Shown here in pieces: positions 1 through 64,000 of a DNA stretch of 64,000 nt (within the stretch, counting starts at the first letter, position 1; each line of letters starts with the position of its first letter). The notes under the pieces are model-generated. The model saw nothing but the letters and a program-made list of their open reading frames with translations. It searched no databases and was not told where the DNA came from. The stretch is from the NCBI RefSeq assembly GCF_003050935.1, contig NZ_QAOX01000012.1, positions 62,001 to 126,000 of the forward strand, in the 5' to 3' direction. A program made the translations under genes and the position numbers. This DNA comes from Luteibacter sp. OK325. GTDB lineage: Bacteria; Pseudomonadota; Gammaproteobacteria; Xanthomonadales; Rhodanobacteraceae.

Positions 1-138
1 CCCGCCCACGCCGATGACGCACACGTGCGCGTTGGCGAGGCGGTCCAGGGTGCCGCGGCCGTAGAGCCGCTCGATGCCGGCGAAACGTTCGGCCTGGGCC
101 GTACTCACGGGTATCTCGGTGTGGGGAATGACAGTCAT
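1..138 (-). CDS. tcdA: TcdA/CsdL, tRNA threonylcarbamoyladenosine dehydratase (N-terminal part)
   Basis: Only the first 46 codons lie in the window; the gene runs off the left edge. The translation starts MTVIPHTEIP, continues with RFAGIERLYG and ends in HVCVIGVGG. This is the start of the E1-like ThiF/MoeB fold: the RF-G-RLYG segment, then the glycine-rich nucleotide-binding turn. Family members cyclise the t6A37 modification of ANN-decoding tRNAs in an ATP-dependent reaction. The ATG lies at 138 and the gene is divergent from the cytochrome gene. MoeB/ThiF relatives share the glycine turn, but the RLYG segment points to TcdA. Confidence 0.85.
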   Translation of the reverse strand, partial: MTVIPHTEIPVSTAQAERFAGIERLYGRGTLDRLANAHVCVIGVGG

Positions 139-202
139 TGTCTCATATTGAAAGAATGGGACCGTCCGCTATGCTGACAGTCCGGAAAGCCATGGATCAC
201 CG

Positions 203-592
203 ATGCGCGCGCTGCTTCTCGTCATCCTGGGCCTTGCCGTGGGCGCCATGGGCGCTACGTTCGCCTTGTCGGCCCTTCGCCAGGGCACGCCCTTCCACAG
301 TGGCGTCATGGCCGTGATGCAGCACCACATGGGCGCACTTCGGGCCAACGTGCGGGCGAAGCAATGCGATGCCAAGGGCAACGCCAGCCATCTGGCGCGC
401 ATGCGCGAGACCGCCGGCGACATCCGCGACGCTTTCCCTGAGATGGAAGCCTCGTTCTTCCAGGTCGACGACACCCTGCTCACGGCGCTCGACGGCGCCG
501 TCGCCGCCGCGCCGACAACCTGTGAGGCCCTGGTGGCCGCGTTGAAACCGGTAGGCGACGCCTGCCAGTCCTGTCACCAGCAGTTCCGCTGA
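203..592 (+). CDS. Small membrane-anchored cytochrome c (class II-like, C-terminal CxxCH)
   Basis: A 129-aa protein with an N-terminal hydrophobic stretch (about residues 3-22, signal peptide or anchor). A helical middle follows, and a single haem-binding motif CQSCH lies at residues 121-125, almost at the C-terminus. That placement and size resemble the four-helix cytochrome c' class. The stop codon is one base before the start of the sensor kinase at 594, so the two are almost certainly cotranscribed. A c-type haem protein heading a quorum-sensing style operon is unusual and could supply redox or gas input (inference). The exact family is not certain. Confidence 0.75.
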   Translation: MRALLLVILGLAVGAMGATFALSALRQGTPFHSGVMAVMQHHMGALRANVRAKQCDAKGNASHLARMRETAGDIRDAFPEMEASFFQVDDTLLTALDGAVAAAPTTCEALVAALKPVGDACQSCHQQFR

Positions 593-593
593 C

Positions 594-1964
594 ATGACCG
601 CGTTACCGCCAGACAGGCCGGCCGGTTTCCTGCGCATGCAGTGGTGGCTGCTCGTGCGCGCCATGGCGCGTTTCGAAACGACCATGTTCCTGCGCACTCG
701 CTATTCGCAGCCGAAGATGGTGGCGATCGGCGTGGTGGGCAGCTTCTGCCTGGCCGTCTATTACCCGGTCTGGGCCTACCTGTTTCCGCAGCCCTACGAA
801 AACCTGCCCATGCGGCTGGTTTGCAGCGCCACCTTCATCCCATTGGCGTTGCTGCCCTGGTGGCCGCGTCGCCTGCGTACGCACCTGCCCACGTACTGGT
901 ACTTCGCCATGACGGTGGCGATGCCCTTCTTTGTCGGCTACATGACCCTGCGCAATGCCACGCCGGCGTGGCTGATGACCCACCTGGCCTGCGTGATGCT
1001 GCTGATGATGCTGTTCGACATCGTCAGCTTCCTGCTCGTCTTCAGCATCGGCAGCTTGCTCGCGGGCGTGGTCTTCGTGCTTTCCCCCGAGGCGCACCTG
1101 CATACGCAGACGATGCTCGAGTACATTCCACTGCTGTTGTTCGGCATGGTCGGCGGTGCCACCTGCACGGTTTCCGCGACGATGGCCGAGCAATCGCGCA
1201 TCGAAGCGCTGACCGCCGCCTCGAACAATATCGCCCACGAGCTGCGCACGCCGCTCGGCTCGCTGCGTATCGCGGCACGCGCCGTGGCGCGTTTCATGCC
1301 GGACCTGATCCGCAGCCACCGTCTGGCCGAGGGCCATGGACTGCCCGTGCCGGAGCTTCGCGCGCAGAACCTGCATGCGCTGGAGCGCAGCATCGGCGTC
1401 ATGGAGCGCGAGGTCACCTATGCCAATACCATCATCGACATGCTGCTGCTCTCCGCCCGCCCGATCGGCGAAGTGCCGCTGATTCCACTGACTGCCCGTG
1501 AATGCGTGGAGCAGGCTTTGCGCCGGTTTCCCTATGGCTCACGCGCTGAACGCGAGCGGATCACCCTGTCGCCCACGGGTGACTTTCCCCTCCTTGGCGA
1601 GGAGAGCCTGGTGGTCCACGTGCTGTTCAATCTCCTGCGCAATGCACTTTTTCATACCGATCGGGCCGGCAAGGGCGACATCGGCGTGTTCATCGAGCCC
1701 GGTGAACGGGCCAGCCGCATCCGTGTCTACGACACCGGCCCGGGCATCCCGCCGGACGTTGTTCCCCGTATTTTCAACCGCTTCTACTCGTATTCGAGCG
1801 ACAGCCCGGGTACCGGTGCGATCACCGGGCTAGGAATAGGTCTCGCTTTTTGCCGCGCGGCGATGGAGCATATGGGAGGTGGCATCGTCTGCCGAACCAA
1901 TCTGGGTGAATTCACCGAATTCACCCTAACCTTTCCGCATGCGGAGACCGGGGACCGGCAGTGA
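594..1964 (+). CDS. lqsS: Six-helix sensor histidine kinase, LqsS/CqsS-like
   Basis: A 456-aa kinase. About six hydrophobic segments occupy residues 45-190 with no large periplasmic domain, followed by an H-box (NNIAHELRTPLGS, His215). The ATPase part has an N-box (FNLLRNALFHT), a G1 box (DTGPGIPP) and a G2 box (GLGIGLAF). No receiver domain is attached, as in Legionella LqsS and unlike the hybrid Vibrio CqsS. It follows the cytochrome gene by one base and overlaps the response regulator. With an LqsA/CqsA-type synthase downstream, the likely ligand is an alpha-hydroxyketone (inference from context). A generic kinase cannot be excluded from its own sequence alone. Confidence 0.82.
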   Translation: MTALPPDRPAGFLRMQWWLLVRAMARFETTMFLRTRYSQPKMVAIGVVGSFCLAVYYPVWAYLFPQPYENLPMRLVCSATFIPLALLPWWPRRLRTHLPTYWYFAMTVAMPFFVGYMTLRNATPAWLMTHLACVMLLMMLFDIVSFLLVFSIGSLLAGVVFVLSPEAHLHTQTMLEYIPLLLFGMVGGATCTVSATMAEQSRIEALTAASNNIAHELRTPLGSLRIAARAVARFMPDLIRSHRLAEGHGLPVPELRAQNLHALERSIGVMEREVTYANTIIDMLLLSARPIGEVPLIPLTARECVEQALRRFPYGSRAERERITLSPTGDFPLLGEESLVVHVLFNLLRNALFHTDRAGKGDIGVFIEPGERASRIRVYDTGPGIPPDVVPRIFNRFYSYSSDSPGTGAITGLGIGLAFCRAAMEHMGGGIVCRTNLGEFTEFTLTFPHAETGDRQ

Positions 1965-3001
1965 TGACGTTGAACTCGCAGGGCGATATCCAGCCCTTCC
2001 ACTTTCCAACAACGACGTTCCTCGTGGACGACCACGAGGAGTACCTCGACGTCGTGCCGCTCCTGCTCGATCCGATGGTCCGCGTGCGCACCTTCAGTTC
2101 GCCGCGAAGCGCGCTGGCCACCCTGGGTAACAACGGCAGTCGCCCGGTCCCGGGCGGCGGCTGGCTGTATCGCTGGAAGGATCGCCCTTCCGAGACCCAG
2201 GAGCTGGTGGCCCTCGATATCGACTCGATCCATCGCGTGGTTTACGACCCGGAGCGCTTCGCGGAGATTTCCGTGGTGGTGGTCGACCAGGCCATGCCCG
2301 AGATGGACGGCATCACGTTCTGCAAGCGCTTGCCGAATCCGCATATCGGCAAGATCCTGTTGACCGGCCGCGCGGACGATGCCACGGCCATCGATGCCTT
2401 CAATTCGGGCGTCATTGACCGTTTCATCCGCAAGAACGACCCCCTGGCCATCGAAAAGCTGCAAACGGCCATCACCGAACTGCAGCGTCGTTACTTCGAG
2501 CGGGCCAGCGCTTTCGTTGCCGAAACCCTGGCGCTGGGCAATTTCCGCTTTCTCCGTGACCCGGCGTTCCGCGAGGTCCTGCAGAGCGTCACGGCCACGT
2601 TCCAGCCGGTGGAGTGCTATGTGCACTGCAATCCCACCGGACTGCTGCTGATCGACGCCTGGGGTATCGGTCGCTTCCTTCTCGTCCAGACCGACGAGGA
2701 CCTGCGTACCCACTATGAAATTGCGGCAGATCTGGGCGCCCCCCAGACCGTCCTCGACGCCCTCCGCGGCGGCGAGGCACTGCCCTGGTTCCGCTCCCGC
2801 GACGGCTTCTACCACAAGGGCGTGGAGAATCCGGAAGCCCACATGTACCCCGCGACGGCGGTTTCCGGCGAACAGTGGTACTACTACGCGCTGATCGACG
2901 ACGTGGAGCGCTTCCGGCTGCAACACATCAAGTCGTACCGGAGCTGGCTGCGCGAGCAGGACCTGAGCCTCTCTGCCGACAGCAGGCCGCGTTTCATCTA
3001 A
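1964..3001 (+). CDS. lqsR: LqsR-like response regulator with non-DNA-binding output domain
   Basis: A 345-aa regulator. The receiver domain begins with FLVDDHEEYLD (acidic pair) and has its phospho-acceptor in VVVVDQAMPEMDG at Asp108, unusually late because of an insertion of about 50 residues (roughly 45-100). LLTGRADD and RFIRKND supply the Thr and Lys switch residues. The C-terminal 190 residues show no helix-turn-helix, GGDEF or ATPase motif. From memory, Legionella LqsR also has its acceptor near position 108 and a nuclease-like output fold. The ATG at 1964 overlaps the kinase stop (TGATG); a GTG at 1961 is an alternative. Cognate partner of the kinase by position. Confidence 0.82.
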   Translation: MTLNSQGDIQPFHFPTTTFLVDDHEEYLDVVPLLLDPMVRVRTFSSPRSALATLGNNGSRPVPGGGWLYRWKDRPSETQELVALDIDSIHRVVYDPERFAEISVVVVDQAMPEMDGITFCKRLPNPHIGKILLTGRADDATAIDAFNSGVIDRFIRKNDPLAIEKLQTAITELQRRYFERASAFVAETLALGNFRFLRDPAFREVLQSVTATFQPVECYVHCNPTGLLLIDAWGIGRFLLVQTDEDLRTHYEIAADLGAPQTVLDALRGGEALPWFRSRDGFYHKGVENPEAHMYPATAVSGEQWYYYALIDDVERFRLQHIKSYRSWLREQDLSLSADSRPRFI

Positions 3002-3023
3002 TCGGGCTCATTTCTCAATCTGG

Positions 3024-3068
3024 AGGACGCCTTCGTACCGGACCATCCGGTATGCCAGGCGTCCTTTG
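3024..3068 (+). terminator. Intrinsic terminator after the response regulator
   Basis: Nested inverted repeats: outer arms AGGACGCC (3024-3031) and GGCGTCCT (3058-3065), inner arms TACCGGA and TCCGGTA (3036-3042/3046-3052) with a three-base loop. A short T run (3065-3067) follows. It lies 22 bp after the lqsR stop and before the synthase gene, so it may separate the two transcripts or allow partial read-through. Confidence 0.6.
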
Positions 3069-3132
3069 TCGTGCGTGGCTCCGCGGTCGTTCCGACGCCG
3101 GGGCCTGGCGACGTCTCTCTTAGCAATGGCAC

Positions 3133-3170
3133 GAGGCCGAAGTCCGTTCGCGGACTTCGCAGGACGCCTC
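3133..3170 (+). promoter_or_regulatory. Stem-loop in the leader of the autoinducer synthase gene
   Basis: A perfect 8-bp stem GAAGTCCG/CGGACTTC (3139-3146/3151-3158) closed by a TTCG tetraloop, flanked by a second pairing GAGGC/GCCTC (3133-3137/3166-3170). It has no T tract and sits about 100 bp before the synthase ATG. It could be an mRNA-stabilising leader element, a small-RNA contact or part of a small RNA. The role is inferred only from position. Confidence 0.45.
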
Positions 3171-3274
3171 TCTCATCTTCATGCGTCTGCCTGGGCGAGG
3201 CCGACGTGCGTGCGCCGTCCGCGTGGGCGGCGCCGTGGATATCGCCCATCCCCTTGCCAGAGAGAGAGGTCACC

Positions 3275-4537
3275 ATGGAAAACGTTTCCGTCCTGCATCG
3301 CGTCGCCCGAGCACCGGCACTTCCCGAATTCGTTCAACGCAGGGTCGACAAATTTCACAACGAACGGGTTGCCATCGACTGGGGTGGCCGTCACATTTTG
3401 CGGGGACGGAAGGCCACCGATGCCGACCTGATGCTGCAGAGCAACGATTACCTGGCCATCGCCGGGCATCCCGCCATCGTGGAAGCACAGCGCGAGGCAC
3501 TGGCCACGGGAGGCCTCGGCATGATGATGTCGGCGCTGTTCCAGCAGCACGCGGACGATCCGCTGCACCGCGTAGAGGGGGAACTCGCACGCGCCGTCGG
3601 CAGTGAGGACGGCATCCTCGCCCAGTCCGGATTTGCCGCCAACGTGGGGCTTATCCAGTCGATCGCTGGCGAACGTGTGCCGGTGTACGTCGACATGCTG
3701 GCTCACGCCTCGCTGTGGGAAGGGGTCCGTAGCGCCGGCGCCAGGGCGGTTTCCGTGCTGCACAACGACATGACCCATCTGGAGCGCCAGGTCATGCGCC
3801 ATGGCCCCGGGGTCATCGTCGTCGACGCCGTGTACAGCACCAACGGCAGCGTGGCACCGCTGGTCGACATCGCCCGGCTTTCCCATGAGCACGGCTGCGT
3901 GCTGGTGGTCGACGAGTCGCATTCGCTCGGCACGCATGGAGCGCGTGGCGAAGGCCTCGTGGCCAGCCTGGGGCTCAACCACCGTGTCCACTTCATCACG
4001 GCGAGCCTGGCCAAGGCCTATTGCTCGCGCGCCGGTTTCATCGCCTGCACCACCGCCTTCAAGGACTACTTCGGCTGCGAGGCACTTCCGGCGATCTTCA
4101 GCTCGTCGCTTCTTCCCCACGAGCTGGCCGGCCTGTCCGCCTCGCACCGGGTGATCCAGTCCGAAAGCTGGCGACGCCAGCGCCTGAGGCAGGTGACGCG
4201 TCACGTGCGCAGCGAGCTCACCGAACTGGGCTACCCCATCGCCGACGGCACCGAACAGATCGTGGCGTTCGAGGCTGGCGTGGAACTCCTTACCGGACAC
4301 GTACGTGACGTGATGGAGCGTCACGGCGTGTTCGGTTCGGTGTTCAGCGCACCGGCGACCACGGCAAACCGTTCACTGCTGCGCCTGACGCTCAATGCGG
4401 GCATGAGCGACGCCGATGTGGAACGCCTGGTCGAGGTGTGCCGCACGGCACGCGGCGAGATGGACTTGCCGTCGTGGAGCGCGACGCGCCGGTCCACGCG
4501 GGATGCCGCCCGGGCGCCTTCCGCGGAAGTGGCCTGA
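3275..4537 (+). CDS. lqsA: CqsA/LqsA-type alpha-hydroxyketone autoinducer synthase
   Basis: A 420-aa PLP-dependent alpha-oxoamine synthase family protein. Segments close to remembered Vibrio CqsA occur in order: LQSNDYLAIAGHP, HGPGVIVVDAVYST, VDESHSLGTHG, FITASLAKAYCSRAG with the PLP lysine at residue 247, PAIFSSSLLPHE, and GVFGSVFSAPATTANRS. These separate it from KBL and BioF relatives. Family members condense an acyl-CoA with an amino substrate to give alpha-hydroxy/amino-ketone signals (CAI-1, LAI-1). The ATG at 3275 follows AGAGAGAGG; an upstream in-frame extension covers the leader and is rejected. It is downstream of a matching kinase/regulator pair. The acyl chain length of the product cannot be told. 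Confidence 0.9.
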   Translation: MENVSVLHRVARAPALPEFVQRRVDKFHNERVAIDWGGRHILRGRKATDADLMLQSNDYLAIAGHPAIVEAQREALATGGLGMMMSALFQQHADDPLHRVEGELARAVGSEDGILAQSGFAANVGLIQSIAGERVPVYVDMLAHASLWEGVRSAGARAVSVLHNDMTHLERQVMRHGPGVIVVDAVYSTNGSVAPLVDIARLSHEHGCVLVVDESHSLGTHGARGEGLVASLGLNHRVHFITASLAKAYCSRAGFIACTTAFKDYFGCEALPAIFSSSLLPHELAGLSASHRVIQSESWRRQRLRQVTRHVRSELTELGYPIADGTEQIVAFEAGVELLTGHVRDVMERHGVFGSVFSAPATTANRSLLRLTLNAGMSDADVERLVEVCRTARGEMDLPSWSATRRSTRDAARAPSAEVA

Positions 4538-4566
4538 CCTTCGGCGCGGGCGCCGCTCACGCGTGC

Positions 4567-4872
4567 TCAGCGCAGCGAGACGCGCCCGCGCAGGATGTCC
4601 CAGAACATCGCCCAGTCACCCATCAGGCTATAGAGGGGATAGCGGAAGGTGGCCGGGCGATTCTTCTCGAACACGAAGTGCCCCACCCATGCGAAGCCGT
4701 AGCCGCCGACCAGCGCCAGCAGCAGCCAGCGTGGCTGGCCGGTGGCGACGAGCATCGCCAGTGCCACGAGAACGACCCAACTTCCCGCGAAATGCAGGCG
4801 CCGGCAGCGCGCGTCCGAATGCTCGCCCAGGTAATAGGGATAGAAATCACGGAAGCTGGCAAAGCGTGCCAT
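4567..4872 (-). CDS. Mpo1/DUF962-family membrane protein
   Basis: A 101-aa protein with FYPYYLGEHSDARCRRLHFAGS near the start, two central hydrophobic segments (about residues 28-62) and GHFVFEKNRPATF. This is the DUF962 layout, in which conserved His residues (GEHS, LHF, GHF) would bind iron. The yeast relative Mpo1 is a 2-hydroxy fatty acid dioxygenase; the bacterial role is not established. The ATG at 4872 is preferred over the GTG immediately before it. Convergent with the synthase gene, 29 bp apart. Confidence 0.82.
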   Translation of the reverse strand: MARFASFRDFYPYYLGEHSDARCRRLHFAGSWVVLVALAMLVATGQPRWLLLALVGGYGFAWVGHFVFEKNRPATFRYPLYSLMGDWAMFWDILRGRVSLR

Positions 4873-4884
4873 CACGGACTCCGT

Positions 4885-5754
4885 TCAATACGTCGGCAGG
4901 GGAATGCGCTCGTACTCGTCGCCGGGAACGATCGGAAAACGGCCTTCCGACCACTCGACCTTGGCCGCCTCGATCATCTCCGGCGAACTCGCGACGAAAT
5001 TCCACCACAGATGGCGCTCGCCATCGAGTGGCGCGCCACCGAAGAGCATGACCAGGGAGGGCTCGCGAGCGGTGAGCACCGGCGGTTCGCCGTCATAGGC
5101 CACGCCCATGTCCAGGGCACCCAGTTCGAGGTCGCCAAAATGCGCGGCGCCTTCGACCACATAGGCGCCCCACTCCGCGTGCTGCGCCGGCATGGTCAGC
5201 GTCGCGCCAGCTTCGAGGCGCGCTTCCACGAAAAACATCGGTGCGTAGACGCGCACCGGTGATGTCACGCCAAAGGCATCGCCGGCGATGACCACCAGGC
5301 TGGCGCCATCGCGCCTCACCTTGGGCAGGGTGTCTGCACCGTGGTGGTGAAACTCGGGATCGATACGCTCGTGCGACCTGGGCAGGGCCACCCATACCTG
5401 GATGCCATGCAGGTTCTGCCCGTGGTGACGCTCGTCCGGAGGTGTGCGCTCGGAATGCACGATGCCCTTGCCCGCCGTCATCCAGTTCACGTCACCCGGA
5501 TGGATATCGACGGCACTGCCGAGGCTGTCCCGGTGGCGGATCGCGCCGGCGAACAGCCAGGTCACGGTGGCCAGGCCGATATGCGGGTGTGGACGCACGT
5601 CCATGCCGGTGTCTTCGCCAAAGGCAGCCGGACCCATCTGGTCGAAGAAGACAAACGGCCCGACGTGCCGGGCCTTCAGGTGCGGCAACATGCGACGCAC
5701 GACGAACCCGCCACCCAGATCGCGCTGCTTGCCGTCGATGGGGACTGTCGTCAT
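4885..5754 (-). CDS. Pirin family protein
   Basis: A 289-aa bicupin. The N-terminal cupin carries the pirin metal motif: HPHIGLATVTWLFAG, then HRDSLG, a GDVNWMTAGKGIVHSE segment and HGIQVWVALP. The C-terminal part (LFGGAPLDGERHLWWNFVASS) is the usual pirin C-terminal cupin end. Bacterial pirins include quercetin dioxygenases and redox-linked regulators, so the substrate is open. The ATG at 5754 follows GGAG at a good distance; a 10-codon upstream extension is rejected. It lies 12 bp before the Mpo1-like gene in the same direction, probably one transcript. Confidence 0.88.
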   Translation of the reverse strand: MTTVPIDGKQRDLGGGFVVRRMLPHLKARHVGPFVFFDQMGPAAFGEDTGMDVRPHPHIGLATVTWLFAGAIRHRDSLGSAVDIHPGDVNWMTAGKGIVHSERTPPDERHHGQNLHGIQVWVALPRSHERIDPEFHHHGADTLPKVRRDGASLVVIAGDAFGVTSPVRVYAPMFFVEARLEAGATLTMPAQHAEWGAYVVEGAAHFGDLELGALDMGVAYDGEPPVLTAREPSLVMLFGGAPLDGERHLWWNFVASSPEMIEAAKVEWSEGRFPIVPGDEYERIPLPTY

Positions 5755-5799
5755 GGGAAATGCTCCGGGTGTCGTAAACCTCAAGCGTAGCCGATGCGC

Positions 5800-6678
5800 C
5801 TAGCCAGGCTGCATCCACCGGGCGATTCGAAGCGCAATCTCCGCCGGAACCTTCATCCAGGCGAAATGATCGGCGGGCGCGCCAGCGAGGTTCTCCGGAG
5901 CGATCACTTCACTACGCCTGGGCGCGTCCGGCATCTTGTCGAGCAGGAACGCCAGCGATGCCTCGGGACCGAACCAGTCGTCGCGCAGGCGCAGCGCGAA
6001 GACCGGCGCGCGCTGCTTATGCAGGGCGGCTTCCAGGTCTACACCGATGCCACGACCGGCATAGCGCCCGGTGCGACCCGTGCGTGACCAGTCACCGATA
6101 ACGCCGCGCGCCTCGTTGCCACCGAAACCCACGCGGCGTCCCGGTAGCCACCCCACCAGATTGGCGAGCAGGGGCGCGGCGATCAGCGCCATCCCGACCC
6201 AGGGTTTGAAGCAACGCCAATAGGGTGAGCCACTGCCAACGAGCGCCAGGCCCGCCAAGGGCAATGGAGTCGTCGCGGCCAACAGCGTCGCCAGTTGTCC
6301 GCCCAGGCTGTGCCCGCCCACGTACAGAGGCAAGGAAGGCACGGCCGCACGCAGGGCGCGCAGGCTGGTCGGCAAGTCGTCGGTGAGGAGTTCGCGGTAG
6401 CCCCAGTCCGCGCGTCGACCGGCCCGGCGGTTGCTGGATCCGATGCCCCGCCATTCGTGGACGGCAACGGCAATACCGTGGTCGGCCAGGGCGAGAGCGA
6501 GGGGTTCGTAATGCCGGGCGGCCACACCGAGTGCGGGCACCCAGAGCAAGGCAGCGACTTCGTCCCCCGGGGGACGGTAGAGGACCAGATCGGCGGATGC
6601 GCCGTCGGCCATGTGCAGCGGGATCGCCTGCCGTTGAGAACGATGCAGGGTCGTTGCGTGCGTAGGACTATCTGTCAT
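5800..6678 (-). CDS. Alpha/beta hydrolase fold protein
   Basis: A 292-aa cytoplasmic protein without a signal peptide. It has an oxyanion-side segment (LLWVPALGVAARHYEPLA), a nucleophile elbow GGHSLGGQ (Ser about residue 123), and a late His (ADHFAWMKVP) as the likely catalytic histidine. Length and layout match predicted hydrolases of the serine aminopeptidase/esterase type. Substrate unknown. Located upstream of the pirin gene on the same strand with 45 bp between. Confidence 0.75.
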   Translation of the reverse strand: MTDSPTHATTLHRSQRQAIPLHMADGASADLVLYRPPGDEVAALLWVPALGVAARHYEPLALALADHGIAVAVHEWRGIGSSNRRAGRRADWGYRELLTDDLPTSLRALRAAVPSLPLYVGGHSLGGQLATLLAATTPLPLAGLALVGSGSPYWRCFKPWVGMALIAAPLLANLVGWLPGRRVGFGGNEARGVIGDWSRTGRTGRYAGRGIGVDLEAALHKQRAPVFALRLRDDWFGPEASLAFLLDKMPDAPRRSEVIAPENLAGAPADHFAWMKVPAEIALRIARWMQPG

Positions 6679-6684
6679 GCAGCC

Positions 6685-6718
6685 AAAAGCTCCCTCGGTG
6701 CAAACGCACCGAGGGAGC
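6685..6718 (-). terminator. Intrinsic terminator of the first cold-shock gene
   Basis: A perfect 13-bp stem GCTCCCTCGGTGC/GCACCGAGGGAGC (6689-6701/6706-6718) with a four-base loop. On the minus strand it is followed by TTTT (6685-6688). It lies 44 bp beyond the stop of the cold-shock gene at 6763. Confidence 0.85.
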
Positions 6719-6762
6719 AGAAGTCTTGCAAGAACGAGCGGCGCTAGCCAGCCCGAACAGAG

Positions 6763-6966
6763 TTACTTCGGATTGACGTTATCCGCCTGCGGGCCCTTCT
6801 GGCCCTGGGTCACGGTGTACTCAACCTTCTGACCTTCCTGCAGCGACTTGAAGCCGTTGCCCTGGATCGAACGGAAATGGACGAACACGTCCGGGCCGCC
6901 CTCATCCTGAGTAATGAAGCCAAAGCCCTTTGCATCGTTGAACCACTTAACAGTACCAGTTGCCAT
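6763..6966 (-). CDS. Cold-shock protein (CspA family)
   Basis: A 67-aa OB-fold RNA chaperone. RNP1 (KGFGFITQ) and RNP2 (DVFVHFRSI) are both present, and the family start [17 protein letters not shown] fixes the ATG at 6966; a longer in-frame start is rejected. It binds single-stranded RNA/DNA and melts mRNA structure. The leader is long, AT-rich and structured, as is usual for this family. Confidence 0.95.
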
Positions 6967-7290
6967 CACACACACCTCTATCCAACACTCGAAAACCCGG
7001 CTCGCGAGCCGGCGACTTACTGGGAATGCAGGACCGGGTGAGGCGATGGAGCGTAAACTTCGCGCTTACATCGGGCCACTCGCGTGACCGCGCAGACACA
7101 GTAAGGTGGATGATAACCATATTTGGCGCGAGTTATGTAGGGGAATGCCTACATAGGACGAATTTTTGACGTCTATCACGACTTTTTTCGTGAAGAAAGC
7201 CATTTTCTTAGGAATTTTTCCGCTCTTGCGGCTCTTGCGGGTCTGGCGCCTCGCGCCTTCGCCGATGAATCGGCCCCCACAACAGGCATG
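6967..7290 (-). promoter_or_regulatory. Long structured leader/promoter region of the first cold-shock gene
   Basis: No gene is seen in these 324 bp. A 16-bp palindrome CCGGCTCGCGAGCCGG (6997-7012) lies 30 bp before the ATG and on the minus strand is followed by GTTTTC, so it resembles a weak terminator in the leader. An inverted repeat TATGTAGG/CCTACATA (7134-7141/7148-7155) could be an operator. An AT-rich stretch (about 7105-7220) probably holds the promoter. One REP-like unit lies at 7259-7280. Confidence 0.5.
7259..7280. repeat. REP-like unit, single copy
   Basis: One copy of the dispersed palindromic unit: core GCCGATGAATCGGC followed by CCCCAC, one base off the usual CTCCCAC end. It lies between two cold-shock genes, just beyond the terminator of the second. 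Confidence 0.6.
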
Positions 7291-7320
7291 AAAAAAGCCG
7301 GGCGTTGCCGCCCGGCTTTT
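7291..7320 (-). terminator. Intrinsic terminator of the second cold-shock gene
   Basis: Stem AAAAGCCGGGCG/CGCCCGGCTTTT with a TTGC loop, bordered by A6 on the left and T4 on the right, so the minus-strand transcript ends in a U run. It lies 24 bp past the stop of the gene at 7345. Confidence 0.88.
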
Positions 7321-7344
7321 CATGCAGCGAGACTGTCAGAAGGC

Positions 7345-7554
7345 TTACGCCTTGTTGACTTCTTCAGCCTGCAGACCCTTCTGGCCGTTGACGACCTTGA
7401 AGGAGACCTTCTCGCCTTCGGCGAGGGACTTGAAGCCGTTGCCCTGGATAGCGCGGAAGTGAACAAACACGTCCGGGCCGTTCTCACGGGAGATAAAGCC
7501 GAAGCCCTTGGCGTCGTTGAACCACTTGACGGTGCCGATTTCACGATCCGACAT
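7345..7554 (-). CDS. Cold-shock protein (CspA family), second copy
   Basis: A 69-aa OB-fold protein beginning [20 protein letters not shown], with RNP1 KGFGFISR and RNP2 DVFVHFRAI. It is a paralogue of the neighbouring cold-shock protein with a different N-terminus and tail. The ATG at 7554 is chosen by family alignment. Its leader contains the hairpin GACGATC/GATCGTC (7591-7597/7603-7609). The remaining upstream gap to the lipoprotein gene at 7889 shows no other gene. Confidence 0.95.
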
Positions 7555-7888
7555 AGAAACACTCCAATACATTGTGTAGCGAATAAAACCGACGATCGAA
7601 GTGATCGTCGCTGGAACTGGTGTGCAAGGAAACGCGAGGAGCGAAGCGATGTTGCGGATCCGTGATCAGCTGCATCGGGTCAACGTAACTCTATGACCCC
7701 GGCAAACACAGTCGGCGAACTATACTCGTCCCTCCGGTAAATAGCGATGGCACCCCCTCAAGGCCCCGTCCGCGGCGCCCTGACGCTACGTTCACCCCCT
7801 GGCGGCACATGCTTGCGCCCCGTCGCACCCTCGATGCGACTTTTCGCCTACCATCCTTCCACGCCAAGCCCAAGGGGGACCGACGACC

Positions 7889-8365
7889 ATGAAACAGCAC
7901 CTTTCCCGCTTCCTGCCGCTGGCTGTCTGCGCCCTGGCCCTCGCTGCCTGCGCCGACCACAAGCCCAAGCCGGCGGCCACCCAGACCGTCACGGCAGCGC
8001 CCGGCAGCGCGACCCGGTCGCGCACGGCCACGACCAGTGTCACCAGCGTGCCGGCCGGCAAGACGACGAAATCCGGTACGACCCCGGCGGCGGCCTCGGG
8101 CCCGCTACCGGACAGCACCGGCATCGCTGCCTGTGACGAGTACCTGGCCAGCTACAAGAGCTGCCACCTGGCCGCCGGTGTGTTCGCCCGTGACCAGATC
8201 GAGCCGCGCTACGAAATGATGCGCACCAGCCTGCTGCGCCAGTCCCAGGACCCGGACATGCGCGACCAGTTGCAGAACCGCTGCGTTTCGCTCGCCTCGC
8301 AGCTGAAGGACGCCCTGCACGGCAAGTCGTGCGCGGACACGCCGGCGCCAGCTTCCACCCGCTGA
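7889..8365 (+). CDS. Putative lipoprotein of unknown function
   Basis: A 158-aa protein with a lipoprotein signal peptide: charged start MKQHLSR, hydrophobic core, then lipobox LAAC with the lipidated Cys near residue 21. A low-complexity Ala/Thr/Lys linker (about 25-75) leads to a C-terminal helical part with four cysteines (IAACDEY, YKSCHLA, QNRCVSL, KSCADT) that could form two disulfides in the periplasm. AGGGGG precedes the ATG. No family recognised. It ends exactly where the convergent YcaQ-like gene ends. Confidence 0.75.
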   Translation: MKQHLSRFLPLAVCALALAACADHKPKPAATQTVTAAPGSATRSRTATTSVTSVPAGKTTKSGTTPAAASGPLPDSTGIAACDEYLASYKSCHLAAGVFARDQIEPRYEMMRTSLLRQSQDPDMRDQLQNRCVSLASQLKDALHGKSCADTPAPASTR

Positions 8366-9634
8366 TCAGTCGTCCAGTGCGGTGCGGATCAGCGTAGCCA
8401 GCGCTCGCGGCTGGCTACGCTGGATCGCGATACGCGGCGTGCCATGCCACGCCGCGCACTCTTCGATCGCAGCGGCAATCCCTGCGACCAGCGCCGGTGC
8501 GGCGGGCACCTCCGCTTCCAGCCATATCCCGATCACCTCGAACAGGCCTTCCTGGCGGTGTGCCTTGGCATCGAGCCGGCCTACGAGGCGGCCCCGATGC
8601 AGGATAGGAAGCACGTAATAACCGTAGGTCCGCTTCGCTGCCGGCGTGTAGCACTCCAGCGTGTACTCGAAACCGAAGAGATCCATGGCCCGGGCGCGGT
8701 CCCATACCACAGGGTCGAATGGCGAGAGCAAGGTCGTGCGCGTCGCACGCAACAGGCTGGCAGCAGCCTCGACCAGCAGTGGCTCGTGGTCACGATGCAC
8801 GTACGCCGTTTCGTCCCAGCCCTCCACGGCCACCTCGATCAACAGACCTTCGGCAACCAGCGGGGCCAGCTCCGTGTCGGTCACCCGCGGTCGCAGCCGG
8901 AAGTAGTCCGCGATCCAGCGCGCTTTTGCGATACCGAGGGCGCGAACGCTCTGCAGGACGAAGTGACGGCGCACCTGCGCTTCCTCCAGCGTACCCACCG
9001 CTGGCGCCTCTGCCCATCGAGCAGTGACCCGCTCGGCGAGGTCGTAAACGCGCTGGAAGCGCTCGCGGCGCGTCACCATCAGGGCGCCCAGCGCGAACCA
9101 CGCCTCCAGCCAGCGCTTCTCCGGCTTCCAACCCCACCAGCCTTTGGCCGCAGGCGCGTCGCGCTCGAAGTCCGCGGCACGCAGCGGGCCTTCATTGCGA
9201 ATTCGCTCAAGCAGGAGGTCCATATCGGCCCCGGCCTCGGCACGTGTTCGCTCGGCACTCTTCTGGGCCCAATGCCCACCGCGACCGGATCGGTAGTCGC
9301 GATGGAAACGGTATTCGGACGATGGAACGAACGAGGCTTCGTGCGCCCAGCATTCGGCGATCTCACCGACGGCCAGCGCCTCTTCCAGCCAGTCGTTGCG
9401 ATACGCGCCCAACCGCGAAAACAGCACCATGTAAGGGCTTCGCGCGACGACGTTGATGGTGTCTATCTGCAACATGCCCATGTCGGCGATGGTCGCTGCG
9501 ATGTCCCCACGCTTTGCTTTCCGCGTGCGGCGACGAAGCAGCCCCTGGGCAGCCAGGTGGAGCAACTGCGCGGATCGTTGGGAAAGACGGATCACGTCTT
9601 CCGTGGAGACGCCGTCGGATACGCGTGATGGCAC
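8366..9634 (-). CDS. Winged-helix DNA glycosylase, YcaQ/AlkZ-like
   Basis: A 422-aa protein of the HTH_42 (formerly DUF1006) family. The family QxD catalytic motif appears as LQIDTINVVARSPYMVLFSRLG. WAHEASFVP, WGWKPEKRWLEAW and the C-terminal LDAKAHRQEG segment are further hallmarks. Relatives excise alkylated or interstrand-crosslinked bases. The start is uncertain: a GTG at 9634 gives the full N-terminus, and later GTG codons are possible. The 3' end abuts the lipoprotein gene with no spacer. Confidence 0.85.
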   Translation of the reverse strand: MPSRVSDGVSTEDVIRLSQRSAQLLHLAAQGLLRRRTRKAKRGDIAATIADMGMLQIDTINVVARSPYMVLFSRLGAYRNDWLEEALAVGEIAECWAHEASFVPSSEYRFHRDYRSGRGGHWAQKSAERTRAEAGADMDLLLERIRNEGPLRAADFERDAPAAKGWWGWKPEKRWLEAWFALGALMVTRRERFQRVYDLAERVTARWAEAPAVGTLEEAQVRRHFVLQSVRALGIAKARWIADYFRLRPRVTDTELAPLVAEGLLIEVAVEGWDETAYVHRDHEPLLVEAAASLLRATRTTLLSPFDPVVWDRARAMDLFGFEYTLECYTPAAKRTYGYYVLPILHRGRLVGRLDAKAHRQEGLFEVIGIWLEAEVPAAPALVAGIAAAIEECAAWHGTPRIAIQRSQPRALATLIRTALDD

Positions 9635-9750
9635 GGTATAGGCCTGTTCGCAGTTGGGCCGCCATTAAATCGCCCCTTGGTAGCGTCGGCAATGATGCCG
9701 TCGACATACGTCGCCGGCGCCCCACCACCGCTGACGAAAGGAGGCTTTCG

Positions 9751-10269
9751 ATGAATAAGCAAGTTCGCGCCGTTGCACTCGGCGCATCGCTGCTGCTGGC
9801 AGGCGTGGCGTTCGCCCAGGACATGCCGCCGGCCCCGAGGGTTCCGCCTCCGCCACCGGGTGAGGCCACCCCTCCGCCTCCGCCGCCCGACACCCCGCAA
9901 ACCACCATGCCACCGGGCGATGCGACGGGCATGCCACCGCCGGCTTCAAACGCACCTCCTCCGCCGCCCGCACCGCTGCCCCCGCCTCCGACGCCGCCGA
10001 ATCCCGAAGCGGGTTCCACGGGAACGACGATGCCGACCGCGCAGGGCCAGGTCACCGTGAACAGCGGTCCTGCTCCGGCCAAGCCGTCGGGTCCGGCACC
10101 GGACTTCGCCACCCTTTCCGGCGGCAAGGGCTCCATCACGCCGACGCAGGCCTCGGCCTTCCCACTGCTAGCCAACGATTTCCAGTACGCGGACGCCAAC
10201 CGCGACGGGAAGATTTCAAAGGCCGAGTACCAGCGCTGGGTGCAGCATTCGGGTGCCAGCGGGCAGTGA
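9751..10269 (+). CDS. Secreted proline-rich protein with a C-terminal EF-hand
   Basis: A 172-aa protein. The signal peptide (residues 1-22, ending VAFAQ) is followed by a Pro-rich low-complexity region of about 80 residues with runs of PPPP. A single EF-hand loop, DANRDGKISKAEY, lies near the C-terminus. The Pro stretch could span the periplasm or peptidoglycan and the EF-hand would bind calcium; the job is unknown. The ATG at 9751 follows AAAGGAGG at ideal distance; a longer in-frame extension upstream is rejected. Confidence 0.85.
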   Translation: MNKQVRAVALGASLLLAGVAFAQDMPPAPRVPPPPPGEATPPPPPPDTPQTTMPPGDATGMPPPASNAPPPPPAPLPPPPTPPNPEAGSTGTTMPTAQGQVTVNSGPAPAKPSGPAPDFATLSGGKGSITPTQASAFPLLANDFQYADANRDGKISKAEYQRWVQHSGASGQ

Positions 10270-10286
10270 TTGCGTAAGGCATTACT

Positions 10287-10321
10287 GGCGTAGGGCCTAG
10301 GAAGGTCCTACGCCTTTTCTT
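10287..10321 (+). terminator. Intrinsic terminator of the EF-hand gene
   Basis: Stem GGCGTAGG/CCTACGCC (10287-10294/10307-10314) followed by TTTTCTT, 18 bp after the stop. Confidence 0.88.
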
Positions 10322-10416
10322 GCGATTAACGGCAAGACTGCACGTTTTTCACACATTCGTGGCGGCTACACTCCCCGCTCGCCGTGCCGTACCCGGTATG
10401 CAGGGAGTAACACCAG

Positions 10417-11484
10417 ATGAAGCGATTCCATGCCGCAGGCGCCCTCGGCGCCTATGCCTGCCTCCACGCGGGGTTGGCCTTTGCACAGAACCCGAGCCCT
10501 ATCGACATTCGCGCCTGTTCGGCCATCGAGACGGACGCGCAGCGCCTGCTTTGCTACGACAAAGCCACGGGGCGCGACCAGCTTCCGCAGGCCGCCAAAA
10601 AGAAAGATGAAAAGGGCGAGTCGGTCAGTGTCGACCTGGCCACGCGCAACTCGAACGACGTGGCGCGCCCGGTCTCGCTGCTCGACAGCCGCTGGGAACT
10701 GTCGCCGGAGAGCAAGCTGGGCACGCTGAATCTGCGTGGCTACAAGCCGACGTATGCTCTGCCGTTCTTCGGCACCACGAAGCAGAACAAGACCCCGTCC
10801 AGCCCGGCGCCGGATCACACCGTGACCGACCCGCAAGAGCTGCAGAACGTCGAGGCGAAGTTCCAGATCAGCCTGAAAACCAAGGCCCTGGAAAACATCT
10901 TCGGCGACAACGGGGACCTCTGGATCGGCTACACGCAGTCGTCCCGCTGGCAGGTCTACAACAAGGAAAACTCGCGTCCGTTCCGCGAAACCAACTACGA
11001 ACCCGAAGCCCTGCTGGTGTTCAACACCAACTACAACATCTTCGGCTGGAGCGGCCGTCTTGCCGACATCGGCGTGAATCACCAGTCCAACGGCCGCGCC
11101 GATCCGCTCTCACGCAGCTGGAATCGCGTGGTGGCCGACTTCGGTTTCGAAAGGGAGACCTGGGTGGTGAACCTGCGCCCGTGGTGGCGCATCCCCGAAG
11201 GCGGCAAGGAAGACGACAACCCCAACATCGAGGACTACATGGGTCGCGGCGAAGTGCAGATCGTGCACGAGATGGGCGCCAATGAGTTTGCGCTGACCGC
11301 GCGCCATTCGTTTCGCACCGGCGATCGTTCGCACGGCTCGCTGCGCGGCACCTGGAGCTTCCCGGTGGTGCACAACCTGCGCGGCTACCTCGAAGTGTTC
11401 AACGGCTATGGCGAAAGCCTGATCGACTACAACCACAAGGCGACCTATCTCGGCGTCGGCGTCTCACTGCTCGACTGGTATTGA
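10417..11484 (+). CDS. pldA: Outer-membrane phospholipase A1 (OMPLA)
   Basis: A 355-aa protein with a signal peptide (to about residue 23, LAFAQ). A periplasmic N-terminal segment follows (ACSAIETDAQRLLCYDKATG, resembling a short Cys-pair motif), then a 12-strand barrel. The active-site segment GVNHQSNGR places His222 and Ser224, matching the His-Ser pair of E. coli PldA; Asn lies further on in the barrel. It hydrolyses phospholipids that reach the outer leaflet. The C-terminus ends in an aromatic residue (DWY), as outer-membrane proteins do. Promoter region 10322-10416; no operon partner. Confidence 0.93.
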   Translation: MKRFHAAGALGAYACLHAGLAFAQNPSPIDIRACSAIETDAQRLLCYDKATGRDQLPQAAKKKDEKGESVSVDLATRNSNDVARPVSLLDSRWELSPESKLGTLNLRGYKPTYALPFFGTTKQNKTPSSPAPDHTVTDPQELQNVEAKFQISLKTKALENIFGDNGDLWIGYTQSSRWQVYNKENSRPFRETNYEPEALLVFNTNYNIFGWSGRLADIGVNHQSNGRADPLSRSWNRVVADFGFERETWVVNLRPWWRIPEGGKEDDNPNIEDYMGRGEVQIVHEMGANEFALTARHSFRTGDRSHGSLRGTWSFPVVHNLRGYLEVFNGYGESLIDYNHKATYLGVGVSLLDWY

Positions 11485-11529
11485 TAGAAACATGGGCGAA
11501 CTCAAAACCATGTGGGAGCTGAAAACCAT

Positions 11530-11607
11530 GTGGGAGCCGCTTCAGCGGCGAAAAGCCAACGGAGCGGTGTAGCCCCAAGGCCTATCGCCGGCAAAGCCGG
11601 CTCCCAC
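11530..11607. repeat. REP-like inverted pair
   Basis: A forward unit (11530-11551, core GCCGCTTCAGCGGC) and an inverted, diverged unit (11585-11607, GCCGGCAAAGCCGGC) flank about 33 bp. A truncated copy (CATGTGGGAGCT) precedes them. It fills the gap between the pldA and slyD ends (convergent 3' ends). Confidence 0.75.
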
Positions 11608-11651
11608 ATGAGGCCGGCACCATGGAAGGGAGCCGGCCAGTTATCCACCGC

Positions 11652-12134
11652 TTAGTGGTGGTGACCACCTTCACCATGGATGTGGCCGTGCGACAGCTCG
11701 TCCTCGGTCGCGTCGCGCACGCCGGTGATCTCCACGGCGAAGTGCAGCGTCTGGCCGGCCAGCGGGTGGTTGCCGTCGACGGTGACATTGTCGCCTTCAA
11801 TCTTGGACACGGTGACGTTGATGCTGCCCTGGTCGTTACGGCCCTGGAACTGCATGCCCGGCTGCAGGTCTTCCACACCCTGGAAGGCGGCTTTCGGAAC
11901 CACCTGGACCAGCTCGTCGTGGCGCACGCCGTAGCCTTCCTCGGCGCTCACGTCGACCTTGAACTGGTCACCGACCGACCGACCTTCCAGCGCCTTTTCC
12001 AGACCCGGCACGATGTGGCCTTCGCCGTGGATGTACGCCAGCGGCTCGCGACCGTCCGAGCTGTCGATGACATTGCCCTGGTCGTCGGTCAGCGTGTAAT
12101 GGAAGGAAACGGCATGGCGGTTGGCAATCTGCAT
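11652..12134 (-). CDS. slyD: SlyD-like FKBP-type peptidyl-prolyl isomerase
   Basis: A 160-aa protein: FKBP part at the N-terminus (VSFHYTLTDDQGNVIDSS), an inserted IF chaperone domain in the middle, the FKBP strand HPLAGQTLHFAVEI, and a His-rich tail (HGHIHGEGGHHH). SlyD proteins isomerise prolyl bonds and bind nickel through the tail; this tail is short. The ATG at 12134 is set by family alignment; an upstream 29-codon extension is rejected. Divergent from the carboxylase gene. Confidence 0.93.
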   Translation of the reverse strand: MQIANRHAVSFHYTLTDDQGNVIDSSDGREPLAYIHGEGHIVPGLEKALEGRSVGDQFKVDVSAEEGYGVRHDELVQVVPKAAFQGVEDLQPGMQFQGRNDQGSINVTVSKIEGDNVTVDGNHPLAGQTLHFAVEITGVRDATEDELSHGHIHGEGGHHH

Positions 12135-12325
12135 GAAAATTCTCGCTATGAAGAGTAATGGAAGGACGTGTGGGCGACCTTGGGGGCCCTCAAGGCTAGG
12201 CGACCAGCCGCCCGACTGCAAATCACGAGGCCTTCGCGATGCTGCGGCGCAACCCGCCGCGACCGCGTAATCTGCTAGTTTTCCCGCCCTTCCCTTCCCC
12301 CTTTCGACGCCCCACCGGGAGCCGC

Positions 12326-14320
12326 ATGTTCGACTGCATTCTGATCGCCAACCGTGGCGAGATCGCCTGCCGCGTGATCCGGACCTGCCGCCGCCTGGGC
12401 ATCCGCACCGTGGCCGTGTATTCCACGGCCGATGCCGACGCCCAGCACGTGCGCCTTGCCGACGAGGCCTGGCCTATCGGCGGTCCCCGCCCGGCCGAGT
12501 CCTACCTGCGCGGCGACGCGATTATCGAGGTCGCCCTGAAAGCCGGCGCCCAGGCGATCCACCCCGGCTACGGCTTCCTCTCCGAGAACACCGATTTCGC
12601 GCGTGCCTGCGCCGCTGCCGGGATCGCCTTCATCGGCCCGCGCCCGGAAAGCATCGACGCCATGGGCTCGAAAGCGGCCGCCAAGGCGCTGATGGAGACG
12701 CACGCGGTGCCTCTGGTCCCCGGCTACCACGGTGCCGACCAGGACCCGGACCGGCTGGCGAAGGAAGCCGCCAACACGGGCTTTCCGTTGATGATCAAGG
12801 CCGCGTCGGGCGGCGGCGGCAAGGGCATGCGCATCTGCCGCGATGCCGCCGGCTTCGCTGAAGCGCTCGCCTCGGCCCAGCGCGAAGCAGCCAACGCCTT
12901 CGGCGATACCCGCGTCATCCTCGAGCGCTACGTCGAACATCCCCGGCACATCGAATTCCAGGTGTTCGGCGACACCCACGGCAACCTCATCCACCTCAAC
13001 GAGCGCGAGTGTTCGGCGCAGCGCCGTTACCAGAAGGTGCTCGAGGAAACCCCCTCGCCCTTCCTCGACGCTGCGCGTCGTGAGCGCATGGGCGCGGCCG
13101 CCGTAGCCGCCGCCCGCGCCGTCGACTACGTGGGTGCCGGCACGGTCGAGTTCATCGTGGCCCAGGACGGCGAATTCTTCTTCATGGAGATGAATACGCG
13201 CCTGCAGGTCGAGCATCCGGTTACCGAAGAAACGCTGGGCCTGGACCTCGTGGAATGGCAGCTGCGCGTGGCAGCCGGCGAGCCGCTGCCGCTCGCCCAG
13301 CAGGATATTCACGCCCAAGGCCATGCCATCGAGGTGCGCCTTTACGCCGAGGACCCGGAAGCGAATTTCCTGCCGGGGTCGGGCCGCCTGCAGTCGCTCA
13401 ATCTGCCGGCGCCTTCGCGCCATGTCCGTCTCGACGGTGGCGTGATCGCCGGTGACACGGTGACCATTTTCTACGATCCGATGATCGCCAAGCTCATCGT
13501 CCACGACCGCAACCGCGAGCAGGCGCTCGAGCGACTGCGCGAGGCACTGGCCGTCATCGATATCGTCGGGCCGAAATCCAACGTCGGTTTCCTCGAAAGA
13601 CTGGCGCGTCACCCCGCCGTGGTCGAGGGCCGGATCGACACGGGTTATCTCGATCGCCACCTTGAGGAATTCCTCACCGGTGATAGCGTCGCGGGCGCTA
13701 CTGAACTGTTCGCCGCAGCGACTGCCGTACTGCTCGCCGACGAACTCGCGCAACGCGGCGCGGCGGCCGATCCGCATTCGCCCTGGGCGAGTGCCGACGC
13801 ATGGCGTATCGGCCATTCGGGCAAGCGCGTCGTCGCCCTGATGGAAGGCGAGGTGCGTCACGAGATCGACGCGCATGGCCATGATGGCGACTATGTGCTT
13901 CGCAGCGGCGATGCCTCCTGCACCGTCACCGGCGCACGACTGGGTGGCGACGTCCTCTCCGCACGCTTCGACGGCCAGGCCCGACGCCTGCCGCTCGGCA
14001 CGCTCGGTGTGCGCATTCGCGTGCACGACGAAGCCGGCCGTCGCTGGAATTTCGAGCGCGCCCCTGCCTTCGCCTGGGCTGGCGCCCAAGGTTCGACAGC
14101 GCGTCACCTCGCCGCACCGATGCCCGGGCGCATCGTGCTGGTTCGCGCCGCCGTAGGTGACGTGGTCGAGGAAGGCCAGGAGCTGCTGGTGATGGAGGCG
14201 ATGAAGATGGAACTGGCCTTGAAGGCACCGCGCGCCGGCACCATCGAGTCGATATCCGCCGTGCAAGGCGACTTCGTCGATGCCGACGCGATCCTCGTCC
14301 GCTTCGCCGAACCAGCCTGA
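12326..14320 (+). CDS. mccA: Methylcrotonyl-CoA carboxylase, biotin-carrying alpha subunit
   Basis: A 664-aa acyl-CoA carboxylase alpha subunit. Biotin carboxylase domain first (FDCILIANRGEIACRVIRT; ATP loop GGGGKGMR; MEMNTRLQVEHPVTE), then a linker domain, then a C-terminal biotinyl domain with VMEAMKMEL (biotinylated Lys627). Biotin carboxylase length with an attached carrier excludes AccC. HMG-CoA lyase 11 bp downstream points to the leucine route (LiuD) rather than propionyl-CoA. The carboxyltransferase beta subunit is not in the window. The ATG at 12326 replaces a longer frame. Confidence 0.88.
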   Translation: MFDCILIANRGEIACRVIRTCRRLGIRTVAVYSTADADAQHVRLADEAWPIGGPRPAESYLRGDAIIEVALKAGAQAIHPGYGFLSENTDFARACAAAGIAFIGPRPESIDAMGSKAAAKALMETHAVPLVPGYHGADQDPDRLAKEAANTGFPLMIKAASGGGGKGMRICRDAAGFAEALASAQREAANAFGDTRVILERYVEHPRHIEFQVFGDTHGNLIHLNERECSAQRRYQKVLEETPSPFLDAARRERMGAAAVAAARAVDYVGAGTVEFIVAQDGEFFFMEMNTRLQVEHPVTEETLGLDLVEWQLRVAAGEPLPLAQQDIHAQGHAIEVRLYAEDPEANFLPGSGRLQSLNLPAPSRHVRLDGGVIAGDTVTIFYDPMIAKLIVHDRNREQALERLREALAVIDIVGPKSNVGFLERLARHPAVVEGRIDTGYLDRHLEEFLTGDSVAGATELFAAATAVLLADELAQRGAAADPHSPWASADAWRIGHSGKRVVALMEGEVRHEIDAHGHDGDYVLRSGDASCTVTGARLGGDVLSARFDGQARRLPLGTLGVRIRVHDEAGRRWNFERAPAFAWAGAQGSTARHLAAPMPGRIVLVRAAVGDVVEEGQELLVMEAMKMELALKAPRAGTIESISAVQGDFVDADAILVRFAEPA

Positions 14321-14331
14321 ACAGGATTTCC

Positions 14332-15231
14332 ATGAACACAACGAACCACGTACGCATCGTCGAAGTCGGCCCGCGTGACGGCCTGCAGAACGAGAAAGCC
14401 ATGCTCGCCGCCGCGGTGAAGATCGAGCTGATCGACCGGCTTTCCGCCACGGGCCTCACCACCATCGAGGCGACCAGCTTCGTCAGTCCGAAGTGGGTGC
14501 CGCAGCTGGCCGATGCCGCCGAAGTCTTCCGCGGCATTCGCAAGGTGCCGGGCGTGGTGTATCCGGTACTCGTGCCCAATCTGCAGGGTTATGAGCGCGC
14601 ACGAGAAGTCGGCGCGACGGAAGTGGCGGTCTTTACTGCCGCGTCCGAGGCGTTCAATCGCAAGAACATCAATGCCTCCATCGACGAATCCATCGAGCGC
14701 TTCGTTCCCGTCATGGAACGCGCACGCGCCGATGGCGTCGCCGTGCGCGGCTACGTCTCCACGGTGCTCGGCTGCCCTTACCAGGGCGAGGTGCCCGTGG
14801 CCGATGTAGTGCGCGTGGCGCGTCGCCTGCACGAACTCGGCTGCCATGAAATCTCGCTCGGTGACACGATTGGCGTGGGCACGCCGGCGAAAGCACGCGA
14901 CATGCTGCGCACGGTGGCGACTGAAGTGCCGATGAGCGCTTTGGCCGTCCACTTCCACGATACCTACGGGCAAGCGCTGGCGAATATCCTGTCCTGCCTG
15001 GAAGAAGGCGTGCGCGTGGTGGATAGCGCGGTGTCCGGTACCGGCGGCTGCCCTTATGCCAAGGGCGCGACCGGCAATGTCGCCAGCGAGGATGTGGTGT
15101 ACATGTTGCATGGCATGGGCATGAACACCGGGATCGATCTCGATCGGTTGATCGAGACCGGGGCGTGGCTTGCTGGACAACTGGGCAAGGAAACCGCGAG
15201 CCGGGTGACACGGGCGCGGACGGCGGCGTGA
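14332..15231 (+). CDS. mvaB: Hydroxymethylglutaryl-CoA lyase
   Basis: A 299-aa TIM-barrel lyase. It has the N-terminal catalytic segment VGPRDGLQNE, the metal His pair in VHFHDTYGQ and the HMG-CoA lyase signature with active Cys (VSGTGGCPYAKGATGN). It splits HMG-CoA into acetyl-CoA and acetoacetate, the last step of leucine degradation. It directly follows the methylcrotonyl-CoA carboxylase alpha gene, so the two form the end of a liu-type operon whose other members are absent here. Confidence 0.95.
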   Translation: MNTTNHVRIVEVGPRDGLQNEKAMLAAAVKIELIDRLSATGLTTIEATSFVSPKWVPQLADAAEVFRGIRKVPGVVYPVLVPNLQGYERAREVGATEVAVFTAASEAFNRKNINASIDESIERFVPVMERARADGVAVRGYVSTVLGCPYQGEVPVADVVRVARRLHELGCHEISLGDTIGVGTPAKARDMLRTVATEVPMSALAVHFHDTYGQALANILSCLEEGVRVVDSAVSGTGGCPYAKGATGNVASEDVVYMLHGMGMNTGIDLDRLIETGAWLAGQLGKETASRVTRARTAA

Positions 15232-15250
15232 ACCGACCCCGCGCCATATG

Positions 15251-18200
15251 TCAGAGGGCGAAGTCGCTTGGTGAGTTCCAGTAACTCCAGCGATTTGTCA
15301 TGCGCGCCAAGGTCAAGGTGTATGCGTAGCGGTGGAGATATCTCCGATCTCCGGTTTCCAGAAACATCATGTACAGGTGCTCACCTTCCGGCAGAGGCTG
15401 TGCATAAGGCCGCTTCCTATACATCTGTGCCACCTCACCGGTCACTTGAAGAGCCGGGCCATGTACCGCCGATGGGTTCAGATAAGCGAGCTGGTCCGTG
15501 TCGAAGCCGGTCCGAGCGAGCATCCCCGCATCGAGACCGTCCAACTCAAGCAAGCCGATGGAAAGAACGTGGCGCGCATGGATCATCGACTCACGGTTCG
15601 TCACGTCGATCCCCTCGGGAAAGTGGGTCAGAAGTTCCGGCGAGGCAAATCCGCGACTGACCAGGGTGCGCCTCACGACAGCATTTTCGGCCGCGGCATT
15701 CACGCGCTCGATTCCGTTCATGGCTCTCATTTCCAGCCTCGAAGGAACTCGCACCCCCTGTCCGTCATGCCCGCCAAGACGGCGTATCGCACCAATAGAT
15801 CGCGCATCATCGTGACCACCACGCAACCTGGGTGCTTTCAACGCCAGCGGTGACCTGACTGTGGGTGGCTGCACATACTTCGTCGCGGCGATAAAACCCC
15901 TCCAGCCCTTGACGGCCTGCGAGGCAAGCTTCGGGCCCAGCGTCGCTCCCATAGCCGCCCCGCCCAACACGGCGGACGCAAGACCGAGTTTCATGGCGAG
16001 GGCGTCGTCGCCGCTATCCATCGCCGCAGCGGAACCGATGGAAAGACCGATCGATGTGATGTCCACGGCGACGAGGCCCACAGCCGTTGCCTGACTGGCG
16101 GTGGCCGTCAACGAGACGACGGGGCCAATCGCCAGTGCAAGGGTGCCTCCGGACGCCGCGATCGCGATGCCGGAGGCGACGACGCCGATTCCGACGAACA
16201 GCCAATCCAGCCATCCTTCACCGCTGGGATCGCTACGGTTGATGGGATCGCCCGAGCAATAGGCGTATGCATTAAGGCCGCCGTGACCGAACGGGCTGGC
16301 GATGTCGGGGCAGTGAAATCGCATGAGGGCGGGGTTATATGCGCGGTAGTGGCCGAGCACATACCATTCGACGTCGCGATCCTTCAGTTCACCCGTATAA
16401 CCGATATCGGAGGCGCCCTCCCCTACGCTGCTGTAGCCGTGCGGGCTATAGACGGGTGTCGTGATGACCGCACCGGCTTCGGCGATCACCGAGCCCTGGG
16501 AGTCACCGCCAAGCAGAATCACTTCCTCACCGTCGCCGTGCGATCGGGTCTGTGCGATGGTCGCGCCCTGGACATGATGAAATGTTGTCGAGTCGGCCTT
16601 CCCCTCGTCCCGGCTGAGTTGTCCTGCGAGATAGTATCGATGCCGATCGTCCTGGCCATCGTGGGTCGAACCGATTCGCCCAAGCGCATCGTATCGATAC
16701 ACCCGTTGCCGATCGTCCCTTGCCCAGCCGGCGGGACGCCCGAGGGCGTCATAGAGTAAACGGCGACGCTTCTCGTCATGAACGAGGTTACCGGCACTAT
16801 CGTAGGTGAAGGTGAGCCAATCTATCTCGACGTTTTCTTGCGTGACAACGAGTTCGTTCAATTGTGTCGGATCGGCATCGTCGTAGAAGAATGCCCGCTT
16901 CTGCGAAGGAGACGCATCGAGATAGGTCGTGACCATCGTCACGACGTTGTCCAGCGCGTCATACTCGAATACCTGGCTCGACAACGGGTGCCCGGATTCG
17001 TCTTTCGGCACGTGATCGCCCTTGCAGGTATAGGTTACCAGGCGATCACGGACATCGTAGATGAACGTTTCGTCACGTCGCGCGCCTTCGCGGCTCAGTA
17101 CGCGTGCGGTGAGCTTTCCTGACTTAGTGTAGGCTTGAGAGAGCGCTTGCACGGAAACGTCCGATCCACTGCGAGCCGTCAACACGCGCGAGATCTCCCG
17201 GTCGTGTTCGTCGAGCGACACTTCTTCATCCATGGACCGCGAGCCGTCGCGACTCTGCGTCTTGACACGATGCGAGCGAGAAAAGGCATCGTATGCCACA
17301 TCGACGCTCACATGGTTGCTTTCCATGCGGATGAAACGCCCTAGCGCATCGTAGATAAGTTTATGCCGATCGCCGTTGACATCGGTGTACTCCGTCAACA
17401 TTCCCCTGAGCGAATAACGATACGCGCAGTGCTTTTCGCCTTCGACTCCGTCGTGGCTCAGCGTTTCGCCCGATAGCCGACCGGAGGCGTCGTATTCGAA
17501 GGCATGCTTACTTAACGCATTGGCCACCGAAAGCGTGTCACCGGTCGTGGCCTCGTGGGTAAACGTGGTCAGGCCCCTAGCACTCGTCGCTTCGGTAAGG
17601 ACGTCGCCGAGATGCCGCTCATGAACAAAGGCGACTACCTCGCCAGACGGCAAGATGATTCGATCAGGCTTCGCCGACGTCGCCGTATCGTAGTGATAGC
17701 TCGTGCGCCTTTGCCCTGCCTGCAACAGGGTTCGGCGTCCCAATCCGTCGTACGCCTGCCGGCCAAGCAGTTTGGTTTGGGGCCACGAGGCCGGATGATC
17801 GATCCAGATGGCCGTAATCAGACGATCATCGGTATAGTCGGCGTATTCATTCGCAATCACCGCGCCGTCGGGCCGGATCGTCCTGATGAGCCGGTCATAT
17901 TCGTCGTACGCATAGCATGTGACGCGATCGAGGTCACCCGGAACACAGAGCACGGTCTCGATCAGCCGATCGAGGCCGTCGTAAGTCGAAAGCTGCGAAA
18001 GACACGCGCTGCCGTCAGCGTTCAGCGTGTCGAACCGCGCCGGCTTTCCGCCAGCAGTTCGCGTCACCCGCGTGCGGTTGCTACGCATCCGCCCCTCCGG
18101 GCCGTCGGCTTCCTCCCATCGTTCGGCAGTGCCGTTGACCGGATCGATGATGTGATAGCCGATCACACCATCGGCACCATGCACCTGGGCGACATTGCCC

Positions 18201-20515
18201 CAGCCATCGTAGAAGTAGGTCGTGGTGGTTGACACGGTTCGCTCCGTCGTCGGAACCGTTGCGTCGGCTGCGTAGGGTGGCTGGGTCGACACCACAGGCA
18301 GCCCGACATCGGTCGTCGTCTCACTTACTTTGTGACCCAGCGCGTCGAAATCGGCGCGCCATATCTCCCGATCCAGACCGTCGTCGTTCCAGTTTCTCGC
18401 AACGACCCGCATGGCCGTCCCGAAGCCGTCGAGCTGGACCACGGTTTCCTGCCCCGTCACGCTCCGCTTGACGATATGACTTCCTGAGGTTGCCAACACG
18501 TAGCTCGAGGTCGTCGTCGCTGCCCAGGCTGAATCCGCCGCTATGGTTTCTGCGACCTGACGGCCAATCGCGTCATGCGAGTAACGCATGGCGACACCAT
18601 TCGGTGAGCGGTCCATAACAGGGAGGCCGCTCAGAATGGACAGTGCCACGATTGACGTGGTTTGCTGACTATCTCCGAAGGTGTTCATGACCCTGCTGGC
18701 CGTGATTGTCAGCACAGGGATGTCAACCTTAAGCGCATCCTTCTGCATCGCCGGATAGAGGTAGGCATAGCTCACCGTGTTTTCGACGCCGTTGTGACAT
18801 GATGTCGTCCGCTCCACGCGGCCGTGATTCGGCCCCCGGTCGGTGACGAATGTCTGCGACGTGCTGCCGAGTGAGGGTCCGTCACTGGCCACCTCGTAAA
18901 GTGTCTCTGTCGACGGAACTATGTGACCGGGAGCACCATCTATCAGCGACAGGAGCGCATTGTAGGTATAGCAGGTCAACCGTACGGGACCTTCGCTGCC
19001 AGCGGGTGGACGCACGGATTTCTTACTGAGGAAGCGCACGAAGCCCAACGGGTCCGGCGGACACTCGTCCGACGGTTGCGCACCGAGGTAATAGTCGTAA
19101 ATCTCCGCCGCGCCACGCTCGTCGGTGGCCTCGAGAACGTTTCCGTGGTCGTCGTATCGAGTCGTTCTCTCATGCTCGCAAACCGCATCGGGCTCTGCCA
19201 TTCGGTAATATCGCGTGGTCTCCTTAGTCGGAAGCTGGCACGTGGGCTTCTGCTTCGTGAACGGAACCCCAGGATCCTCGTCGTAGCCCGTCTCGACTTC
19301 CTTGATGCAACCGTCCTGCGTGGCGCGCTCCAGTGTCAGCAGGTGGAAACGATTGAAGGTGCGCTCCACCGTCCGCACTGGATTTTGGGTGGCGTCGTAC
19401 AGCGTTTCAGTCGAGGTGTATTCATAGCGCTGGCCTGGTGGCATCACCACTCTGTACAGGTTGTCTTCCTCGTCCATCCAGTCTTCCAGCGCACCGTAGC
19501 CGAAGAAATTTCGCGTGGAGTACGAGTACCTGCTTACCATCACTGGTTGCCCGTGACCCGGATCGCGACGGCAAGTCACGACGAACGGCATGTGAGTCAG
19601 CGGCTGATTACCCTTGCCCGGCAACGCATGCCCGTCCCACTTGTACTGAACCTCTTCCCTGCCACCCGTGGGCACAGTGACACCGCTGAGCATCAGCATC
19701 TCTACGTCCGCCCGGAGACGCTCGCCCAGCCCGAACCAACGCAGTACGGTCCGCCACAGGCCAAGACTGTGCTGCGACGAAGGCAGGAGCCGCGCGTCGT
19801 AGTCGAAGTGCCATCCGTCGCCGTAGCCTTTCGGCAATCCGACAGCCACTAGCCGATCATTGCTGAAACGAAAGGTGAAGGCGACGACCTGGAACGTTCC
19901 CGGGTGCAGGGTAACCACGGTGGAACCCAACTCGTAGGCCACTTCCAACAACCGCCGTCCCGTGCCGTCGGACACCTTCCTTAATTTCACGATCCCGTTC
20001 GAGGCGGACTGGTCCAGAGTGACCGCATACCCCTCCGGCGAACGCAACTCGCGCAACACCGCCACGCCTTCGCTGCCCGCATCCGCACTCAGGATTTCTG
20101 ACTGCCCCGACTTGTGGACGACGCGGTACTCACCGTCGAACCCCGCCTTGATCAGATCGAAGGAGCGCAGCTTGCGGTCCTTGAACGTGGCAGTGCCATT
20201 GACGAACGAGTCGACCAGGAATGACTCGCCACTGGACAGGAACAGCCGTCTGCGATAACTGTCATAGCGCGTGGTTGTCAGCGCCCAGCCGATTCCGAAA
20301 CCGGCATCCACCGCGTTCAGCGCGTTGAAACTGAGGCCCAGACCCACTGTCGGTCCGCACAGGTTGTTCGCGGCTAAGCCCGGCAGGCTGATTGAGCAGG
20401 AGTACATGCCCGTGCGGGGGTCGACGCCGGTGTTTACGGCGCTGAGGAAGTTGAAGGCATTCGAGTGAACAGCGCCGGCTTCGGCGCGACCTGTCTGCTT
20501 CTTTCGCTTGTTCAT
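15251..20515 (-). CDS. Giant RHS/YD-repeat protein, second of a tandem pair
   Basis: About 1754 aa. The N-terminus after a basic start has VHSNAFNFLSAVNTGVDPRTG, as in a class of large RHS proteins in Pseudomonas and relatives. Many YD repeats follow (YDGLGRR, YDALGRF, YDSAGNL), then the core end YTGELKDRD, YNPALMRFHCPD and NRSDPSG. After DPSG about 320 residues remain: two or three hydrophobic helices and an unrecognised tail ending NSPSDFAL, the likely variable effector. It differs from its upstream paralogue by an insert of about 30 residues near residue 260. The start is ATG 20515 by alignment; a GTG at 20542 overlapping the previous stop (GTGA) is an alternative. No secretion signal and no immunity gene downstream. 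Confidence 0.88.
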   Translation of the reverse strand: MNKRKKQTGRAEAGAVHSNAFNFLSAVNTGVDPRTGMYSCSISLPGLAANNLCGPTVGLGLSFNALNAVDAGFGIGWALTTTRYDSYRRRLFLSSGESFLVDSFVNGTATFKDRKLRSFDLIKAGFDGEYRVVHKSGQSEILSADAGSEGVAVLRELRSPEGYAVTLDQSASNGIVKLRKVSDGTGRRLLEVAYELGSTVVTLHPGTFQVVAFTFRFSNDRLVAVGLPKGYGDGWHFDYDARLLPSSQHSLGLWRTVLRWFGLGERLRADVEMLMLSGVTVPTGGREEVQYKWDGHALPGKGNQPLTHMPFVVTCRRDPGHGQPVMVSRYSYSTRNFFGYGALEDWMDEEDNLYRVVMPPGQRYEYTSTETLYDATQNPVRTVERTFNRFHLLTLERATQDGCIKEVETGYDEDPGVPFTKQKPTCQLPTKETTRYYRMAEPDAVCEHERTTRYDDHGNVLEATDERGAAEIYDYYLGAQPSDECPPDPLGFVRFLSKKSVRPPAGSEGPVRLTCYTYNALLSLIDGAPGHIVPSTETLYEVASDGPSLGSTSQTFVTDRGPNHGRVERTTSCHNGVENTVSYAYLYPAMQKDALKVDIPVLTITASRVMNTFGDSQQTTSIVALSILSGLPVMDRSPNGVAMRYSHDAIGRQVAETIAADSAWAATTTSSYVLATSGSHIVKRSVTGQETVVQLDGFGTAMRVVARNWNDDGLDREIWRADFDALGHKVSETTTDVGLPVVSTQPPYAADATVPTTERTVSTTTTYFYDGWGNVAQVHGADGVIGYHIIDPVNGTAERWEEADGPEGRMRSNRTRVTRTAGGKPARFDTLNADGSACLSQLSTYDGLDRLIETVLCVPGDLDRVTCYAYDEYDRLIRTIRPDGAVIANEYADYTDDRLITAIWIDHPASWPQTKLLGRQAYDGLGRRTLLQAGQRRTSYHYDTATSAKPDRIILPSGEVVAFVHERHLGDVLTEATSARGLTTFTHEATTGDTLSVANALSKHAFEYDASGRLSGETLSHDGVEGEKHCAYRYSLRGMLTEYTDVNGDRHKLIYDALGRFIRMESNHVSVDVAYDAFSRSHRVKTQSRDGSRSMDEEVSLDEHDREISRVLTARSGSDVSVQALSQAYTKSGKLTARVLSREGARRDETFIYDVRDRLVTYTCKGDHVPKDESGHPLSSQVFEYDALDNVVTMVTTYLDASPSQKRAFFYDDADPTQLNELVVTQENVEIDWLTFTYDSAGNLVHDEKRRRLLYDALGRPAGWARDDRQRVYRYDALGRIGSTHDGQDDRHRYYLAGQLSRDEGKADSTTFHHVQGATIAQTRSHGDGEEVILLGGDSQGSVIAEAGAVITTPVYSPHGYSSVGEGASDIGYTGELKDRDVEWYVLGHYRAYNPALMRFHCPDIASPFGHGGLNAYAYCSGDPINRSDPSGEGWLDWLFVGIGVVASGIAIAASGGTLALAIGPVVSLTATASQATAVGLVAVDITSIGLSIGSAAAMDSGDDALAMKLGLASAVLGGAAMGATLGPKLASQAVKGWRGFIAATKYVQPPTVRSPLALKAPRLRGGHDDARSIGAIRRLGGHDGQGVRVPSRLEMRAMNGIERVNAAAENAVVRRTLVSRGFASPELLTHFPEGIDVTNRESMIHARHVLSIGLLELDGLDAGMLARTGFDTDQLAYLNPSAVHGPALQVTGEVAQMYRKRPYAQPLPEGEHLYMMFLETGDRRYLHRYAYTLTLARMTNRWSYWNSPSDFAL

Positions 20516-20538
20516 CGGGGTCCCCGTTGCCTCGTCGA

Positions 20539-23500
20539 TCACACCGCGGTTTCCATGAAACGACTGAGAATGCGTTCCACATCCCCGGTCGGGGATGCCG
20601 TGAGACTTTGTCGCCCTGCCGTCATGGGGGAGTCAGGTACGCCTCCCTGATGACGCGTGAGTGGCGAAGGTTGTGAGCTGGCATTGCCCGCAGACATGTC
20701 GGTCGGTCTCCGCCGCAGTCCGTTGCGGTTCCGTGCCAAACGCTGCAACGGTGGCGGCGCCATCTCAGTGACCGCGTTTTCCGTCGAGCGTCCAGCCTGA
20801 GCAACGGAATCCGGGCTACCTGCGGAAGGACTGGGGCGCGGACGAAGTCGAGGACCGGCAGTGCTTGCAATAGAGCGATTTATACCGGCTGCAGCGCGGT
20901 CGGCAGCTCGCGCCTTGCGAATCAGCGTACCTGCGCCGCGCCCAATAGCACTTGCCCCTCGCCCTACAGCGCCAAGCGCCGTGCCGGCCACCTGGCCAAC
21001 GGTCTCGCGCGCCTTGAGCAGTCCCGCCTTGCGCGCCCATCCCGCCGAAAAGGCTCCAATCGCCATCCCGGCGAGAGCAAATCCCTGCGCCCCCTCCTCC
21101 CAACCCGTTTCCTCGGCCGCGACCGACGTTATGTCGAATGCCAAGGCTACTGTGGACGCCGCTACCGAAGCGGTCGTGTAAACGTCCGACGCCGCGGCGA
21201 TCGTACCGGCGGCGGTGGCGGCAACGGCCGCCTCCGTATTGATGCCAAGGGTAAGAGCAACCGAAAGCCCCACTCCAGGCGCGGTAACGGTCAAACCAAA
21301 TGCAATCAGACCAAAAGCGATGAGACCCAGCGCCTCCCACCACTCCTGGCCTGTCGGATCCACGCGCTCCGTGGGGTTGCATCCACAGTAGGCGTAGGCG
21401 TTGAAGTCGCCCGCACCAAAGGGAGAGGCAGCATCCGGGCTATGAAACCGCATGAGGCGAGGGTTATACGCGCGATAGCTACCCAACAGGTACCACCCGG
21501 TTGTGTGATCCATCAACTCGCCGGCAAATCCAATATCGCTATCTCCGGAGCCCTCGGCACGATGACCGTAAGCGGTATAGGCTGCCTGACGCGGCTCCGC
21601 CGAAGCCTCGCCGATCACCGAACCTTGTGCATCTCTCCCCAGGAGTACCACTCCTCCAGCCTTCGTGTGCGCCAGCATGGATCCCTCTACGCAATGGTAT
21701 GACGACGACGAAGCTTCGCCGGTCTCATACGTAACGTTGTCACCATCGTAGTAGCGATAGCGACGATGCCCATCGTCTTCGACGCAACCAATTCTGTCGA
21801 GGGGATCGTAGCGATACGTTCGTTGCGAAGGGCCAGCACTCCAACCGATCAGCCGACCGATCGCGTCGTATTCAAGCTGCCTCCCGTCCTCGTCACGCAA
21901 GAGGTTTCCTGACGGGTCATACGCGAAGGCGAGCATGAGATCTGGCCTGCCCACCTGCTTCTCGACCAGTTTCACCAACTGGGTCGGATCCTGCCTGGCA
22001 TAATGAAACGTCGAGACTTTCTCTGGCTCCAGCGGATCGATGAAGCGCGTGACGAGCTTGCGGATATTGTCCAGGGCATCGAGGGTGAATCGCTGGTACG
22101 AAATGGCGCGACCCGATGCATCCACTGGTCCGTTCAAGCCCTTGCATCGATACTCGATAAGACGACCACGCACATCGTAATCGTAGCGCTCCTCACGAGC
22201 GCCCGTCTCTGTGACGCATGTGCGGCCCTCCAGATGCCCGGTCGCCGAATACGTATGGGTCATCGCCTGACCCAGGGCCATGTGCGCGGATTCACAGGTG
22301 ACGACACGGCGGCTCTCGCGTCCGTGCTCGTCATATTCCATCGTCATCACCGTGGCACGAGATTCGTCGATTGTCCACGTGGAAACTCTGCTGCGCCTCC
22401 CGAAAGCATCGTACTCAAGCTCCGTGACCAGCGCACCGTTCTCAAGACGCTGAAGCCGGCCCAACGAATTGAACTGGAGGCGGCGTTCAACGCCGTCCAC
22501 GCCTGCAAACCGAGTGAGCTGACCCTTCAGCGTGTACCCGGAATAGATGGCTACCTGCACCTGGTCGTCATACGAGAACGTCGCCTTGGCAAGGCGTCCC
22601 GACGAGAGATAGTCCATAGACTGCGAGCCAAGCGCATTGGTCGCCCTCAGTAACCAGCCGCGTTTCTTGTCATGTTCGAACGCAACTTTGTCTCGATCGG
22701 GTTGGCTGGAGGTGGTCAATTCAACGAGGCGTTCACCAAGGTATTTCTCGTAGCGGGATGCGACAACCTCACCGGATGGAAGCGTCGTTTCAAACGGCAA
22801 TGTTGCACCCTCCTCGTACGCGTACCGGGTTTCGCGCTGCCCCGCCCTGAGCAGGGTTCGCCGGCCCAATCCGTCGAAGGTCTGCTTGCCAAGCACAACG
22901 CCCTTCCCTGGCAGCGAAGTGTGATGAACGACGATGCTTTCCAGCCAGGCTTCGTCGCTATGGCGCGCGTAGGTTCGCAATACGATTGTCGAGTCGGGAA
23001 GCGTCGTCTGGCTTAGCCGGTCGCACGCGTCGTAGACATGGCGGGTGAGGTGCCCCGCGGCGTTGGTCTCAGCGATGCAGCGGTCGAGGCTGTCGTATTC
23101 GTACTTCGTGTCGGCCTGAGCGCCCTGACTGTCGATTCGCTCTACAAGGAGCGGCTTATTGCTTATGCTTGTCGTGGTTCGGATGTGACCACTCTGACGG
23201 ACCATACCGCCGTCGATGACTTCGTCGTACTCATCCGTCACCCGACGGACCGGGTCCACGAGAGCGACTGACTGAACGCCGGAGGGGTGGATCGTTGCTA
23301 TACAGTTATCCCACCCGTCGTAACGGTACTGGGTCTGGAGCACAAGAACGCTACTGGTACTTCCGACGACAGGCACGTCAACATCGGTATGTATGTCAGA
23401 CACCATCCGTCCGAGGACATCGAAGCTTGCACGCCAGATTTCGTGGTTCAGACCATCTCCTTTCCAGTTGACCGCAACGTGCGACACCTCTCGACCGAAG

Positions 23501-25539
23501 CCATCCTGCTCTACGCGCGTCCGCTGACCCGTGGCGTCGGTTGCTTCCATCCAGCTTCCTTCGTACGCCAACGTGTAAGCGCGCGTTTCACTGACTGCGA
23601 ACGCGGAATCGGCGGATGCCGTTTCCCTGATAAGTCGCCCCAGTCCGTCATAAGCGATACTCCTCTTCACGTGCTGTGCATCCTCTTCGGCAACCTGGCG
23701 CCCATCGAAGAGGGAGCGGAACGTCGCGGTCGCCGTTGTATCGTTGTTCGATCCGTCGCTGCCGATTCGCGTCGTCGTCGTGACCAGCACAGGCAGCGAA
23801 ACCGCCGGGGTGTTCCGCTCCACCTCTCGCATTGCATAGGTGACGGCGGTTGTGCTTCGAACGCCTCCGACCACACGCAGCGTTCCCTGCGGCCGACCAT
23901 GGTGAATCCCGGCATCTGCGACAAAGGCATACGTTTCGTCACGGAGTAAGGTCGGCTTGCCGATACACGCGACTTCGTACCACGCCGCGCTCCTGGGGAC
24001 GACATGGCCAGGACCGACGAGGTCCCGCGAAGGAAGCAGGTCGTGACGATAGGTAGTCTCCCGTGCGGGGAAGTCACCCACCGGTGGAAGGATGCGCTTA
24101 TCCCTCAGGGACCGGACGAAACCGAGTGGGTCGGGCGGGCAGTGCCCCTTGACACCTTCGGCCGGATAGTAAGTACAGATTTCGCGCGTGCCTCGCACAT
24201 CGACATGGGTTAAGCAGTTGCCATGATCGTCGAAGGAGCTCGTTTCAATGTCCTCTCGGATATCTTCTTTCCTTGCCCTTCTTCCCGGCTTTTCCTCTGG
24301 GTAATACCGGGTCGTCACCTTGATCGGTAGCTGGCACGTAGACTTCTGCCTCGAAAATGGGAGTTCGGGTACCTCGTCGTAACCCGTCTCGAGTTCCTTG
24401 ACGCAACCGTCCTGCGTAGTGCGCTCCAGCGTCAACAGATGAAAACGATTGAAGATGCGCTCCACCGTCCGCACTGGATTCTGGGTGGCGTCGTACAGCG
24501 TTTCAGTCGAGGTGTATTCGTAACGCTGGCCTGGTGGCATCACCACCCTGTACAGGTTGTCTTCCTCGTCCATCCAGTCTTCCAGCGCACCGTGGCCGAA
24601 GAAGTTGCGCGTGGAGTACGCATACCGGCTCACCACCACAGGTTGCCCGCGACCCGGATCACGCCGGCAGGTCACCACGAACGGCATGTATGTCAGTGGC
24701 TGATTGCCTTTGCCTGGCAAGGTATGGCCATTCGGACGGTAGGCCACATCCTCCTTACCACCCATGGGGACCGTCGTGTGGTTAAGCAGCAGCAACCCGG
24801 TGTTCGTTTCCTCGTACCCAAAGTGCCATCCGTCGCCGTACCCTTCCGGCAAGCCGACGTCGACCAACCGATCGTTGCTCAAGCGAAAGGTGAAGGCGAC
24901 CTTTTCCGTATCCGGGTGCAGGGTCACCACCGTGGAACCAACGTTGTAAGCCACCACGAGCAGACGCCGTCCCGTACCGTCGGTCACCTTACGCAGCTTT
25001 GCGACGCCATTCGCCGCGGCCTGATCCAGCACGACGACGTACCCTTCCGGCGAGTGCAGCTCGCGCAGCACCGCCACGCCTTCGCTGCCCGCGTCCACCC
25101 GCAGGATCTCCGACTGCCCTGACTTGTGGACAACGCGGTACTCACCGTCGAATCCAACCTTGATCAGATCGAAGGAGCGCAGTTTGCGGTCCTTGAAGGT
25201 GGCTGTGTTATTGACGAACGTGTCGACCAGGAACGACTCGCCGCTGGACAGGAATAGCCGCTTGCGAAAACTGTCATAGCGCGTCATCGCCAGCGCCCAG
25301 CCTATGCCGAAACCCGCATTCACCGCGTTCAGCGCGTTGAAGCTGAGTCCCAGACCTACTGTCGGACCACACAGGTTGTTCGCAGCCACGCCGGGCAGGC
25401 TGATCGAGCAGGAGTACATGCCAGTACGCGGGTCAACACCTGTGTTTACCGCGCTCAGGAAGTTGAAGGCGTTCGAGTGAATGCTCCCAGCCTCGGCCGC
25501 GCGCGGTCTCGTCCTGCTACGTTTATTGGCGCTTGTCAT
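20539..25539 (-). CDS. Giant RHS/YD-repeat protein, first of a tandem pair
   Basis: About 1666 aa, same architecture as the RHS gene that follows it. The first 430 or so residues are nearly identical between the two, and the coding DNA is also close to identical (compare 24420-24660 with 19330-19560), indicating recent duplication or gene conversion. Core end: FAGELMDHT, YNPRLMRFHSPD, ERVDPTG. The tail of about 270 residues has hydrophobic helices, then a Gly/Ala segment and a Ser/Pro/Arg-rich end; no enzyme motif recognised. The ATG at 25539 follows GGAGG at ideal distance. It is transcribed after two unknown genes and probably cotranscribed with them. Confidence 0.88.
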   Translation of the reverse strand: MTSANKRSRTRPRAAEAGSIHSNAFNFLSAVNTGVDPRTGMYSCSISLPGVAANNLCGPTVGLGLSFNALNAVNAGFGIGWALAMTRYDSFRKRLFLSSGESFLVDTFVNNTATFKDRKLRSFDLIKVGFDGEYRVVHKSGQSEILRVDAGSEGVAVLRELHSPEGYVVVLDQAAANGVAKLRKVTDGTGRRLLVVAYNVGSTVVTLHPDTEKVAFTFRLSNDRLVDVGLPEGYGDGWHFGYEETNTGLLLLNHTTVPMGGKEDVAYRPNGHTLPGKGNQPLTYMPFVVTCRRDPGRGQPVVVSRYAYSTRNFFGHGALEDWMDEEDNLYRVVMPPGQRYEYTSTETLYDATQNPVRTVERIFNRFHLLTLERTTQDGCVKELETGYDEVPELPFSRQKSTCQLPIKVTTRYYPEEKPGRRARKEDIREDIETSSFDDHGNCLTHVDVRGTREICTYYPAEGVKGHCPPDPLGFVRSLRDKRILPPVGDFPARETTYRHDLLPSRDLVGPGHVVPRSAAWYEVACIGKPTLLRDETYAFVADAGIHHGRPQGTLRVVGGVRSTTAVTYAMREVERNTPAVSLPVLVTTTTRIGSDGSNNDTTATATFRSLFDGRQVAEEDAQHVKRSIAYDGLGRLIRETASADSAFAVSETRAYTLAYEGSWMEATDATGQRTRVEQDGFGREVSHVAVNWKGDGLNHEIWRASFDVLGRMVSDIHTDVDVPVVGSTSSVLVLQTQYRYDGWDNCIATIHPSGVQSVALVDPVRRVTDEYDEVIDGGMVRQSGHIRTTTSISNKPLLVERIDSQGAQADTKYEYDSLDRCIAETNAAGHLTRHVYDACDRLSQTTLPDSTIVLRTYARHSDEAWLESIVVHHTSLPGKGVVLGKQTFDGLGRRTLLRAGQRETRYAYEEGATLPFETTLPSGEVVASRYEKYLGERLVELTTSSQPDRDKVAFEHDKKRGWLLRATNALGSQSMDYLSSGRLAKATFSYDDQVQVAIYSGYTLKGQLTRFAGVDGVERRLQFNSLGRLQRLENGALVTELEYDAFGRRSRVSTWTIDESRATVMTMEYDEHGRESRRVVTCESAHMALGQAMTHTYSATGHLEGRTCVTETGAREERYDYDVRGRLIEYRCKGLNGPVDASGRAISYQRFTLDALDNIRKLVTRFIDPLEPEKVSTFHYARQDPTQLVKLVEKQVGRPDLMLAFAYDPSGNLLRDEDGRQLEYDAIGRLIGWSAGPSQRTYRYDPLDRIGCVEDDGHRRYRYYDGDNVTYETGEASSSSYHCVEGSMLAHTKAGGVVLLGRDAQGSVIGEASAEPRQAAYTAYGHRAEGSGDSDIGFAGELMDHTTGWYLLGSYRAYNPRLMRFHSPDAASPFGAGDFNAYAYCGCNPTERVDPTGQEWWEALGLIAFGLIAFGLTVTAPGVGLSVALTLGINTEAAVAATAAGTIAAASDVYTTASVAASTVALAFDITSVAAEETGWEEGAQGFALAGMAIGAFSAGWARKAGLLKARETVGQVAGTALGAVGRGASAIGRGAGTLIRKARAADRAAAGINRSIASTAGPRLRPRPSPSAGSPDSVAQAGRSTENAVTEMAPPPLQRLARNRNGLRRRPTDMSAGNASSQPSPLTRHQGGVPDSPMTAGRQSLTASPTGDVERILSRFMETAV

Positions 25540-25588
25540 GCCTGCCTCCATGCAGTCATTGGCCACCCTGAGTCCATCGTGACGACGA

Positions 25589-26725
25589 TTACTTATAAGG
25601 AACAAGCTTCCATCGACCGCTTCCGCTTGTACTCGCGAACTTCACCTTCAGCGCATCCGCGTTGCCATACCAATCCGTCGTGGACACGATGAGGGGGCCG
25701 TTTTCCTTACCGGATTCATAAGAGACCTTTTGCCGCCCGACGAGAACGAAGACACCTTGCTGTACATTTGACGTCGGCAACGTTGGCTTTGCGGTCGGCC
25801 CCGTGGGCAGTGAAGTGTTCCATATAAGTTCGAGGCTCCCGGGCTGGGCATATCCCGTGTAACACGCGAACTCTTCACCATGCACCTTGTCCTGCCACTG
25901 AATCATGCCCGGGGCGCTGACTGACATGTATCGGATTCCCACAGGCTCTCCCGTCGGACTGTTGAACGACAATGAGTAACGGTGTACCGAGTCCGGATCG
26001 CTCGGCGGTATGACGGCGCCCTGGCCGTCCTCACCGATGTCATCACCCGAGAGAGTGTCCCGCACCCATGGATAGCGATCGATTGGCGCGCCGGCGAACA
26101 CGTCGGCGCGCACCTCGGCCCTGGAGTTCAGGTCACCAACGTGTTCCCCGCCGCAGTTGTCGAACATCATGCCGTTTGTCAAGAAGGTCCACCCATCGTC
26201 GAACGTCACATGCGCGCAAAGTGAAGTTGCCTGGGCAGACCCTCGCCTGTTGGCGACGTAGAAGTATCGATTCGTGCTTGCCGACGGCGAGGCTGAATCG
26301 CCGGAGCGATCGCCATCCACAGGCGAGCTTTCCGGATGAAACAGATAGCCCTTGTAGTGCTTAAGATCTTCAGCGCGATCCACACCCGGACTGTTGAACC
26401 AGCCTGACAAACCCGTCTCTTCGAAGGGCAACGGGCGAGGAACAGGCTCGTCGGCAAAGGCAATGGTCAGGCTTGCCAGCTCTGACGTGGAGGGCACACC
26501 GGGCTTGCCGTCTCTCGTGAAGGCCAACTCTATCTTGAATTTGATCTGCTGCAGGCCGTTCGAATAGGCCTTATCGCTATCCGAGATCCGCGTAAGCGTG
26601 AAAGTGGTGATTGTGCAGGCCGGCTCCGTCACGACGCAGTCCGGACTGGCCAGCGCAGATGTTCCTTTGCTCACGGACGCGTGTTGTTTGGACGTCTCAT
26701 GCGTCGTAGATTTTGTGGTTTTCAC
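25589..26725 (-). CDS. Unknown protein preceding the RHS pair (paralogue of its neighbour)
   Basis: 378 aa, no signal peptide or membrane segment. A Ser/Thr/Lys-rich start is followed by a beta-rich body. It shares a pattern with the gene upstream: NG-QQ near residue 57, then a strand, DG, and a SEL motif (TSELASLTIAFADE), so the two are probably paralogues. Base composition is visibly less GC-rich than the flanking core genes. The GTG start at 26725 follows AGGAGGT inside a conserved leader hairpin. It is 49 bp before the first RHS gene; a role as RHS partner, adaptor or chaperone is inferred from position only. Confidence 0.75.
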   Translation of the reverse strand: MKTTKSTTHETSKQHASVSKGTSALASPDCVVTEPACTITTFTLTRISDSDKAYSNGLQQIKFKIELAFTRDGKPGVPSTSELASLTIAFADEPVPRPLPFEETGLSGWFNSPGVDRAEDLKHYKGYLFHPESSPVDGDRSGDSASPSASTNRYFYVANRRGSAQATSLCAHVTFDDGWTFLTNGMMFDNCGGEHVGDLNSRAEVRADVFAGAPIDRYPWVRDTLSGDDIGEDGQGAVIPPSDPDSVHRYSLSFNSPTGEPVGIRYMSVSAPGMIQWQDKVHGEEFACYTGYAQPGSLELIWNTSLPTGPTAKPTLPTSNVQQGVFVLVGRQKVSYESGKENGPLIVSTTDWYGNADALKVKFASTSGSGRWKLVPYK

Positions 26726-26751
26726 TCTGAACCTCCTGGAATGCGAGAGTG
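26723..26751 (-). promoter_or_regulatory. Structured ribosome-binding leader, copy 2
   Basis: Twenty-nine bases identical to the leader of the gene upstream. Arms CACTCT and AGAGTG (6 bp) close a 17-base loop holding AGGAGG; the GTG start codon is the last three bases of the 3' arm. Such a fold would display the ribosome-binding site and hold the start codon paired. CsrA/RsmA-type control (GGA in a loop) is possible but inferred. Confidence 0.6.
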
Positions 26752-26773
26752 GAGAGATTTGACATGCCTTCCA

Positions 26774-28006
26774 CTACCACTTGCCGATGACACCAAAGTC
26801 CAGGGTCACGCCGTTGTCGACGCTACCGATCTGAAGGCGGTGATCGTTTCCAAACAGATCTCGAAGGATGACATTCCTGCGATTTACATCGTTCGCATCG
26901 TGATCCTTCTCGCCGCTCTTCCCGCTCCAATAGAACTGACGGTGTTCGTCAAAGACGTGATACAAGAAATTGATGGCTCCCGCCTCGAACGTCTGTGTCC
27001 TTCCCATCGTTCCATATACGGAAATGTTGGTAGATCCCCGACTTTGGCCCTCGGCACCTTCTCGCCGACTTAGATCTCGGGTGAGGAAGTCCGGAACGTC
27101 GAAGAAATATTCTCTCCCATACTCGCCAGTTTCGTGGAGACAAGTCGTGAACATTCCCTCCCATTTTTTGAGGGAGCGATCTTTGGTTTCGCCATGATCG
27201 GCGTAGACATTAACGTAGCCGCCCACTGTACTGCTGCTGTCAGCAATTCGCAGGAGATCGATCTTCTGACCTGGGTTGGGATACTCGAATGTGATGCGCT
27301 TGTTCCACACAGTGAAGTATTCCAGGCCACTGTGATTGTATTCGGTGGTCGTTGTGTGAAAGTACGCAGCACCCAGGTTCCACGTGGCGGGATAGATGTT
27401 TACGCCACTATTGAAGCCGCTCGCTGCGGTGGTGATTTCGCTGCCAAGAGGCGGCGTGATCGCAACGGCTATGGTCTCGGCGCTTGTTGCGGTCGTTCGG
27501 ATCCAGAGATCAACCGTCACGGTGTTCTCGGCCACAGGCGCGTCGTCATCTGAACTGCTCGACCATGCGTCCAGCTGAGGCCCCGGAATGACGGATCCGT
27601 CGTACTTGTAGGTCCGATCTTCCGCCACGTCGAGATACCAGTCCGACGGAACCACTCCTCCGCCGTCATACCGCACCAGCCTTATCCTCTCTGCTAATTC
27701 GGAAGCCGGGACGGGAACAAATTCACCGTCCAGCCGAGGCGATATGATCACCCTGATATGAACTTGTTGCCTGCCGTTAGCAAACACTTTCGATTGTACG
27801 ACTCCTCCAGCGTTTCCGGATGCCGTGGGCGGAAACAGAATGTAAAAATCGGACGCGGAACTCCAGCTAGTAGCGCGTGAATGGCGCGGTCCGATTGCGC
27901 CCTCCACGCGGGGCTCTTCTTTCGAATCGAATTGCTCGATCGTCTCTTCCGTCGTGGATTCGGTCGCCCTGGTTTCCTTGCGGGTCGAACGCCTGATGAT
28001 GCTCAC
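26774..28006 (-). CDS. Unknown protein heading the RHS gene run
   Basis: 410 aa with no signal peptide. The first 45 residues are polar and Arg/Glu/Thr-rich, and the rest looks beta-rich with many aromatic residues. The segment NGRQQVHIRV followed by DG and SELAERIRL parallels the next gene, implying a shared domain. The GTG start at 28006 uses the same 29-bp leader as its paralogue. AT-richer than surrounding core genes. First gene of a minus-strand run that continues with the paralogue and the two RHS genes. Function not recognised. Confidence 0.75.
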   Translation of the reverse strand: MSIIRRSTRKETRATESTTEETIEQFDSKEEPRVEGAIGPRHSRATSWSSASDFYILFPPTASGNAGGVVQSKVFANGRQQVHIRVIISPRLDGEFVPVPASELAERIRLVRYDGGGVVPSDWYLDVAEDRTYKYDGSVIPGPQLDAWSSSSDDDAPVAENTVTVDLWIRTTATSAETIAVAITPPLGSEITTAASGFNSGVNIYPATWNLGAAYFHTTTTEYNHSGLEYFTVWNKRITFEYPNPGQKIDLLRIADSSSTVGGYVNVYADHGETKDRSLKKWEGMFTTCLHETGEYGREYFFDVPDFLTRDLSRREGAEGQSRGSTNISVYGTMGRTQTFEAGAINFLYHVFDEHRQFYWSGKSGEKDHDANDVNRRNVILRDLFGNDHRLQIGSVDNGVTLDFGVIGKW

Positions 28007-28046
28007 TCTGAACCTCCTGGAATGCGAGAGTGTGATGTCGCATTCC
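28004..28046 (-). promoter_or_regulatory. Structured ribosome-binding leader, copy 1, with a competing upstream stem
   Basis: The same 29-bp element as at the next gene (28004-28032): CACTCT/AGAGTG arms, AGGAGG in the loop, GTG start in the 3' arm. Here a further 9-bp inverted repeat GGAATGCGA/TCGCATTCC (28019-28027/28038-28046) can form a stem immediately 5' of AGGAGG. The loop of that stem contains CACTC, complementary to the start region, so a pseudoknot or switch between two folds is possible. The downstream copy lacks a clear version of this extra stem. Confidence 0.55.
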
Positions 28047-28191
28047 GAGTCTCCCTCGCGCTGAGTGGCCCTGCAATAGCCCGACCGCCGCGGGCCTGCA
28101 CAAATCGTTAGTCAATATCGGCAGCGGAATCTCCATCTCGAGCACCGGGCAGACTTTTCCGTTAGAGCGCATTCCGTGGCAGGATCGCCCC

Positions 28192-29163
28192 ATGCGCACC
28201 GATTACCTCATCCGCCCCATCGAGCCCCGCGACGATGCCGACATGGCCGCCGTGATCCGCAACGTCATGCCTGAATTCGGCGCCGACGGCCCCGGATTCG
28301 CCATCCACGATCCGGAAGTGGATGGCCTGTCCGGTGCGTATGCCCGGCCACGCCATGCCTACTTCGTTGTCGAGAAAGAAGGCCACGCCATCGGCGGCGC
28401 GGGTATCGCCCCACTGGAAGGCGGCGACGAGGACACCTGCGAACTGCGCAAGATGTACTTCCTGCCCAAGGCACGCGGCATCGGCGCGGCCTCGCGGCTC
28501 ATGCGCCGCTGCCTGGACGCGGCACGCCGTGCCGGCTTCCAGCGCATTTACCTGGAGACACTGACCGGCATGGACGCGGCCCAGGTGCTTTACCTGCGCC
28601 ACGGCTTCGCGCGCATCGAGGCGCCGATGGGTGGCACCGGGCACTTCAGCTGCGACCGTTTTTTCCTGCGCCATCTCAACGACGGTGATCTGATCGTCGC
28701 GCCGGAGCCGCCTACCCTGCTGTTCGCGATCGACGATCCGGGGCGCGACGATGTGTTGCCGCTGATCGAGCAGCTGCATGGTTACCTCTCCGACCTGTAC
28801 CACCAGCCGCTGCCCCAGCATGTGGGCGTGGAAAGCCTGCGGCAGCCACACGTGACCTTCATGACGGCACGCGTCGATGGCACACCGCTGGCCTGCGGCG
28901 CCGGGGTCGATCACGGTGACTACGTGGAACTGAAGTACATGTACGTCGTGCCGGCGTGTCGGGGCATGGGGCTGGGCAAGGAGATGCTCGAAGCCCTCGA
29001 GGACCAGGTACGGGCGGCGGGCGGCACGAAGGTGAAGCTGGAGACCGGCACGGCGCAGACCGAATCGATCGAACTCTACGAGCGCTCCGGCTATCGCCGC
29101 TGCCCTCCGTTCGGCGATCATCACGCCCATCCCGCCAGCATCTTCATGGAAAAACCGCTTTGA
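28192..29163 (+). CDS. Tandem two-domain GNAT acetyltransferase
   Basis: 323 aa with two GNAT folds. Domain 1 (about 1-160) has the acetyl-CoA loop segment YFLPKARGIGAASRLM; domain 2 (about 168-323) has MYVVPACRGMGLGKEMLEALE and the closing YERSGYRR. Each carries the Q/RxxGxG/A loop, so both could bind acetyl-CoA. Substrate unknown. It is divergent from the RHS run and overlaps the next acetyltransferase by four bases (TTGA). A fused pair of this kind may act as an intramolecular dimer. Confidence 0.85.
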   Translation: MRTDYLIRPIEPRDDADMAAVIRNVMPEFGADGPGFAIHDPEVDGLSGAYARPRHAYFVVEKEGHAIGGAGIAPLEGGDEDTCELRKMYFLPKARGIGAASRLMRRCLDAARRAGFQRIYLETLTGMDAAQVLYLRHGFARIEAPMGGTGHFSCDRFFLRHLNDGDLIVAPEPPTLLFAIDDPGRDDVLPLIEQLHGYLSDLYHQPLPQHVGVESLRQPHVTFMTARVDGTPLACGAGVDHGDYVELKYMYVVPACRGMGLGKEMLEALEDQVRAAGGTKVKLETGTAQTESIELYERSGYRRCPPFGDHHAHPASIFMEKPL

Positions 29164-29729
29164 TCCGCATCGCCACCGAGGCAGACGCCGCCGCCTGCCA
29201 CGCCATTTACGCGCCCATCGTCCAGAGCAGCGCGATCACCTTCGAGACGGATCTGCCCGGCGAAGAGGCGATGCGCGGGCGCATCCTTACGCGTCTCGCC
29301 ACCCACCCTTGGCTGGTCTGGGAAGAAAACGGCGAAGTGCTCGCGTACGCTTACGGCGGCCGCTTCCGCGAACGCGCGGCCTACGACTGGATCGCCGAGA
29401 CCTCGATCTACGTGCACGAGAACGCACGCCGTCGCGGCATCGCCCGGCGTCTCTACGGCGCCCTCCTCGGCGCCATGCGCCTGCAAGGGATCAACCAGGC
29501 CGTGGGCGTGATCACGCTGCCTGGGGCGACCAGCGTGGCCATGCATGAGGCCATGGGGTTTGCGCCTGCGGGCGTCTGGCCCAAAGCCGGTTACAAGCTC
29601 AGCCAATGGTGGGACGTGGGCGTGTGGAGCCTGTTCCTGTCGGAGCCCGAGACGCCGCCGGTGGCAGTGATTCCGTTTGCGCAGCTGGCGGCTTCCGGGG
29701 CGATGGATCGGTTCCTCCAGAACCTCTGA
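29160..29729 (+). CDS. GNAT acetyltransferase, phosphinothricin/methionine sulfoximine type
   Basis: 189 aa of the PAT family: IRIATEADAAACHAIYAPIV, SSAITFET, YAYGGRFRERAAYDW, TSIYVHENARRRGIARRLY (acetyl-CoA loop), and GFAPAGVWPKAGYKLSQWWDV. These match N-acetyltransferases acting on glutamate analogues such as phosphinothricin or methionine sulfoximine; the physiological substrate here is open. The start is a TTG at 29160 overlapping the previous stop, because no ATG or GTG exists at the family start; translational coupling is likely. Confidence 0.85.
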   Translation: MIRIATEADAAACHAIYAPIVQSSAITFETDLPGEEAMRGRILTRLATHPWLVWEENGEVLAYAYGGRFRERAAYDWIAETSIYVHENARRRGIARRLYGALLGAMRLQGINQAVGVITLPGATSVAMHEAMGFAPAGVWPKAGYKLSQWWDVGVWSLFLSEPETPPVAVIPFAQLAASGAMDRFLQNL

Positions 29730-29746
29730 CCCTGCGCTTATTTGTT

Positions 29747-29825
29747 GTGGGAGCCGATTCATCGGCGATCCCCGGCAGCGGGCCAACTTGCGTCAAGCAC
29801 CCATCGCCGCTGAAGCGGCTCCCAC
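29747..29825. repeat. REP-like inverted pair with conserved spacer
   Basis: Forward unit 29747-29768 (core GCCGATTCATCGGC) and inverted unit 29804-29825 (core GCCGCTGAAGCGGC) around a spacer containing CCGGCAGCGGGCCA. The same spacer motif recurs at the 62.5-kb element, so the whole 80-bp block appears to be the repeat. It lies between the acetyltransferase and dehydrogenase genes. Confidence 0.8.
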
Positions 29826-29942
29826 ACCAAGCCCCCTGCCCCTGCGCCGCCGCGCCTGCGCTCCTGCCGCGGCGCGGCAAGCCGCGCGGGGCGGGGCTCG
29901 GCTAAGATTGGCTTCTTTGCCAGTCGTACCAGCGGAGTATTC

Positions 29943-30710
29943 ATGCAGCTCGAACAGGTCAGGGCCGTCATCACCGGCGGCGCATCCGGTCTCGGCCACG
30001 CCGTGGCGCAGCGTCTCGTCGCTGCCGGCGCGAAGGTCGCCCTCTTCGACGTGAACGAAGAGAAGGGCCATGCGGCCGCCGCCGCCCTCGGCAAGAATGC
30101 GAGTTTCCAGCGCACCGACGTCACCTCCGAAGAAGGCGTGACCGCCAACATCGCCGCCGCCCAGGCCGCGATGGGCGGCCTGAACGTGGTCGTCAACTGC
30201 GCCGGCATCCTCGGCGCCGGCCGCGTGCTTGGCAAGGAAGGCCCGATGCCGCTGTCGACCTTTTCGGGCACCGTCATGGTGAACCTCGTTGGCAGCTTCA
30301 ACGTGGCCAAGGCCGCTGCGCAGCTCATCCAGGCCAATGCGGCCGGTGAAGACGGCGAGCGCGGTGTCATCATCAACACGGCCTCGGTGGCCGCCTACGA
30401 AGGCCAGATCGGCCAGGCCGCCTACTCCGCCTCCAAGGGCGGTGTGGTCGGCATGACGCTGCCGATGGCACGCGAACTGGCACGCTTCGGCATTCGTGTG
30501 AACACCATCGCGCCGGGCATCTTCTGGACGCCCATGGTCGACGGCATGCCGCCGGCCGTTCAGGAATCGCTGTCCGCCTCGATCCCGTTCCCGTCGCGCC
30601 TGGGCCGGCCGGAAGAGTTTGCCGACACCGTGGCCTTCATCATCAACAGCCGCTATCTCAATGGCGAAACGATCCGCCTCGACGGCGCGGTTCGCCTCGC
30701 TCCGAAGTGA
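29943..30710 (+). CDS. SDR family 3-hydroxyacyl-CoA dehydrogenase (HSD10-like)
   Basis: 255 aa, classical short-chain dehydrogenase. NAD-binding GGASGLG at residues 12-18, an acidic residue at the end of strand 2 (LFDVNEEK) favouring NAD, NCAGIL, catalytic Ser in INTASVAAYEG and YSASKGG (Tyr/Lys). The end NGETIRLDGAVRLAPK is typical of type II 3-hydroxyacyl-CoA dehydrogenases used in branched-chain or fatty acid oxidation. The precise acyl substrate is not determinable. Confidence 0.88.
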   Translation: MQLEQVRAVITGGASGLGHAVAQRLVAAGAKVALFDVNEEKGHAAAAALGKNASFQRTDVTSEEGVTANIAAAQAAMGGLNVVVNCAGILGAGRVLGKEGPMPLSTFSGTVMVNLVGSFNVAKAAAQLIQANAAGEDGERGVIINTASVAAYEGQIGQAAYSASKGGVVGMTLPMARELARFGIRVNTIAPGIFWTPMVDGMPPAVQESLSASIPFPSRLGRPEEFADTVAFIINSRYLNGETIRLDGAVRLAPK

Positions 30711-30755
30711 TCGGTTCCAACGTCATCCACTCCAAAGACATCGAAGTCGAACGCC

Positions 30756-31322
30756 ATGAAAGCATCTGATGTGAAGAAAGGTAATGTCGTCGAGCACGAC
30801 GGCACCGTATACCAGGTCCGCGATATCGAACGCAGCTCGCCCTCGGCGCGCGGCGGCAACGTGACCTTCCGGTTCACGCTGTACTCGATCCCGGGCCAGC
30901 GCAAGTTCGACCTCAGCCTGCGTGCCGAAGACGAACTCAAGGAAGTGAGTCTCGAGCGCCGCCAGGCGAAGTTTTCGTACATGGACGGCGACAATTTCGT
31001 CTTCATGGACGACGAGGATTACACCCAGTACACGCTCGGTCCCGACGTGGTGGGCGAGAACGCCGGTTATGTCGTCGAGGATCTCGAGGGTTACTACGTG
31101 CAGGTCATGGACGAAGCGCCGATCGGCCTGCAGGTTCCGACCTCGGTCGTCCTGGTCGTGACCGACACGGCGCCGGAGCTGAAGGGTTCCAGCGCGACCA
31201 AGCGCAACAAGCCGGCCAAGCTGCAGACCGGCATCGAAGTGCAGGTTCCCGAGTACATCACCAACGGCGAGAAGGTGACGGTGAACACGCTCACCGGCGA
31301 ATTCGCGGGCCGCGCTTCGTGA
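30756..31322 (+). CDS. efpL: EfpL (YeiP), elongation factor P-like protein
   Basis: 188 aa with the three beta-barrel domains of EF-P. The tip loop reads SSPSARGGN, with Arg32 where EF-P has its modified lysine, and the family-specific [17 protein letters not shown] and [16 protein letters not shown] follow. EfpL helps ribosomes through stalling peptide motifs without needing the EpmAB modification. A separate canonical efp lies at 58.7 kb. Four bases before the FUSC transporter gene. Confidence 0.93.
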
Positions 31323-31326
31323 TCAC

Positions 31327-33396
31327 ATGACCAAGAGCTATTCGTTCCGCGCCAGCGTCATCGACACGTTGATTCGGACGAAGCGACCGGATGTCCCCAT
31401 GCGGGTCGCATTGCGCAACACCGCTGCGGTGGTGTTGCCGCTCGCTGCCGGCATGTATACCGGGTATCCACAAGTCGGCATCGGCATCGCCGCCGGTGCG
31501 CTCGACACCATGTTCTCGGACCAGCCCGGTCCGTACCAGCAACGCCTGAATCGGCTTTTCCTCGCCGCGCTGGCGGCTGGCGTGGCCTCCCTCGTCGGCT
31601 TCGTGATCGGCGACGAGGTGCTGCCGATGTGCGTGGCCTGCGCACTGTGCGGCTTCTTTGGTGGCCTGCTCGTCGTGTTCGGCGCGGACATCGCCCGCGT
31701 GGGCATGACCAGCATGCTGCTGCTGGTGATCACGGCGGCCACGCCACAGGATATCCGCGGCGCGCTCTCCGGCGGCGGGCTGATTTTCGCCGGCGGCATG
31801 CTCCTTGCCGTGTTTTCCATCGCGGCATGGCCGCTGCAACGCTATCGGCCGGAACGGGCCGCGCTCGCCCTTGTCTATCGCGGCCTCGCCGACCTCGCGC
31901 GCAAGCCGCACAAGGATGGCGAAGCGCCGGGTATCACCGATGCGATGAACGCCCTGCAGCTCACCCTGCTCGGCCGTCACCACGCGCATGGCCGCGCGAT
32001 GGAGGCCTTCCGCGTGTTGTTGGAACTGGCCGAGCGCATTCGCCTCGAGCTCGTCGCCATGGCCGAGCTCGAAGTGAAACGCGAATCGATGGCCGAGATG
32101 TTCCGCAACGACGCCGCCCGCGTCCTTACCGCCACGGCGGATGCGCTCGACGCGGCAGAGCCACCGCAGCGTGCCGAACGTGCCCTGGCCACCTTGCAGG
32201 CGAGCGAACGGGCGTTGCTCGCCGGCTCGACCGGCACGGGGGTGGGTGCCCATATCCAGGCTTTGTCCGGGCAGCTCGCCGCCGTGGTCCGCAATACGAA
32301 CTGGGCCGGCAGCCGCGGTGAAGAACGCGCCCAGCGTGCGGAAACCAGCCTTCCCGACACCTTGCGCAGCGCCTCGCCGCTGGCCACCCTGCGCGCGAAC
32401 ATCACCCCGCATTCGGTGGCCTTCCGCCACGCCGTGCGCTGCGCGGTGGTGCTCACGCTCGCCTTCGCGGTGTCGCGTTACTTCCACCTGCCGCACGGAT
32501 ACTGGTTGCCGATGACCGCCGCGATCGTGCTGCGTCCGGACTTCGCGGCGACCTTCAATTTTGGCCTGCTGCGCGTCGTCGGTACCGTGCTCGGGCTGAT
32601 GCTGACCACCTTCGTGCTGCGACTGACACCGGACGTCGTCTGGGCGCATATCGCCGTGATGGGCGTGCTTTGCGTGGCCTTCCGCTATCTCGCCGTCGCC
32701 CATTACGGCATCGCCGTGGCCGCACTGACCGGAACCGTGGTCGTGCTGCTTTCGTTCGAAGGTGTCGACCCGTTCAACGCGATGTTCGATCGCGTGCTCA
32801 ATACCGCGCTGGGTAGCGCCATGGCCCTGCTGGCCTATGTACTGTGGCCGTCGTGGGAGCGCAGCCGCGCGCGCATTGCGCTATCGGAAATGCTCTGCGC
32901 TTACGCGGACTACCTCGACACCCTGGTAGAACCGGCCGACCGCGGAACGCGCCACCAGGTGCGCAACGCGACGCGCACCGCGCGGACCAATGCCCAGGCC
33001 TCGGTCGACCGCCTGCGCGCCGAACCGGGTACGCCGGCGGTCCTGCAGGAACTGGCCGAAACGCTCTACGCCAACGGCAACCGCCTGGCCCGTACGGCAA
33101 TGACACTCGAAGCCCTGATCGATGTCGACGAGGTACCCGCGGAATGGGCCCACGTCGGACCCTTCATCCGCGAGGCCGCGATGGCCCTGCGCGCGCAGGG
33201 TGAGGCGCTCACGGTGGCGGAAGGTGCCACCGTACCGCCCGACCTGCGCCTGCACCAGCGAGCGCTGGTCCAGGCCCTGGCGCGGACGAAGGACCGGGAA
33301 CTGGCGGAGGCGATCGGACGCCTGACCGACCGCCTGACGGACAACGTGGATACGGTGGCGCACGTGGTGACGCGGCGTTCGGTGACCCCGGCCTGA
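31327..33396 (+). CDS. FUSC family inner-membrane transporter
   Basis: 689 aa. Two blocks of about five to six hydrophobic helices (residues 28-170 and 370-510) are separated by a helical cytoplasmic region, with a cytoplasmic C-terminal helical domain. This is the YccS/AaeB-like FUSC layout. Conserved features include GYWLPMTAAIVLRPDF at the start of the second block and the RVLNTALGSAMALLAY segment. Members export aromatic acids or related compounds, usually with a membrane fusion partner, which is not next to it. Substrate unknown. Confidence 0.85.
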   Translation: MTKSYSFRASVIDTLIRTKRPDVPMRVALRNTAAVVLPLAAGMYTGYPQVGIGIAAGALDTMFSDQPGPYQQRLNRLFLAALAAGVASLVGFVIGDEVLPMCVACALCGFFGGLLVVFGADIARVGMTSMLLLVITAATPQDIRGALSGGGLIFAGGMLLAVFSIAAWPLQRYRPERAALALVYRGLADLARKPHKDGEAPGITDAMNALQLTLLGRHHAHGRAMEAFRVLLELAERIRLELVAMAELEVKRESMAEMFRNDAARVLTATADALDAAEPPQRAERALATLQASERALLAGSTGTGVGAHIQALSGQLAAVVRNTNWAGSRGEERAQRAETSLPDTLRSASPLATLRANITPHSVAFRHAVRCAVVLTLAFAVSRYFHLPHGYWLPMTAAIVLRPDFAATFNFGLLRVVGTVLGLMLTTFVLRLTPDVVWAHIAVMGVLCVAFRYLAVAHYGIAVAALTGTVVVLLSFEGVDPFNAMFDRVLNTALGSAMALLAYVLWPSWERSRARIALSEMLCAYADYLDTLVEPADRGTRHQVRNATRTARTNAQASVDRLRAEPGTPAVLQELAETLYANGNRLARTAMTLEALIDVDEVPAEWAHVGPFIREAAMALRAQGEALTVAEGATVPPDLRLHQRALVQALARTKDRELAEAIGRLTDRLTDNVDTVAHVVTRRSVTPA

Positions 33397-33472
33397 TCGC
33401 GATCCGCCCGGCGACGTCGGGTTGCTGCACCGCGAGAGGCCCCGGCTCCCCGCCGGCGCTACACTCGGCTCC

Positions 33473-34498
33473 ATGCTGAAGATCGATACCCACGCGCACA
33501 TCCTGCCCCGTGACTGGCCCGATCTTGCGGCCCGCTACGGCGACGAACGCTTCCCGGTAATGACCCACTCCAGCGGTCACCACCGGATCTACAAGGACGG
33601 CCGGTTCTTCCGCGAAGTGTGGGAATCCGCATTCGATGCGGATCACCGCATCGCCGATTACGCGCGTTTCGGCGTGGGCGTGCAGGTGGTCTCCACGGTG
33701 CCGGTGATGTTCTCGTACTGGGCCAAGGGCTATCAGGCCCTGGAGCTGCACACCCATCTCAACGACGACATGGCCACGGTCTGCCAAACGCATCCGCGCC
33801 ACTATGCAGGTATCGGCACGGTGCCCCTGCAGTCGCCCTCGCTGGCGATTCGCGAGATGGAGCGCTGCATCGACGAACTCGGTCTGCAAGGCGTGCAGAT
33901 CGGTTCGCACTGCAACGACTGGAATCTCGATGCTCCCGAGCTGTTCCCGTTTTTCGAAGCCGCTGCGGACCTGGATGCCGCCGTGCTCGTGCACCCGTGG
34001 GACATGATGGGTGCCGAGACGATGCCCAAGTACTGGCTGCCCTGGCTGGTCGGCATGCCCGCCGAGCAGGCACGGGCTGCCTGTGCACTGATTTTTGGTG
34101 GCGTACTGGAACGCCTGCCGTCGCTGAAGATCATGCTCGCCCACGGTGGTGGCAGCTTCCCTTACTCCATCGGTCGTATCGAGCACGGCTTCCGCATGCG
34201 TCCGGACCTGGTTGCCACTGACAATGCGCGCAACCCCCGCGAGTATCTCTCGCGGCTGTATTTCGACTCCTGCGTGCACGACGACGCGGCACTGCGCTAC
34301 CTGCTCGAGGTGGCCGGCACCGAACGCGTCATGCTCGGCACCGACTACCCGTTCCCTCTGGGCGAGCAGGAGCCAGGCGCCGGCATCGAGGCCCTCGGAC
34401 TGGACGACACCTCCCGCGCCAGGCTGTTCCACGGCACGGCGCTGGAGTGGCTGGGCGTTCCGTTGTCGCGCTTCCAGACCATGTCCGCCGTGGCGTGA
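33473..34498 (+). CDS. 2-amino-3-carboxymuconate-6-semialdehyde decarboxylase (ACMSD)
   Basis: 341 aa amidohydrolase-fold decarboxylase. Metal ligands are visible as IDTHAHILP near the start, HPWDMMG in the middle, HGGGSFPY and GTDYPFPLGE near the end, all characteristic of ACMSD. It removes CO2 from the kynurenine-pathway intermediate ACMS and steers tryptophan carbon away from NAD synthesis. Kynureninase lies 0.6 kb downstream on the same strand, which supports the assignment. The ATG at 33473 fits the family start; a 17-codon extension is rejected. Confidence 0.9.
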   Translation: MLKIDTHAHILPRDWPDLAARYGDERFPVMTHSSGHHRIYKDGRFFREVWESAFDADHRIADYARFGVGVQVVSTVPVMFSYWAKGYQALELHTHLNDDMATVCQTHPRHYAGIGTVPLQSPSLAIREMERCIDELGLQGVQIGSHCNDWNLDAPELFPFFEAAADLDAAVLVHPWDMMGAETMPKYWLPWLVGMPAEQARAACALIFGGVLERLPSLKIMLAHGGGSFPYSIGRIEHGFRMRPDLVATDNARNPREYLSRLYFDSCVHDDAALRYLLEVAGTERVMLGTDYPFPLGEQEPGAGIEALGLDDTSRARLFHGTALEWLGVPLSRFQTMSAVA

Positions 34499-34596
34499 CG
34501 CAACGCACACTGTCACGGGCCATGGGCGGCAGGACGCTGTGCAAGAATGCCCGCGTTGCGCCGCGCTGCCGCGGCCTCTACGGGGAATCCTTAATC

Positions 34597-35094
34597 GTGA
34601 AGCGCCTCCTGCGTACCTTTTCGCTTGCCTTCCTGCTGGCCAGCCCTTTTGCGACGGCTGCCGATGTCTCCATGGCCGGCGGCGCCCTCCACGTGTCCGT
34701 CCCCGATACCTGGGTGCCGATCATGCAGTCCGAAGGCGAGACGGAGACCCAGGTGTTCCAGGTACCCGGCTCCAACGGGGCGGATGCGACCCTGGCGCGC
34801 GTCTCGATCACCCTTCAGCAGGTACCCAACCTCAACGGTTTCCAGCAGTTCTCGGGCAACATGCGCAGCCGCGCTTCCGGCCTGACGGAATATGCCGCGG
34901 GCAAGGCCACCTCGCCCACCGAGAATGTCTACACGGCGAAGGAAGGCAAGGTAAAGCTCGACTACTTCGAGCGTTATTTCTACAGTGGCGGCTATGCGAT
35001 CCAGCTCCGCTGCATCCGCCCCACCAGCGATGCCAGGTGGAATGCCTCGTTCGACAAGGGTTGCGCCGACGTCGCTGCCCGTATGCCCTCCTGA
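34597..35094 (+). CDS. Periplasmic protein of unknown function
   Basis: 165 aa. The GTG start at 34597 (after GGGGA) gives a clear signal peptide, MKRLLRTFSLAFLL with cleavage after FATAA. The mature part is beta-rich with two cysteines (QLRCIRP, DKGCADV) near the C-terminus, able to form a disulfide. No family recognised. It sits between the ACMSD and kynureninase genes, but a periplasmic protein is unlikely to act in the pathway itself. Confidence 0.72.
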   Translation: MKRLLRTFSLAFLLASPFATAADVSMAGGALHVSVPDTWVPIMQSEGETETQVFQVPGSNGADATLARVSITLQQVPNLNGFQQFSGNMRSRASGLTEYAAGKATSPTENVYTAKEGKVKLDYFERYFYSGGYAIQLRCIRPTSDARWNASFDKGCADVAARMPS

Positions 35095-35113
35095 TTCCCA
35101 AGGTAGTCAACGT

Positions 35114-36394
35114 ATGACCGGTTTCGAAGCGACGCGCGGTTGGGCCCAGGCCCAGGATGCGGCCGATCCCCTGCGCGCGTTCCGCGGCGAATTCCACATC
35201 CCGCCGCACCATGGTCGGGAGACCCTCTACTTCTGTGGGAACTCGCTCGGCCTGCAGCCGAAGGGCGTGCGCGCCGCCGTAGAAGCGGAGCTGGCCGACT
35301 GGTCGGAGCTCGCGGTGGAGGCACACTTCCGCGGGCGCTCGCCGTGGCTGCACTACCATGAGTATGTGCGTGACGCGATGGCCGACGTGGTCGGCGCGAA
35401 GCCGCATGAAGTAGTCGCCATGAATACGCTGGGCGTGAACCTGCACCTGATGATGGTGAGTTTCTATCGGCCTACGCAAGAACGCCCCGCCATCCTCATG
35501 GAAGCTGGCGCGTTTCCCACCGACCGGTACGCGCTCGAGTCACAGGTTCGTTTCCATGGTTTCGATCCAGCCACCGACCTGATCGAGATCCAGCCCGATG
35601 GCCCCGGCGGCACGCTGTCGATGGCGGCCATCGAGGAAGCCATCGCCGAGCACGGACATCGCGTGGCCCTCGTCGTGCTGCCGGGCGTTCAGTACCGCAC
35701 CGGCCAGGTATTCGACCTCGCCGCGATCGTCCGGCTGGCGCGTGTGCAGGGCTGCGTCGTGGGTTTCGATCTGGCCCATGCGGTGGGCAACCTGCCGCTG
35801 GCCCTGCATGACAGCGGCGCGGATTTCGCCGTGTGGTGCACTTATAAATATCTCAACGCCGGCCCGGGCGCGGTTGCCGGCTGCTTCGTGCACGAGCGCC
35901 ATGCGAACGCCGACGTACCGCGTTTCGCCGGCTGGTGGGGCCACGACAAGTCGACGCGCTTCCAGATGGGCCCACAGTTCGTTCCCACACCGGGCGCGGA
36001 TGGCTGGCAGCTGTCGAATCCGCCGATCCTCGCGCTGGCACCGTTGCGCGCGTCGCTGGATGTGTTTACGCGGGCGGGCATGGATAACCTCGTGACGAAG
36101 AGTCGCCGCCTCACCGCCTACCTCGACTGGCTCATTCGCAGCCGGCTCGATGACACGCTCGACATCGTTACGCCGAACGATCCATTGCAGCGTGGCGCAC
36201 AGCTTTCGGTGCGCGTGCGTGCCGGTCGCGATTCGGGTCGCATGTTGTTCGGCTACCTCGAACAGCAAGGAATCATTGGTGACTGGCGCGAACCCGACGT
36301 GATTCGCCTGTCGCCCACGCCGCTTTATAACCGCTTTGCCGATTGTCTTGGCGCGGTGGAAGCGATCGAAGCGTGGCGCGGGATGCAGGCATGA
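35114..36394 (+). CDS. kynU: Kynureninase
   Basis: 426 aa PLP enzyme of fold type I. FCGNSLGLQPKG near residue 35, FPTDRYALESQ, FDLAHAVGNLPLALH (cofactor Asp), WCTYKYLNAGPGA with the PLP lysine, and WWGHDKSTRF are all kynureninase signatures. It cleaves kynurenine or 3-hydroxykynurenine to (hydroxy)anthranilate plus alanine. The ATG at 35114 matches the family start. It overlaps the next gene by ATGA. Kynurenine monooxygenase, formamidase and 3-HAO genes are not in this window. Confidence 0.95.
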   Translation: MTGFEATRGWAQAQDAADPLRAFRGEFHIPPHHGRETLYFCGNSLGLQPKGVRAAVEAELADWSELAVEAHFRGRSPWLHYHEYVRDAMADVVGAKPHEVVAMNTLGVNLHLMMVSFYRPTQERPAILMEAGAFPTDRYALESQVRFHGFDPATDLIEIQPDGPGGTLSMAAIEEAIAEHGHRVALVVLPGVQYRTGQVFDLAAIVRLARVQGCVVGFDLAHAVGNLPLALHDSGADFAVWCTYKYLNAGPGAVAGCFVHERHANADVPRFAGWWGHDKSTRFQMGPQFVPTPGADGWQLSNPPILALAPLRASLDVFTRAGMDNLVTKSRRLTAYLDWLIRSRLDDTLDIVTPNDPLQRGAQLSVRVRAGRDSGRMLFGYLEQQGIIGDWREPDVIRLSPTPLYNRFADCLGAVEAIEAWRGMQA

Positions 36395-37092
36395 GCGTGC
36401 AGGAACTGTTTCCGGCTCCCTACAGCGAGCGGGGCAACGGGTTTGCCGTGCAGGCCGTGACGCACTGGCTGCGTGTTGCGCCCGGGCGCGTGATGTTTGG
36501 CCTGAAGGCCGGCGGCTTACCCGTTGGTTTGCCCGATCGTCCTGCGGCGGTGTCACATCGCGGTGTCGAAGCGAAGGCGGATGGCCACATCACCGCCATC
36601 GAGGATGTCAGCAGCGCGTGGTTGCGCGAGCACCCGGACGTGACTTCACGCTATGTCACGGCCCTGCGCGAGGTGCTGACGAATCCTCGCGTCCGCCTCG
36701 ATGGCTACGCTACGCACGCGATTTTCACCGGCTCCGTGGAACTTTACGCGGGCTCGCGCATGGATAGCATCGCCTTCGAACTCGACGACGAGGATGGCTC
36801 GTACGAGCGCGTGATCGAGCTTCTTCGCCATGCACCGCGCGACGGACGCACTGCCTTCGCGATGCCGCCCGAGCCTGGCATGGGCAGCTTCGAAGATCCC
36901 GTTTTCCTGGCTGGCGATCAGGCGTGGATCGATGGCCAGCGGGTTCTGATCGAATACGTCCCCGATGAAGGTGGCCGCGCGGAGACCGTGGCGCTCGATC
37001 GTGATTCGCTCGCGGATGCGGTCGAGCGGGCGTGGGTAGCGATGATGGATGTGTCGGAGCGGATTCGCGACGGACTTGCTAAGCCGGCCTGA
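36391..37092 (+). CDS. Unknown protein coupled to kynureninase
   Basis: 233 aa, soluble, no signal peptide. The ATG overlaps the kynU stop (ATGA), indicating translational coupling and probably a related role. Segments such as FAMPPEPGMGSFEDPVFL and QRVLIEYVPDEGGRAETVALDRDSL suggest an alpha/beta protein, but I recognise no family. It does not resemble kynurenine monooxygenase or 3-hydroxyanthranilate dioxygenase. The 88 bp after it show no further gene before the convergent proA end. Confidence 0.7.
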   Translation: MSVQELFPAPYSERGNGFAVQAVTHWLRVAPGRVMFGLKAGGLPVGLPDRPAAVSHRGVEAKADGHITAIEDVSSAWLREHPDVTSRYVTALREVLTNPRVRLDGYATHAIFTGSVELYAGSRMDSIAFELDDEDGSYERVIELLRHAPRDGRTAFAMPPEPGMGSFEDPVFLAGDQAWIDGQRVLIEYVPDEGGRAETVALDRDSLADAVERAWVAMMDVSERIRDGLAKPA

Positions 37093-37180
37093 ACGCGTGC
37101 AATCCGCTGCGGACTCTTCAAGACCATCCGCTTGCACCTATCCACGGCGCCGCCCTCGCGGATGGCGACGATACGGACTA

Positions 37181-38446
37181 CTAGCTTGCGTTCGCCGGGT
37201 GACGAACCTGCCCTTGCCCGCGAACGACGAATCGCTCAACGGTCAACGACTCCGCGCCCATCGGCCCATAAGCATGGAGCCGCGTCGTCGAAATCCCGAT
37301 CTCCGTACCGAGCCCCAGTTCGCCACCGTCGCTGAATCGAGATGATGCATTGACCATGACGACGGCGGAGCGGATGGCGCGAATGAACCTGTCTGCGGCG
37401 CCTGGATCGCGCGTGGCGATCACTTCGGTATGGTCCGAACCGTAGCGGCGAATATGTGCGATCGCCTCATCGAAGCTCTCGACGACGCGCACGGCAATGA
37501 TGAGGTCGAGGAATTCGGCAGCGTAGTCCTCGTCGCTGGCGGCTACCACGTCGGCGACGAAGTTGCGTGTCGCAGCATCGCCCCTTACATCCACTTTCAA
37601 TTCGCGAAGTCTTGCCACGGCAATCGGCAGGAAGGTCGCCGCCATGTCCTTGTGTACGACAAGCGTTTCCAGCGCGTTGCACACGCCGGGGCGACTGGTC
37701 TTGCCATCCACCAGCAGTCGTAGTGCTAGTTCCGGGTCCGCGTCGCTATCCACGTAGAGATGGCAAACGCCCTTGTAGTGTTTTATCACCGGCACACGCG
37801 CGTGCTCCGCGACAAAGCGGATCAAGCCCTCCCCTCCGCGAGGAATCGCGAGGTCGACGATGTCAGTGAGCTGGAGGAGCTCGACCATCGTCTCGCGACG
37901 CGGATCGTCGACCAGCGTCAGCGCGGCTTCGGGAACGCCCTCCGCCTTTAATGCTCGGCGTAAGGCTGCAGCTATCGCGATGTTGGAGTGCATCGCATCG
38001 GAGCCCCCGCGCAGGATTACCGCATTGCCCGCCATCAGGCATAGTGCGGCCGCATCGGCCGTCACGTTCGGCCGGGCCTCGTAGATCATCGCTATTACGC
38101 CGAGAGGAATGCGCACGCGCTCGACAACGATGCCATTGGGCCGCGTCTCGCGTCGCGTCGTGATACCGACTGGATCAGGTAGGGTCGCCACTTCGCGGAT
38201 CGCGGCGACGATGCCGGCGATGCGTGAGGCATCCAACCGCAGGCGATCGAGCATGGCGTCGCCGGTGCCGTTCGCACGGGCGGCGTCCATGTCCATGGCA
38301 TTGGCCTCGAGCACGACGGCCTCTTCTGCGGCAAGCGCGTCAGCCATGGCGTGGAGGAGGCTTCGCTTGGCGGCGGTGTCGAGGCCAGCAATCGCCGCGG
38401 CGGCGTCCCGGCAGGCAAGCGCCTTGTCACGCAGGGAAGAAGACAT
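37181..38446 (-). CDS. proA: Gamma-glutamyl phosphate reductase
   Basis: 421 aa aldehyde-dehydrogenase-like reductase. Family segments: [23 protein letters not shown], the catalytic Cys in [12 protein letters not shown] and the closing [17 protein letters not shown]. It makes glutamate-5-semialdehyde in proline synthesis. The start at 38446 is chosen because GAGG precedes it at good distance; an ATG five codons upstream (38461) is possible. It directly follows proB, the last gene of the arginine/proline run. Confidence 0.95.
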
Positions 38447-38470
38447 CGCGACCTCGCTCATTGGGCTCGC

Positions 38471-39592
38471 TCATGGGATGACGGCAACGAGATCGTCGCG
38501 GTGGACGACGTTCTCGCCGTAACTGTAGCCCAGCGTGGATTCGATATCGCGGGTGTGGCGGCGTGCGATGCGGCGAACGTCGGCCGCCGAGTACTGCGCG
38601 ATGCCGCGCGCGAAGGGTGCCTGCTCGTCGGCGATGTCGACGACGTCGCCACGGGCGAAGTCGCCTTCGGCAGCGACTATCCCTCCCGGGAGCAAGGAGG
38701 CGCCGCGGGCGCGCAAAGCGTCGCCCGCGCCCGCATCGACCGTGATCTTGCCGGCCGGTGGCGCATGGCGCAGCCAGTACTTGCGGGCGGCCAGACGCGT
38801 ACTGGGCGCGTGAAGGCGCGTACCTGTCAGGGTGCCCTCCGCCAGCCGCTCGATGCAGGCAGCGTCGCGGCCGTCGAACAGGATCGTCTCGATGCCGGCC
38901 GCGGCGGCCTTCCCCGCCGCCTCGAGTTTCGTCCGCATGCCACCGGTGCCAGCCGCGCTACCGGCACCGCCGGCGGTTGCGAGGTGCTCCGCGGTGACTT
39001 CCGCCACCTCGTCGATGGGCTGCGCGAGTGGGTCGATTCGTGGATTGGCCGTATACAGCCCGGCGATGTCGGAGGCGATGAAGAGCACATCGGCATCGAC
39101 CAGGGCAGCCACGATGGCAGCGAGGTTGTCGTTGTCGCCGAGCTTCAGCTCGTCGACCGCGACGGTGTCGTTCTCATTGATGACCGGGATGGCGCCGAGC
39201 AAGAGCAACTCGCGCAGCGTGGTCCGCGCATTGAGGTAGCGGCGGCGGTTGCGCAGGTCGTCGTGGGTGAGCAGGACCTGGGCAACCGGAGCGTCGAAGA
39301 AACTCTGCCAGAGCGCGATGAGGCGGGTCTGGCCGAGGGCGGCGAGTGCCTGTCGGCCGGTGAGGCCGGCTGCGCGGCCGGGTGTGGCGAGGCCGCGTCC
39401 TGCGGCTACTGCGCCGGAGGAGACGATGACGACCTCGCGGCCGGCGCTGCGGCTTCGAGCGACGAACGTGGCCAGGGCTTCGGCGTGGCGACCGGTGAGG
39501 CCACCTTCAGGCGTGGTCAGGAGGCTGCTGCCGACTTTGAGGACGGCCCGCCGCCAAGGGGGTAGCGGTTGTGGGGTGAAGGCGTTTGGCAT
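38471..39592 (-). CDS. proB: Glutamate 5-kinase with PUA domain
   Basis: 373 aa. The amino-acid kinase domain (about 12-260) has VLKVGSSLLTT, IVSSGAVAAGR, NENDTVAVDELKLGDNDNLAA and GTGGMRTKLEAA. A C-terminal PUA domain (about 280-365) follows, with GASLLPGGIVAAEGDFARGD. It phosphorylates glutamate for proline synthesis and is normally feedback-inhibited by proline. Separated from argH by a REP cluster of about 120 bp, so it may have its own promoter. Confidence 0.95.
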   Translation of the reverse strand: MPNAFTPQPLPPWRRAVLKVGSSLLTTPEGGLTGRHAEALATFVARSRSAGREVVIVSSGAVAAGRGLATPGRAAGLTGRQALAALGQTRLIALWQSFFDAPVAQVLLTHDDLRNRRRYLNARTTLRELLLLGAIPVINENDTVAVDELKLGDNDNLAAIVAALVDADVLFIASDIAGLYTANPRIDPLAQPIDEVAEVTAEHLATAGGAGSAAGTGGMRTKLEAAGKAAAAGIETILFDGRDAACIERLAEGTLTGTRLHAPSTRLAARKYWLRHAPPAGKITVDAGAGDALRARGASLLPGGIVAAEGDFARGDVVDIADEQAPFARGIAQYSAADVRRIARRHTRDIESTLGYSYGENVVHRDDLVAVIP

Positions 39593-39622
39593 GGTCCTTC
39601 CCTAACGTTTTGGCTGTCCCAT

Positions 39623-39740
39623 TCGCCGCTGAAGCGGCTCCCACAAAGAGCAAAAGAGCGAAGAGCGAACAGCTTCGCCGATGAATCGGCTCCCACACGA
39701 GACCTGCGCAGGTCTTGTGTGGGAGCCGCTTCAGCGGCGA
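39623..39740. repeat. REP-like cluster of three units
   Basis: Two inverted units (39623-39644, core GCCGCTGAAGCGGC; 39675-39696, core GCCGATGAATCGGC) and one forward unit (39719-39740) ending directly before the argH stop codon. A further short palindrome GACCTGCGCAGGTC (39701-39714) lies between. It lies between argH and proB. Confidence 0.8.
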
Positions 39741-41036
39741 TCAGCCCGACAGGGCTGCCAATCTGGCCCGCAGCGTATCCAGCATAAGGTCGTTACCAGC
39801 ACCTGGCGAGGTACGCGCGGCGAGACTCGACTCCGGTGTACGGCCCTCGCCCGACGAGGCTGCCGTCTCGGCCGCCGCGCGGTAAGCATCGCGGAACGGC
39901 ACACCCGCAACCGCCGCCTCGATCGCCACATCCGTCGCGTACATCGCCGGTTCGATCGCCGCGCGCATCTTCTCCGCCTTCCAGCTGAAGCGCGCGAGAA
40001 GGTCGGGCAGCAGTTCGAGCGCGCCGAGGCCCATGGAGAAGCCGTGGAACAGCGAGCCCTTGGAGAATTGCAGGTCGCGTTGGTAGCCGGTGGGCAGGGA
40101 CAGCAGTTGCTCGATCTCGGTGCGGGCGGCGGCGACGCTGGCGTAGCTGGCACGCAGCAGTTCGACGACGTCGGGGTTGCGCTTGTTCGGCATGATCGAC
40201 GAACCGGTGGTGTACTCGCCCGGCAGGCTGACGAAATCGAACTCTGCCGTGGTGAACAGCGAGAGGTCCCAGGCCAGGCGGCGCGTATCGAGCAGCGCCG
40301 TGCCGACGGCATCGAGCGCGGCCATCTCGAACTTGCCGCGCGACAACTGGGCGTAGATCGGCGAGACCTGCATGCGACCGAAGCCGAGCGCCTGCGTCGT
40401 GTGTGCGCGGTCCAGAGCCACATTGACGCCATACCCAGCCGCCGTACCCAGCGGGTTCGCATCGATCAGCTCAAGTGCCTGACGCGCACGTAGCGTGTTG
40501 TCGATGAAGGCCTCGGCGAACGCGGCGAACCACATGCCCGTCGATGAGACGACTGCACGCTGGATATGCGTATAGCCGGGCATCGGCACGGAATCCCCGG
40601 CGGCGCGCTGCAGGCACACTTCGGCGATCTGCCGACACAACGTCTCCAGCGCCGACAGCTTCTCCTTCAGCCACAGGCGCGTAGCAACAAGAATCTGGTC
40701 GTTGCGGCTACGGCCGGTATGCACACGCCGGCCAGCGTCGCCGAGGCGCTCGGTAAGGCGGGCCTCGATCGCGGAGTGCCCATCTTCGAAGCGATCGTCG
40801 AGAACGAACAGGCCAGCCGAGAAGTCACCGGCCAGTACGTCCAGCTCGCGAAGCAGCGCATCGCGCTCGTCGCCGGAGACCACGCCGATATTGGCCAGGC
40901 CCTCGACATGCGCCTTGCTCGCGGTGATGTCGTGCAGGAAAAACTCGCGGTCGAGCACCACGTCGTTGCCGGCAAGGAAACGCATGATGCGTGCGTCCAC
41001 CTGCGTATCGGATTTCTGCCAGAGCGGCTGTGTCAT
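39741..41036 (-). CDS. argH: Argininosuccinate lyase
   Basis: 431 aa of the fumarase/aspartase superfamily. [20 protein letters not shown], a [11 protein letters not shown] segment and the signature [18 protein letters not shown] with the catalytic Ser loop. It splits argininosuccinate into arginine and fumarate. The ATG at 41036 follows AAAGGA and matches the family start; a 56-codon extension that runs over argC is rejected. Sixteen bases after argC. Confidence 0.95.
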
Positions 41037-41052
41037 CGTAGGGTCCTTTCGC

Positions 41053-42000
41053 TCAGAGCGGAATGGCAGTGAGCTCGTCGAAGCCGAGCGCGCGGTTGAC
41101 GTTCTGCATCGCCTGCGAGGCGGCGCCCTTGAGCAGGTTATCCAGCGTGGCGACGACGACGACGCGACGGCCATCGGCCGACATCGTGAAGCCACCGATA
41201 TCAAGGTGGTGTTTATGCGCGACCTGACTCACCCACGGCGCTTCGTCGACGATGTGGATCAGCTTGTCGTTGTCGAAGCGCGCCTCGAAGCGAAGGACGA
41301 TCTCCTCGCGCTTGGCCGGCTTGGCCAGGTACAGGTTGGTAGTGACCGTAAGCCCACGGAAATGCGGCGCGACATGCGGCATGAACTCCACCGGCAGGCC
41401 GAGATGGCGGCTCGCTTCCTTCTCGTGCATGTGGCCCGTGAGCGCGTAGGGCATGAGGTTGTCGCGCAACTTCTCCGGATCGTTACGATCCGACGGCGTC
41501 GTGCCGGCGCCGGAGTAACCGGAGACGCCGAAGGACACCGGCGGTGCTGCCAGAAGATCTTTGATCGGCGCGACGGATACCTGGATCGCCGTGGCATAGC
41601 ACCCCGGGTTGCTGATGCGCTTCTCGCCACGCCAGCGGTCACGGTAGAGCTCCGGGAGGCCGTAGTACCAGCGCTCGTCGAAACGATAGTCCGCCGAGAG
41701 ATCGACGACCACGGTGGAACCGCCGGCCTGGTCGATGGCCTCGACATAAGGAGCCGCCTTGCCGTTGGGCAAAGCGAGGATCACGACGTCCGCCGCCTGT
41801 GCGGCGACGGCATCCGGGTCGAGATTGCCGTACGCGAGGTCGCCCTTGTAGGTGTCGCTGTGATCGGCCAGGCGCTGCCCGTCCAGTTCACGCGAGGAAA
41901 CGAAGGCGAGTTCCAGGTGCGGATGATTCGCGATGAGCTTGATCAGCTCGGCGCCCGTATGGCCGCGCGCGCCGACGATGCCGATGGTCTTGGTTGCCAT
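41053..42000 (-). CDS. argC: N-acetyl-gamma-glutamyl-phosphate reductase
   Basis: 315 aa. The N-terminal NAD(P)-binding loop reads [18 protein letters not shown], the active-site Cys lies in [14 protein letters not shown], and [14 protein letters not shown] follows. It reduces N-acetylglutamyl phosphate in arginine synthesis. Six bases after argB, same transcript. Confidence 0.96.
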
Positions 42001-42006
42001 GACCGG

Positions 42007-43323
42007 TCAGTCCTGCAGGGTGGGTATGCGCGTGGCGCAATGCGCCACGCAGCGTTCGATATCCGCGAAGTTGTCCAGGCCGTACCAGAACACCTTCCAG
42101 CGCGACTGTTTGAAACAGCCGTCCGACTCCGCGTAATAGAAATGGTTGATCACGTTGCCGTGGCGCGAGCGCCAGAACAGCTTGGGGTTCTCGTCGCGCA
42201 TGACTTGCCACACCGCTCGACCGAGACCTTCGCCCTGGGCTTCGTCCAGCACGGCGAACTTGTCGAGATAAGCGAATCCTTCGTCCTGCGTGAGCACCAT
42301 CGCGGCCCGATAGTTCTCGGAAACGTAGAGGCGAAACAGATTCGTGCGCTCGAAATAATCAGGCACCACCGAGCGACCGAAACTGGATTCGATCAACTCG
42401 CGAAGGCGCTCCTTGTCGACACCCTCCCACGATTCGTAGCGCAGCACGCGCTCACCACGCCGCACCAGGGTGCCGGAACCCTTGTGCGTGAAGAGCTCCT
42501 TGGCGAGCTCGGCAGGCCGCGTGATCGACACCGACGAGGTCAGCGGCAGGTCATCCAGCAGATCCTTGATCTGCTCGATCTTCAGGCGCATGCCGGAGTG
42601 CAGCCACGGCTGCTTGAGCAGCTGGTCGTACTCGGTCGACAGGTTGATCGAATCGATGACGTTGCCATCACCGTCGAGCAGGCCGCCCGTGCCGGTGAGG
42701 AACACGATCTTGTACGGCTGCAGCACGCGCACCAGCTCGTTCGCGGCAAAGTCGGCGTTGATGTTGAGGATCTGGCCCGAATCCGTCTCGCCCAGGCTGG
42801 CGATGACCGGAATCGACCCCGCGCGCAGGCTGGCTTCGATCGGCGCGAGGTTGATCTCACGCACCTTGCCGACCAGACCGAACACGTCCTGGTCGAGGAA
42901 ATCGGCGGCGAACACGCCGGACGGAACCGAGGTGGCGCGCGTATCGACTTCCTGCAGTGCCTCGACCAGACGCAGGTTCTGCGCCTGGAACACACGCCGG
43001 ACGATGGCCAGCGCTTCAGGCGAAGTCACACGCAGGCCGTTCACCGTCTTCTTCACGATGCCGGCGGCCGACAGCTCTTCATCGAGCTGTGGGCCAGCGC
43101 CATGCAGCACGATCGGCGTCAGGCCGACCTGCTGCAGGAAGGACAGCGACGAGGTGAGCGCCGGCAGGTCGTCGCGCAGCACGGCGCCACCGACCTTGAC
43201 CACGGCGAAGCGCGCTGCGTCCAGCTGCGAGAAGCGCTTGAGGTACTGCTGGATCTCACGCGCGCTGCCCATCGAGGACAGCAGGCGCACGATCGTTTTT
43301 CGGGTGTGCTTGTTAGAGTCCAC
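42007..43323 (-). CDS. argB: Acetylglutamate kinase fused to an N-acetyltransferase domain (xanthomonad ArgB)
   Basis: 438 aa. The kinase domain comes first ([59 protein letters not shown]). From about residue 290 an acetyltransferase domain follows ([43 protein letters not shown]). Such fused proteins supply both N-acetylglutamate synthase and kinase activity in Xanthomonas. The GTG start at 43323 is supported by the family N-terminus ([13 protein letters not shown]) and overlaps argE by 11 bp; an ATG at 43272 is an alternative. Confidence 0.93.
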
Positions 43324-44410
43324 TGTCCACGATCCGATGGATGGTCTGTGCGTAATGCGCGAGCTGGTCCAGGAGGACCCATTCGTCGGCGCTGTGTGCC
43401 TGGGCGATGTCGCCGGGGCCGTAGACGAAGGTGGTGTAACCCGCCTTCGAGAACAGCGCCGCCTCGGTCCAGAAGTCGACCGCGTTGCCGACCGGGATGC
43501 CGAGTTCGTCGGCAAGGTCGCGTGCGGCCAGTCGACGTGACTCGGCCGTCGCGGTGTCACCCGCCGGCAGCGAGTCGCCGCGGAAGGTTTCGCCGTACTC
43601 GACGGGCGAGGGATCAACCAGCGTACGGAAGGTTTCGAGCAGTTTGTCGGCGTCCATCGAGGGCAACGGACGGAAGCCGAATCGGATATCCGTCGTCGGC
43701 GCGATGACGTTCGCCTTGATGCCGCCTTCGACCTTGCCGATGTTGAAGCGTAGACCGGTCAGGCCACCGAAACGTTCGTGCGACAAGTTCTGCACATGAT
43801 CCAGTGCCGCCGCGCCCCAGCGAATACCCTGGTGCAGCGCGCTGTCCGACGGCTTCTGCTCGCCGGAGGCATGCCCTGCCCGTCCCTGGAAACGCATCTG
43901 CACCGAGTGGATGCCACGGTGTGCGAGCACGGCTTCGCCCTTGGTCGGCTCAGCCACGATGATCGCTTCGTAGTCGCGCTGGGTCTTGAGGAAGCCATCG
44001 ATGCAACGCGCATCGTTGGCCTCTTCGTCCGTCGACAACAGCAGGGCCATGTCGCCCTTCGTAGCATTGGCCACGGCGACAAGCGCGGCAGCCGCGCCCT
44101 TGATGTCGCACGCACCGAGGCCGATCGCCCGGTCTTCGGTCACCCGCAGCTCGTGCGGGTTAGCGGTCCAGTGCGGCGAATCCGGCACGGTGTCCATGTG
44201 CACGTTGAAAAGATACTTTGGCTTGCCGCGTACGGCATAAAGGTTCACGGCACCGGCGCCGAAATCGGTCACCTGCACGTCGAACCCCGGAAGGTTCGCG
44301 CGCAGGTAATCGAAGATGCCGTCCGTGCCGATTTCGCGGGGCGGATTGCGCGTGTCGTAGCCGACCAGCGCGCGCAGATGGGTCAGGGTGTCCTCGAGAA
44401 GCTTGTCCAT
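43313..44410 (-). CDS. argE: Acetylcitrulline/acetylornithine deacetylase (M20 family)
   Basis: 365 aa metallopeptidase-fold deacetylase. Metal ligands in [21 protein letters not shown] and [13 protein letters not shown], dimerisation domain around [10 protein letters not shown], closing His in QAHSADEWV. Because the operon contains an acetylornithine carbamoyltransferase, the expected substrate is N-acetylcitrulline (ArgE'), as in Xanthomonas; this is inferred from context. Nine bases after argG. Confidence 0.93.
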
Positions 44411-44419
44411 GATCCCGGA

Positions 44420-45625
44420 TCAGTTCCCGTTGGCGCGGTCGACTTCCGCCCAGATCGTCGAGCTCATGCCGTAGAGCTTGATGAAGCCCTCGGCTTCGGC
44501 GACGCCCCAGTCGGCGGCCTGTGCGTAGGTAGCCTTGGCCGAGTGCAGGAGGTTCTTCGACTCCACCTTCACCGCGTACACCGAACCGCCGCGGGTTTCG
44601 ATGATGACCTTGCCGTCCACCTTGCGCTGCGTGGAGACGAGGTAGGCCTCGAGGTCGGCCTTGATCGGATCGTTGAAGAATCCTTCGTAGGCCACTTCAG
44701 TCCACTTGCGACCGATTTCCGGCTTGAAGCGGTTCTGCTGCTTGGACAGCACGGTTTCTTCCAGCGCGCGATGCGCGGTGAGCAGCGCGGTCAGTGCCGG
44801 TGCCTCGAAGACGATGCGACCCTTCAGGCCGATATTGGTGTCACCGGTATAGAGGCTGCGACCGACGCCGTACTTCGCCAGCTCGCGATTGAGGAAGCCG
44901 AGGATTTCGGGACCGGAGGCCGGCTTGCCGTTAAGCGTTACGGCCGTGCCCTTCTCGAAGCCGAGTTCCACGCGCAGTGCTTCGGACGGCCATTCGGCGC
45001 GCGGTGCGCACCAGCCGACCGCACCCTCGCCCGGAATTTCCCAGGCGTCGATCTCGCCGCCGGAAATCGTCACGCCGAGCACGTTCTCGTTGATCGTGTA
45101 GTGCTTGGTCTTGGCGCGGACTTCAAAGCCCTTGTCTTCGAGATACTTCTGCTCATAGGCGCGCACCTGGGTGTGCTCGCGCTGGATCTCGCGGACGGGC
45201 GCGATGATCGTGTAGTCGCCCAGCGCGCGCACGGTCAGGTCGAAACGAACCTGATCGTTGCCCATGCCCGTGCAACCATGCGCGAAGAACTTCGTGCCGA
45301 GCTCGTCGCAGCGCTCCAGCGAGGCCTTCACGATGAGGTAGCGATCCGAAACCAGCAGCGGGTACTGGCCCTGGTAGAACTCACCCGCCCAGATCAGCGG
45401 GGTGACGAAGCTGTCCCAGATCGCCTGCGAGGCGTCGACCGTGCGATGCGAGGCCGCGCCGAGTTCATGCGCGCGCTGCTCGATGTACTCGCGCTCCTCG
45501 ACCGACACACCGCCGGTATCGACAAACACGGTATGCACGGCATAGCCGCGTTCCATGAGGTAGGGCACGCAGAAGCTGGTGTCGAGGCCGCCGGAGAAGG
45601 CGAGGACGATATCTTGGGTGGACAT
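44420..45625 (-). CDS. argG: Argininosuccinate synthase, xanthomonad variant
   Basis: 401 aa. The PP-loop reads [13 protein letters not shown]; citrulline and aspartate sites are recognisable ([19 protein letters not shown]). The usual HGATGKGNDQVRF motif reads [13 protein letters not shown] here, with Ala to Cys and Lys to Met changes in a nucleotide-contacting loop. It sits inside a full arginine operon, so it is presumably active. It joins citrulline and aspartate using ATP. Starts at an ATG 52 bp after argF'. Confidence 0.93.
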
Positions 45626-45677
45626 GAAGGCTCCGAAGAAGATTGCTTAAGAAGAAGTCGTTAGAAGGAAAGGCAAA

Positions 45678-46712
45678 TCAGAAACCGAGGCCGGACTTCT
45701 CGCCCGACGACTGAGAAATGAGCGAAGCCATGACCGCCTTCTGCACGTGCAGGCGGTTTTCGGCTTCATCGATGGCGATGCAGGCCGGCGAATCCATCAC
45801 CGCGTCCGTCGCCTTGATGTTCCGGCGTAGCGGGAGGCAGTGGCTGAAGAGGCCGTTGTCGGTCAGGGCCATCTTGGCCTCGTCGACGATGAAGTGCTTA
45901 TTGGCTTCGCGGATCGCCTTTTCTTCGTCCCAGCGACCGAAGTAAGGGATGGCGCCCCAGCTCTTGGCGTAGATCACGTGGGCGCCGCGATAGGCCGACT
46001 CGATGTCGTGCGACACCTGGAGCGAGCCGCCGTTCTCCTTCGCGTTCTGCTTCGCGAAGTCCATATAGCGCTCGTCGAGGATGTACTCCGGGGTCGGGCA
46101 CAGCAGGGTCACGTCCATGCCCATCTTCGTCGCGATCAGCAGCGCCGAGTTGGCCACCGCGGTGTTCAGCGGTTTCGGGTGGTACGTCCAGGTCAGCACG
46201 TACTTCTTGTTCTGCAGGCTACCCAGGTGCTCCTGCAGCGCCATGGCGTGCGCCAGCTCCTGGCAAGGATGGGTGATGGTCTCGAGGTTGATCACCGGTA
46301 CCGTGGCGAACCTGGCGAACGACTCGAGCACCTTGTCCTGGCGGTCCACCGCCCAGTCGACGAACTTGGGGAAGGCGCGCACGGCGATGATGTCCACGTA
46401 ACGCGACAGCACGCGAGCCACCTCAGCGATGTGCTCCTCCGTATCGCCGTCCATCACCGAGCCGATCTCGAACTCGATCGGCCATGCGTCCTTGCCCGGC
46501 GACAGCACGATAGCGTGGCCACCCAACTGGAAGGCACCCAGTTCGAAGCTGGTCCGCGTGCGCATGGACGGGTTGAAGAACATCAGCGCGATCGACTTGC
46601 CGGCCATCTGCTGGCCCTGCCGCGAACGCTTGAACTCCGCCGCCTGTGCGAGCAGGGCGTCGATCTCGGCGCGGCTGTAGTCCTGGGTGGAGAGGAAGTG
46701 GCGAACGGTCAT
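45678..46712 (-). CDS. argF': N-acetylornithine carbamoyltransferase
   Basis: 344 aa transcarbamylase. Carbamoyl-phosphate loop FFNPSMRTRTSFELGA, then PIEFEIGSVMDGDTEEHI, HPCQELAHAMALQEH, and HCLPLRRNIKATDAVMD in which the lysine corresponds to the carboxylated lysine reported for the Xanthomonas enzyme. These features, and its length, separate it from ordinary ornithine carbamoyltransferase. It makes N-acetylcitrulline from N-acetylornithine. First gene of the arginine operon and preceded by a candidate attenuator. Confidence 0.95.
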   Translation of the reverse strand: MTVRHFLSTQDYSRAEIDALLAQAAEFKRSRQGQQMAGKSIALMFFNPSMRTRTSFELGAFQLGGHAIVLSPGKDAWPIEFEIGSVMDGDTEEHIAEVARVLSRYVDIIAVRAFPKFVDWAVDRQDKVLESFARFATVPVINLETITHPCQELAHAMALQEHLGSLQNKKYVLTWTYHPKPLNTAVANSALLIATKMGMDVTLLCPTPEYILDERYMDFAKQNAKENGGSLQVSHDIESAYRGAHVIYAKSWGAIPYFGRWDEEKAIREANKHFIVDEAKMALTDNGLFSHCLPLRRNIKATDAVMDSPACIAIDEAENRLHVQKAVMASLISQSSGEKSGLGF

Positions 46713-46787
46713 GGCGGTCCAGATCGGTCGGTGGCCTTGGGGGCCGTGGAAGAATGTGAGGAAGGCGGGAAATCAGGAATCGGAAAC

Positions 46788-46817
46788 AAAAAAACCCGGC
46801 GCAGGGCCGGGTTTTTT
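46788..46817 (-). terminator. Intrinsic terminator upstream of argF'
   Basis: On the minus strand: A6, AACCCGGC arm, short loop, GCCGGGTT arm, T7. It has no protein gene directly upstream in its own direction other than the mini-ORF, so it either ends a leader transcript or acts as the attenuator of the arg operon. The hairpin could also work weakly in the plus direction. Confidence 0.85.
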
Positions 46818-46847
46818 AGTCGATGCGTATGAAAAGCGCGCGACAGC

Positions 46848-46895
46848 CTACCCGGCCGAGTGTCCGATGTACGGTCGACGAGCACGCGAGGTCAT
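46848..46895 (-). CDS. Candidate arginine leader peptide (15 codons)
   Basis: Translates as MTSRARRPYIGHSAG and stops with TAG. Three of its 15 residues are Arg, two adjacent (codons CGT, CGT, CGA). An in-frame ATG four codons upstream (46907) gives a 19-residue version. No strong ribosome-binding site is visible: GCAGGG directly abuts the ATG. Its stop overlaps the segment complementary to the terminator. Short ORFs arise by chance, so this depends on the combined arrangement. Confidence 0.45.
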   Translation of the reverse strand: MTSRARRPYIGHSAG

Positions 46896-47053
46896 CCCTG
46901 CGGCCATTCGGGCGCTGGTGAAGACGACGGCGGTGTAGACGGTATGGGACACGGCAAGGTCTGGAAAAGTGGAACGGCGATCATGCCGGGATTTGGTGCG
47001 ACGCGCAAGAAGGCCAGGCGATGGGCGAGCCGCGTCAGCGGCGACGAGGCCAA

Positions 47054-47159
47054 GTAGGAGCCGCTTCAGCGGCGAAAAACCAACGGAGCGGTGATGCCAG
47101 ACACCCATCGCCGATGAATCGGCTCCCACAGAGAGCATCGCCGATGAATCGGCTCCCAC
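47054..47159. repeat. REP-like cluster of three units
   Basis: Forward unit 47054-47075 (core GCCGCTTCAGCGGC) and two directly repeated inverted units (47108-47129 and 47138-47159, core GCCGATGAATCGGC) separated by eight bases. Located upstream of the arg leader and downstream of the glycine-zipper gene. Apart from this cluster and the arg leader, the stretch 46908-47218 shows no recognisable gene. Confidence 0.8.
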
Positions 47160-47164
47160 AACAA

Positions 47165-47194
47165 ACAAAGAAGGCCGCGATTTCTCGCGGCCTT
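47165..47194 (-). terminator. Intrinsic terminator of the glycine-zipper gene
   Basis: Perfect 10-bp stem AAGGCCGCGA/TCGCGGCCTT (47171-47180/47185-47194) with a four-base loop; the minus-strand transcript continues CTTTGTTTG. It lies 24 bp after the stop of the gene at 47219. Confidence 0.82.
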
Positions 47195-47218
47195 CCGATG
47201 AATCGCCCTGTAGCCGAC

Positions 47219-47785
47219 TCAGTCAGCCGGCGCGACGCTCACGCGGACGCGGAGGCGCTCGCCCGGGTCGTAGTTCAGGCGCGAGACGTAGACCTCACCG
47301 CGGTAGCGGTATTCGACGTCGTAGCCGGCGATGCGACGCTGCTCGGAGACCGAGCTGACGTCGCGGCAACGGGTTTCCGTGCCCTGGTAGGTACGGTCGC
47401 CCTGATGGGAAATGTTGTTGCCCACGGCCCCGCCGGCAACCGCACCGACCACGGTGGCGGCCTTGCGACCATCGCCCTTGCCGATGGTATTGCCGAGCAC
47501 GCCGCCGACCACGGCGCCGAGGATGGTGCCGGCGGCAGAGTTACCGCTGGACTCCTGGCGGACGACGGGCTGGTCGTAGCACTCCTGTCGGGGGGTCTCG
47601 ACGCGCGCGACACCGTAGACCGGATCGACGCGAAGGACGTCGGCCCAGCCGAAGTGGGTGTTGTCGTCCGGACCCTGGGCAGGGCCGGGCGGCGGACCCG
47701 GCGGCGGACCGTAACGGCCGTCCTGGGCACTGGCACCGGTAGCGAATACCGCGAGGATGATCGCGGGGATGAGCAGGCGAGACAT
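47219..47785 (-). CDS. Glycine-zipper 2TM domain outer-membrane-type protein
   Basis: 188 aa. Signal peptide (MSRLLIPAIILAVFATGASAQ), a Gly/Pro segment, then a glycine zipper (AAGTILGAVVGGVLGNTIG and AATVVGAVAGGAVGNNISHQ, about residues 85-125) of the Rick_17kDa_Anti type. A C-terminal part follows with YDVEYRYRGEVYVSRLNYDPGERL. There is no lipobox Cys at the cleavage site. Such proteins insert into or tether to membranes; the specific role is unknown. Divergent from cysS. Confidence 0.85.
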   Translation of the reverse strand: MSRLLIPAIILAVFATGASAQDGRYGPPPGPPPGPAQGPDDNTHFGWADVLRVDPVYGVARVETPRQECYDQPVVRQESSGNSAAGTILGAVVGGVLGNTIGKGDGRKAATVVGAVAGGAVGNNISHQGDRTYQGTETRCRDVSSVSEQRRIAGYDVEYRYRGEVYVSRLNYDPGERLRVRVSVAPAD

Positions 47786-47987
47786 TTAGGAGAACCTCCA
47801 GCCAGGCGCACAGAACGCCTACTGGTTGCATTTCATCAAGTTCACGCTGAATCCACGCTTAGAACCGCGTGCATTGCCTTCACATTGTCATGTCAACCGA
47901 ATTCCGCCCCGCGCGTACGCCGCAGGCCGGGCCGGGCTTGCTAATATCTCCGACCGGCCGCCCGCCGCGCCCGTCCACGGATCCCCG

Positions 47988-49367
47988 ATGCCGATCTCGC
48001 TCTACAACACCCTGTCGCGCCGCACGGAAGCGTTCAGCCCGCTCGATCCGCAGCGGGTGACCATGTACGTCTGCGGGCCCACCGTCTACAACTACATCCA
48101 CATCGGCAATGCCCGGCCGCCGGTGGTCTTCGACGTGCTGGCACGCCTCATCCGCCGCCACTATCCGAAGCTGGTCTACGCCCGGAACATCACCGACGTG
48201 GACGACAAGATCAACAACGCGGCGGCGGCCGCGGGCGTGCCGATCGGCCAGATCACCAGCCGTTACGCCAAGGCCTACAACGAGGATCTGGCGCGCCTCG
48301 GCGTCGCCCCGCCCGATGTCGAACCCTACGCGACCGACCATATCCCTCAGATCATCCGCATGATCGAGCGCCTCATCGCCGGCGGGCACGCCTACGAGGC
48401 CGAAGGGCACGTGTTGTTCAACGTCGAGTCCTTTCCTGCCTACGGCGCCCTTTCGGGCCGTGATCCGGACGAGCTGCTGGCCGGCGCGCGGGTCGAGGTC
48501 GCCCCCTACAAGAAGAGCCCCGGCGACTTCGTGCTGTGGAAGCCCTCGGACGAGACCCTGCCCGGCTGGGACAGTCCCTGGGGCCGCGGCCGCCCTGGCT
48601 GGCATATCGAGTGCTCGGCGATGAGCGAGGCCCACCTGGGCGAGACCATCGACATCCACGCCGGTGGCGTCGACCTCACCTTCCCTCATCACGAGAACGA
48701 AATCGCCCAGAGCGTCTGCGCCCATGGTGGCAAGCCATTCGCCCGCTACTGGATGCACAACGGCATGCTCACCTTCGACGGGCGTAAGATGTCGAAGTCG
48801 CTCGGCAACGTGCTTCAGTTGCACGAGCTGCTTGGCAAGCACCCTGCCGAAGCGCTACGCCTGATGCTGCTACGCGGCCATTACCGGCAGCCGCTGGACT
48901 GGTCCGATGCCGCCATGACCCAGGCCGTGCGCACGCTCGACGGCTGGTACGGCGTGCTGCGTGACATGGCGGATGTGGATGCGGGTGCGTCGGTGGTGCC
49001 GCCGGTCGTCGAGGCGGCGCTGTGCGACGACCTGAACACGCCCCAGGCCCTGGCCGAGATATCCCAGCTGGCCGACAATGCGCGCCGCGCCACGGGTGAG
49101 GAGCGCGCCCCGGCCAAGGCCGCCCTGCTCGGCGGTGCCGCGCTGCTGGGTTTGCTGGGTGAAGATCCCGAGGCCTGGTTCCGCCAGGGCAACCCGGGGG
49201 AAGCCATTGACGCGGCTGCCATTGAGGCCTTGCTCGAAGAGCGTCGCGCCGCCCGCGCCGCGAAAGATTTCGCGCGCTCCGATGCCATTCGCGATCAGCT
49301 CAAGGACCTGGGCATCGCGATCGAAGACAGCGCACAAGGCACGCGCTGGAGTGTGGTGAAGGCATGA
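47988..49367 (+). CDS. cysS: Cysteinyl-tRNA synthetase
   Basis: 459 aa class I synthetase. [17 protein letters not shown] holds the zinc Cys and HIGH-like motif; [10 protein letters not shown] and [19 protein letters not shown] provide further zinc and substrate residues; KMSKS appears as [10 protein letters not shown]. The ATG at 47988 is the family start; an upstream extension of 54 codons is rejected. Overlaps sufE by four bases (ATGA). Confidence 0.97.
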
Positions 49368-49798
49368 ACGAACCCCAGGAAGCCACGGCCGCCGAGGCCC
49401 AGGCCACCATTGCCGAAGAATTCGCCTTTTTCAGCGACTGGACCGAGCGTTACCAGTACCTCATCGATCTCGGCCGTCAGCTTGCGCCATTCCCGGACGC
49501 CAGCAAGACGGAAGAGAACCGCGTACACGGCTGCCAGTCCATGGTCTGGCTGATCCCCTCGGGTGATGCCTCGAAGATGCATTTCGACGCGGCAAGCGAC
49601 TCGGCGATCGTCTCCGGGCTGATCGCGCTGATGCTTCGCGTTTATTCAGACCGCTCGGCACGCGAAATCGTCGATACGGAGCCCTCCTTCGTGCAGGAGA
49701 TCGGCCTGGCCAAGCACCTCTCCCCCACGCGCTCCAATGGCCTGGCGGCCATGCTGGCCAAGGCCAAGGCCTACGCCGCCGCCACACTGGCGGGCTGA
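49364..49798 (+). CDS. sufE: SufE-type cysteine desulfurase acceptor
   Basis: 144 aa. It has the SufE core: the loop with the persulfide-accepting Cys ([14 protein letters not shown]), then [18 protein letters not shown] and [20 protein letters not shown]. It takes sulfur from a SufS/CsdA desulfurase for Fe-S assembly or other uses. Coupled to cysS by an ATGA overlap. Its last codons are the first unit of a 14-bp tandem repeat. Confidence 0.93.
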
Positions 49799-49853
49799 CA
49801 CTGGCGGGCTGACACTGGCGGGCTGACACTGGCAGGCTGACATTGGCAGGCTG
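49784..49853. repeat. Five tandem copies of a 14-bp unit at the end of sufE
   Basis: Unit ACACTGGCGGGCTG repeated at 49784, 49798, 49812, 49826 and 49840; the last two vary (GGCAGG, and ACATTGG). The first copy encodes the final Thr-Leu-Ala-Gly of sufE and its stop; the others lie downstream. It looks like slippage expansion and could vary in copy number between strains. Confidence 0.9.
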
Positions 49854-49857
49854 ACAT

Positions 49858-49938
49858 GTGGGAGCCGCTTTAGCGGCGAATGGGGGCTCGCGGCAGACTG
49901 GCCCGCTGCCGCAGGATCGCCGATGAATCGGCTCCTAC
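49858..49938. repeat. REP-like inverted pair with spacer
   Basis: Forward unit 49858-49879 (core GCCGCTTTAGCGGC) and inverted unit 49917-49938 (core GCCGATGAATCGGC). The spacer contains CTGGCCCGCTGCCGC, the same motif seen between the pair at 53.6 kb. Confidence 0.8.
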
Positions 49939-49950
49939 AAGGGCAAAAAA

Positions 49951-49976
49951 AACCCCGCATGGCGGGGTTTTTTCTT
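49951..49976. terminator. Bidirectional intrinsic terminator between sufE and dksA
   Basis: Stem AACCCCGC/GCGGGGTT (49951-49958/49962-49969) with a three-base loop, A6 before it and a T-rich run after it, so it can serve both convergent genes. Confidence 0.88.
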
Positions 49977-49995
49977 TATCGCAGGGACAACAGAC

Positions 49996-51102
49996 TTAGT
50001 CGCCCATCTGCTTCTGCAGGTGCTCGCGGCGCTCCTGCGCGTCGAGCGTCAACGTGGCGATCGGGCGGGCGTCGAGGCGCTCCACACCGATTTCCTCGTC
50101 GGTCTCTTCGCAGAAACCGTAGCGGCCTTCCTCGATCCGGCGCAGGGCCTTGTCGATCTTGGAAATCAGCTTGCGGTAACGATCGCGGGTACGCAGTTCG
50201 AGCGAGTTCTCGGTCTCGCGCGTAGCGCGCTCGGCCTCGTCACCCACGTCACGAACTTCCTCGCGGAGGTTGTCCATGGTCTGGCGGGATTCCTCGACGA
50301 GCTGCTCACGCCAGTCTTTGAGCTTGTTACGGAAATAAGCGAGGTGACGAGGACTCATGTACTCCTCGTCACTGCCCGGCTTGTAGCCCTTGGGCAGGTC
50401 GATGACAGTCGAAGCCGGCAGCGCGTAGCGGCCGTCCTCGCGCGTGATGCCGTTATCGGCGGTATTGGAAGCTGTGCTGTTCATGCTGGATTGAGCGGAC
50501 TTCTCGTTTCTGGATGAGGTAGCGCTGCCCACCGCGGACGCTGTCCGGGGTGTCACAGCAGCAACGGCCGATGCCGTGCGACCCTTGACGGGTGGCGCGA
50601 TATCGTTGGCCGGGGCGATTTTCTTCGCCGCCGGCGCGGGTGCGGGCGGAGCCTTGACCGGCGCCGCGGGTGTCTTCTTGGCAGTCGCCGCCTTCACTGC
50701 GGGCGCCGCCTTCGTCGGCGCGACGGGGGCGGCCTTCTTGGCTGGAGCCTTCGCCACGGTCTTTGCTACCGCCTTTGAAGGCGCTTTCGGAGCCACCTTC
50801 GGAGCCGCCTTGGTCGTTGCCTTGACCGGCGCGGCCTTCGCGGGCGCCTTCTTGGCGGCAACCTTGGCCACCGGTTTCGCGGGAACACTCTTCGAAGGCG
50901 CGGACTTTACAGGAGCCGCCTTCTTCGGAGCCGTCTTGGCCGAGGTCTTCGTCGCGGGCTTGGCCGCGGCGCTGACCGCGGTCTTCGCGGGTACCTTTGT
51001 CTTTACCACGGCCGTAGCCGTCCTGGCCTTACTCACATCACCGGCTCCGCCTTTTTTGGCGGTGCCCTTGGCAGCTGCGGAACTACGAGCGATTTTCGCC
51101 AT
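49996..51102 (-). CDS. dksA: DksA-type RNA polymerase-binding protein with a long Lys/Ala/Pro tail
   Basis: 368 aa. The first 170 residues or so are low-complexity, rich in AAPKK, APAK and KAAP, like the tails of histone-H1-type bacterial proteins; a Ser/Thr linker follows. From about residue 230 comes a DksA domain: coiled coil (MSPRHLAYFRNKLKDWREQL) and globular end YGFCEETDEEIGVERLDARPIATLTLDAQE. Only the first of the four usual zinc cysteines is kept (C-EE-T and T-LD-A), as in the cysteine-poor DksA type of alphaproteobacteria. The ATG at 51102 follows GAGGTG. It modulates RNA polymerase with ppGpp; the tail may bind DNA (inference). Confidence 0.9.
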   Translation of the reverse strand: MAKIARSSAAAKGTAKKGGAGDVSKARTATAVVKTKVPAKTAVSAAAKPATKTSAKTAPKKAAPVKSAPSKSVPAKPVAKVAAKKAPAKAAPVKATTKAAPKVAPKAPSKAVAKTVAKAPAKKAAPVAPTKAAPAVKAATAKKTPAAPVKAPPAPAPAAKKIAPANDIAPPVKGRTASAVAAVTPRTASAVGSATSSRNEKSAQSSMNSTASNTADNGITREDGRYALPASTVIDLPKGYKPGSDEEYMSPRHLAYFRNKLKDWREQLVEESRQTMDNLREEVRDVGDEAERATRETENSLELRTRDRYRKLISKIDKALRRIEEGRYGFCEETDEEIGVERLDARPIATLTLDAQERREHLQKQMGD

Positions 51103-51218
51103 TTCCTTCACCTCGGTGGCCGTGGCGGCGGGGTGTTATAGCCCAGATGCGTTAGCCCAGCAACCTATCTTCTGGGATACTGTCGGCTGGCTGATGCCGG
51201 TCGACCCCGGACTGAAAA

Positions 51219-51479
51219 GTGACCCGCCTCCTACTATTCCTTCTGTCCCTCTATAAACGTTGGCTGAGCCCGCTTCTCGGGGCCCGCTGCCGGTTCCATC
51301 CATCCTGTTCCGATTATGCACGGGTTGCCATAGCCCGCTTCGGTCCGGTGCGCGGCTCCGTGCTTGGCGCATGGCGCGTTTGCCGTTGCCAGCCCTTCTG
51401 CGAAGGTGGCATGGATCCCGTACCCGAACACTTTGTCCTGCGCCGGTGTGGCGCCCAAGGAGTACATATTCATGACTGA
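51219..51479 (+). CDS. yidD: Membrane protein insertion efficiency factor YidD
   Basis: 86 aa, hydrophobic start ([15 protein letters not shown]) and the three-Cys YidD pattern [11 protein letters not shown] and [15 protein letters not shown]. It assists YidC-dependent membrane insertion at the inner membrane. GTG start at 51219. It is not in the usual rpmH-rnpA-yidC context, but overlaps the dihydroorotase gene by eight bases. Confidence 0.93.
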
Positions 51480-52809
51480 CGCCTGGCTCATCAAGAACGC
51501 CGAACTGATCAACGAAGGCCGCCGCTTCAACGCCGACGTACGTTTGCGCGATGGAAAAATCGCGACCATCGCCCAAGGTCTGGAAAAAGAGCGTGACGAA
51601 GAAGTGATCGATGCGTCCGGCCTCTGGTTGCTGCCAGGCATGATCGACGACCAGGTGCATTTCCGCGAGCCGGGCCTCACCCAGAAGGCCGACATCGCCA
51701 GCGAGTCCACCGCTTGCGCGGCTGGCGGCATCACCAGCTTCATGGAAATGCCGAACACCAGGCCCCCGGCACTGGACCGCGATTCGCTCGAGGCCAAGTA
51801 CACGCGCGCCTCCGAAACGTCTCGGGTCAACTACGCTTTCTATATGGGCGCCAGCAACGACAACCTCGAGGCCATTCGCGCACTCGACCCCAAGGCGGCC
51901 CCCGGCATCAAGGTGTTCATGGGCGCATCGACCGGCAACATGCTGGTCGACAACCCGGAAACCCTCGACCACATCTTCCGCGACGCGCCCACGCCGATCA
52001 TCACGCACTGCGAAGACACGCCGATGATCGACGTGAATCTCGCCAAGGCCCATGAGGTGTACGGCGAAGACATCCCCGCCCGCGAGCATCCGCTCATCCG
52101 CTCGCGCGAGGCCTGCATCAAGTCGACCAGGCTGGCCATCTCGCTGGCGAAGAAGCACGGTACGCGCCTGCACGTGCTGCACATCTCCACGGCCGACGAG
52201 CTGGCCCTGTTCGAGCCCGGCCCGATCGAAGGCAAGAAGATCACCGCGGAAACCTGCGTGCACTTCCTGCATTTTGCGGCGCCGGACTACGAGCGCCTCG
52301 GCTTCCTGATCAAGTGCAATCCGGCGGTCAAGGACGTATCGGACCGCGAAGCCATCATCAAGGCGCTCGCCGAAGGCCGTCTGGATGTATTGGCTACGGA
52401 CCATGCGCCACATCTTCTCGAAGAAAAGGCGCAGAAATATGACAAGGCGCCGTCCGGTCTTCCGCTGGTGCAGTACGCACTGCAGGCAGCACTTGAGCGT
52501 GTGTTCGAAGGCAAGCTGACCCTGGAGCGCGTTGTCGAAGCGATCTGCCACGCGCCAGCCAAACTGTTCGACGTGGAAAACCGCGGATTCCTGCGCGAAG
52601 GCTATGCGGCCGACCTGGTTCTCGTGGACCCGAAGCGCAAGCACACCGTCGTTCGCGAGGAAGTGCTGTCCAAGTGCGGCTGGTCCCCGTTCGAAGGCGA
52701 GACCTTCAGCAGCAGCATCGCTTCGACCTTCGTCAACGGCCAGCGCGTGTGGGACGGCAAGAAGGTGGACGAGAGCGTTCGTGGCCAGCGGCTGACGTTC
52801 GACCGATGA
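51472..52809 (+). CDS. pyrC: Dihydroorotase
   Basis: 445 aa amidohydrolase. Metal motif [27 protein letters not shown], the region around [11 protein letters not shown] that may hold a carboxylated or structural Lys, [17 protein letters not shown], and [12 protein letters not shown]; the composition loop GLPLVQYAL follows. It matches the longer class I-like dihydroorotases that make dihydroorotate for pyrimidines. Allantoinase is an alternative family, but DHAPH with FREPG favours dihydroorotase. It overlaps yidD upstream and the peptidase downstream (ATGA). Confidence 0.9.
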
Positions 52810-53597
52810 GGAAAGTCGTAAGTGCGATCGCCACCATGATCCTTTCCGTCACGGCCAGCGCGGCCGTGACGGACCTGCCCTCCAGCGTCTCCCAGGGTGG
52901 CCTCGTCATCGGCCACACCGCTCCGGGCTCGCGTGTCATGGTGGGCGGCAAGCCGGTTCACGTTGGTGCGGACGGGATCTTCGTGTTCGGCGCGGGGCGC
53001 GATGAACAAGGGCCGATCGAGGTCGTCGTTGGTGGTGCCCGGCACACCCTCAGCGTGACACCGCGCGACTGGCCGATCGAACGCGTCGAAGGCGTGCCGC
53101 CGGCGACGGTGAATCCGCCGCCGGAGATCGCGGCCCGGATCCAGCGTGAACAGGCCGAAGTGGTCGCCGCGCGCGATCGCGACGACACGCGCGAGGACTT
53201 CGCGCATGGCTTCATCTGGCCGGTGACGGGTCGGATCAGCGGGCGCTTCGGCAATCAACGAATCTACAACGGCGATCCGAAAGCACCGCATTCGGGCATG
53301 GACATCGCCGTGCCGCAGGGCACGCCGGTGAAGGCGCCGGCCGACGGCATCATCACCTTCGCCAGGCCTGACCTCTACCTTACCGGTGGCACCGTACTGC
53401 TCGATCACGGCTTCGGCCTGTCGTCGAACTTCCTGCACCTGTCGCGGATCGATGTGAAAGTGGGCCAGCACGTGCACCAGGGCGAGGTGATCGGCGCCGC
53501 CGGCATGACCGGCCGGGCGACCGGACCTCATGTGCACTGGGGGTTCAACTGGTTCGGCGTGCGGCTGGATCCACTGCTGTTGCCGGGGATCCGGTAA
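52806..53597 (+). CDS. M23 family zinc metallopeptidase, secreted
   Basis: 263 aa with a signal peptide (about 1-20). The N-terminal part is a beta domain. The C-terminal LytM/M23 domain has GRFGNQRIYNGDPKAPHSGMDIAV (zinc His and Asp) and the closing HVHWGFNWF (HxH). Both zinc motifs are intact, so it is likely an active peptidoglycan endopeptidase in the periplasm. Translationally coupled to pyrC by ATGA. Confidence 0.92.
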   Translation: MRKVVSAIATMILSVTASAAVTDLPSSVSQGGLVIGHTAPGSRVMVGGKPVHVGADGIFVFGAGRDEQGPIEVVVGGARHTLSVTPRDWPIERVEGVPPATVNPPPEIAARIQREQAEVVAARDRDDTREDFAHGFIWPVTGRISGRFGNQRIYNGDPKAPHSGMDIAVPQGTPVKAPADGIITFARPDLYLTGGTVLLDHGFGLSSNFLHLSRIDVKVGQHVHQGEVIGAAGMTGRATGPHVHWGFNWFGVRLDPLLLPGIR

Positions 53598-53601
53598 CGA
53601 A

Positions 53602-53627
53602 AAGGCCCACCTGACGGCGGGCCTTTC
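53602..53627 (+). terminator. Intrinsic terminator of the yidD-pyrC-M23 run
   Basis: Stem AAAGGCCC/GGGCCTTT (53602-53609/53620-53627) five bases after the stop of the peptidase gene. The T tract is short. Confidence 0.75.
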
Positions 53628-53635
53628 GCATTCTG

Positions 53636-53716
53636 TAGGAGCCGATTCATCGGCGAATGGGTACTTGCGGCATCCTGGCCCGTTGCCACGGGGTCGCCGA
53701 TGAATCGGCTCCTACA
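53636..53716. repeat. REP-like inverted pair with spacer
   Basis: Forward unit 53636-53657 and inverted unit 53695-53716, both with the GCCGATTCATCGGC core (or its complement GCCGATGAATCGGC), spacer with CCTGGCCCGTTGCC. It lies between the convergent peptidase and folE2 genes. Confidence 0.8.
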
Positions 53717-53731
53717 ACAGCTCGCAGCCCT

Positions 53732-54655
53732 TCAGCGGACCTTGGAGGCGAACGCCACGGCGTCGTGCGGGTGAAGGCTTTCGTGGTGCGCCACGCGCAC
53801 GTGGAAGTCGGCGACGCGCTTGTCGGCGTCGAGGGTCTTCTGGATACGGCGTGCCGCGTCTTCGCAGAACATCAGGTTGCTGCCGTTGGCGAGGGCGAAA
53901 GCCTGCTCGTCGGCGCGCTTGACCGCCGTCTGCACCGGCGTGCCGAGGGCGGCTTCGACGTTGTCGATCATGTCGATCAGCGGGAAAACGCCCTCGCCCA
54001 GCGGACGCACGCGGATCGTCGCCGTGCTGCGCTGCGCATGCGGCGTAGCGATGATGCCCTGCTCCGTACCCAGCCAGGCCAGGATGGTGTCGCGGTCCAG
54101 CGCGTTGTCCGCCGAGAACGTCTTCGCGAAGTTGTCCTGGATGAGCTGACGCGACAGTGCCGCCGACGCCGGGCATGTGGACGAATAGACCACGTCGGTA
54201 GTGATCTCGATATTGAACTTGCCGCCGCGGAGGGTGGCGCAGATGGTGATCGGGTACGAGCGCCAGCCGCTGTTGTCGCTGCGGAGGGCGCGGCGGCGAA
54301 CCAGATGCTCGAAGCCGATGGTGATTTTCGCGTGGTCCGACAGGCCTTCGTGCGAACTCAGGAAAGAGCCGAGCAGGTCACGGACGCCGTCGATGGTCAG
54401 CGGGCCCGCGGAGAGCGCTTCGGAGACCAGCAGGTACAGGCGCGACATGTGGATGCCGCGGACCTCCGGTTTGTTCAGGTTGACGAAAGCGCCCACGCGC
54501 GCGCCGGTCGAACGGACATCGCCGTCCCCGGCGTCGAACTGAACGGGCATCTCCATGCCATCCATGCCGACCCAGTCGAGTGTGCCGATGGCGAGGGCAT
54601 GCTCCTGCGACGCGACATCGGGCAGCAGGCGGGTCGGGGAATCTTGGATATACAT
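53732..54655 (-). CDS. folE2: GTP cyclohydrolase I type FolE2
   Basis: 307 aa of the FolE2 (type IB) family: VGMDGMEMPVQF near the start, LNKPEVRGIHMSRLY, VYSSTCPASAALSRQ with the conserved Cys, ATPHAQRSTATIRV, and FCEDAARRIQ near the end. It opens GTP to dihydroneopterin triphosphate for folate or queuosine synthesis and works with metals other than zinc. In many bacteria it is induced in zinc shortage by Zur; no Zur-like palindrome is obvious in the 97 bp upstream. Confidence 0.94.
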   Translation of the reverse strand: MYIQDSPTRLLPDVASQEHALAIGTLDWVGMDGMEMPVQFDAGDGDVRSTGARVGAFVNLNKPEVRGIHMSRLYLLVSEALSAGPLTIDGVRDLLGSFLSSHEGLSDHAKITIGFEHLVRRRALRSDNSGWRSYPITICATLRGGKFNIEITTDVVYSSTCPASAALSRQLIQDNFAKTFSADNALDRDTILAWLGTEQGIIATPHAQRSTATIRVRPLGEGVFPLIDMIDNVEAALGTPVQTAVKRADEQAFALANGSNLMFCEDAARRIQKTLDADKRVADFHVRVAHHESLHPHDAVAFASKVR

Positions 54656-54752
54656 CGGGGTGATCCTAGGGGACGTGCCGTTACCGGCTTACCGTGACCG
54701 AAATGGGGATGTTGAGGATTGGCTCAATGGTCCGCGCATGGAAACGGTCCGT

Positions 54753-55589
54753 TCAGCCGAATCGCCCCGCATGCCGGGCCGCCAGCCAGGCCCGGATAGC
54801 CGTGGCCGGTCCGCTGCGCGACTGCCGTAAGTGCAGTTCTCGGAAGGGTTCGGTTGCCTTGGCCGCCGCACGAGCCGTAGAAAGCGCCGTGCGCCCCTCC
54901 AGGCCACGAAACGTACTCAGGGGCTCGCCAAGCGCCAGGGCCTCGCGCAGGCCCGCCGCAAGCTCCGCCAGCTGGGCCTTCAGGGCCTCGCGTCGCGCCG
55001 GCGTGTCGTCCTTGAGCTGGCCGCGCGACAACCCGTGCCGGGCCAGGCGCGACATGGGCAACGGCAGGCGCTCGCGCTCGGCATCGAGCTCCAGGCGCGA
55101 TAGCGCGAAGACCAGGTGCGACAACGTGGCAATACGTGACGCCGCCTCGACCGGCGCGTCCGCGCCGAACCACCAGGCATTCTCGAGGGCGGCCAGCGCG
55201 CCATGCATCCCGCGCGAGGCGGTCACCTGGGCGTTGAAATCCGACGGCGTGCCCTGCTCCAGCTGGGCCATGGCGGCGAGCACCGGCGCCAGCCAGCGGT
55301 CGGCCGGCACGCGGCGGGCGCGTTCGTCGGCGAACAGCTGCTTGGTCAACGGGTGCCTACCACCGCTCGCGGCGGCACCGGACAGTTCCTCCGCCCACCA
55401 CTGCAGTTTCGCCGCGGCGACCTGCGGTTCGCGAACACCATAGGCCGAAGCGATCAGTTCCTGCTCGAACGCGGCGAGCGCCACGTGCGCATCGCGCACG
55501 GACGCGTCGACGAAGGGCAACGCCACGCGCTGCTGCGGCTGTACCGCCAGCCATTTGTCGACGAAGCTCTGGGTCGCACCGTCGGTCAC
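54753..55589 (-). CDS. Squalene/phytoene synthase-like protein, probably non-catalytic
   Basis: 278 aa, all-helical. AKLQWWAEELSG and LSRLELDAERERLPLPMSRLARHGLS match the SQS/PSY pattern, but the aspartate-rich catalytic motifs are degraded: the second motif keeps one Asp. It resembles NDUFAF6-type members more than true synthases. The GTG start at 55589 overlaps the HAD phosphatase stop by four bases, placing it last in the ubiG run; any link to quinones or respiratory complex assembly is inferred from this. Confidence 0.75.
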   Translation of the reverse strand: MTDGATQSFVDKWLAVQPQQRVALPFVDASVRDAHVALAAFEQELIASAYGVREPQVAAAKLQWWAEELSGAAASGGRHPLTKQLFADERARRVPADRWLAPVLAAMAQLEQGTPSDFNAQVTASRGMHGALAALENAWWFGADAPVEAASRIATLSHLVFALSRLELDAERERLPLPMSRLARHGLSRGQLKDDTPARREALKAQLAELAAGLREALALGEPLSTFRGLEGRTALSTARAAAKATEPFRELHLRQSRSGPATAIRAWLAARHAGRFG

Positions 55590-56266
55590 GCGGGAATCTC
55601 CCTCACGCCCAGCAGGGCGGCGAGCTCTTCCACACTGTCGAGCACGACATCGGCATCCCACGTATCCGGGTCGCCGCCATCGAGATAGCCCCAGCGCACG
55701 GCCACGGTGAACAGGCCGGCGGCGCTGCCGGCCTGGATGTCGCGGCGATCGTCACCGACGAACACCGAGCGCGCCGGGTCGCAGCCTGCGATCGCACAGG
55801 CGTGCAGGACAGGCGCCGGGTCGGGCTTCTTCACCGGCAGGGTATCGCCCGACACCACGGCAGAAGGCTTCCAGTGCGGCGCCGCCTGCGGCAACAACCC
55901 GTCCGTGAGGAACCCGGGCTTGTTGGTGACGATGCCCCAGCGCACGCCGGCAGTGTCGAGTCCGGCAAGCATGGCCTCGACGCCGTCGAACGGCACCGTG
56001 TGTCGCGCCATGTTCGCCTCGTAGATTTCCAGGTAGCGCGGGACCAGCGCCAGCAGGCGCTCCGCGTCGATATCAGGAAAGCCCACCGAGATAATCGCTC
56101 GCGATCCACGCGAGACCACCGGGCGTACGCGTTCGTAAGGCGGCGGGGCCACGCCCTGCTCCGCGCACAGATCCATCAGCGCGCCGTGCAGGTCGAGCGC
56201 ACTGTCGAGCAGGGTACCGTCGAGGTCGAAGAACACCCCGTCCAGCGTGAACGGCAAACGGTTCAC
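55586..56266 (-). CDS. HAD phosphatase, MupP/phosphoglycolate phosphatase type
   Basis: 226 aa. HAD motif I FFDLDGTLLDSALD, motif II IVTNKP, motif III Lys in VKKPDP and motif IV FVGDDRRDIQAG. The position directly after ubiG matches the Pseudomonas arrangement in which MupP (MurNAc-6-phosphate phosphatase of the peptidoglycan recycling bypass) neighbours ubiG; phosphoglycolate phosphatase is the alternative name for close relatives. GTG start overlapping ubiG (GTGA). Confidence 0.85.
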   Translation of the reverse strand: MNRLPFTLDGVFFDLDGTLLDSALDLHGALMDLCAEQGVAPPPYERVRPVVSRGSRAIISVGFPDIDAERLLALVPRYLEIYEANMARHTVPFDGVEAMLAGLDTAGVRWGIVTNKPGFLTDGLLPQAAPHWKPSAVVSGDTLPVKKPDPAPVLHACAIAGCDPARSVFVGDDRRDIQAGSAAGLFTVAVRWGYLDGGDPDTWDADVVLDSVEELAALLGVREIPA

Positions 56267-56970
56267 CCGACCTTCCTTGCGCTGAGCACGTAGTTCACCG
56301 CCGTGTTCGACGACAGGCTCGCATTGCGCGTGAGCGGGTTGTACGCGAGACCCTTGATGTCCTCGATCTCCAGGTCGAAGCGGCGCAGCATGCCAGCCAC
56401 TTCCGAGGGTTTGAGGAACTGCGCGTAATGGTGCGTGCCGCGCGGCAGCAGGCGCATCAGGTACTCAGCGCCGAGGATCGCTGCGCCGAAGGCAGCCGGC
56501 GTGCGATTGAGCGTCGACAGGAACAACTGGCCACCTGGCTTGAGCATGGCGGCGAGATCGCCGATGAGCGCGGCCGGATCGGGCACGTGCTCAATCATCT
56601 CCATGCAGCAGACCGCATCGAATGACGCTGGCTCCGTCTCGGCCAGCTCCGTCGACGACTGCACGCGGTAGTCCACCTGCAGGTTCGACTCGAACAGGTG
56701 CAGTTTGGCGATCTCGATCAGCTTGGCACCGAGATCGATCGCGGTAACCTGCGCACCGGCGCGCGCGAGCGCTTCGCTGAGCAGGCCGCCACCGCAACCG
56801 ACGTCGACCACCTTCGCGCCACGCAGGTTCACACGGCCGGATACGTAGGCAGCGCGCACGGGATTCAGATCATGCAGCGGACGGGATTCACCATCGGGAT
56901 CCCACCATCGCGCGGCGAGTTTCTCGAACCGCGCGATCTCTTCCGCGCTGACATTGGCGTTGGTTTGCAT
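56263..56970 (-). CDS. ubiG: Ubiquinone biosynthesis O-methyltransferase UbiG
   Basis: 235 aa class I SAM methyltransferase. Family start with FEKLAARWWDPDGESRPLHDLNPVR, SAM motif I VVDVGCGGGLLSEALA, CMEMIEHVPDP and FLSTLNRTPAAFG. It performs both O-methylations in ubiquinone synthesis. Three bases after the YciI-like gene and overlapping the HAD gene. Confidence 0.96.
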   Translation of the reverse strand: MQTNANVSAEEIARFEKLAARWWDPDGESRPLHDLNPVRAAYVSGRVNLRGAKVVDVGCGGGLLSEALARAGAQVTAIDLGAKLIEIAKLHLFESNLQVDYRVQSSTELAETEPASFDAVCCMEMIEHVPDPAALIGDLAAMLKPGGQLFLSTLNRTPAAFGAAILGAEYLMRLLPRGTHHYAQFLKPSEVAGMLRRFDLEIEDIKGLAYNPLTRNASLSSNTAVNYVLSARKVG

Positions 56971-56973
56971 GGT

Positions 56974-57258
56974 TCAGCCCTCGGGCGCGAAGCGACGCAC
57001 GCGCCATTCGTGAACGGTGAGCGTGGACGAGCCACTGGTGTGCAGGGGATCGCCATGGGCCAGTTCCGTCGCCGCGGCGAGGTTCGGGGCACGCACGATG
57101 TATGCGCCGCCGGTGCCGTCGGTGAACGGGCCGGTCATCTCGAGCTGGCGCTTCGCGATGAGACCGGCGAGAAACGCCTGGTGCGCATCACCCGCGGCGG
57201 CCTGGAACGCGGGCGTGCGGATGACGAGGACCAGGTACAGGTGTTCGGAATCGCTCAC
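56974..57258 (-). CDS. YciI-like protein
   Basis: 94 aa ferredoxin-like fold: YLVLVIRTPAF, HQAFLAGLIAKRQLEMTGPFTDGTGGAYIVRAP, and DPLHTSGSSTLTVHEWRVR. The GTG start overlaps the deaminase stop and is preceded by GGAGGA. Members have a conserved His/Asp pair; activity is unknown in most cases. Sandwiched between mtaD and ubiG. Confidence 0.85.
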   Translation of the reverse strand: MSDSEHLYLVLVIRTPAFQAAAGDAHQAFLAGLIAKRQLEMTGPFTDGTGGAYIVRAPNLAAATELAHGDPLHTSGSSTLTVHEWRVRRFAPEG

Positions 57259-58592
57259 GCTTCCTCCTCCGAGGCGATGATCTCGCGCCAGGCGCGCGCC
57301 TTCGAGAGGATGCGCGCCTTGTCGATGCCGACGAGCTCGCCGTCGGCCAGCTTGCGCTGGCCATCGATCCACACATCGCTGACCTGATGGCGGCCCGTGG
57401 CGTAAACCAGCTGAGACGCCACATGGTAAAGCGGCTGCGTTTCGAGCGCGTCGAGACGCACCGCCGTGAGGTCAGCCCGCTTGCCCGGCTCGATGGAGCC
57501 GACGCGGTCCCCAAGGCCGATCGCCTTCGCGCCATTGAGGGTGGCGGCGCGCAGCGCGAATGCGGCGTCGAACGCCGCGGCGTCGCCGGCAACAGCCTTG
57601 GCCAGCAGGGCTGCGGTACGCATCTCGCCGAACATGTCCAGATCGTTGTTCGAGGCACAGCCGTCGGTGCCGATGCAGACGTTCACACCGGCAGCACGCA
57701 GCTTTTCCGCCGGGCAGAAGCCGGAAGCCAGCTTGAGGTTGGATTCCGGGCAATGCACCACCGACACGCCGGCCGCAGCGCAGGCCGAAATTTCGTCGTC
57801 GTTGAGTTGGGTCATATGCACGGCGACGAGGCGGTCGGTCACGATGCCGAGTTTCTGCAGGCGTTCGAACGGACGTACCCCATCCTTGTCCTTGCCCTGC
57901 TGCACTTCCAGCGCGGTCTCGTGCGTGTGCAGGTGGATCGGGATGTCGAGTTCGTTGGCCAGATCGCGGATCCGCACGAAGTTCTCGTCGGATACGGTGT
58001 ACGGCGCATGCGGCACGAAGGCCGTGGTCAGCAGCGGTTCTGCCTTGAGCGACTCATGCACTTCGAGCGCGCGGCTGAAGTATTCGTCCGAGGTTTTCGC
58101 CCAGGGTGTCGGGAAGTCGATCACCGGCAGGCCGATCACCGCGCGAAAGCCCATCTGCTTATAGGTCGCCGCGATGACGTCGGGAAAGAAGTAGTTTTCG
58201 TTAGCGCAGGTGGTGCCGCCGCGAATCATCTCGGCTACGGCCAGTTCCACGCCGTCGCGGATGAAGTCGGGCCCCATCACACGCGCCTCAGCGGGCCAGA
58301 TGTGGTCCTGCAACCAGGTCACCAGCGGCAGGTCGTCCGCGAGCCCGCGCAGCAGGGTCATCGGATTATGGGTATGCGCGTTGATCAGGCCCGGAATGAG
58401 CGCATGCTCGGGCAGCTCGATGCGCTCGCGCGGCGCATAAGCCGCCCGCGCTTCGGCGACCGGCAGCACCGCCAGGATCTCGCCGCCGCTGATAGCTACG
58501 GCATGGTCGTCGAGCACCACGGCGTGCGGTTCGATGGGGACGACCCAGCGGGCTTCGATGAGGAGGTCGATGTCGATGGGGCTGGAAGTCAT
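57255..58592 (-). CDS. mtaD: 5'-methylthioadenosine/S-adenosylhomocysteine deaminase (TRZ/ATZ family)
   Basis: 445 aa amidohydrolase. PGLINAHTHNPMTLLRGLADDLPL holds the metal HxH, then FVPHAPYTVSD, HLHTHETALEV, HMTQLNDDEI and IGTDGCASNNDLDMF. The same gene lies beside ubiG in Pseudomonas, where the product deaminates methylthioadenosine. Other TRZ/ATZ deaminases such as guanine deaminase are less likely. The ATG at 58592 is chosen over an upstream frame that runs into the efp terminator. Confidence 0.88.
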   Translation of the reverse strand: MTSSPIDIDLLIEARWVVPIEPHAVVLDDHAVAISGGEILAVLPVAEARAAYAPRERIELPEHALIPGLINAHTHNPMTLLRGLADDLPLVTWLQDHIWPAEARVMGPDFIRDGVELAVAEMIRGGTTCANENYFFPDVIAATYKQMGFRAVIGLPVIDFPTPWAKTSDEYFSRALEVHESLKAEPLLTTAFVPHAPYTVSDENFVRIRDLANELDIPIHLHTHETALEVQQGKDKDGVRPFERLQKLGIVTDRLVAVHMTQLNDDEISACAAAGVSVVHCPESNLKLASGFCPAEKLRAAGVNVCIGTDGCASNNDLDMFGEMRTAALLAKAVAGDAAAFDAAFALRAATLNGAKAIGLGDRVGSIEPGKRADLTAVRLDALETQPLYHVASQLVYATGRHQVSDVWIDGQRKLADGELVGIDKARILSKARAWREIIASEEEA

Positions 58593-58611
58593 TGCTGCCT
58601 CAGGGAAGCGT

Positions 58612-58649
58612 AAAAAAAACGGCACGGCGCCCAGGAGGGCAGCCGTGCC
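58612..58649 (-). terminator. Intrinsic terminator of efp
   Basis: Nested stem GGCACGGC/GCCGTGCC with inner GCCC/GGGC (58621-58649), followed on the minus strand by eight T (58612-58619). It separates efp from the mtaD run. Confidence 0.88.
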
Positions 58650-58673
58650 GATCGATGCATCAGACGCTGCGCC

Positions 58674-59252
58674 TTACTTGACGCGGCTGTCGTACTCGCC
58701 GGTGCGCGTATCGACCTTGATGATTTCGTCCTGGTTGACGAAGAGCGGCACGCGAACCACGGCGCCGGTTTCCAGGGTGGCCGGCTTGCCGCCGCCACCC
58801 GAGGTGTCGCCGCGCACGCCAGGATCGGTTTCGGTGATCTTGAGCTCGACGAACTTGGGCGCCTGCACGGCGATGATGTTGCCGTTGAACAGCGTGACCA
58901 CGCACTCTTCCTCGCCCTTCAGCCACTTCCAGGCATCACCCATGGCGGCGAGGCTGGCGCGGTGCTGCTCGAACGTTTCGCTCTGCATGAAGATCCACTC
59001 GCGATCGCTGCCGGTGCCTTCGACGTACGAGAAGTGGGCATCGGTGTCGACGGCATCGGCTTCTTCGTACGAGTCGCTGGACTTGAGCGTCTGCTCGGTC
59101 GTGCGGCCGTCCTTGAGGTTGCGGATACGGATGCGGGTGAACGCCTGGCCCTTGCCCGGCTTGACGAAGTCCGCTTCGGTGATGATCCAGGGATCGCCGT
59201 TGTGGATGATCTTCTTGCCCGTTTTGACGTCGTTGAGGCCAAGCATGCCCAT
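58674..59252 (-). CDS. efp: Elongation factor P
   Basis: 192 aa, three beta-barrel domains. The tip loop VKPGKGQAF places Lys34 exactly at the site that EpmA/EpmB beta-lysylate. [16 protein letters not shown] and [20 protein letters not shown] mark the C-terminal domain. It relieves stalling at polyproline stretches, relevant to the proline-rich proteins in this window. Divergent from epmB; epmA is not in the window. Confidence 0.96.
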
Positions 59253-59339
59253 CTGTATCTGCTCCAGAGTTATATCCGCCCCGCTGGGCGGCTAAAATAG
59301 GGTCTGTCACGGGCTGCAGAGCCCGATCCAAGGTCCGCA

Positions 59340-60365
59340 ATGATAACCGCAAGCCCCACTTCCCGCCTATCGTCGCCCGCTACGGGCTGGCGCGAACTAT
59401 GGCGGGACGCCATCACGGACGCCGGAGAACTGCTGCAGGCCGTGGGCCTCGGCCACCGGACCGACCTCCTGCCGCCGGACGATGCGGGCTTCCCGCTGCG
59501 CGTCCCGCGGGGTTTCGTGGCCCGCATGCGCCGGGGCGACCCCACCGACCCCTTGCTACTTCAGGTATTGCCGCGCCGTGCCGAGCACGACGTGGCCGAG
59601 GGCTTCACGGTGGACGCCGTGGGCGACATGGCGTCGCGGGCCGGTCACGGCGTGCTCCACAAGTACGATGGCCGCGCCCTGCTGATCGCCAGCGGCAGCT
59701 GTGCCGTCAATTGCCGCTACTGCTTCCGCCGGCATTTCCCCTACGGCGAGGAGATCGCGGCGGCCGCCCAGTGGCGTGAGGCACTGGGCCTTGTGAGGGC
59801 CGACCCGAGCATCCGCGAGCTGATCCTGTCGGGCGGCGACCCCCTGTCCCTGGCCACGCACAAGCTCGAGGAACTCACCCGCGGGCTGGCCGACATGCCC
59901 CACGTGATCCGCCTGCGCATCCACACCCGCCTGCCCGTGGTTCTGCCCGAGCGCATCGACGACGCCTTCACCGACTGGCTGACCGCACTGCCCCTGCAAA
60001 AGGTGGTGGTACTGCATGCCAATCACGCCAATGAGTTCGACGCCTCGGTGGACGCCGCCTGTGCCCGGCTGCGATCGGCCGGCGCCACCCTGCTCAACCA
60101 GTCGGTGCTGCTCAAGGAAGTGAACGACGACGCCGATACCCTCGTAGCGCTGTGCGAGCGGTCATTCGCCGCCGGCGTGCTGCCCTACTACCTGCACCAA
60201 CTGGACAAGGTAGCCGGGGCTGCGCATTTCGAGGTATCCGACCAGCGCGCCCTGGGGCTCATGGAAGCGCTTCGGGGCAAGCTCCCTGGCTATCTCGTCC
60301 CAAAACTCGTGCGCGAATTGCAGGGCGACCCGTCCAAACGCCCCGTTGCCGAATTCGCGCGTTAG
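59340..60365 (+). CDS. epmB: EpmB, EF-P (R)-beta-lysine forming aminomutase
   Basis: 341 aa radical SAM enzyme of the lysine 2,3-aminomutase family. The cluster motif CAVNCRYCFRRHFPY carries the three cysteines; SGGDPLSL and RIHTRLPVVLPERI follow. It is short, as expected for EpmB rather than clostridial LAM. The divergent efp gene 87 bp away supports the assignment. The ATG at 59340 is near the family start. Confidence 0.95.
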   Translation: MITASPTSRLSSPATGWRELWRDAITDAGELLQAVGLGHRTDLLPPDDAGFPLRVPRGFVARMRRGDPTDPLLLQVLPRRAEHDVAEGFTVDAVGDMASRAGHGVLHKYDGRALLIASGSCAVNCRYCFRRHFPYGEEIAAAAQWREALGLVRADPSIRELILSGGDPLSLATHKLEELTRGLADMPHVIRLRIHTRLPVVLPERIDDAFTDWLTALPLQKVVVLHANHANEFDASVDAACARLRSAGATLLNQSVLLKEVNDDADTLVALCERSFAAGVLPYYLHQLDKVAGAAHFEVSDQRALGLMEALRGKLPGYLVPKLVRELQGDPSKRPVAEFAR

Positions 60366-60462
60366 TATGGGCTTCATCCGACCAGCATGACCTGGCCGGA
60401 CCGCGTTGGGGGGAGCGGGCCGTCACCGGTTCGCAGGGTAGCAAGCGGCTTTTCGGAACGGC

Positions 60463-62526
60463 ATGAAACACGACAACGTCATCAGGATTCTCTTCATCGA
60501 AGACTCGGTGGAAGACGCCGAACTTTTGATCAACGTACTGCGTAACGGCGGTATCGCCGTGCGTCCGGCCCGCGCGACCAACGCGGCGGAAATCCAGGCA
60601 GCCCTGGACGAACTGGTGCCTGACCTGGTGCTGATGAATCCCGGCGTGCCGGGCATCGACGCCGTAGCGGTCACGCGCCAGCTGGATTCGAGCGGCCGCG
60701 ACCTCTCCTTGATCGCCGTGGTCAACAGCCTCAGCGACGATAGCGTGGCCGACCTCTTCGCCGCTGGAACACGCGGCGTGGCGCTGCGCAAGCGGTCCGA
60801 CCAGGTCCTGGCCGTGGTCCAGCGCGAGTTCGAGTCCCTATCGACGCGTCGCCAGGTGCGTCGCCTGGAAACCTCGCTGCGCGAGACCGAGCGTCGCTGC
60901 GATTCCCTGCTCGACTCCTCGCGCGACGCCATTGCCTATGTCCACGAAGGCATGCACGTCCGCGTGAACCAGGCCTACCTCGAGGCCTTCGGCTTCGCCG
61001 AGTTCGACGACATCCTCGGGCTGCCGATCCTCGATTTGATCGCCGGCACCCACGCGGACGACTTCAAGGGCGTCCTGCGCGGCCTGTCCAAGGGCGATAA
61101 GACCCCGCCTCCGCTGGAACTGCTCGCACGTCGCGACGACGGCGGCACCTTCAAGGCCCTGGTCGACTTCGCACACGCCACGTTCGAGGGCGAAGCCTGC
61201 CTGCAGATCGTGTTCCGCCAGCAGATGATCGACGCCGCCCTGGTCGCCCAGTTGCAGCGGGATTCCGTCACCGGCCTGTTCAACCGCGCGCGCACGCTCG
61301 AGCACATCGACGAAGCCGTGGCTGCCGCGGCTGCCGGGCGCGAGGGTCAGGCCATGCTCCTGCTCGAGCCGGACAACTGGAAGGAAATCGTCACCAGCGC
61401 GGGTATCGGCAACGCAGACAAATTGCTCGCCGCCATCGCCACGAAGATCAATGAATCCATCGACGACGAAGATGTCGCCGGCGTGCTCGGCGACCACACG
61501 CTCGGCCTGATCCTGGCGCCACGCGGCGACCTTGAGCACGCCGCGCTCACCGAGCGCCTGCGCACCAGCATCGCCGAACACATCATCGATGCGGGCACGC
61601 GCTCGCTCAATGTCACGATCACCATCGGCGGCACGCTGATCGCCGAGAAGAACGCCAGCACCGAGGCTGTGCTCGAACAGGCCAGCGCAGCGCTGCGCAA
61701 CGCGCAGAACCAGGGCGGTAATCGCGTCGAGCTGCACGACCCCAGCGCCCGCGAGAAGGCGGACGCCGAGCGCGAGCAGTACTGGCTCGACCTCGTGCGC
61801 CATGCGCTGTCGACCGATGGCCTGCGCCTGTACCACCAGCAGATCATCAGCCTGCAGGATGCCGCCGGCGAGTTCTACGAGATCCTGGTGCGCATGCGCG
61901 GCCCGAAGGGCGACGTCCTGCCCTCGTACTTCTTCCCCGTGGCCGAGCGCAACGGCCTCCTCCCGGCGATCGACCGCTGGGTGCTTGGCCACGCCATCGA
62001 TGCCCTGGCGCACCGCGAGAACGACGGACTCACCACGACCTACTTCGTGAAGATGACCCTGCAATCGCTGGAAGACCCGGACCTGCTGCCCTGGCTGTGC
62101 CGTCGCCTGGAAACGGCAAAGCTGCGGCGCAGCACCCTGGTCATCGAGATGCCGGAGTCCAAGGTACTTACCAGCCTGCGTCCTACCCAGGAGTTTGTGG
62201 CCGGCTGGCGCAAGTCGGGCGGTGCCTTCGCCATCGAACAGTTCGGCTCGGGCCTGAACTCGTTCCAGATGCTCAACCACGTCGAGGCCGATTTCCTGAA
62301 GATCGACCGCAGCTTCATGACCGACCTGCCGCAGCATCCGGAAAATCAGAAGAAGATCGCCGAGATCTGCAAGGAAGGCCACTCGTCGGGCAAGCAGACG
62401 GTCGCCGAATGGGTCGAGGACGCCGTGAGCACCTCGTTGCTGTTCGCCTGCGGCGTGGACTTCGTCCAGGGCAACTTCCTGCAGGAGCCGGCCAAGGTGC
62501 TCGCCGAGGAATACATGCCCGTTTGA
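60463..62526 (+). CDS. FimX-like REC-PAS-GGDEF-EAL protein with degenerate catalytic motifs
   Basis: 687 aa, cytoplasmic. Receiver-like domain 1-120 (ILFIEDSVEDAELL) has Asn in place of the acceptor Asp (LVLMNPG); then a PAS domain (about 145-255). The GGDEF-like domain has GDHTLGL instead of GGDEF. In the EAL-like domain EIL replaces EAL and EQFGSG replaces DDFG, but KIDRSF is kept. This matches FimX of Pseudomonas/Xanthomonas, a c-di-GMP receptor acting on type IV pilus assembly rather than an enzyme. Follows epmB by 97 bp. Confidence 0.9.
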   Translation: MKHDNVIRILFIEDSVEDAELLINVLRNGGIAVRPARATNAAEIQAALDELVPDLVLMNPGVPGIDAVAVTRQLDSSGRDLSLIAVVNSLSDDSVADLFAAGTRGVALRKRSDQVLAVVQREFESLSTRRQVRRLETSLRETERRCDSLLDSSRDAIAYVHEGMHVRVNQAYLEAFGFAEFDDILGLPILDLIAGTHADDFKGVLRGLSKGDKTPPPLELLARRDDGGTFKALVDFAHATFEGEACLQIVFRQQMIDAALVAQLQRDSVTGLFNRARTLEHIDEAVAAAAAGREGQAMLLLEPDNWKEIVTSAGIGNADKLLAAIATKINESIDDEDVAGVLGDHTLGLILAPRGDLEHAALTERLRTSIAEHIIDAGTRSLNVTITIGGTLIAEKNASTEAVLEQASAALRNAQNQGGNRVELHDPSAREKADAEREQYWLDLVRHALSTDGLRLYHQQIISLQDAAGEFYEILVRMRGPKGDVLPSYFFPVAERNGLLPAIDRWVLGHAIDALAHRENDGLTTTYFVKMTLQSLEDPDLLPWLCRRLETAKLRRSTLVIEMPESKVLTSLRPTQEFVAGWRKSGGAFAIEQFGSGLNSFQMLNHVEADFLKIDRSFMTDLPQHPENQKKIAEICKEGHSSGKQTVAEWVEDAVSTSLLFACGVDFVQGNFLQEPAKVLAEEYMPV

Positions 62527-62543
62527 GGTGGGAGCTTGCTCCT

Positions 62544-62647
62544 GTAGGAGCCGATTCATCAGCGATTGTAGGAGCCGATTCATCGGCGATCCCGCGGCAG
62601 CGGGCCAGGTTACGGCAAGCACCCATCGCCGCTGAAGCGGCTCCCAC
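62544..62647. repeat. REP-like cluster of three units
   Basis: Two direct forward units three bases apart (62544-62565 with one core mismatch, 62568-62589) and one inverted unit (62626-62647), spacer with CGGCAGCGGGCCAGG. The spacer and inverted unit are nearly identical to the element at 29.8 kb. Confidence 0.82.
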
Positions 62648-62677
62648 AACGAGCCCACCCACCAAAGATCCAGACAC

Positions 62678-62708
62678 AAAAAAGCCCGCGATGGTTCGCG
62701 GGCTTTTT
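62678..62708. terminator. Intrinsic terminator of rplS, potentially bidirectional
   Basis: Stem AAAAAGCCCGCGA/TCGCGGGCTTTTT (62679-62691/62696-62708) with a TGGT loop. It lies 22 bp after the rplS stop on the minus strand and can also stop read-through from the FimX-like gene. Confidence 0.88.
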
Positions 62709-62730
62709 CTTTGCGCGTGCTGCAGCCCGA

Positions 62731-63129
62731 TTACTGGGCGGCGGCAGCGGCGGCCTTCTTCGCGACCTTGGCGGCAGCGGCGGCGGCCACGTCTTCCTTG
62801 ATGCGGGCAGCCTTACCTTCCAGACCACGGAGGTAGTACAGCTTGGCGCCGCGGACCTTGCCCTTGCGCTTGACTTCGACCGAGTCGATAGCGTGGCTGT
62901 GCGACTGGAACACGCGCTCGACACCGGTGCCGTGCGAAATCTTGCGCACGGTAAAGGCGGAGTGCAGACCGCGGCTACGCTTGGCAATGACGATGCCTTC
63001 GAACGCCTGGACGCGCTCGCGAGCGCCTTCCTTGACCTTGACGTTGACGATCACGGTGTCGCCAGGACCGAATTCCGGCAGCTGGCGGATGATCTGCTCG
63101 GCTTCGAACTGTTGGAGAAGTTTGTTCAT
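62731..63129 (-). CDS. rplS: 50S ribosomal protein L19
   Basis: 132 aa. L19 features: [79 protein letters not shown]. The C-terminus is extended by an Ala/Lys-rich tail of about 20 residues, longer than in E. coli. The ATG at 63129 follows AGGTG. Third gene of the rimM-trmD-rplS run. Confidence 0.97.
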
Positions 63130-63139
63130 GGCACACCTG

Positions 63140-63922
63140 TCAATTTTCGTTACGGCGGTCGATATCGGCCGCACCGTTTAGCCGTGCATACTCACGGCGG
63201 AATTCATCCAGCAATGCCCTCGATTCATCATCGAGTGCACACTGCGTTAGCAAGTCCGGCCGGCGCAGCCAGGTACGACCCAGCGACTGCTTGCGACGCC
63301 AGCGGCGGATAGCCGCGTGATCGCCGGAAAGCAGCACCTCCGGCACGCCGCCCCAAACATCGTGATGCTCGGGACGGGTGTAATGCGGGCAATCCAGCAG
63401 ACCATCCGAGAAGGAGTCCTGCTGGGCGGACTGTGCGTCGTTCAACGCACCTTCCTGAAGACGACCTACCGCATCGATAACCACCGCTGCGGCAAGCTCC
63501 CCGCCAGACAGCACATAATCGCCGATTGAGAGCTCCTCGTCGACCTCGTGCTGCAGCAGGCGTTCGTCCACGCCCTCGTAACGTCCACAGACCAGGGCAA
63601 TTCGCGGCATTTTTGCCAGCGCCTCCACCCTACCCTGCGTCAGCCGCGCACCTTGCGGGCTGAGGTAAATCACGTGCACCGGTTCCGGTGCGGCCTCACG
63701 AACCGCTGCAAGCGCCGCTCGCAAGGGATCGATCAGCATCACCATGCCCGGCCCACCGCCAAAAGGGCGGCCGTCCACGGTGCGATGCCTGTCGGGAGCG
63801 AAGTCGCGAGGGTTCCAGGTTTCCACCTGTAACAACTCGCGCTGCTGCGCCCTGCCGACCACCCCGACCGCGGCCGACTGGCGGACGAAATCGGGAAACA
63901 ACGAGACCACATCGATACGCAT
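63140..63922 (-). CDS. trmD: tRNA (guanine-N1)-methyltransferase TrmD
   Basis: 260 aa SPOUT methyltransferase: [13 protein letters not shown] start, [12 protein letters not shown], and the knotted site [13 protein letters not shown] with [14 protein letters not shown]; the late segment [16 protein letters not shown] is typical. It makes m1G37 in tRNA. The ATG at 63922 is the family start; a 19-codon extension overlapping rimM is rejected. Ten bases before rplS. Confidence 0.97.
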
Positions 63923-63938
63923 GACTGGAATCGCTGCT

Positions 63939-64000
63939 CTAGAACTCGGGGTCCCAGTCCACCACGATGCGCTGGCCATCGAAATCGATGGAGTGCACGT
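63939..64000 (-). CDS. rimM: Ribosome maturation factor RimM (C-terminal end)
   Basis: Only the last 20 codons lie in the window; the gene continues past the right edge. It ends VDWDPEF followed by TAG, the typical RimM C-terminus, 16 bp before trmD. Position in the conserved rpsP-rimM-trmD-rplS order supports the call. Confidence 0.88.

Follow-up and report, generated by a model that had tools for sequence, protein, structure and literature searches.

Alpha-hydroxyketone signalling has been studied mainly in Legionella and Vibrio, and to some extent in Janthinobacterium. The lqs genes of Legionella are arranged in the order lqsA-lqsR-hdeD-lqsS, and the kinase of Vibrio campbellii has a C-terminal part which we take to be receiver-like, a feature that distinguishes it from the kinase described below. 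The cluster of V. cholerae is described as having no LqsR homologue, whereas the Jqs system of Janthinobacterium comprises jqsA, jqsS and jqsR, in this order by their locus numbers (PMC3566124). In Ralstonia, the LqsR-family regulator PhcX has been retained where the synthase was lost, and is described as decoupled from Lqs and moved to the phc genes (PMC10653808).

In this study, we analysed a window of 64,000 nucleotides from Luteibacter sp. OK325 (contig NZ_QAOX01000012.1, positions 62,001 to 126,000), to which all coordinates refer. Its locus resembles Legionella Lqs in having a synthase, a membrane kinase and a separate LqsR-type regulator, and differs from it in that the three genes are codirectional in the order kinase-regulator-synthase, in that an RNA leader and no gene lies between regulator and synthase, and in the location of the cassette at a fixed site beside tcdA and a cytochrome c' gene. 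With Jqs it shares the character of an environmental three-gene system with an LqsR homologue; the gene order differs, and the sections of PMC3566124 relevant here mention no leader RNA. Among the matches listed in the open-access literature, we found nothing on Lqs in Luteibacter or Rhodanobacteraceae, on a leader RNA of lqsA or cqsA, or on LqsS-LqsR pairs without a synthase. We consider it quite likely that Luteibacter carries an alpha-hydroxyketone cassette at a fixed site and with a conserved leader, that the cytochrome lies outside the module, and that synthase and leader were lost once in sister genera.

Synthase, kinase and regulator

All four genes named in a preliminary description of this DNA (cytochrome, kinase, regulator and synthase) were recovered at their coordinates, and its designation as a hydroxyketone quorum-sensing locus is upheld by the score and tree of the synthase, the LqsS/CqsS-type kinase and the LqsR-type regulator. 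The synthase gene (3275..4537, plus strand, ATG start) encodes 420 amino acids and matches NF005526, 'alpha-hydroxyketone-type quorum-sensing autoinducer synthase', with 538 bits (equivalog cut-off 428 bits). CqsA is the nearest solved structure; 173 of 377 aligned residues are identical to V. cholerae CqsA, and the proposed PLP lysine, K247, aligns with K236 of that chain. Six of the nine acyl-pocket residues listed in PMC3285556 are conserved. Clustering with KBL or BioF, which would have spoken against the assignment, was not seen: in a quick tree that carries long-branch warnings, 35 NF005526-type sequences stood apart from 13 BioF/KBL-type sequences with an SH-aLRT value of 100. By analogy with the family, the synthase would condense acyl-CoA and S-adenosylmethionine to an enamine leading to a predicted CAI-1/LAI-1-like hydroxyketone, which the membrane kinase would sense and thereby alter the flow of phosphate to the regulator. 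Genome G010 carries a second, diverged synthase (L083), near which no kinase, regulator or leader was seen.

The kinase gene (594..1964, plus strand, 456 amino acids) encodes a HATPase_c domain (E 1.1e-20), and its HisKA match falls below the HisKA cut-off. The sensor part can be aligned with Vibrio kinases encoded beside synthases, and across 25 aligned kinases, of which two come from Vibrio records, the phospho-acceptor H215 is invariant, as are 31 columns in all, including the sensor residues W60, P65, Q66, Y101 and N121. The Kyte-Doolittle profile contains five to six candidate membrane stretches, two of which overlap, and the six-helix membrane part proposed earlier is plausible by homology to CqsS. 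The kinase carries a cysteine where V. harveyi F175 and V. cholerae C170 mark the tail-length residue; sharing this residue with V. cholerae (PMC3285556), it would be expected to prefer a signal tail of some ten carbons or to have a relaxed preference. The regulator gene (1961..3001, plus strand, GTG start) begins within the end of the kinase gene, with an overlap of four bases. Residues 10-335 match PDB 6sy9 in a phmmer search (E 3.9e-50), a chain titled 'Response regulator' which is presumably LqsR, and D109 aligns with an aspartate of this chain, which makes it the putative phospho-acceptor. No hdeD gene lies between the overlapping kinase and regulator genes, so that this trait of the Legionella cluster is absent. 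The synthase had been described as lying directly behind kinase and regulator; the order is correct, but a gap of 273 bases, which is not empty, separates regulator and synthase. Since the identical order and direction occur in L123, one of 23 loci outside Rhodanobacteraceae, the arrangement is not unique to the family.

The chromosomal site and the cytochrome c' gene

The synthase was found in 30 of 197 Rhodanobacteraceae genomes and exceeded the equivalog cut-off in each of 19 sampled Luteibacter genomes. Judged from the gene neighbourhoods compared, the Luteibacter cassette is located at one fixed chromosomal site between the cytochrome c' gene and a gene for an Mpo1-like protein. Upstream, the fixed neighbour is a tcdA-like gene of the ThiF family (Pfam ThiF, E 1.2e-37), whose 5' end occupies 1..138 on the minus strand and which runs past the window edge (L071:6323-7138). 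Downstream follow two ancestral neighbours, both on the minus strand: the Mpo1-like gene (PF06127, 4567..4875), immediately 3' of the synthase at 17 of 19 loci in Luteibacter as well as at the Pinirhizobacter and Oleiagrimonas loci, and a pirin gene (4885..5784). When 17 loci lacking the cassette were examined, the cytochrome gene adjoined tcdA in 15, the Mpo1-like gene in 12 and one or both in 16, the exception being L187. A role of the Mpo1-like protein in signal degradation was rejected because of these 12 loci; it is also contradicted by a distance of more than 4 kb in group g2 and by the failure to find the gene near the g14 loci and in L093 and L095, and none of the literature matches listed for such a role named Mpo1. 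Pirin as a cassette partner was rejected by the same reasoning.

The cytochrome gene (203..592, plus strand, 129 amino acids) encodes a cytochrome c' (PF01322, Cytochrom_C_2, E 2.2e-9; 38.7 bits, cut-off 26.5) with a single N-terminal hydrophobic membrane stretch (residues 4-22) and a CxxCH motif near the C-terminus; C55 and C107 are invariant alongside C121, C124 and H125 in 21 of 21 aligned proteins. Cytochromes c' bind NO and CO, and the preliminary description had treated this protein as an unexpected partner of the signalling locus that may contribute redox or gas sensing; on this view, the kinase would receive redox, NO or CO input from it. The one-base spacing that it reported is confirmed, and as the two promoter-like sites, at 128-175, lie only before the cytochrome gene, cytochrome and kinase are probably co-transcribed in Luteibacter. 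Cytochrome and kinase genes are also neighbours in relatives, namely in 28 of the 30 synthase-bearing genomes, so the adjacency itself stands; as an argument for partnership it does not, because it is due to the fixed site. The cytochrome is present in 175 of 197 Rhodanobacteraceae genomes (a single match in 166 of these), and at 16 of the 17 cassette-free loci examined it keeps its place beside tcdA, the Mpo1-like gene or both. Synthase and cytochrome show no association in their presence (Fisher p 0.21; without the weak match in G027, 0.54). Conversely, it is absent from the site in two cassette-bearing genomes (L073 and L087), was not seen at the 23 loci outside Rhodanobacteraceae, some of which are incomplete, and is separated from the kinase gene by about 120-420 bases in g2 and g14, depending on the start chosen. 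A functional partnership is thus very improbable, and the cytochrome looks like an ancestral neighbour at the edge of the fixed site, outside the signalling module.

The RNA leader of the synthase gene

The gap before the synthase contains a structured, non-coding mRNA leader (3112..3274; like all its elements on the plus strand). A distal CUCUCU anti-Shine-Dalgarno segment (3112..3121) pairs in the predicted fold with the Shine-Dalgarno region AGAGAGAGAGG (3259..3269), which would thus be buried by long-range pairing (0.87 versus 0.46 in shuffles, with 3 of 60 shuffles equal or higher). Between them lie an additional hairpin GAGGC...GCCUC (3133..3170), seen in the predicted fold and left outside the covariation count, a proximal segment CCUCUCUC (3167..3174) as a possible alternative partner, hairpin P1 with the loop UGGGCGA (3183..3207; two-sided changes in four of nine pairs, with 91.1% of cells in paired state), hairpin P2 (3212..3233; eight of nine pairs, 86.5%) and a UCGCCC segment (3242..3247; 96.2%), which is the 3' partner of the P1 loop in a pseudoknot. 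Of the six pseudoknot pairs, one is changed on both sides (in one sequence), one on one side, two show breaks only and two are invariant; this support is confined to Luteibacter and to a single compensatory change. The terminator scan lists no simple terminator before the synthase, and no Rfam family exceeds its gathering score on 2900-3400, the only match being mir-1460 (18.2 bits, gathering 74, E 2.5). The frame is open back to 3071 here, but reading the leader as additional N-terminal codons of the synthase was rejected: in-frame stops interrupt 16 of the 33 leaders within 130 bases and 27 of them within 273 bases.

In the leader alignment, 24 pairs had 90.7% of cells paired (33-51% in slid versions) and 13 were changed on both sides; on five measures, 0 of 500 shuffles were as high. 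As the rows are related, p-values from these comparisons overstate the case. RNAalifold placed the helices in the same order in 11 leaders of other genera, and four further genera have a comparable fold ahead of the synthase. The leader occurred once per genome in all 23 Luteibacter genomes searched. Model R2, whose rows exclude Luteibacter, gave nine matches with E<=1 (four with E<=0.01) on 633,101 bases from 48 loci, all nine at the synthase leader, and recovered 9 of 21 Luteibacter-type leaders searched; in the family-wide search, 11 of its 12 leader matches were its own rows. Model R1 found the leader of G940, which lies outside its rows, with E 1.6e-18 and an end at the synthase ATG; it was weak on other genera (2 of 11 leaders, E 0.5-0.6) and had three matches away from the synthase leader (E 0.07-0.21). 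Outside Rhodanobacteraceae, R2 had no match and R1 a single one, downstream of the L127 synthase (E 0.21). On this comparative evidence, a leader fold of P1, P2 and a loop-tail pseudoknot is conserved in Luteibacter just upstream of the ribosome-binding site of the synthase gene.

The helix burying the ribosome-binding site is a prediction from thermodynamics and conservation. Pairing of the site was 0.754 versus 0.362 in shuffles and higher than these in 30 of 33 leaders, the three without a buried site being L073, L074 and L015. In alignment A6, this helix has no pair changed on both sides, and two of five covariation measures were not above shuffles (69/500 and 300/500). For synthases outside Rhodanobacteraceae, pairing was somewhat raised as well (0.519 versus 0.359; higher in 11 of the 16 scored, out of 20 tried), so that burying may not be special to this leader.

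Possible leader function and receiver-only genera

In two sister genera, kinase and regulator are kept and the synthase is absent in 10 of 10 genomes. The genes contain no internal stop, and dN/dS medians of 0.094 and 0.188 for the kinase and 0.052 and 0.094 for the regulator indicate purifying selection. The case resembles Ralstonia PhcX (PMC10653808) in the retention of an LqsR-family regulator where the synthase was lost, and differs from it in that kinase and regulator remain together at the original site. The absence is most simply explained by a single loss of synthase and leader, with the receiver half retained.

SAM-II, preQ1-II and similar riboswitches have a pseudoknot directly before the ribosome-binding site, a placement shared by the predicted fold of the Luteibacter leader, which has no Rfam match. 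The leader would hold translation of the synthase low by burying the ribosome-binding site and would open on a signal, be it a metabolite, a protein, a small RNA or temperature. The conserved fold that a riboswitch calls for is present, and the expression platform is predicted. The leader could represent a pseudoknot riboswitch of a new class, which would sense a metabolite linked to signal synthesis (S-adenosylmethionine, for example, by-products of it, or the hydroxyketone) and gate translation of the synthase, and the synthase-less genera could be dedicated listeners whose receptor is kept to overhear hydroxyketone producers; as a combined proposal, we regard this as unlikely. Somewhat less doubtful, though still on the tentative side, is a leader whose fold only presents a binding site for CsrA/RsmA or a small RNA. 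L. pneumophila CsrA is described as binding two A(N)GGA sites in the leader of lqsR, which lowers translation (PMC5338858), and RUGGA or AGGGA follows P2 in some leaders; the GGA is absent, however, from others (e.g. L085, L093, L095, L096, L099), and CsrA sites as the conserved core were rejected for this reason. That the CUCUCU/GAGAGA helix melts with warmth is less credible than either: an RNA thermometer would explain why the ribosome-binding site is paired directly, but it has no need of the covarying P1 and P2 or of the pseudoknot outside the melting helix, and the predicted energies, about -65 to -93 kcal/mol for 187 bases, denote very stable folds.

For the receiver-only pairs, a function in something other than hydroxyketone perception is a serious possibility, which we put a little short of even. 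Such rewiring, as proposed for PhcX (PMC10653808), is consistent with the higher dN/dS of the sensor part in g6 (median 0.238, versus 0.136 in Luteibacter and 0.155 in g14) and with alanine at the tail-length position in 10 of 10 genomes, where Luteibacter has cysteine. The low dN/dS of the whole genes, their intact reading frames and the retention of the sensor core residues in the two receiver-only kinases aligned argue against it.

With this locus, hydroxyketone signalling would extend to Luteibacter, a largely environmental and culturable genus. The cytochrome illustrates that a conserved neighbour at the edge of a fixed site can mimic a partner. The leader may control the amount of signal made; if it gates translation of the synthase, as we propose, signal output would be set post-transcriptionally and separately from the receptor genes. 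With an RNA element ahead of the synthase gene, RNA-level control of signal output becomes open to test, and the receiver-only sister genera offer the same for the question of whether a quorum-sensing receptor outlives signal production.

Signalling genes of the window

The window, part of a genome of 4.94 Mb, opens within a minus-strand tcdA-like gene, which is followed on the plus strand by the genes for a cytochrome c' (203-592), a histidine kinase (594-1964), a response regulator (1961-3001) and a synthase (3275-4537); downstream of the synthase, an Mpo1-like gene and then a pirin gene are located on the minus strand. A promoter scan, for which 0.6 sites would be expected per 5 kb, gave two promoter-like sites at 128-175, ahead of the cytochrome; the gap preceding the synthase had none. 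Two neighbouring cold-shock domain genes (Pfam CSD; 6763-6975 and 7345-7572, minus strand) lie 2-3 kb downstream of the synthase.

The synthase had been assigned to the CqsA/LqsA type in the preliminary description, and this was confirmed: it scores 538 bits with NF005526, the equivalog for alpha-hydroxyketone autoinducer synthases (cut-off 428), vs 233 bits with the bioF model (below its cut-off of 426), V. cholerae CqsA is the nearest solved structure, and K247 aligns with K236 of CqsA. Clustering with KBL/BioF was not found in a quick tree, which separated NF005526-type (n=35) from BioF/KBL-type (n=13) proteins with SH-aLRT 100 under a program warning of long branches meeting; three paralogues from the same genome (L002-L004) group with BioF/KBL. 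An excerpt of PMC3285556 describes the CqsA/LqsA chemistry as using acyl-CoA and SAM and lists nine acyl-pocket residues, six of which are identical in the window synthase. The closest named synthase is that of Luteibacter sp. dw_328 (93% identical); of 14 named loci close to it, 12 belong to Luteibacter (81-93%), one to Oleiagrimonas sp. C23AA (73%) and one to Pinirhizobacter soli (77%). A second synthase, diverged and over the cut-off at 470 bits, is present in the Luteibacter genome G010 (L083:6995-8209); neither a leader nor a kinase or regulator was found near it, and a frame resembling a type VI secretion sheath protein lies about 1.8 kb downstream.

The classification of the other two genes as an LqsS/CqsS-type kinase and an LqsR-type regulator also held, as the kinase can be aligned across sensor and kinase parts with 24 other kinases (two from Vibrio records), and residues 10-335 of the regulator, D109 among them, match PDB 6sy9 (E 3.9e-50), which we take to be LqsR. 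In Lqs/Cqs signalling, phosphate flows through histidine and aspartate residues, according to an excerpt of PMC5289986. The kinase residue setting tail-length preference is F175 in V. harveyi and C170 in V. cholerae (PMC3285556, excerpt). This column, placed by the numbering of the V. campbellii protein, holds Cys in the aligned kinases of Luteibacter (n=5) and of the genus groups g11 and g12, Phe in g14 (n=5), Ser in g2 (n=2) and Ala in all ten kinases of receiver-only genomes, which keep kinase and regulator with no synthase over the cut-off.

Cytochrome c' and the chromosomal site

A synthase over the cut-off was found in 30 of 197 Rhodanobacteraceae genomes, including 19/19 sampled genomes of the window's genus, and the cytochrome (E <= 1e-5) in 175, with one match each in 166; presence of the two shows no association among the family genomes. 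Another 20 cytochrome loci, for most genera a single one, comprise two receiver-only loci (L177, L178), part of a split cassette (L195) and 17 loci that showed neither kinase nor regulator nor synthase. Among these 17, the cytochrome adjoins tcdA in 15 and, across gaps of about 230 bases at most, the Mpo1-like gene in 12; 16 have one or both of these neighbours and L187 has neither. Two of the 17, L183 and L184, belong to g12, in which G034 carries the cassette. In 28 of the 30 synthase-bearing genomes (27 plus G036, counted via L195) the cytochrome precedes the kinase, and it is absent from the site in G027 and G047; a single base separates the two genes in three Luteibacter, the window among them, and some 120-420 bases do so in g2 and g14, depending on the start chosen. 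The adjacency proposed earlier thus recurs in relatives, and the cytochrome, being far more widespread than the synthase and keeping its site without the cassette, is not upheld as a partner of the signalling genes. On a plain reading, tcdA-cytochrome-Mpo1-pirin is an old family neighbourhood, within which the cassette occupies a single place.

The cassette of G036 is divided between two contigs (L077, L195), and on the L077 side unrelated frames, one of them presumably integrase-like, occupy the expected kinase position. Two further cysteines, C55 and C107, are common to all 21 aligned cytochromes (window plus 20 relatives); this family-wide protein also has an N-terminal membrane stretch and may be a membrane-anchored cytochrome c' in which C55 and C107 form a disulfide.

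Candidate leader of the synthase gene

Because an in-frame stop occurs within 273 bases in 27 of 33 leaders (within 130 bases in 16), the 273-base stretch ahead of the synthase does not code for protein in relatives; in the window the frame is open to 276 bases. An Rfam search of the leader gave no match. Alignments of 18, later 22, Luteibacter leaders reveal two hairpins, P1, whose GGGCGA loop hardly varies, and P2; a UCGCCC tail whose sequence is complementary to that loop (pseudoknot); and AGAGAGA preceding the ATG. The corresponding 24-pair structure has 90.7% of cells paired, a value favoured by its choice after the alignment had been viewed, and 33-51% when slid by 1-3 columns. Thirteen pairs (P2 8, P1 4, pseudoknot 1) are changed on both sides vs 6.4 in shuffles, the covariation score is 0.271 vs 0.175, and on each of five measures all 500 shuffles scored lower.

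For 11 other leaders, taken from g2, g11, g12 and g14, the fold consists of an outer helix containing the ribosome site, followed by P1, P2 and an additional three-pair helix; without the latter, 89.6% of cells are paired vs 39-45% when slid, L074 (g11) fitting most poorly. Two of the five covariation measures for this fold were no higher than in shuffles, and no pair in its outer helix shows changes on both strands of the helix. The model from this set (R2), built without Luteibacter rows, gave nine matches at E <= 1 in 48 loci (four at E <= 0.01), all of them synthase leaders outside the model rows; these nine are part of the 21 Luteibacter-type leaders present, and the window's own leader matched at E 0.13. 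Across the 197 genomes, with stricter filters, 13 matches at E <= 0.01 comprised 11 model rows, the G193 leader and a weak match in G122. The Luteibacter model (R1) matched exactly once (E <= 0.05) in each of 23 genus genomes, 22 matches being its own rows by contig coordinates; the remaining match, in the genome G940 outside the model (E 1.6e-18), stops at a synthase ATG, and this synthase comes after tcdA-cytochrome-kinase-regulator. Predicted far-upstream pairing of the ribosome site exceeds shuffles in 30 of 33 leaders (mean 0.754 vs 0.362), with a weaker excess outside the family (0.519 vs 0.359; 16 scored leaders).

These features suggest that the leader would exert translational control of the synthase in response to some signal. 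The L. pneumophila lqsR leader is a CsrA target (PMC5338858, excerpt), and RNA-level control of Lqs therefore has precedent at another gene.

Receiver-only genera

An LqsR-type regulator (E < 1e-150) occurs in 41 of the 197 genomes: the 30 synthase-bearing ones, G114, whose partial synthase match ends at a contig end, and ten without a synthase over the cut-off, namely all sampled genomes of g4 (4/4) and g6 (6/6; together L177, L178 and L226-L233). The site is the same in all ten, with tcdA and the cytochrome preceding kinase and regulator. The distance from this pair to the Mpo1-like gene is at most about 160 bases in g6 and about 1.8 kb in the four g4 loci, an interval that in L177 is filled by a peptidase-like frame. 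G094 and G194 (L235, L236) carry more distant LqsS/LqsR-like pairs (about 35% identity), with neither tcdA nor cytochrome nearby.

In a kinase plus regulator tree (30 rows), the ten receiver-only rows form one clade nested among synthase-bearing rows, and a constraint keeping the latter together was rejected (AU p 0.0056, with long outgroup branches), which argues, most simply, that the synthase was lost once rather than never present. Median dN/dS values for g6, g4, Luteibacter and g14 are 0.188, 0.094, 0.115 and 0.117 (kinase) and 0.094, 0.052, 0.041 and 0.061 (regulator), consistent with purifying selection on both receiver-only genes since the loss; the values of g6, the highest of the four groups, may reflect relaxed constraint. 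Parts, site, leader fold and losses are documented at the sequence level. By these data, the locus is a new member of the Lqs/Cqs kind; it carries a candidate new cis-regulatory element and has a receiver-only derivative in two other genera.
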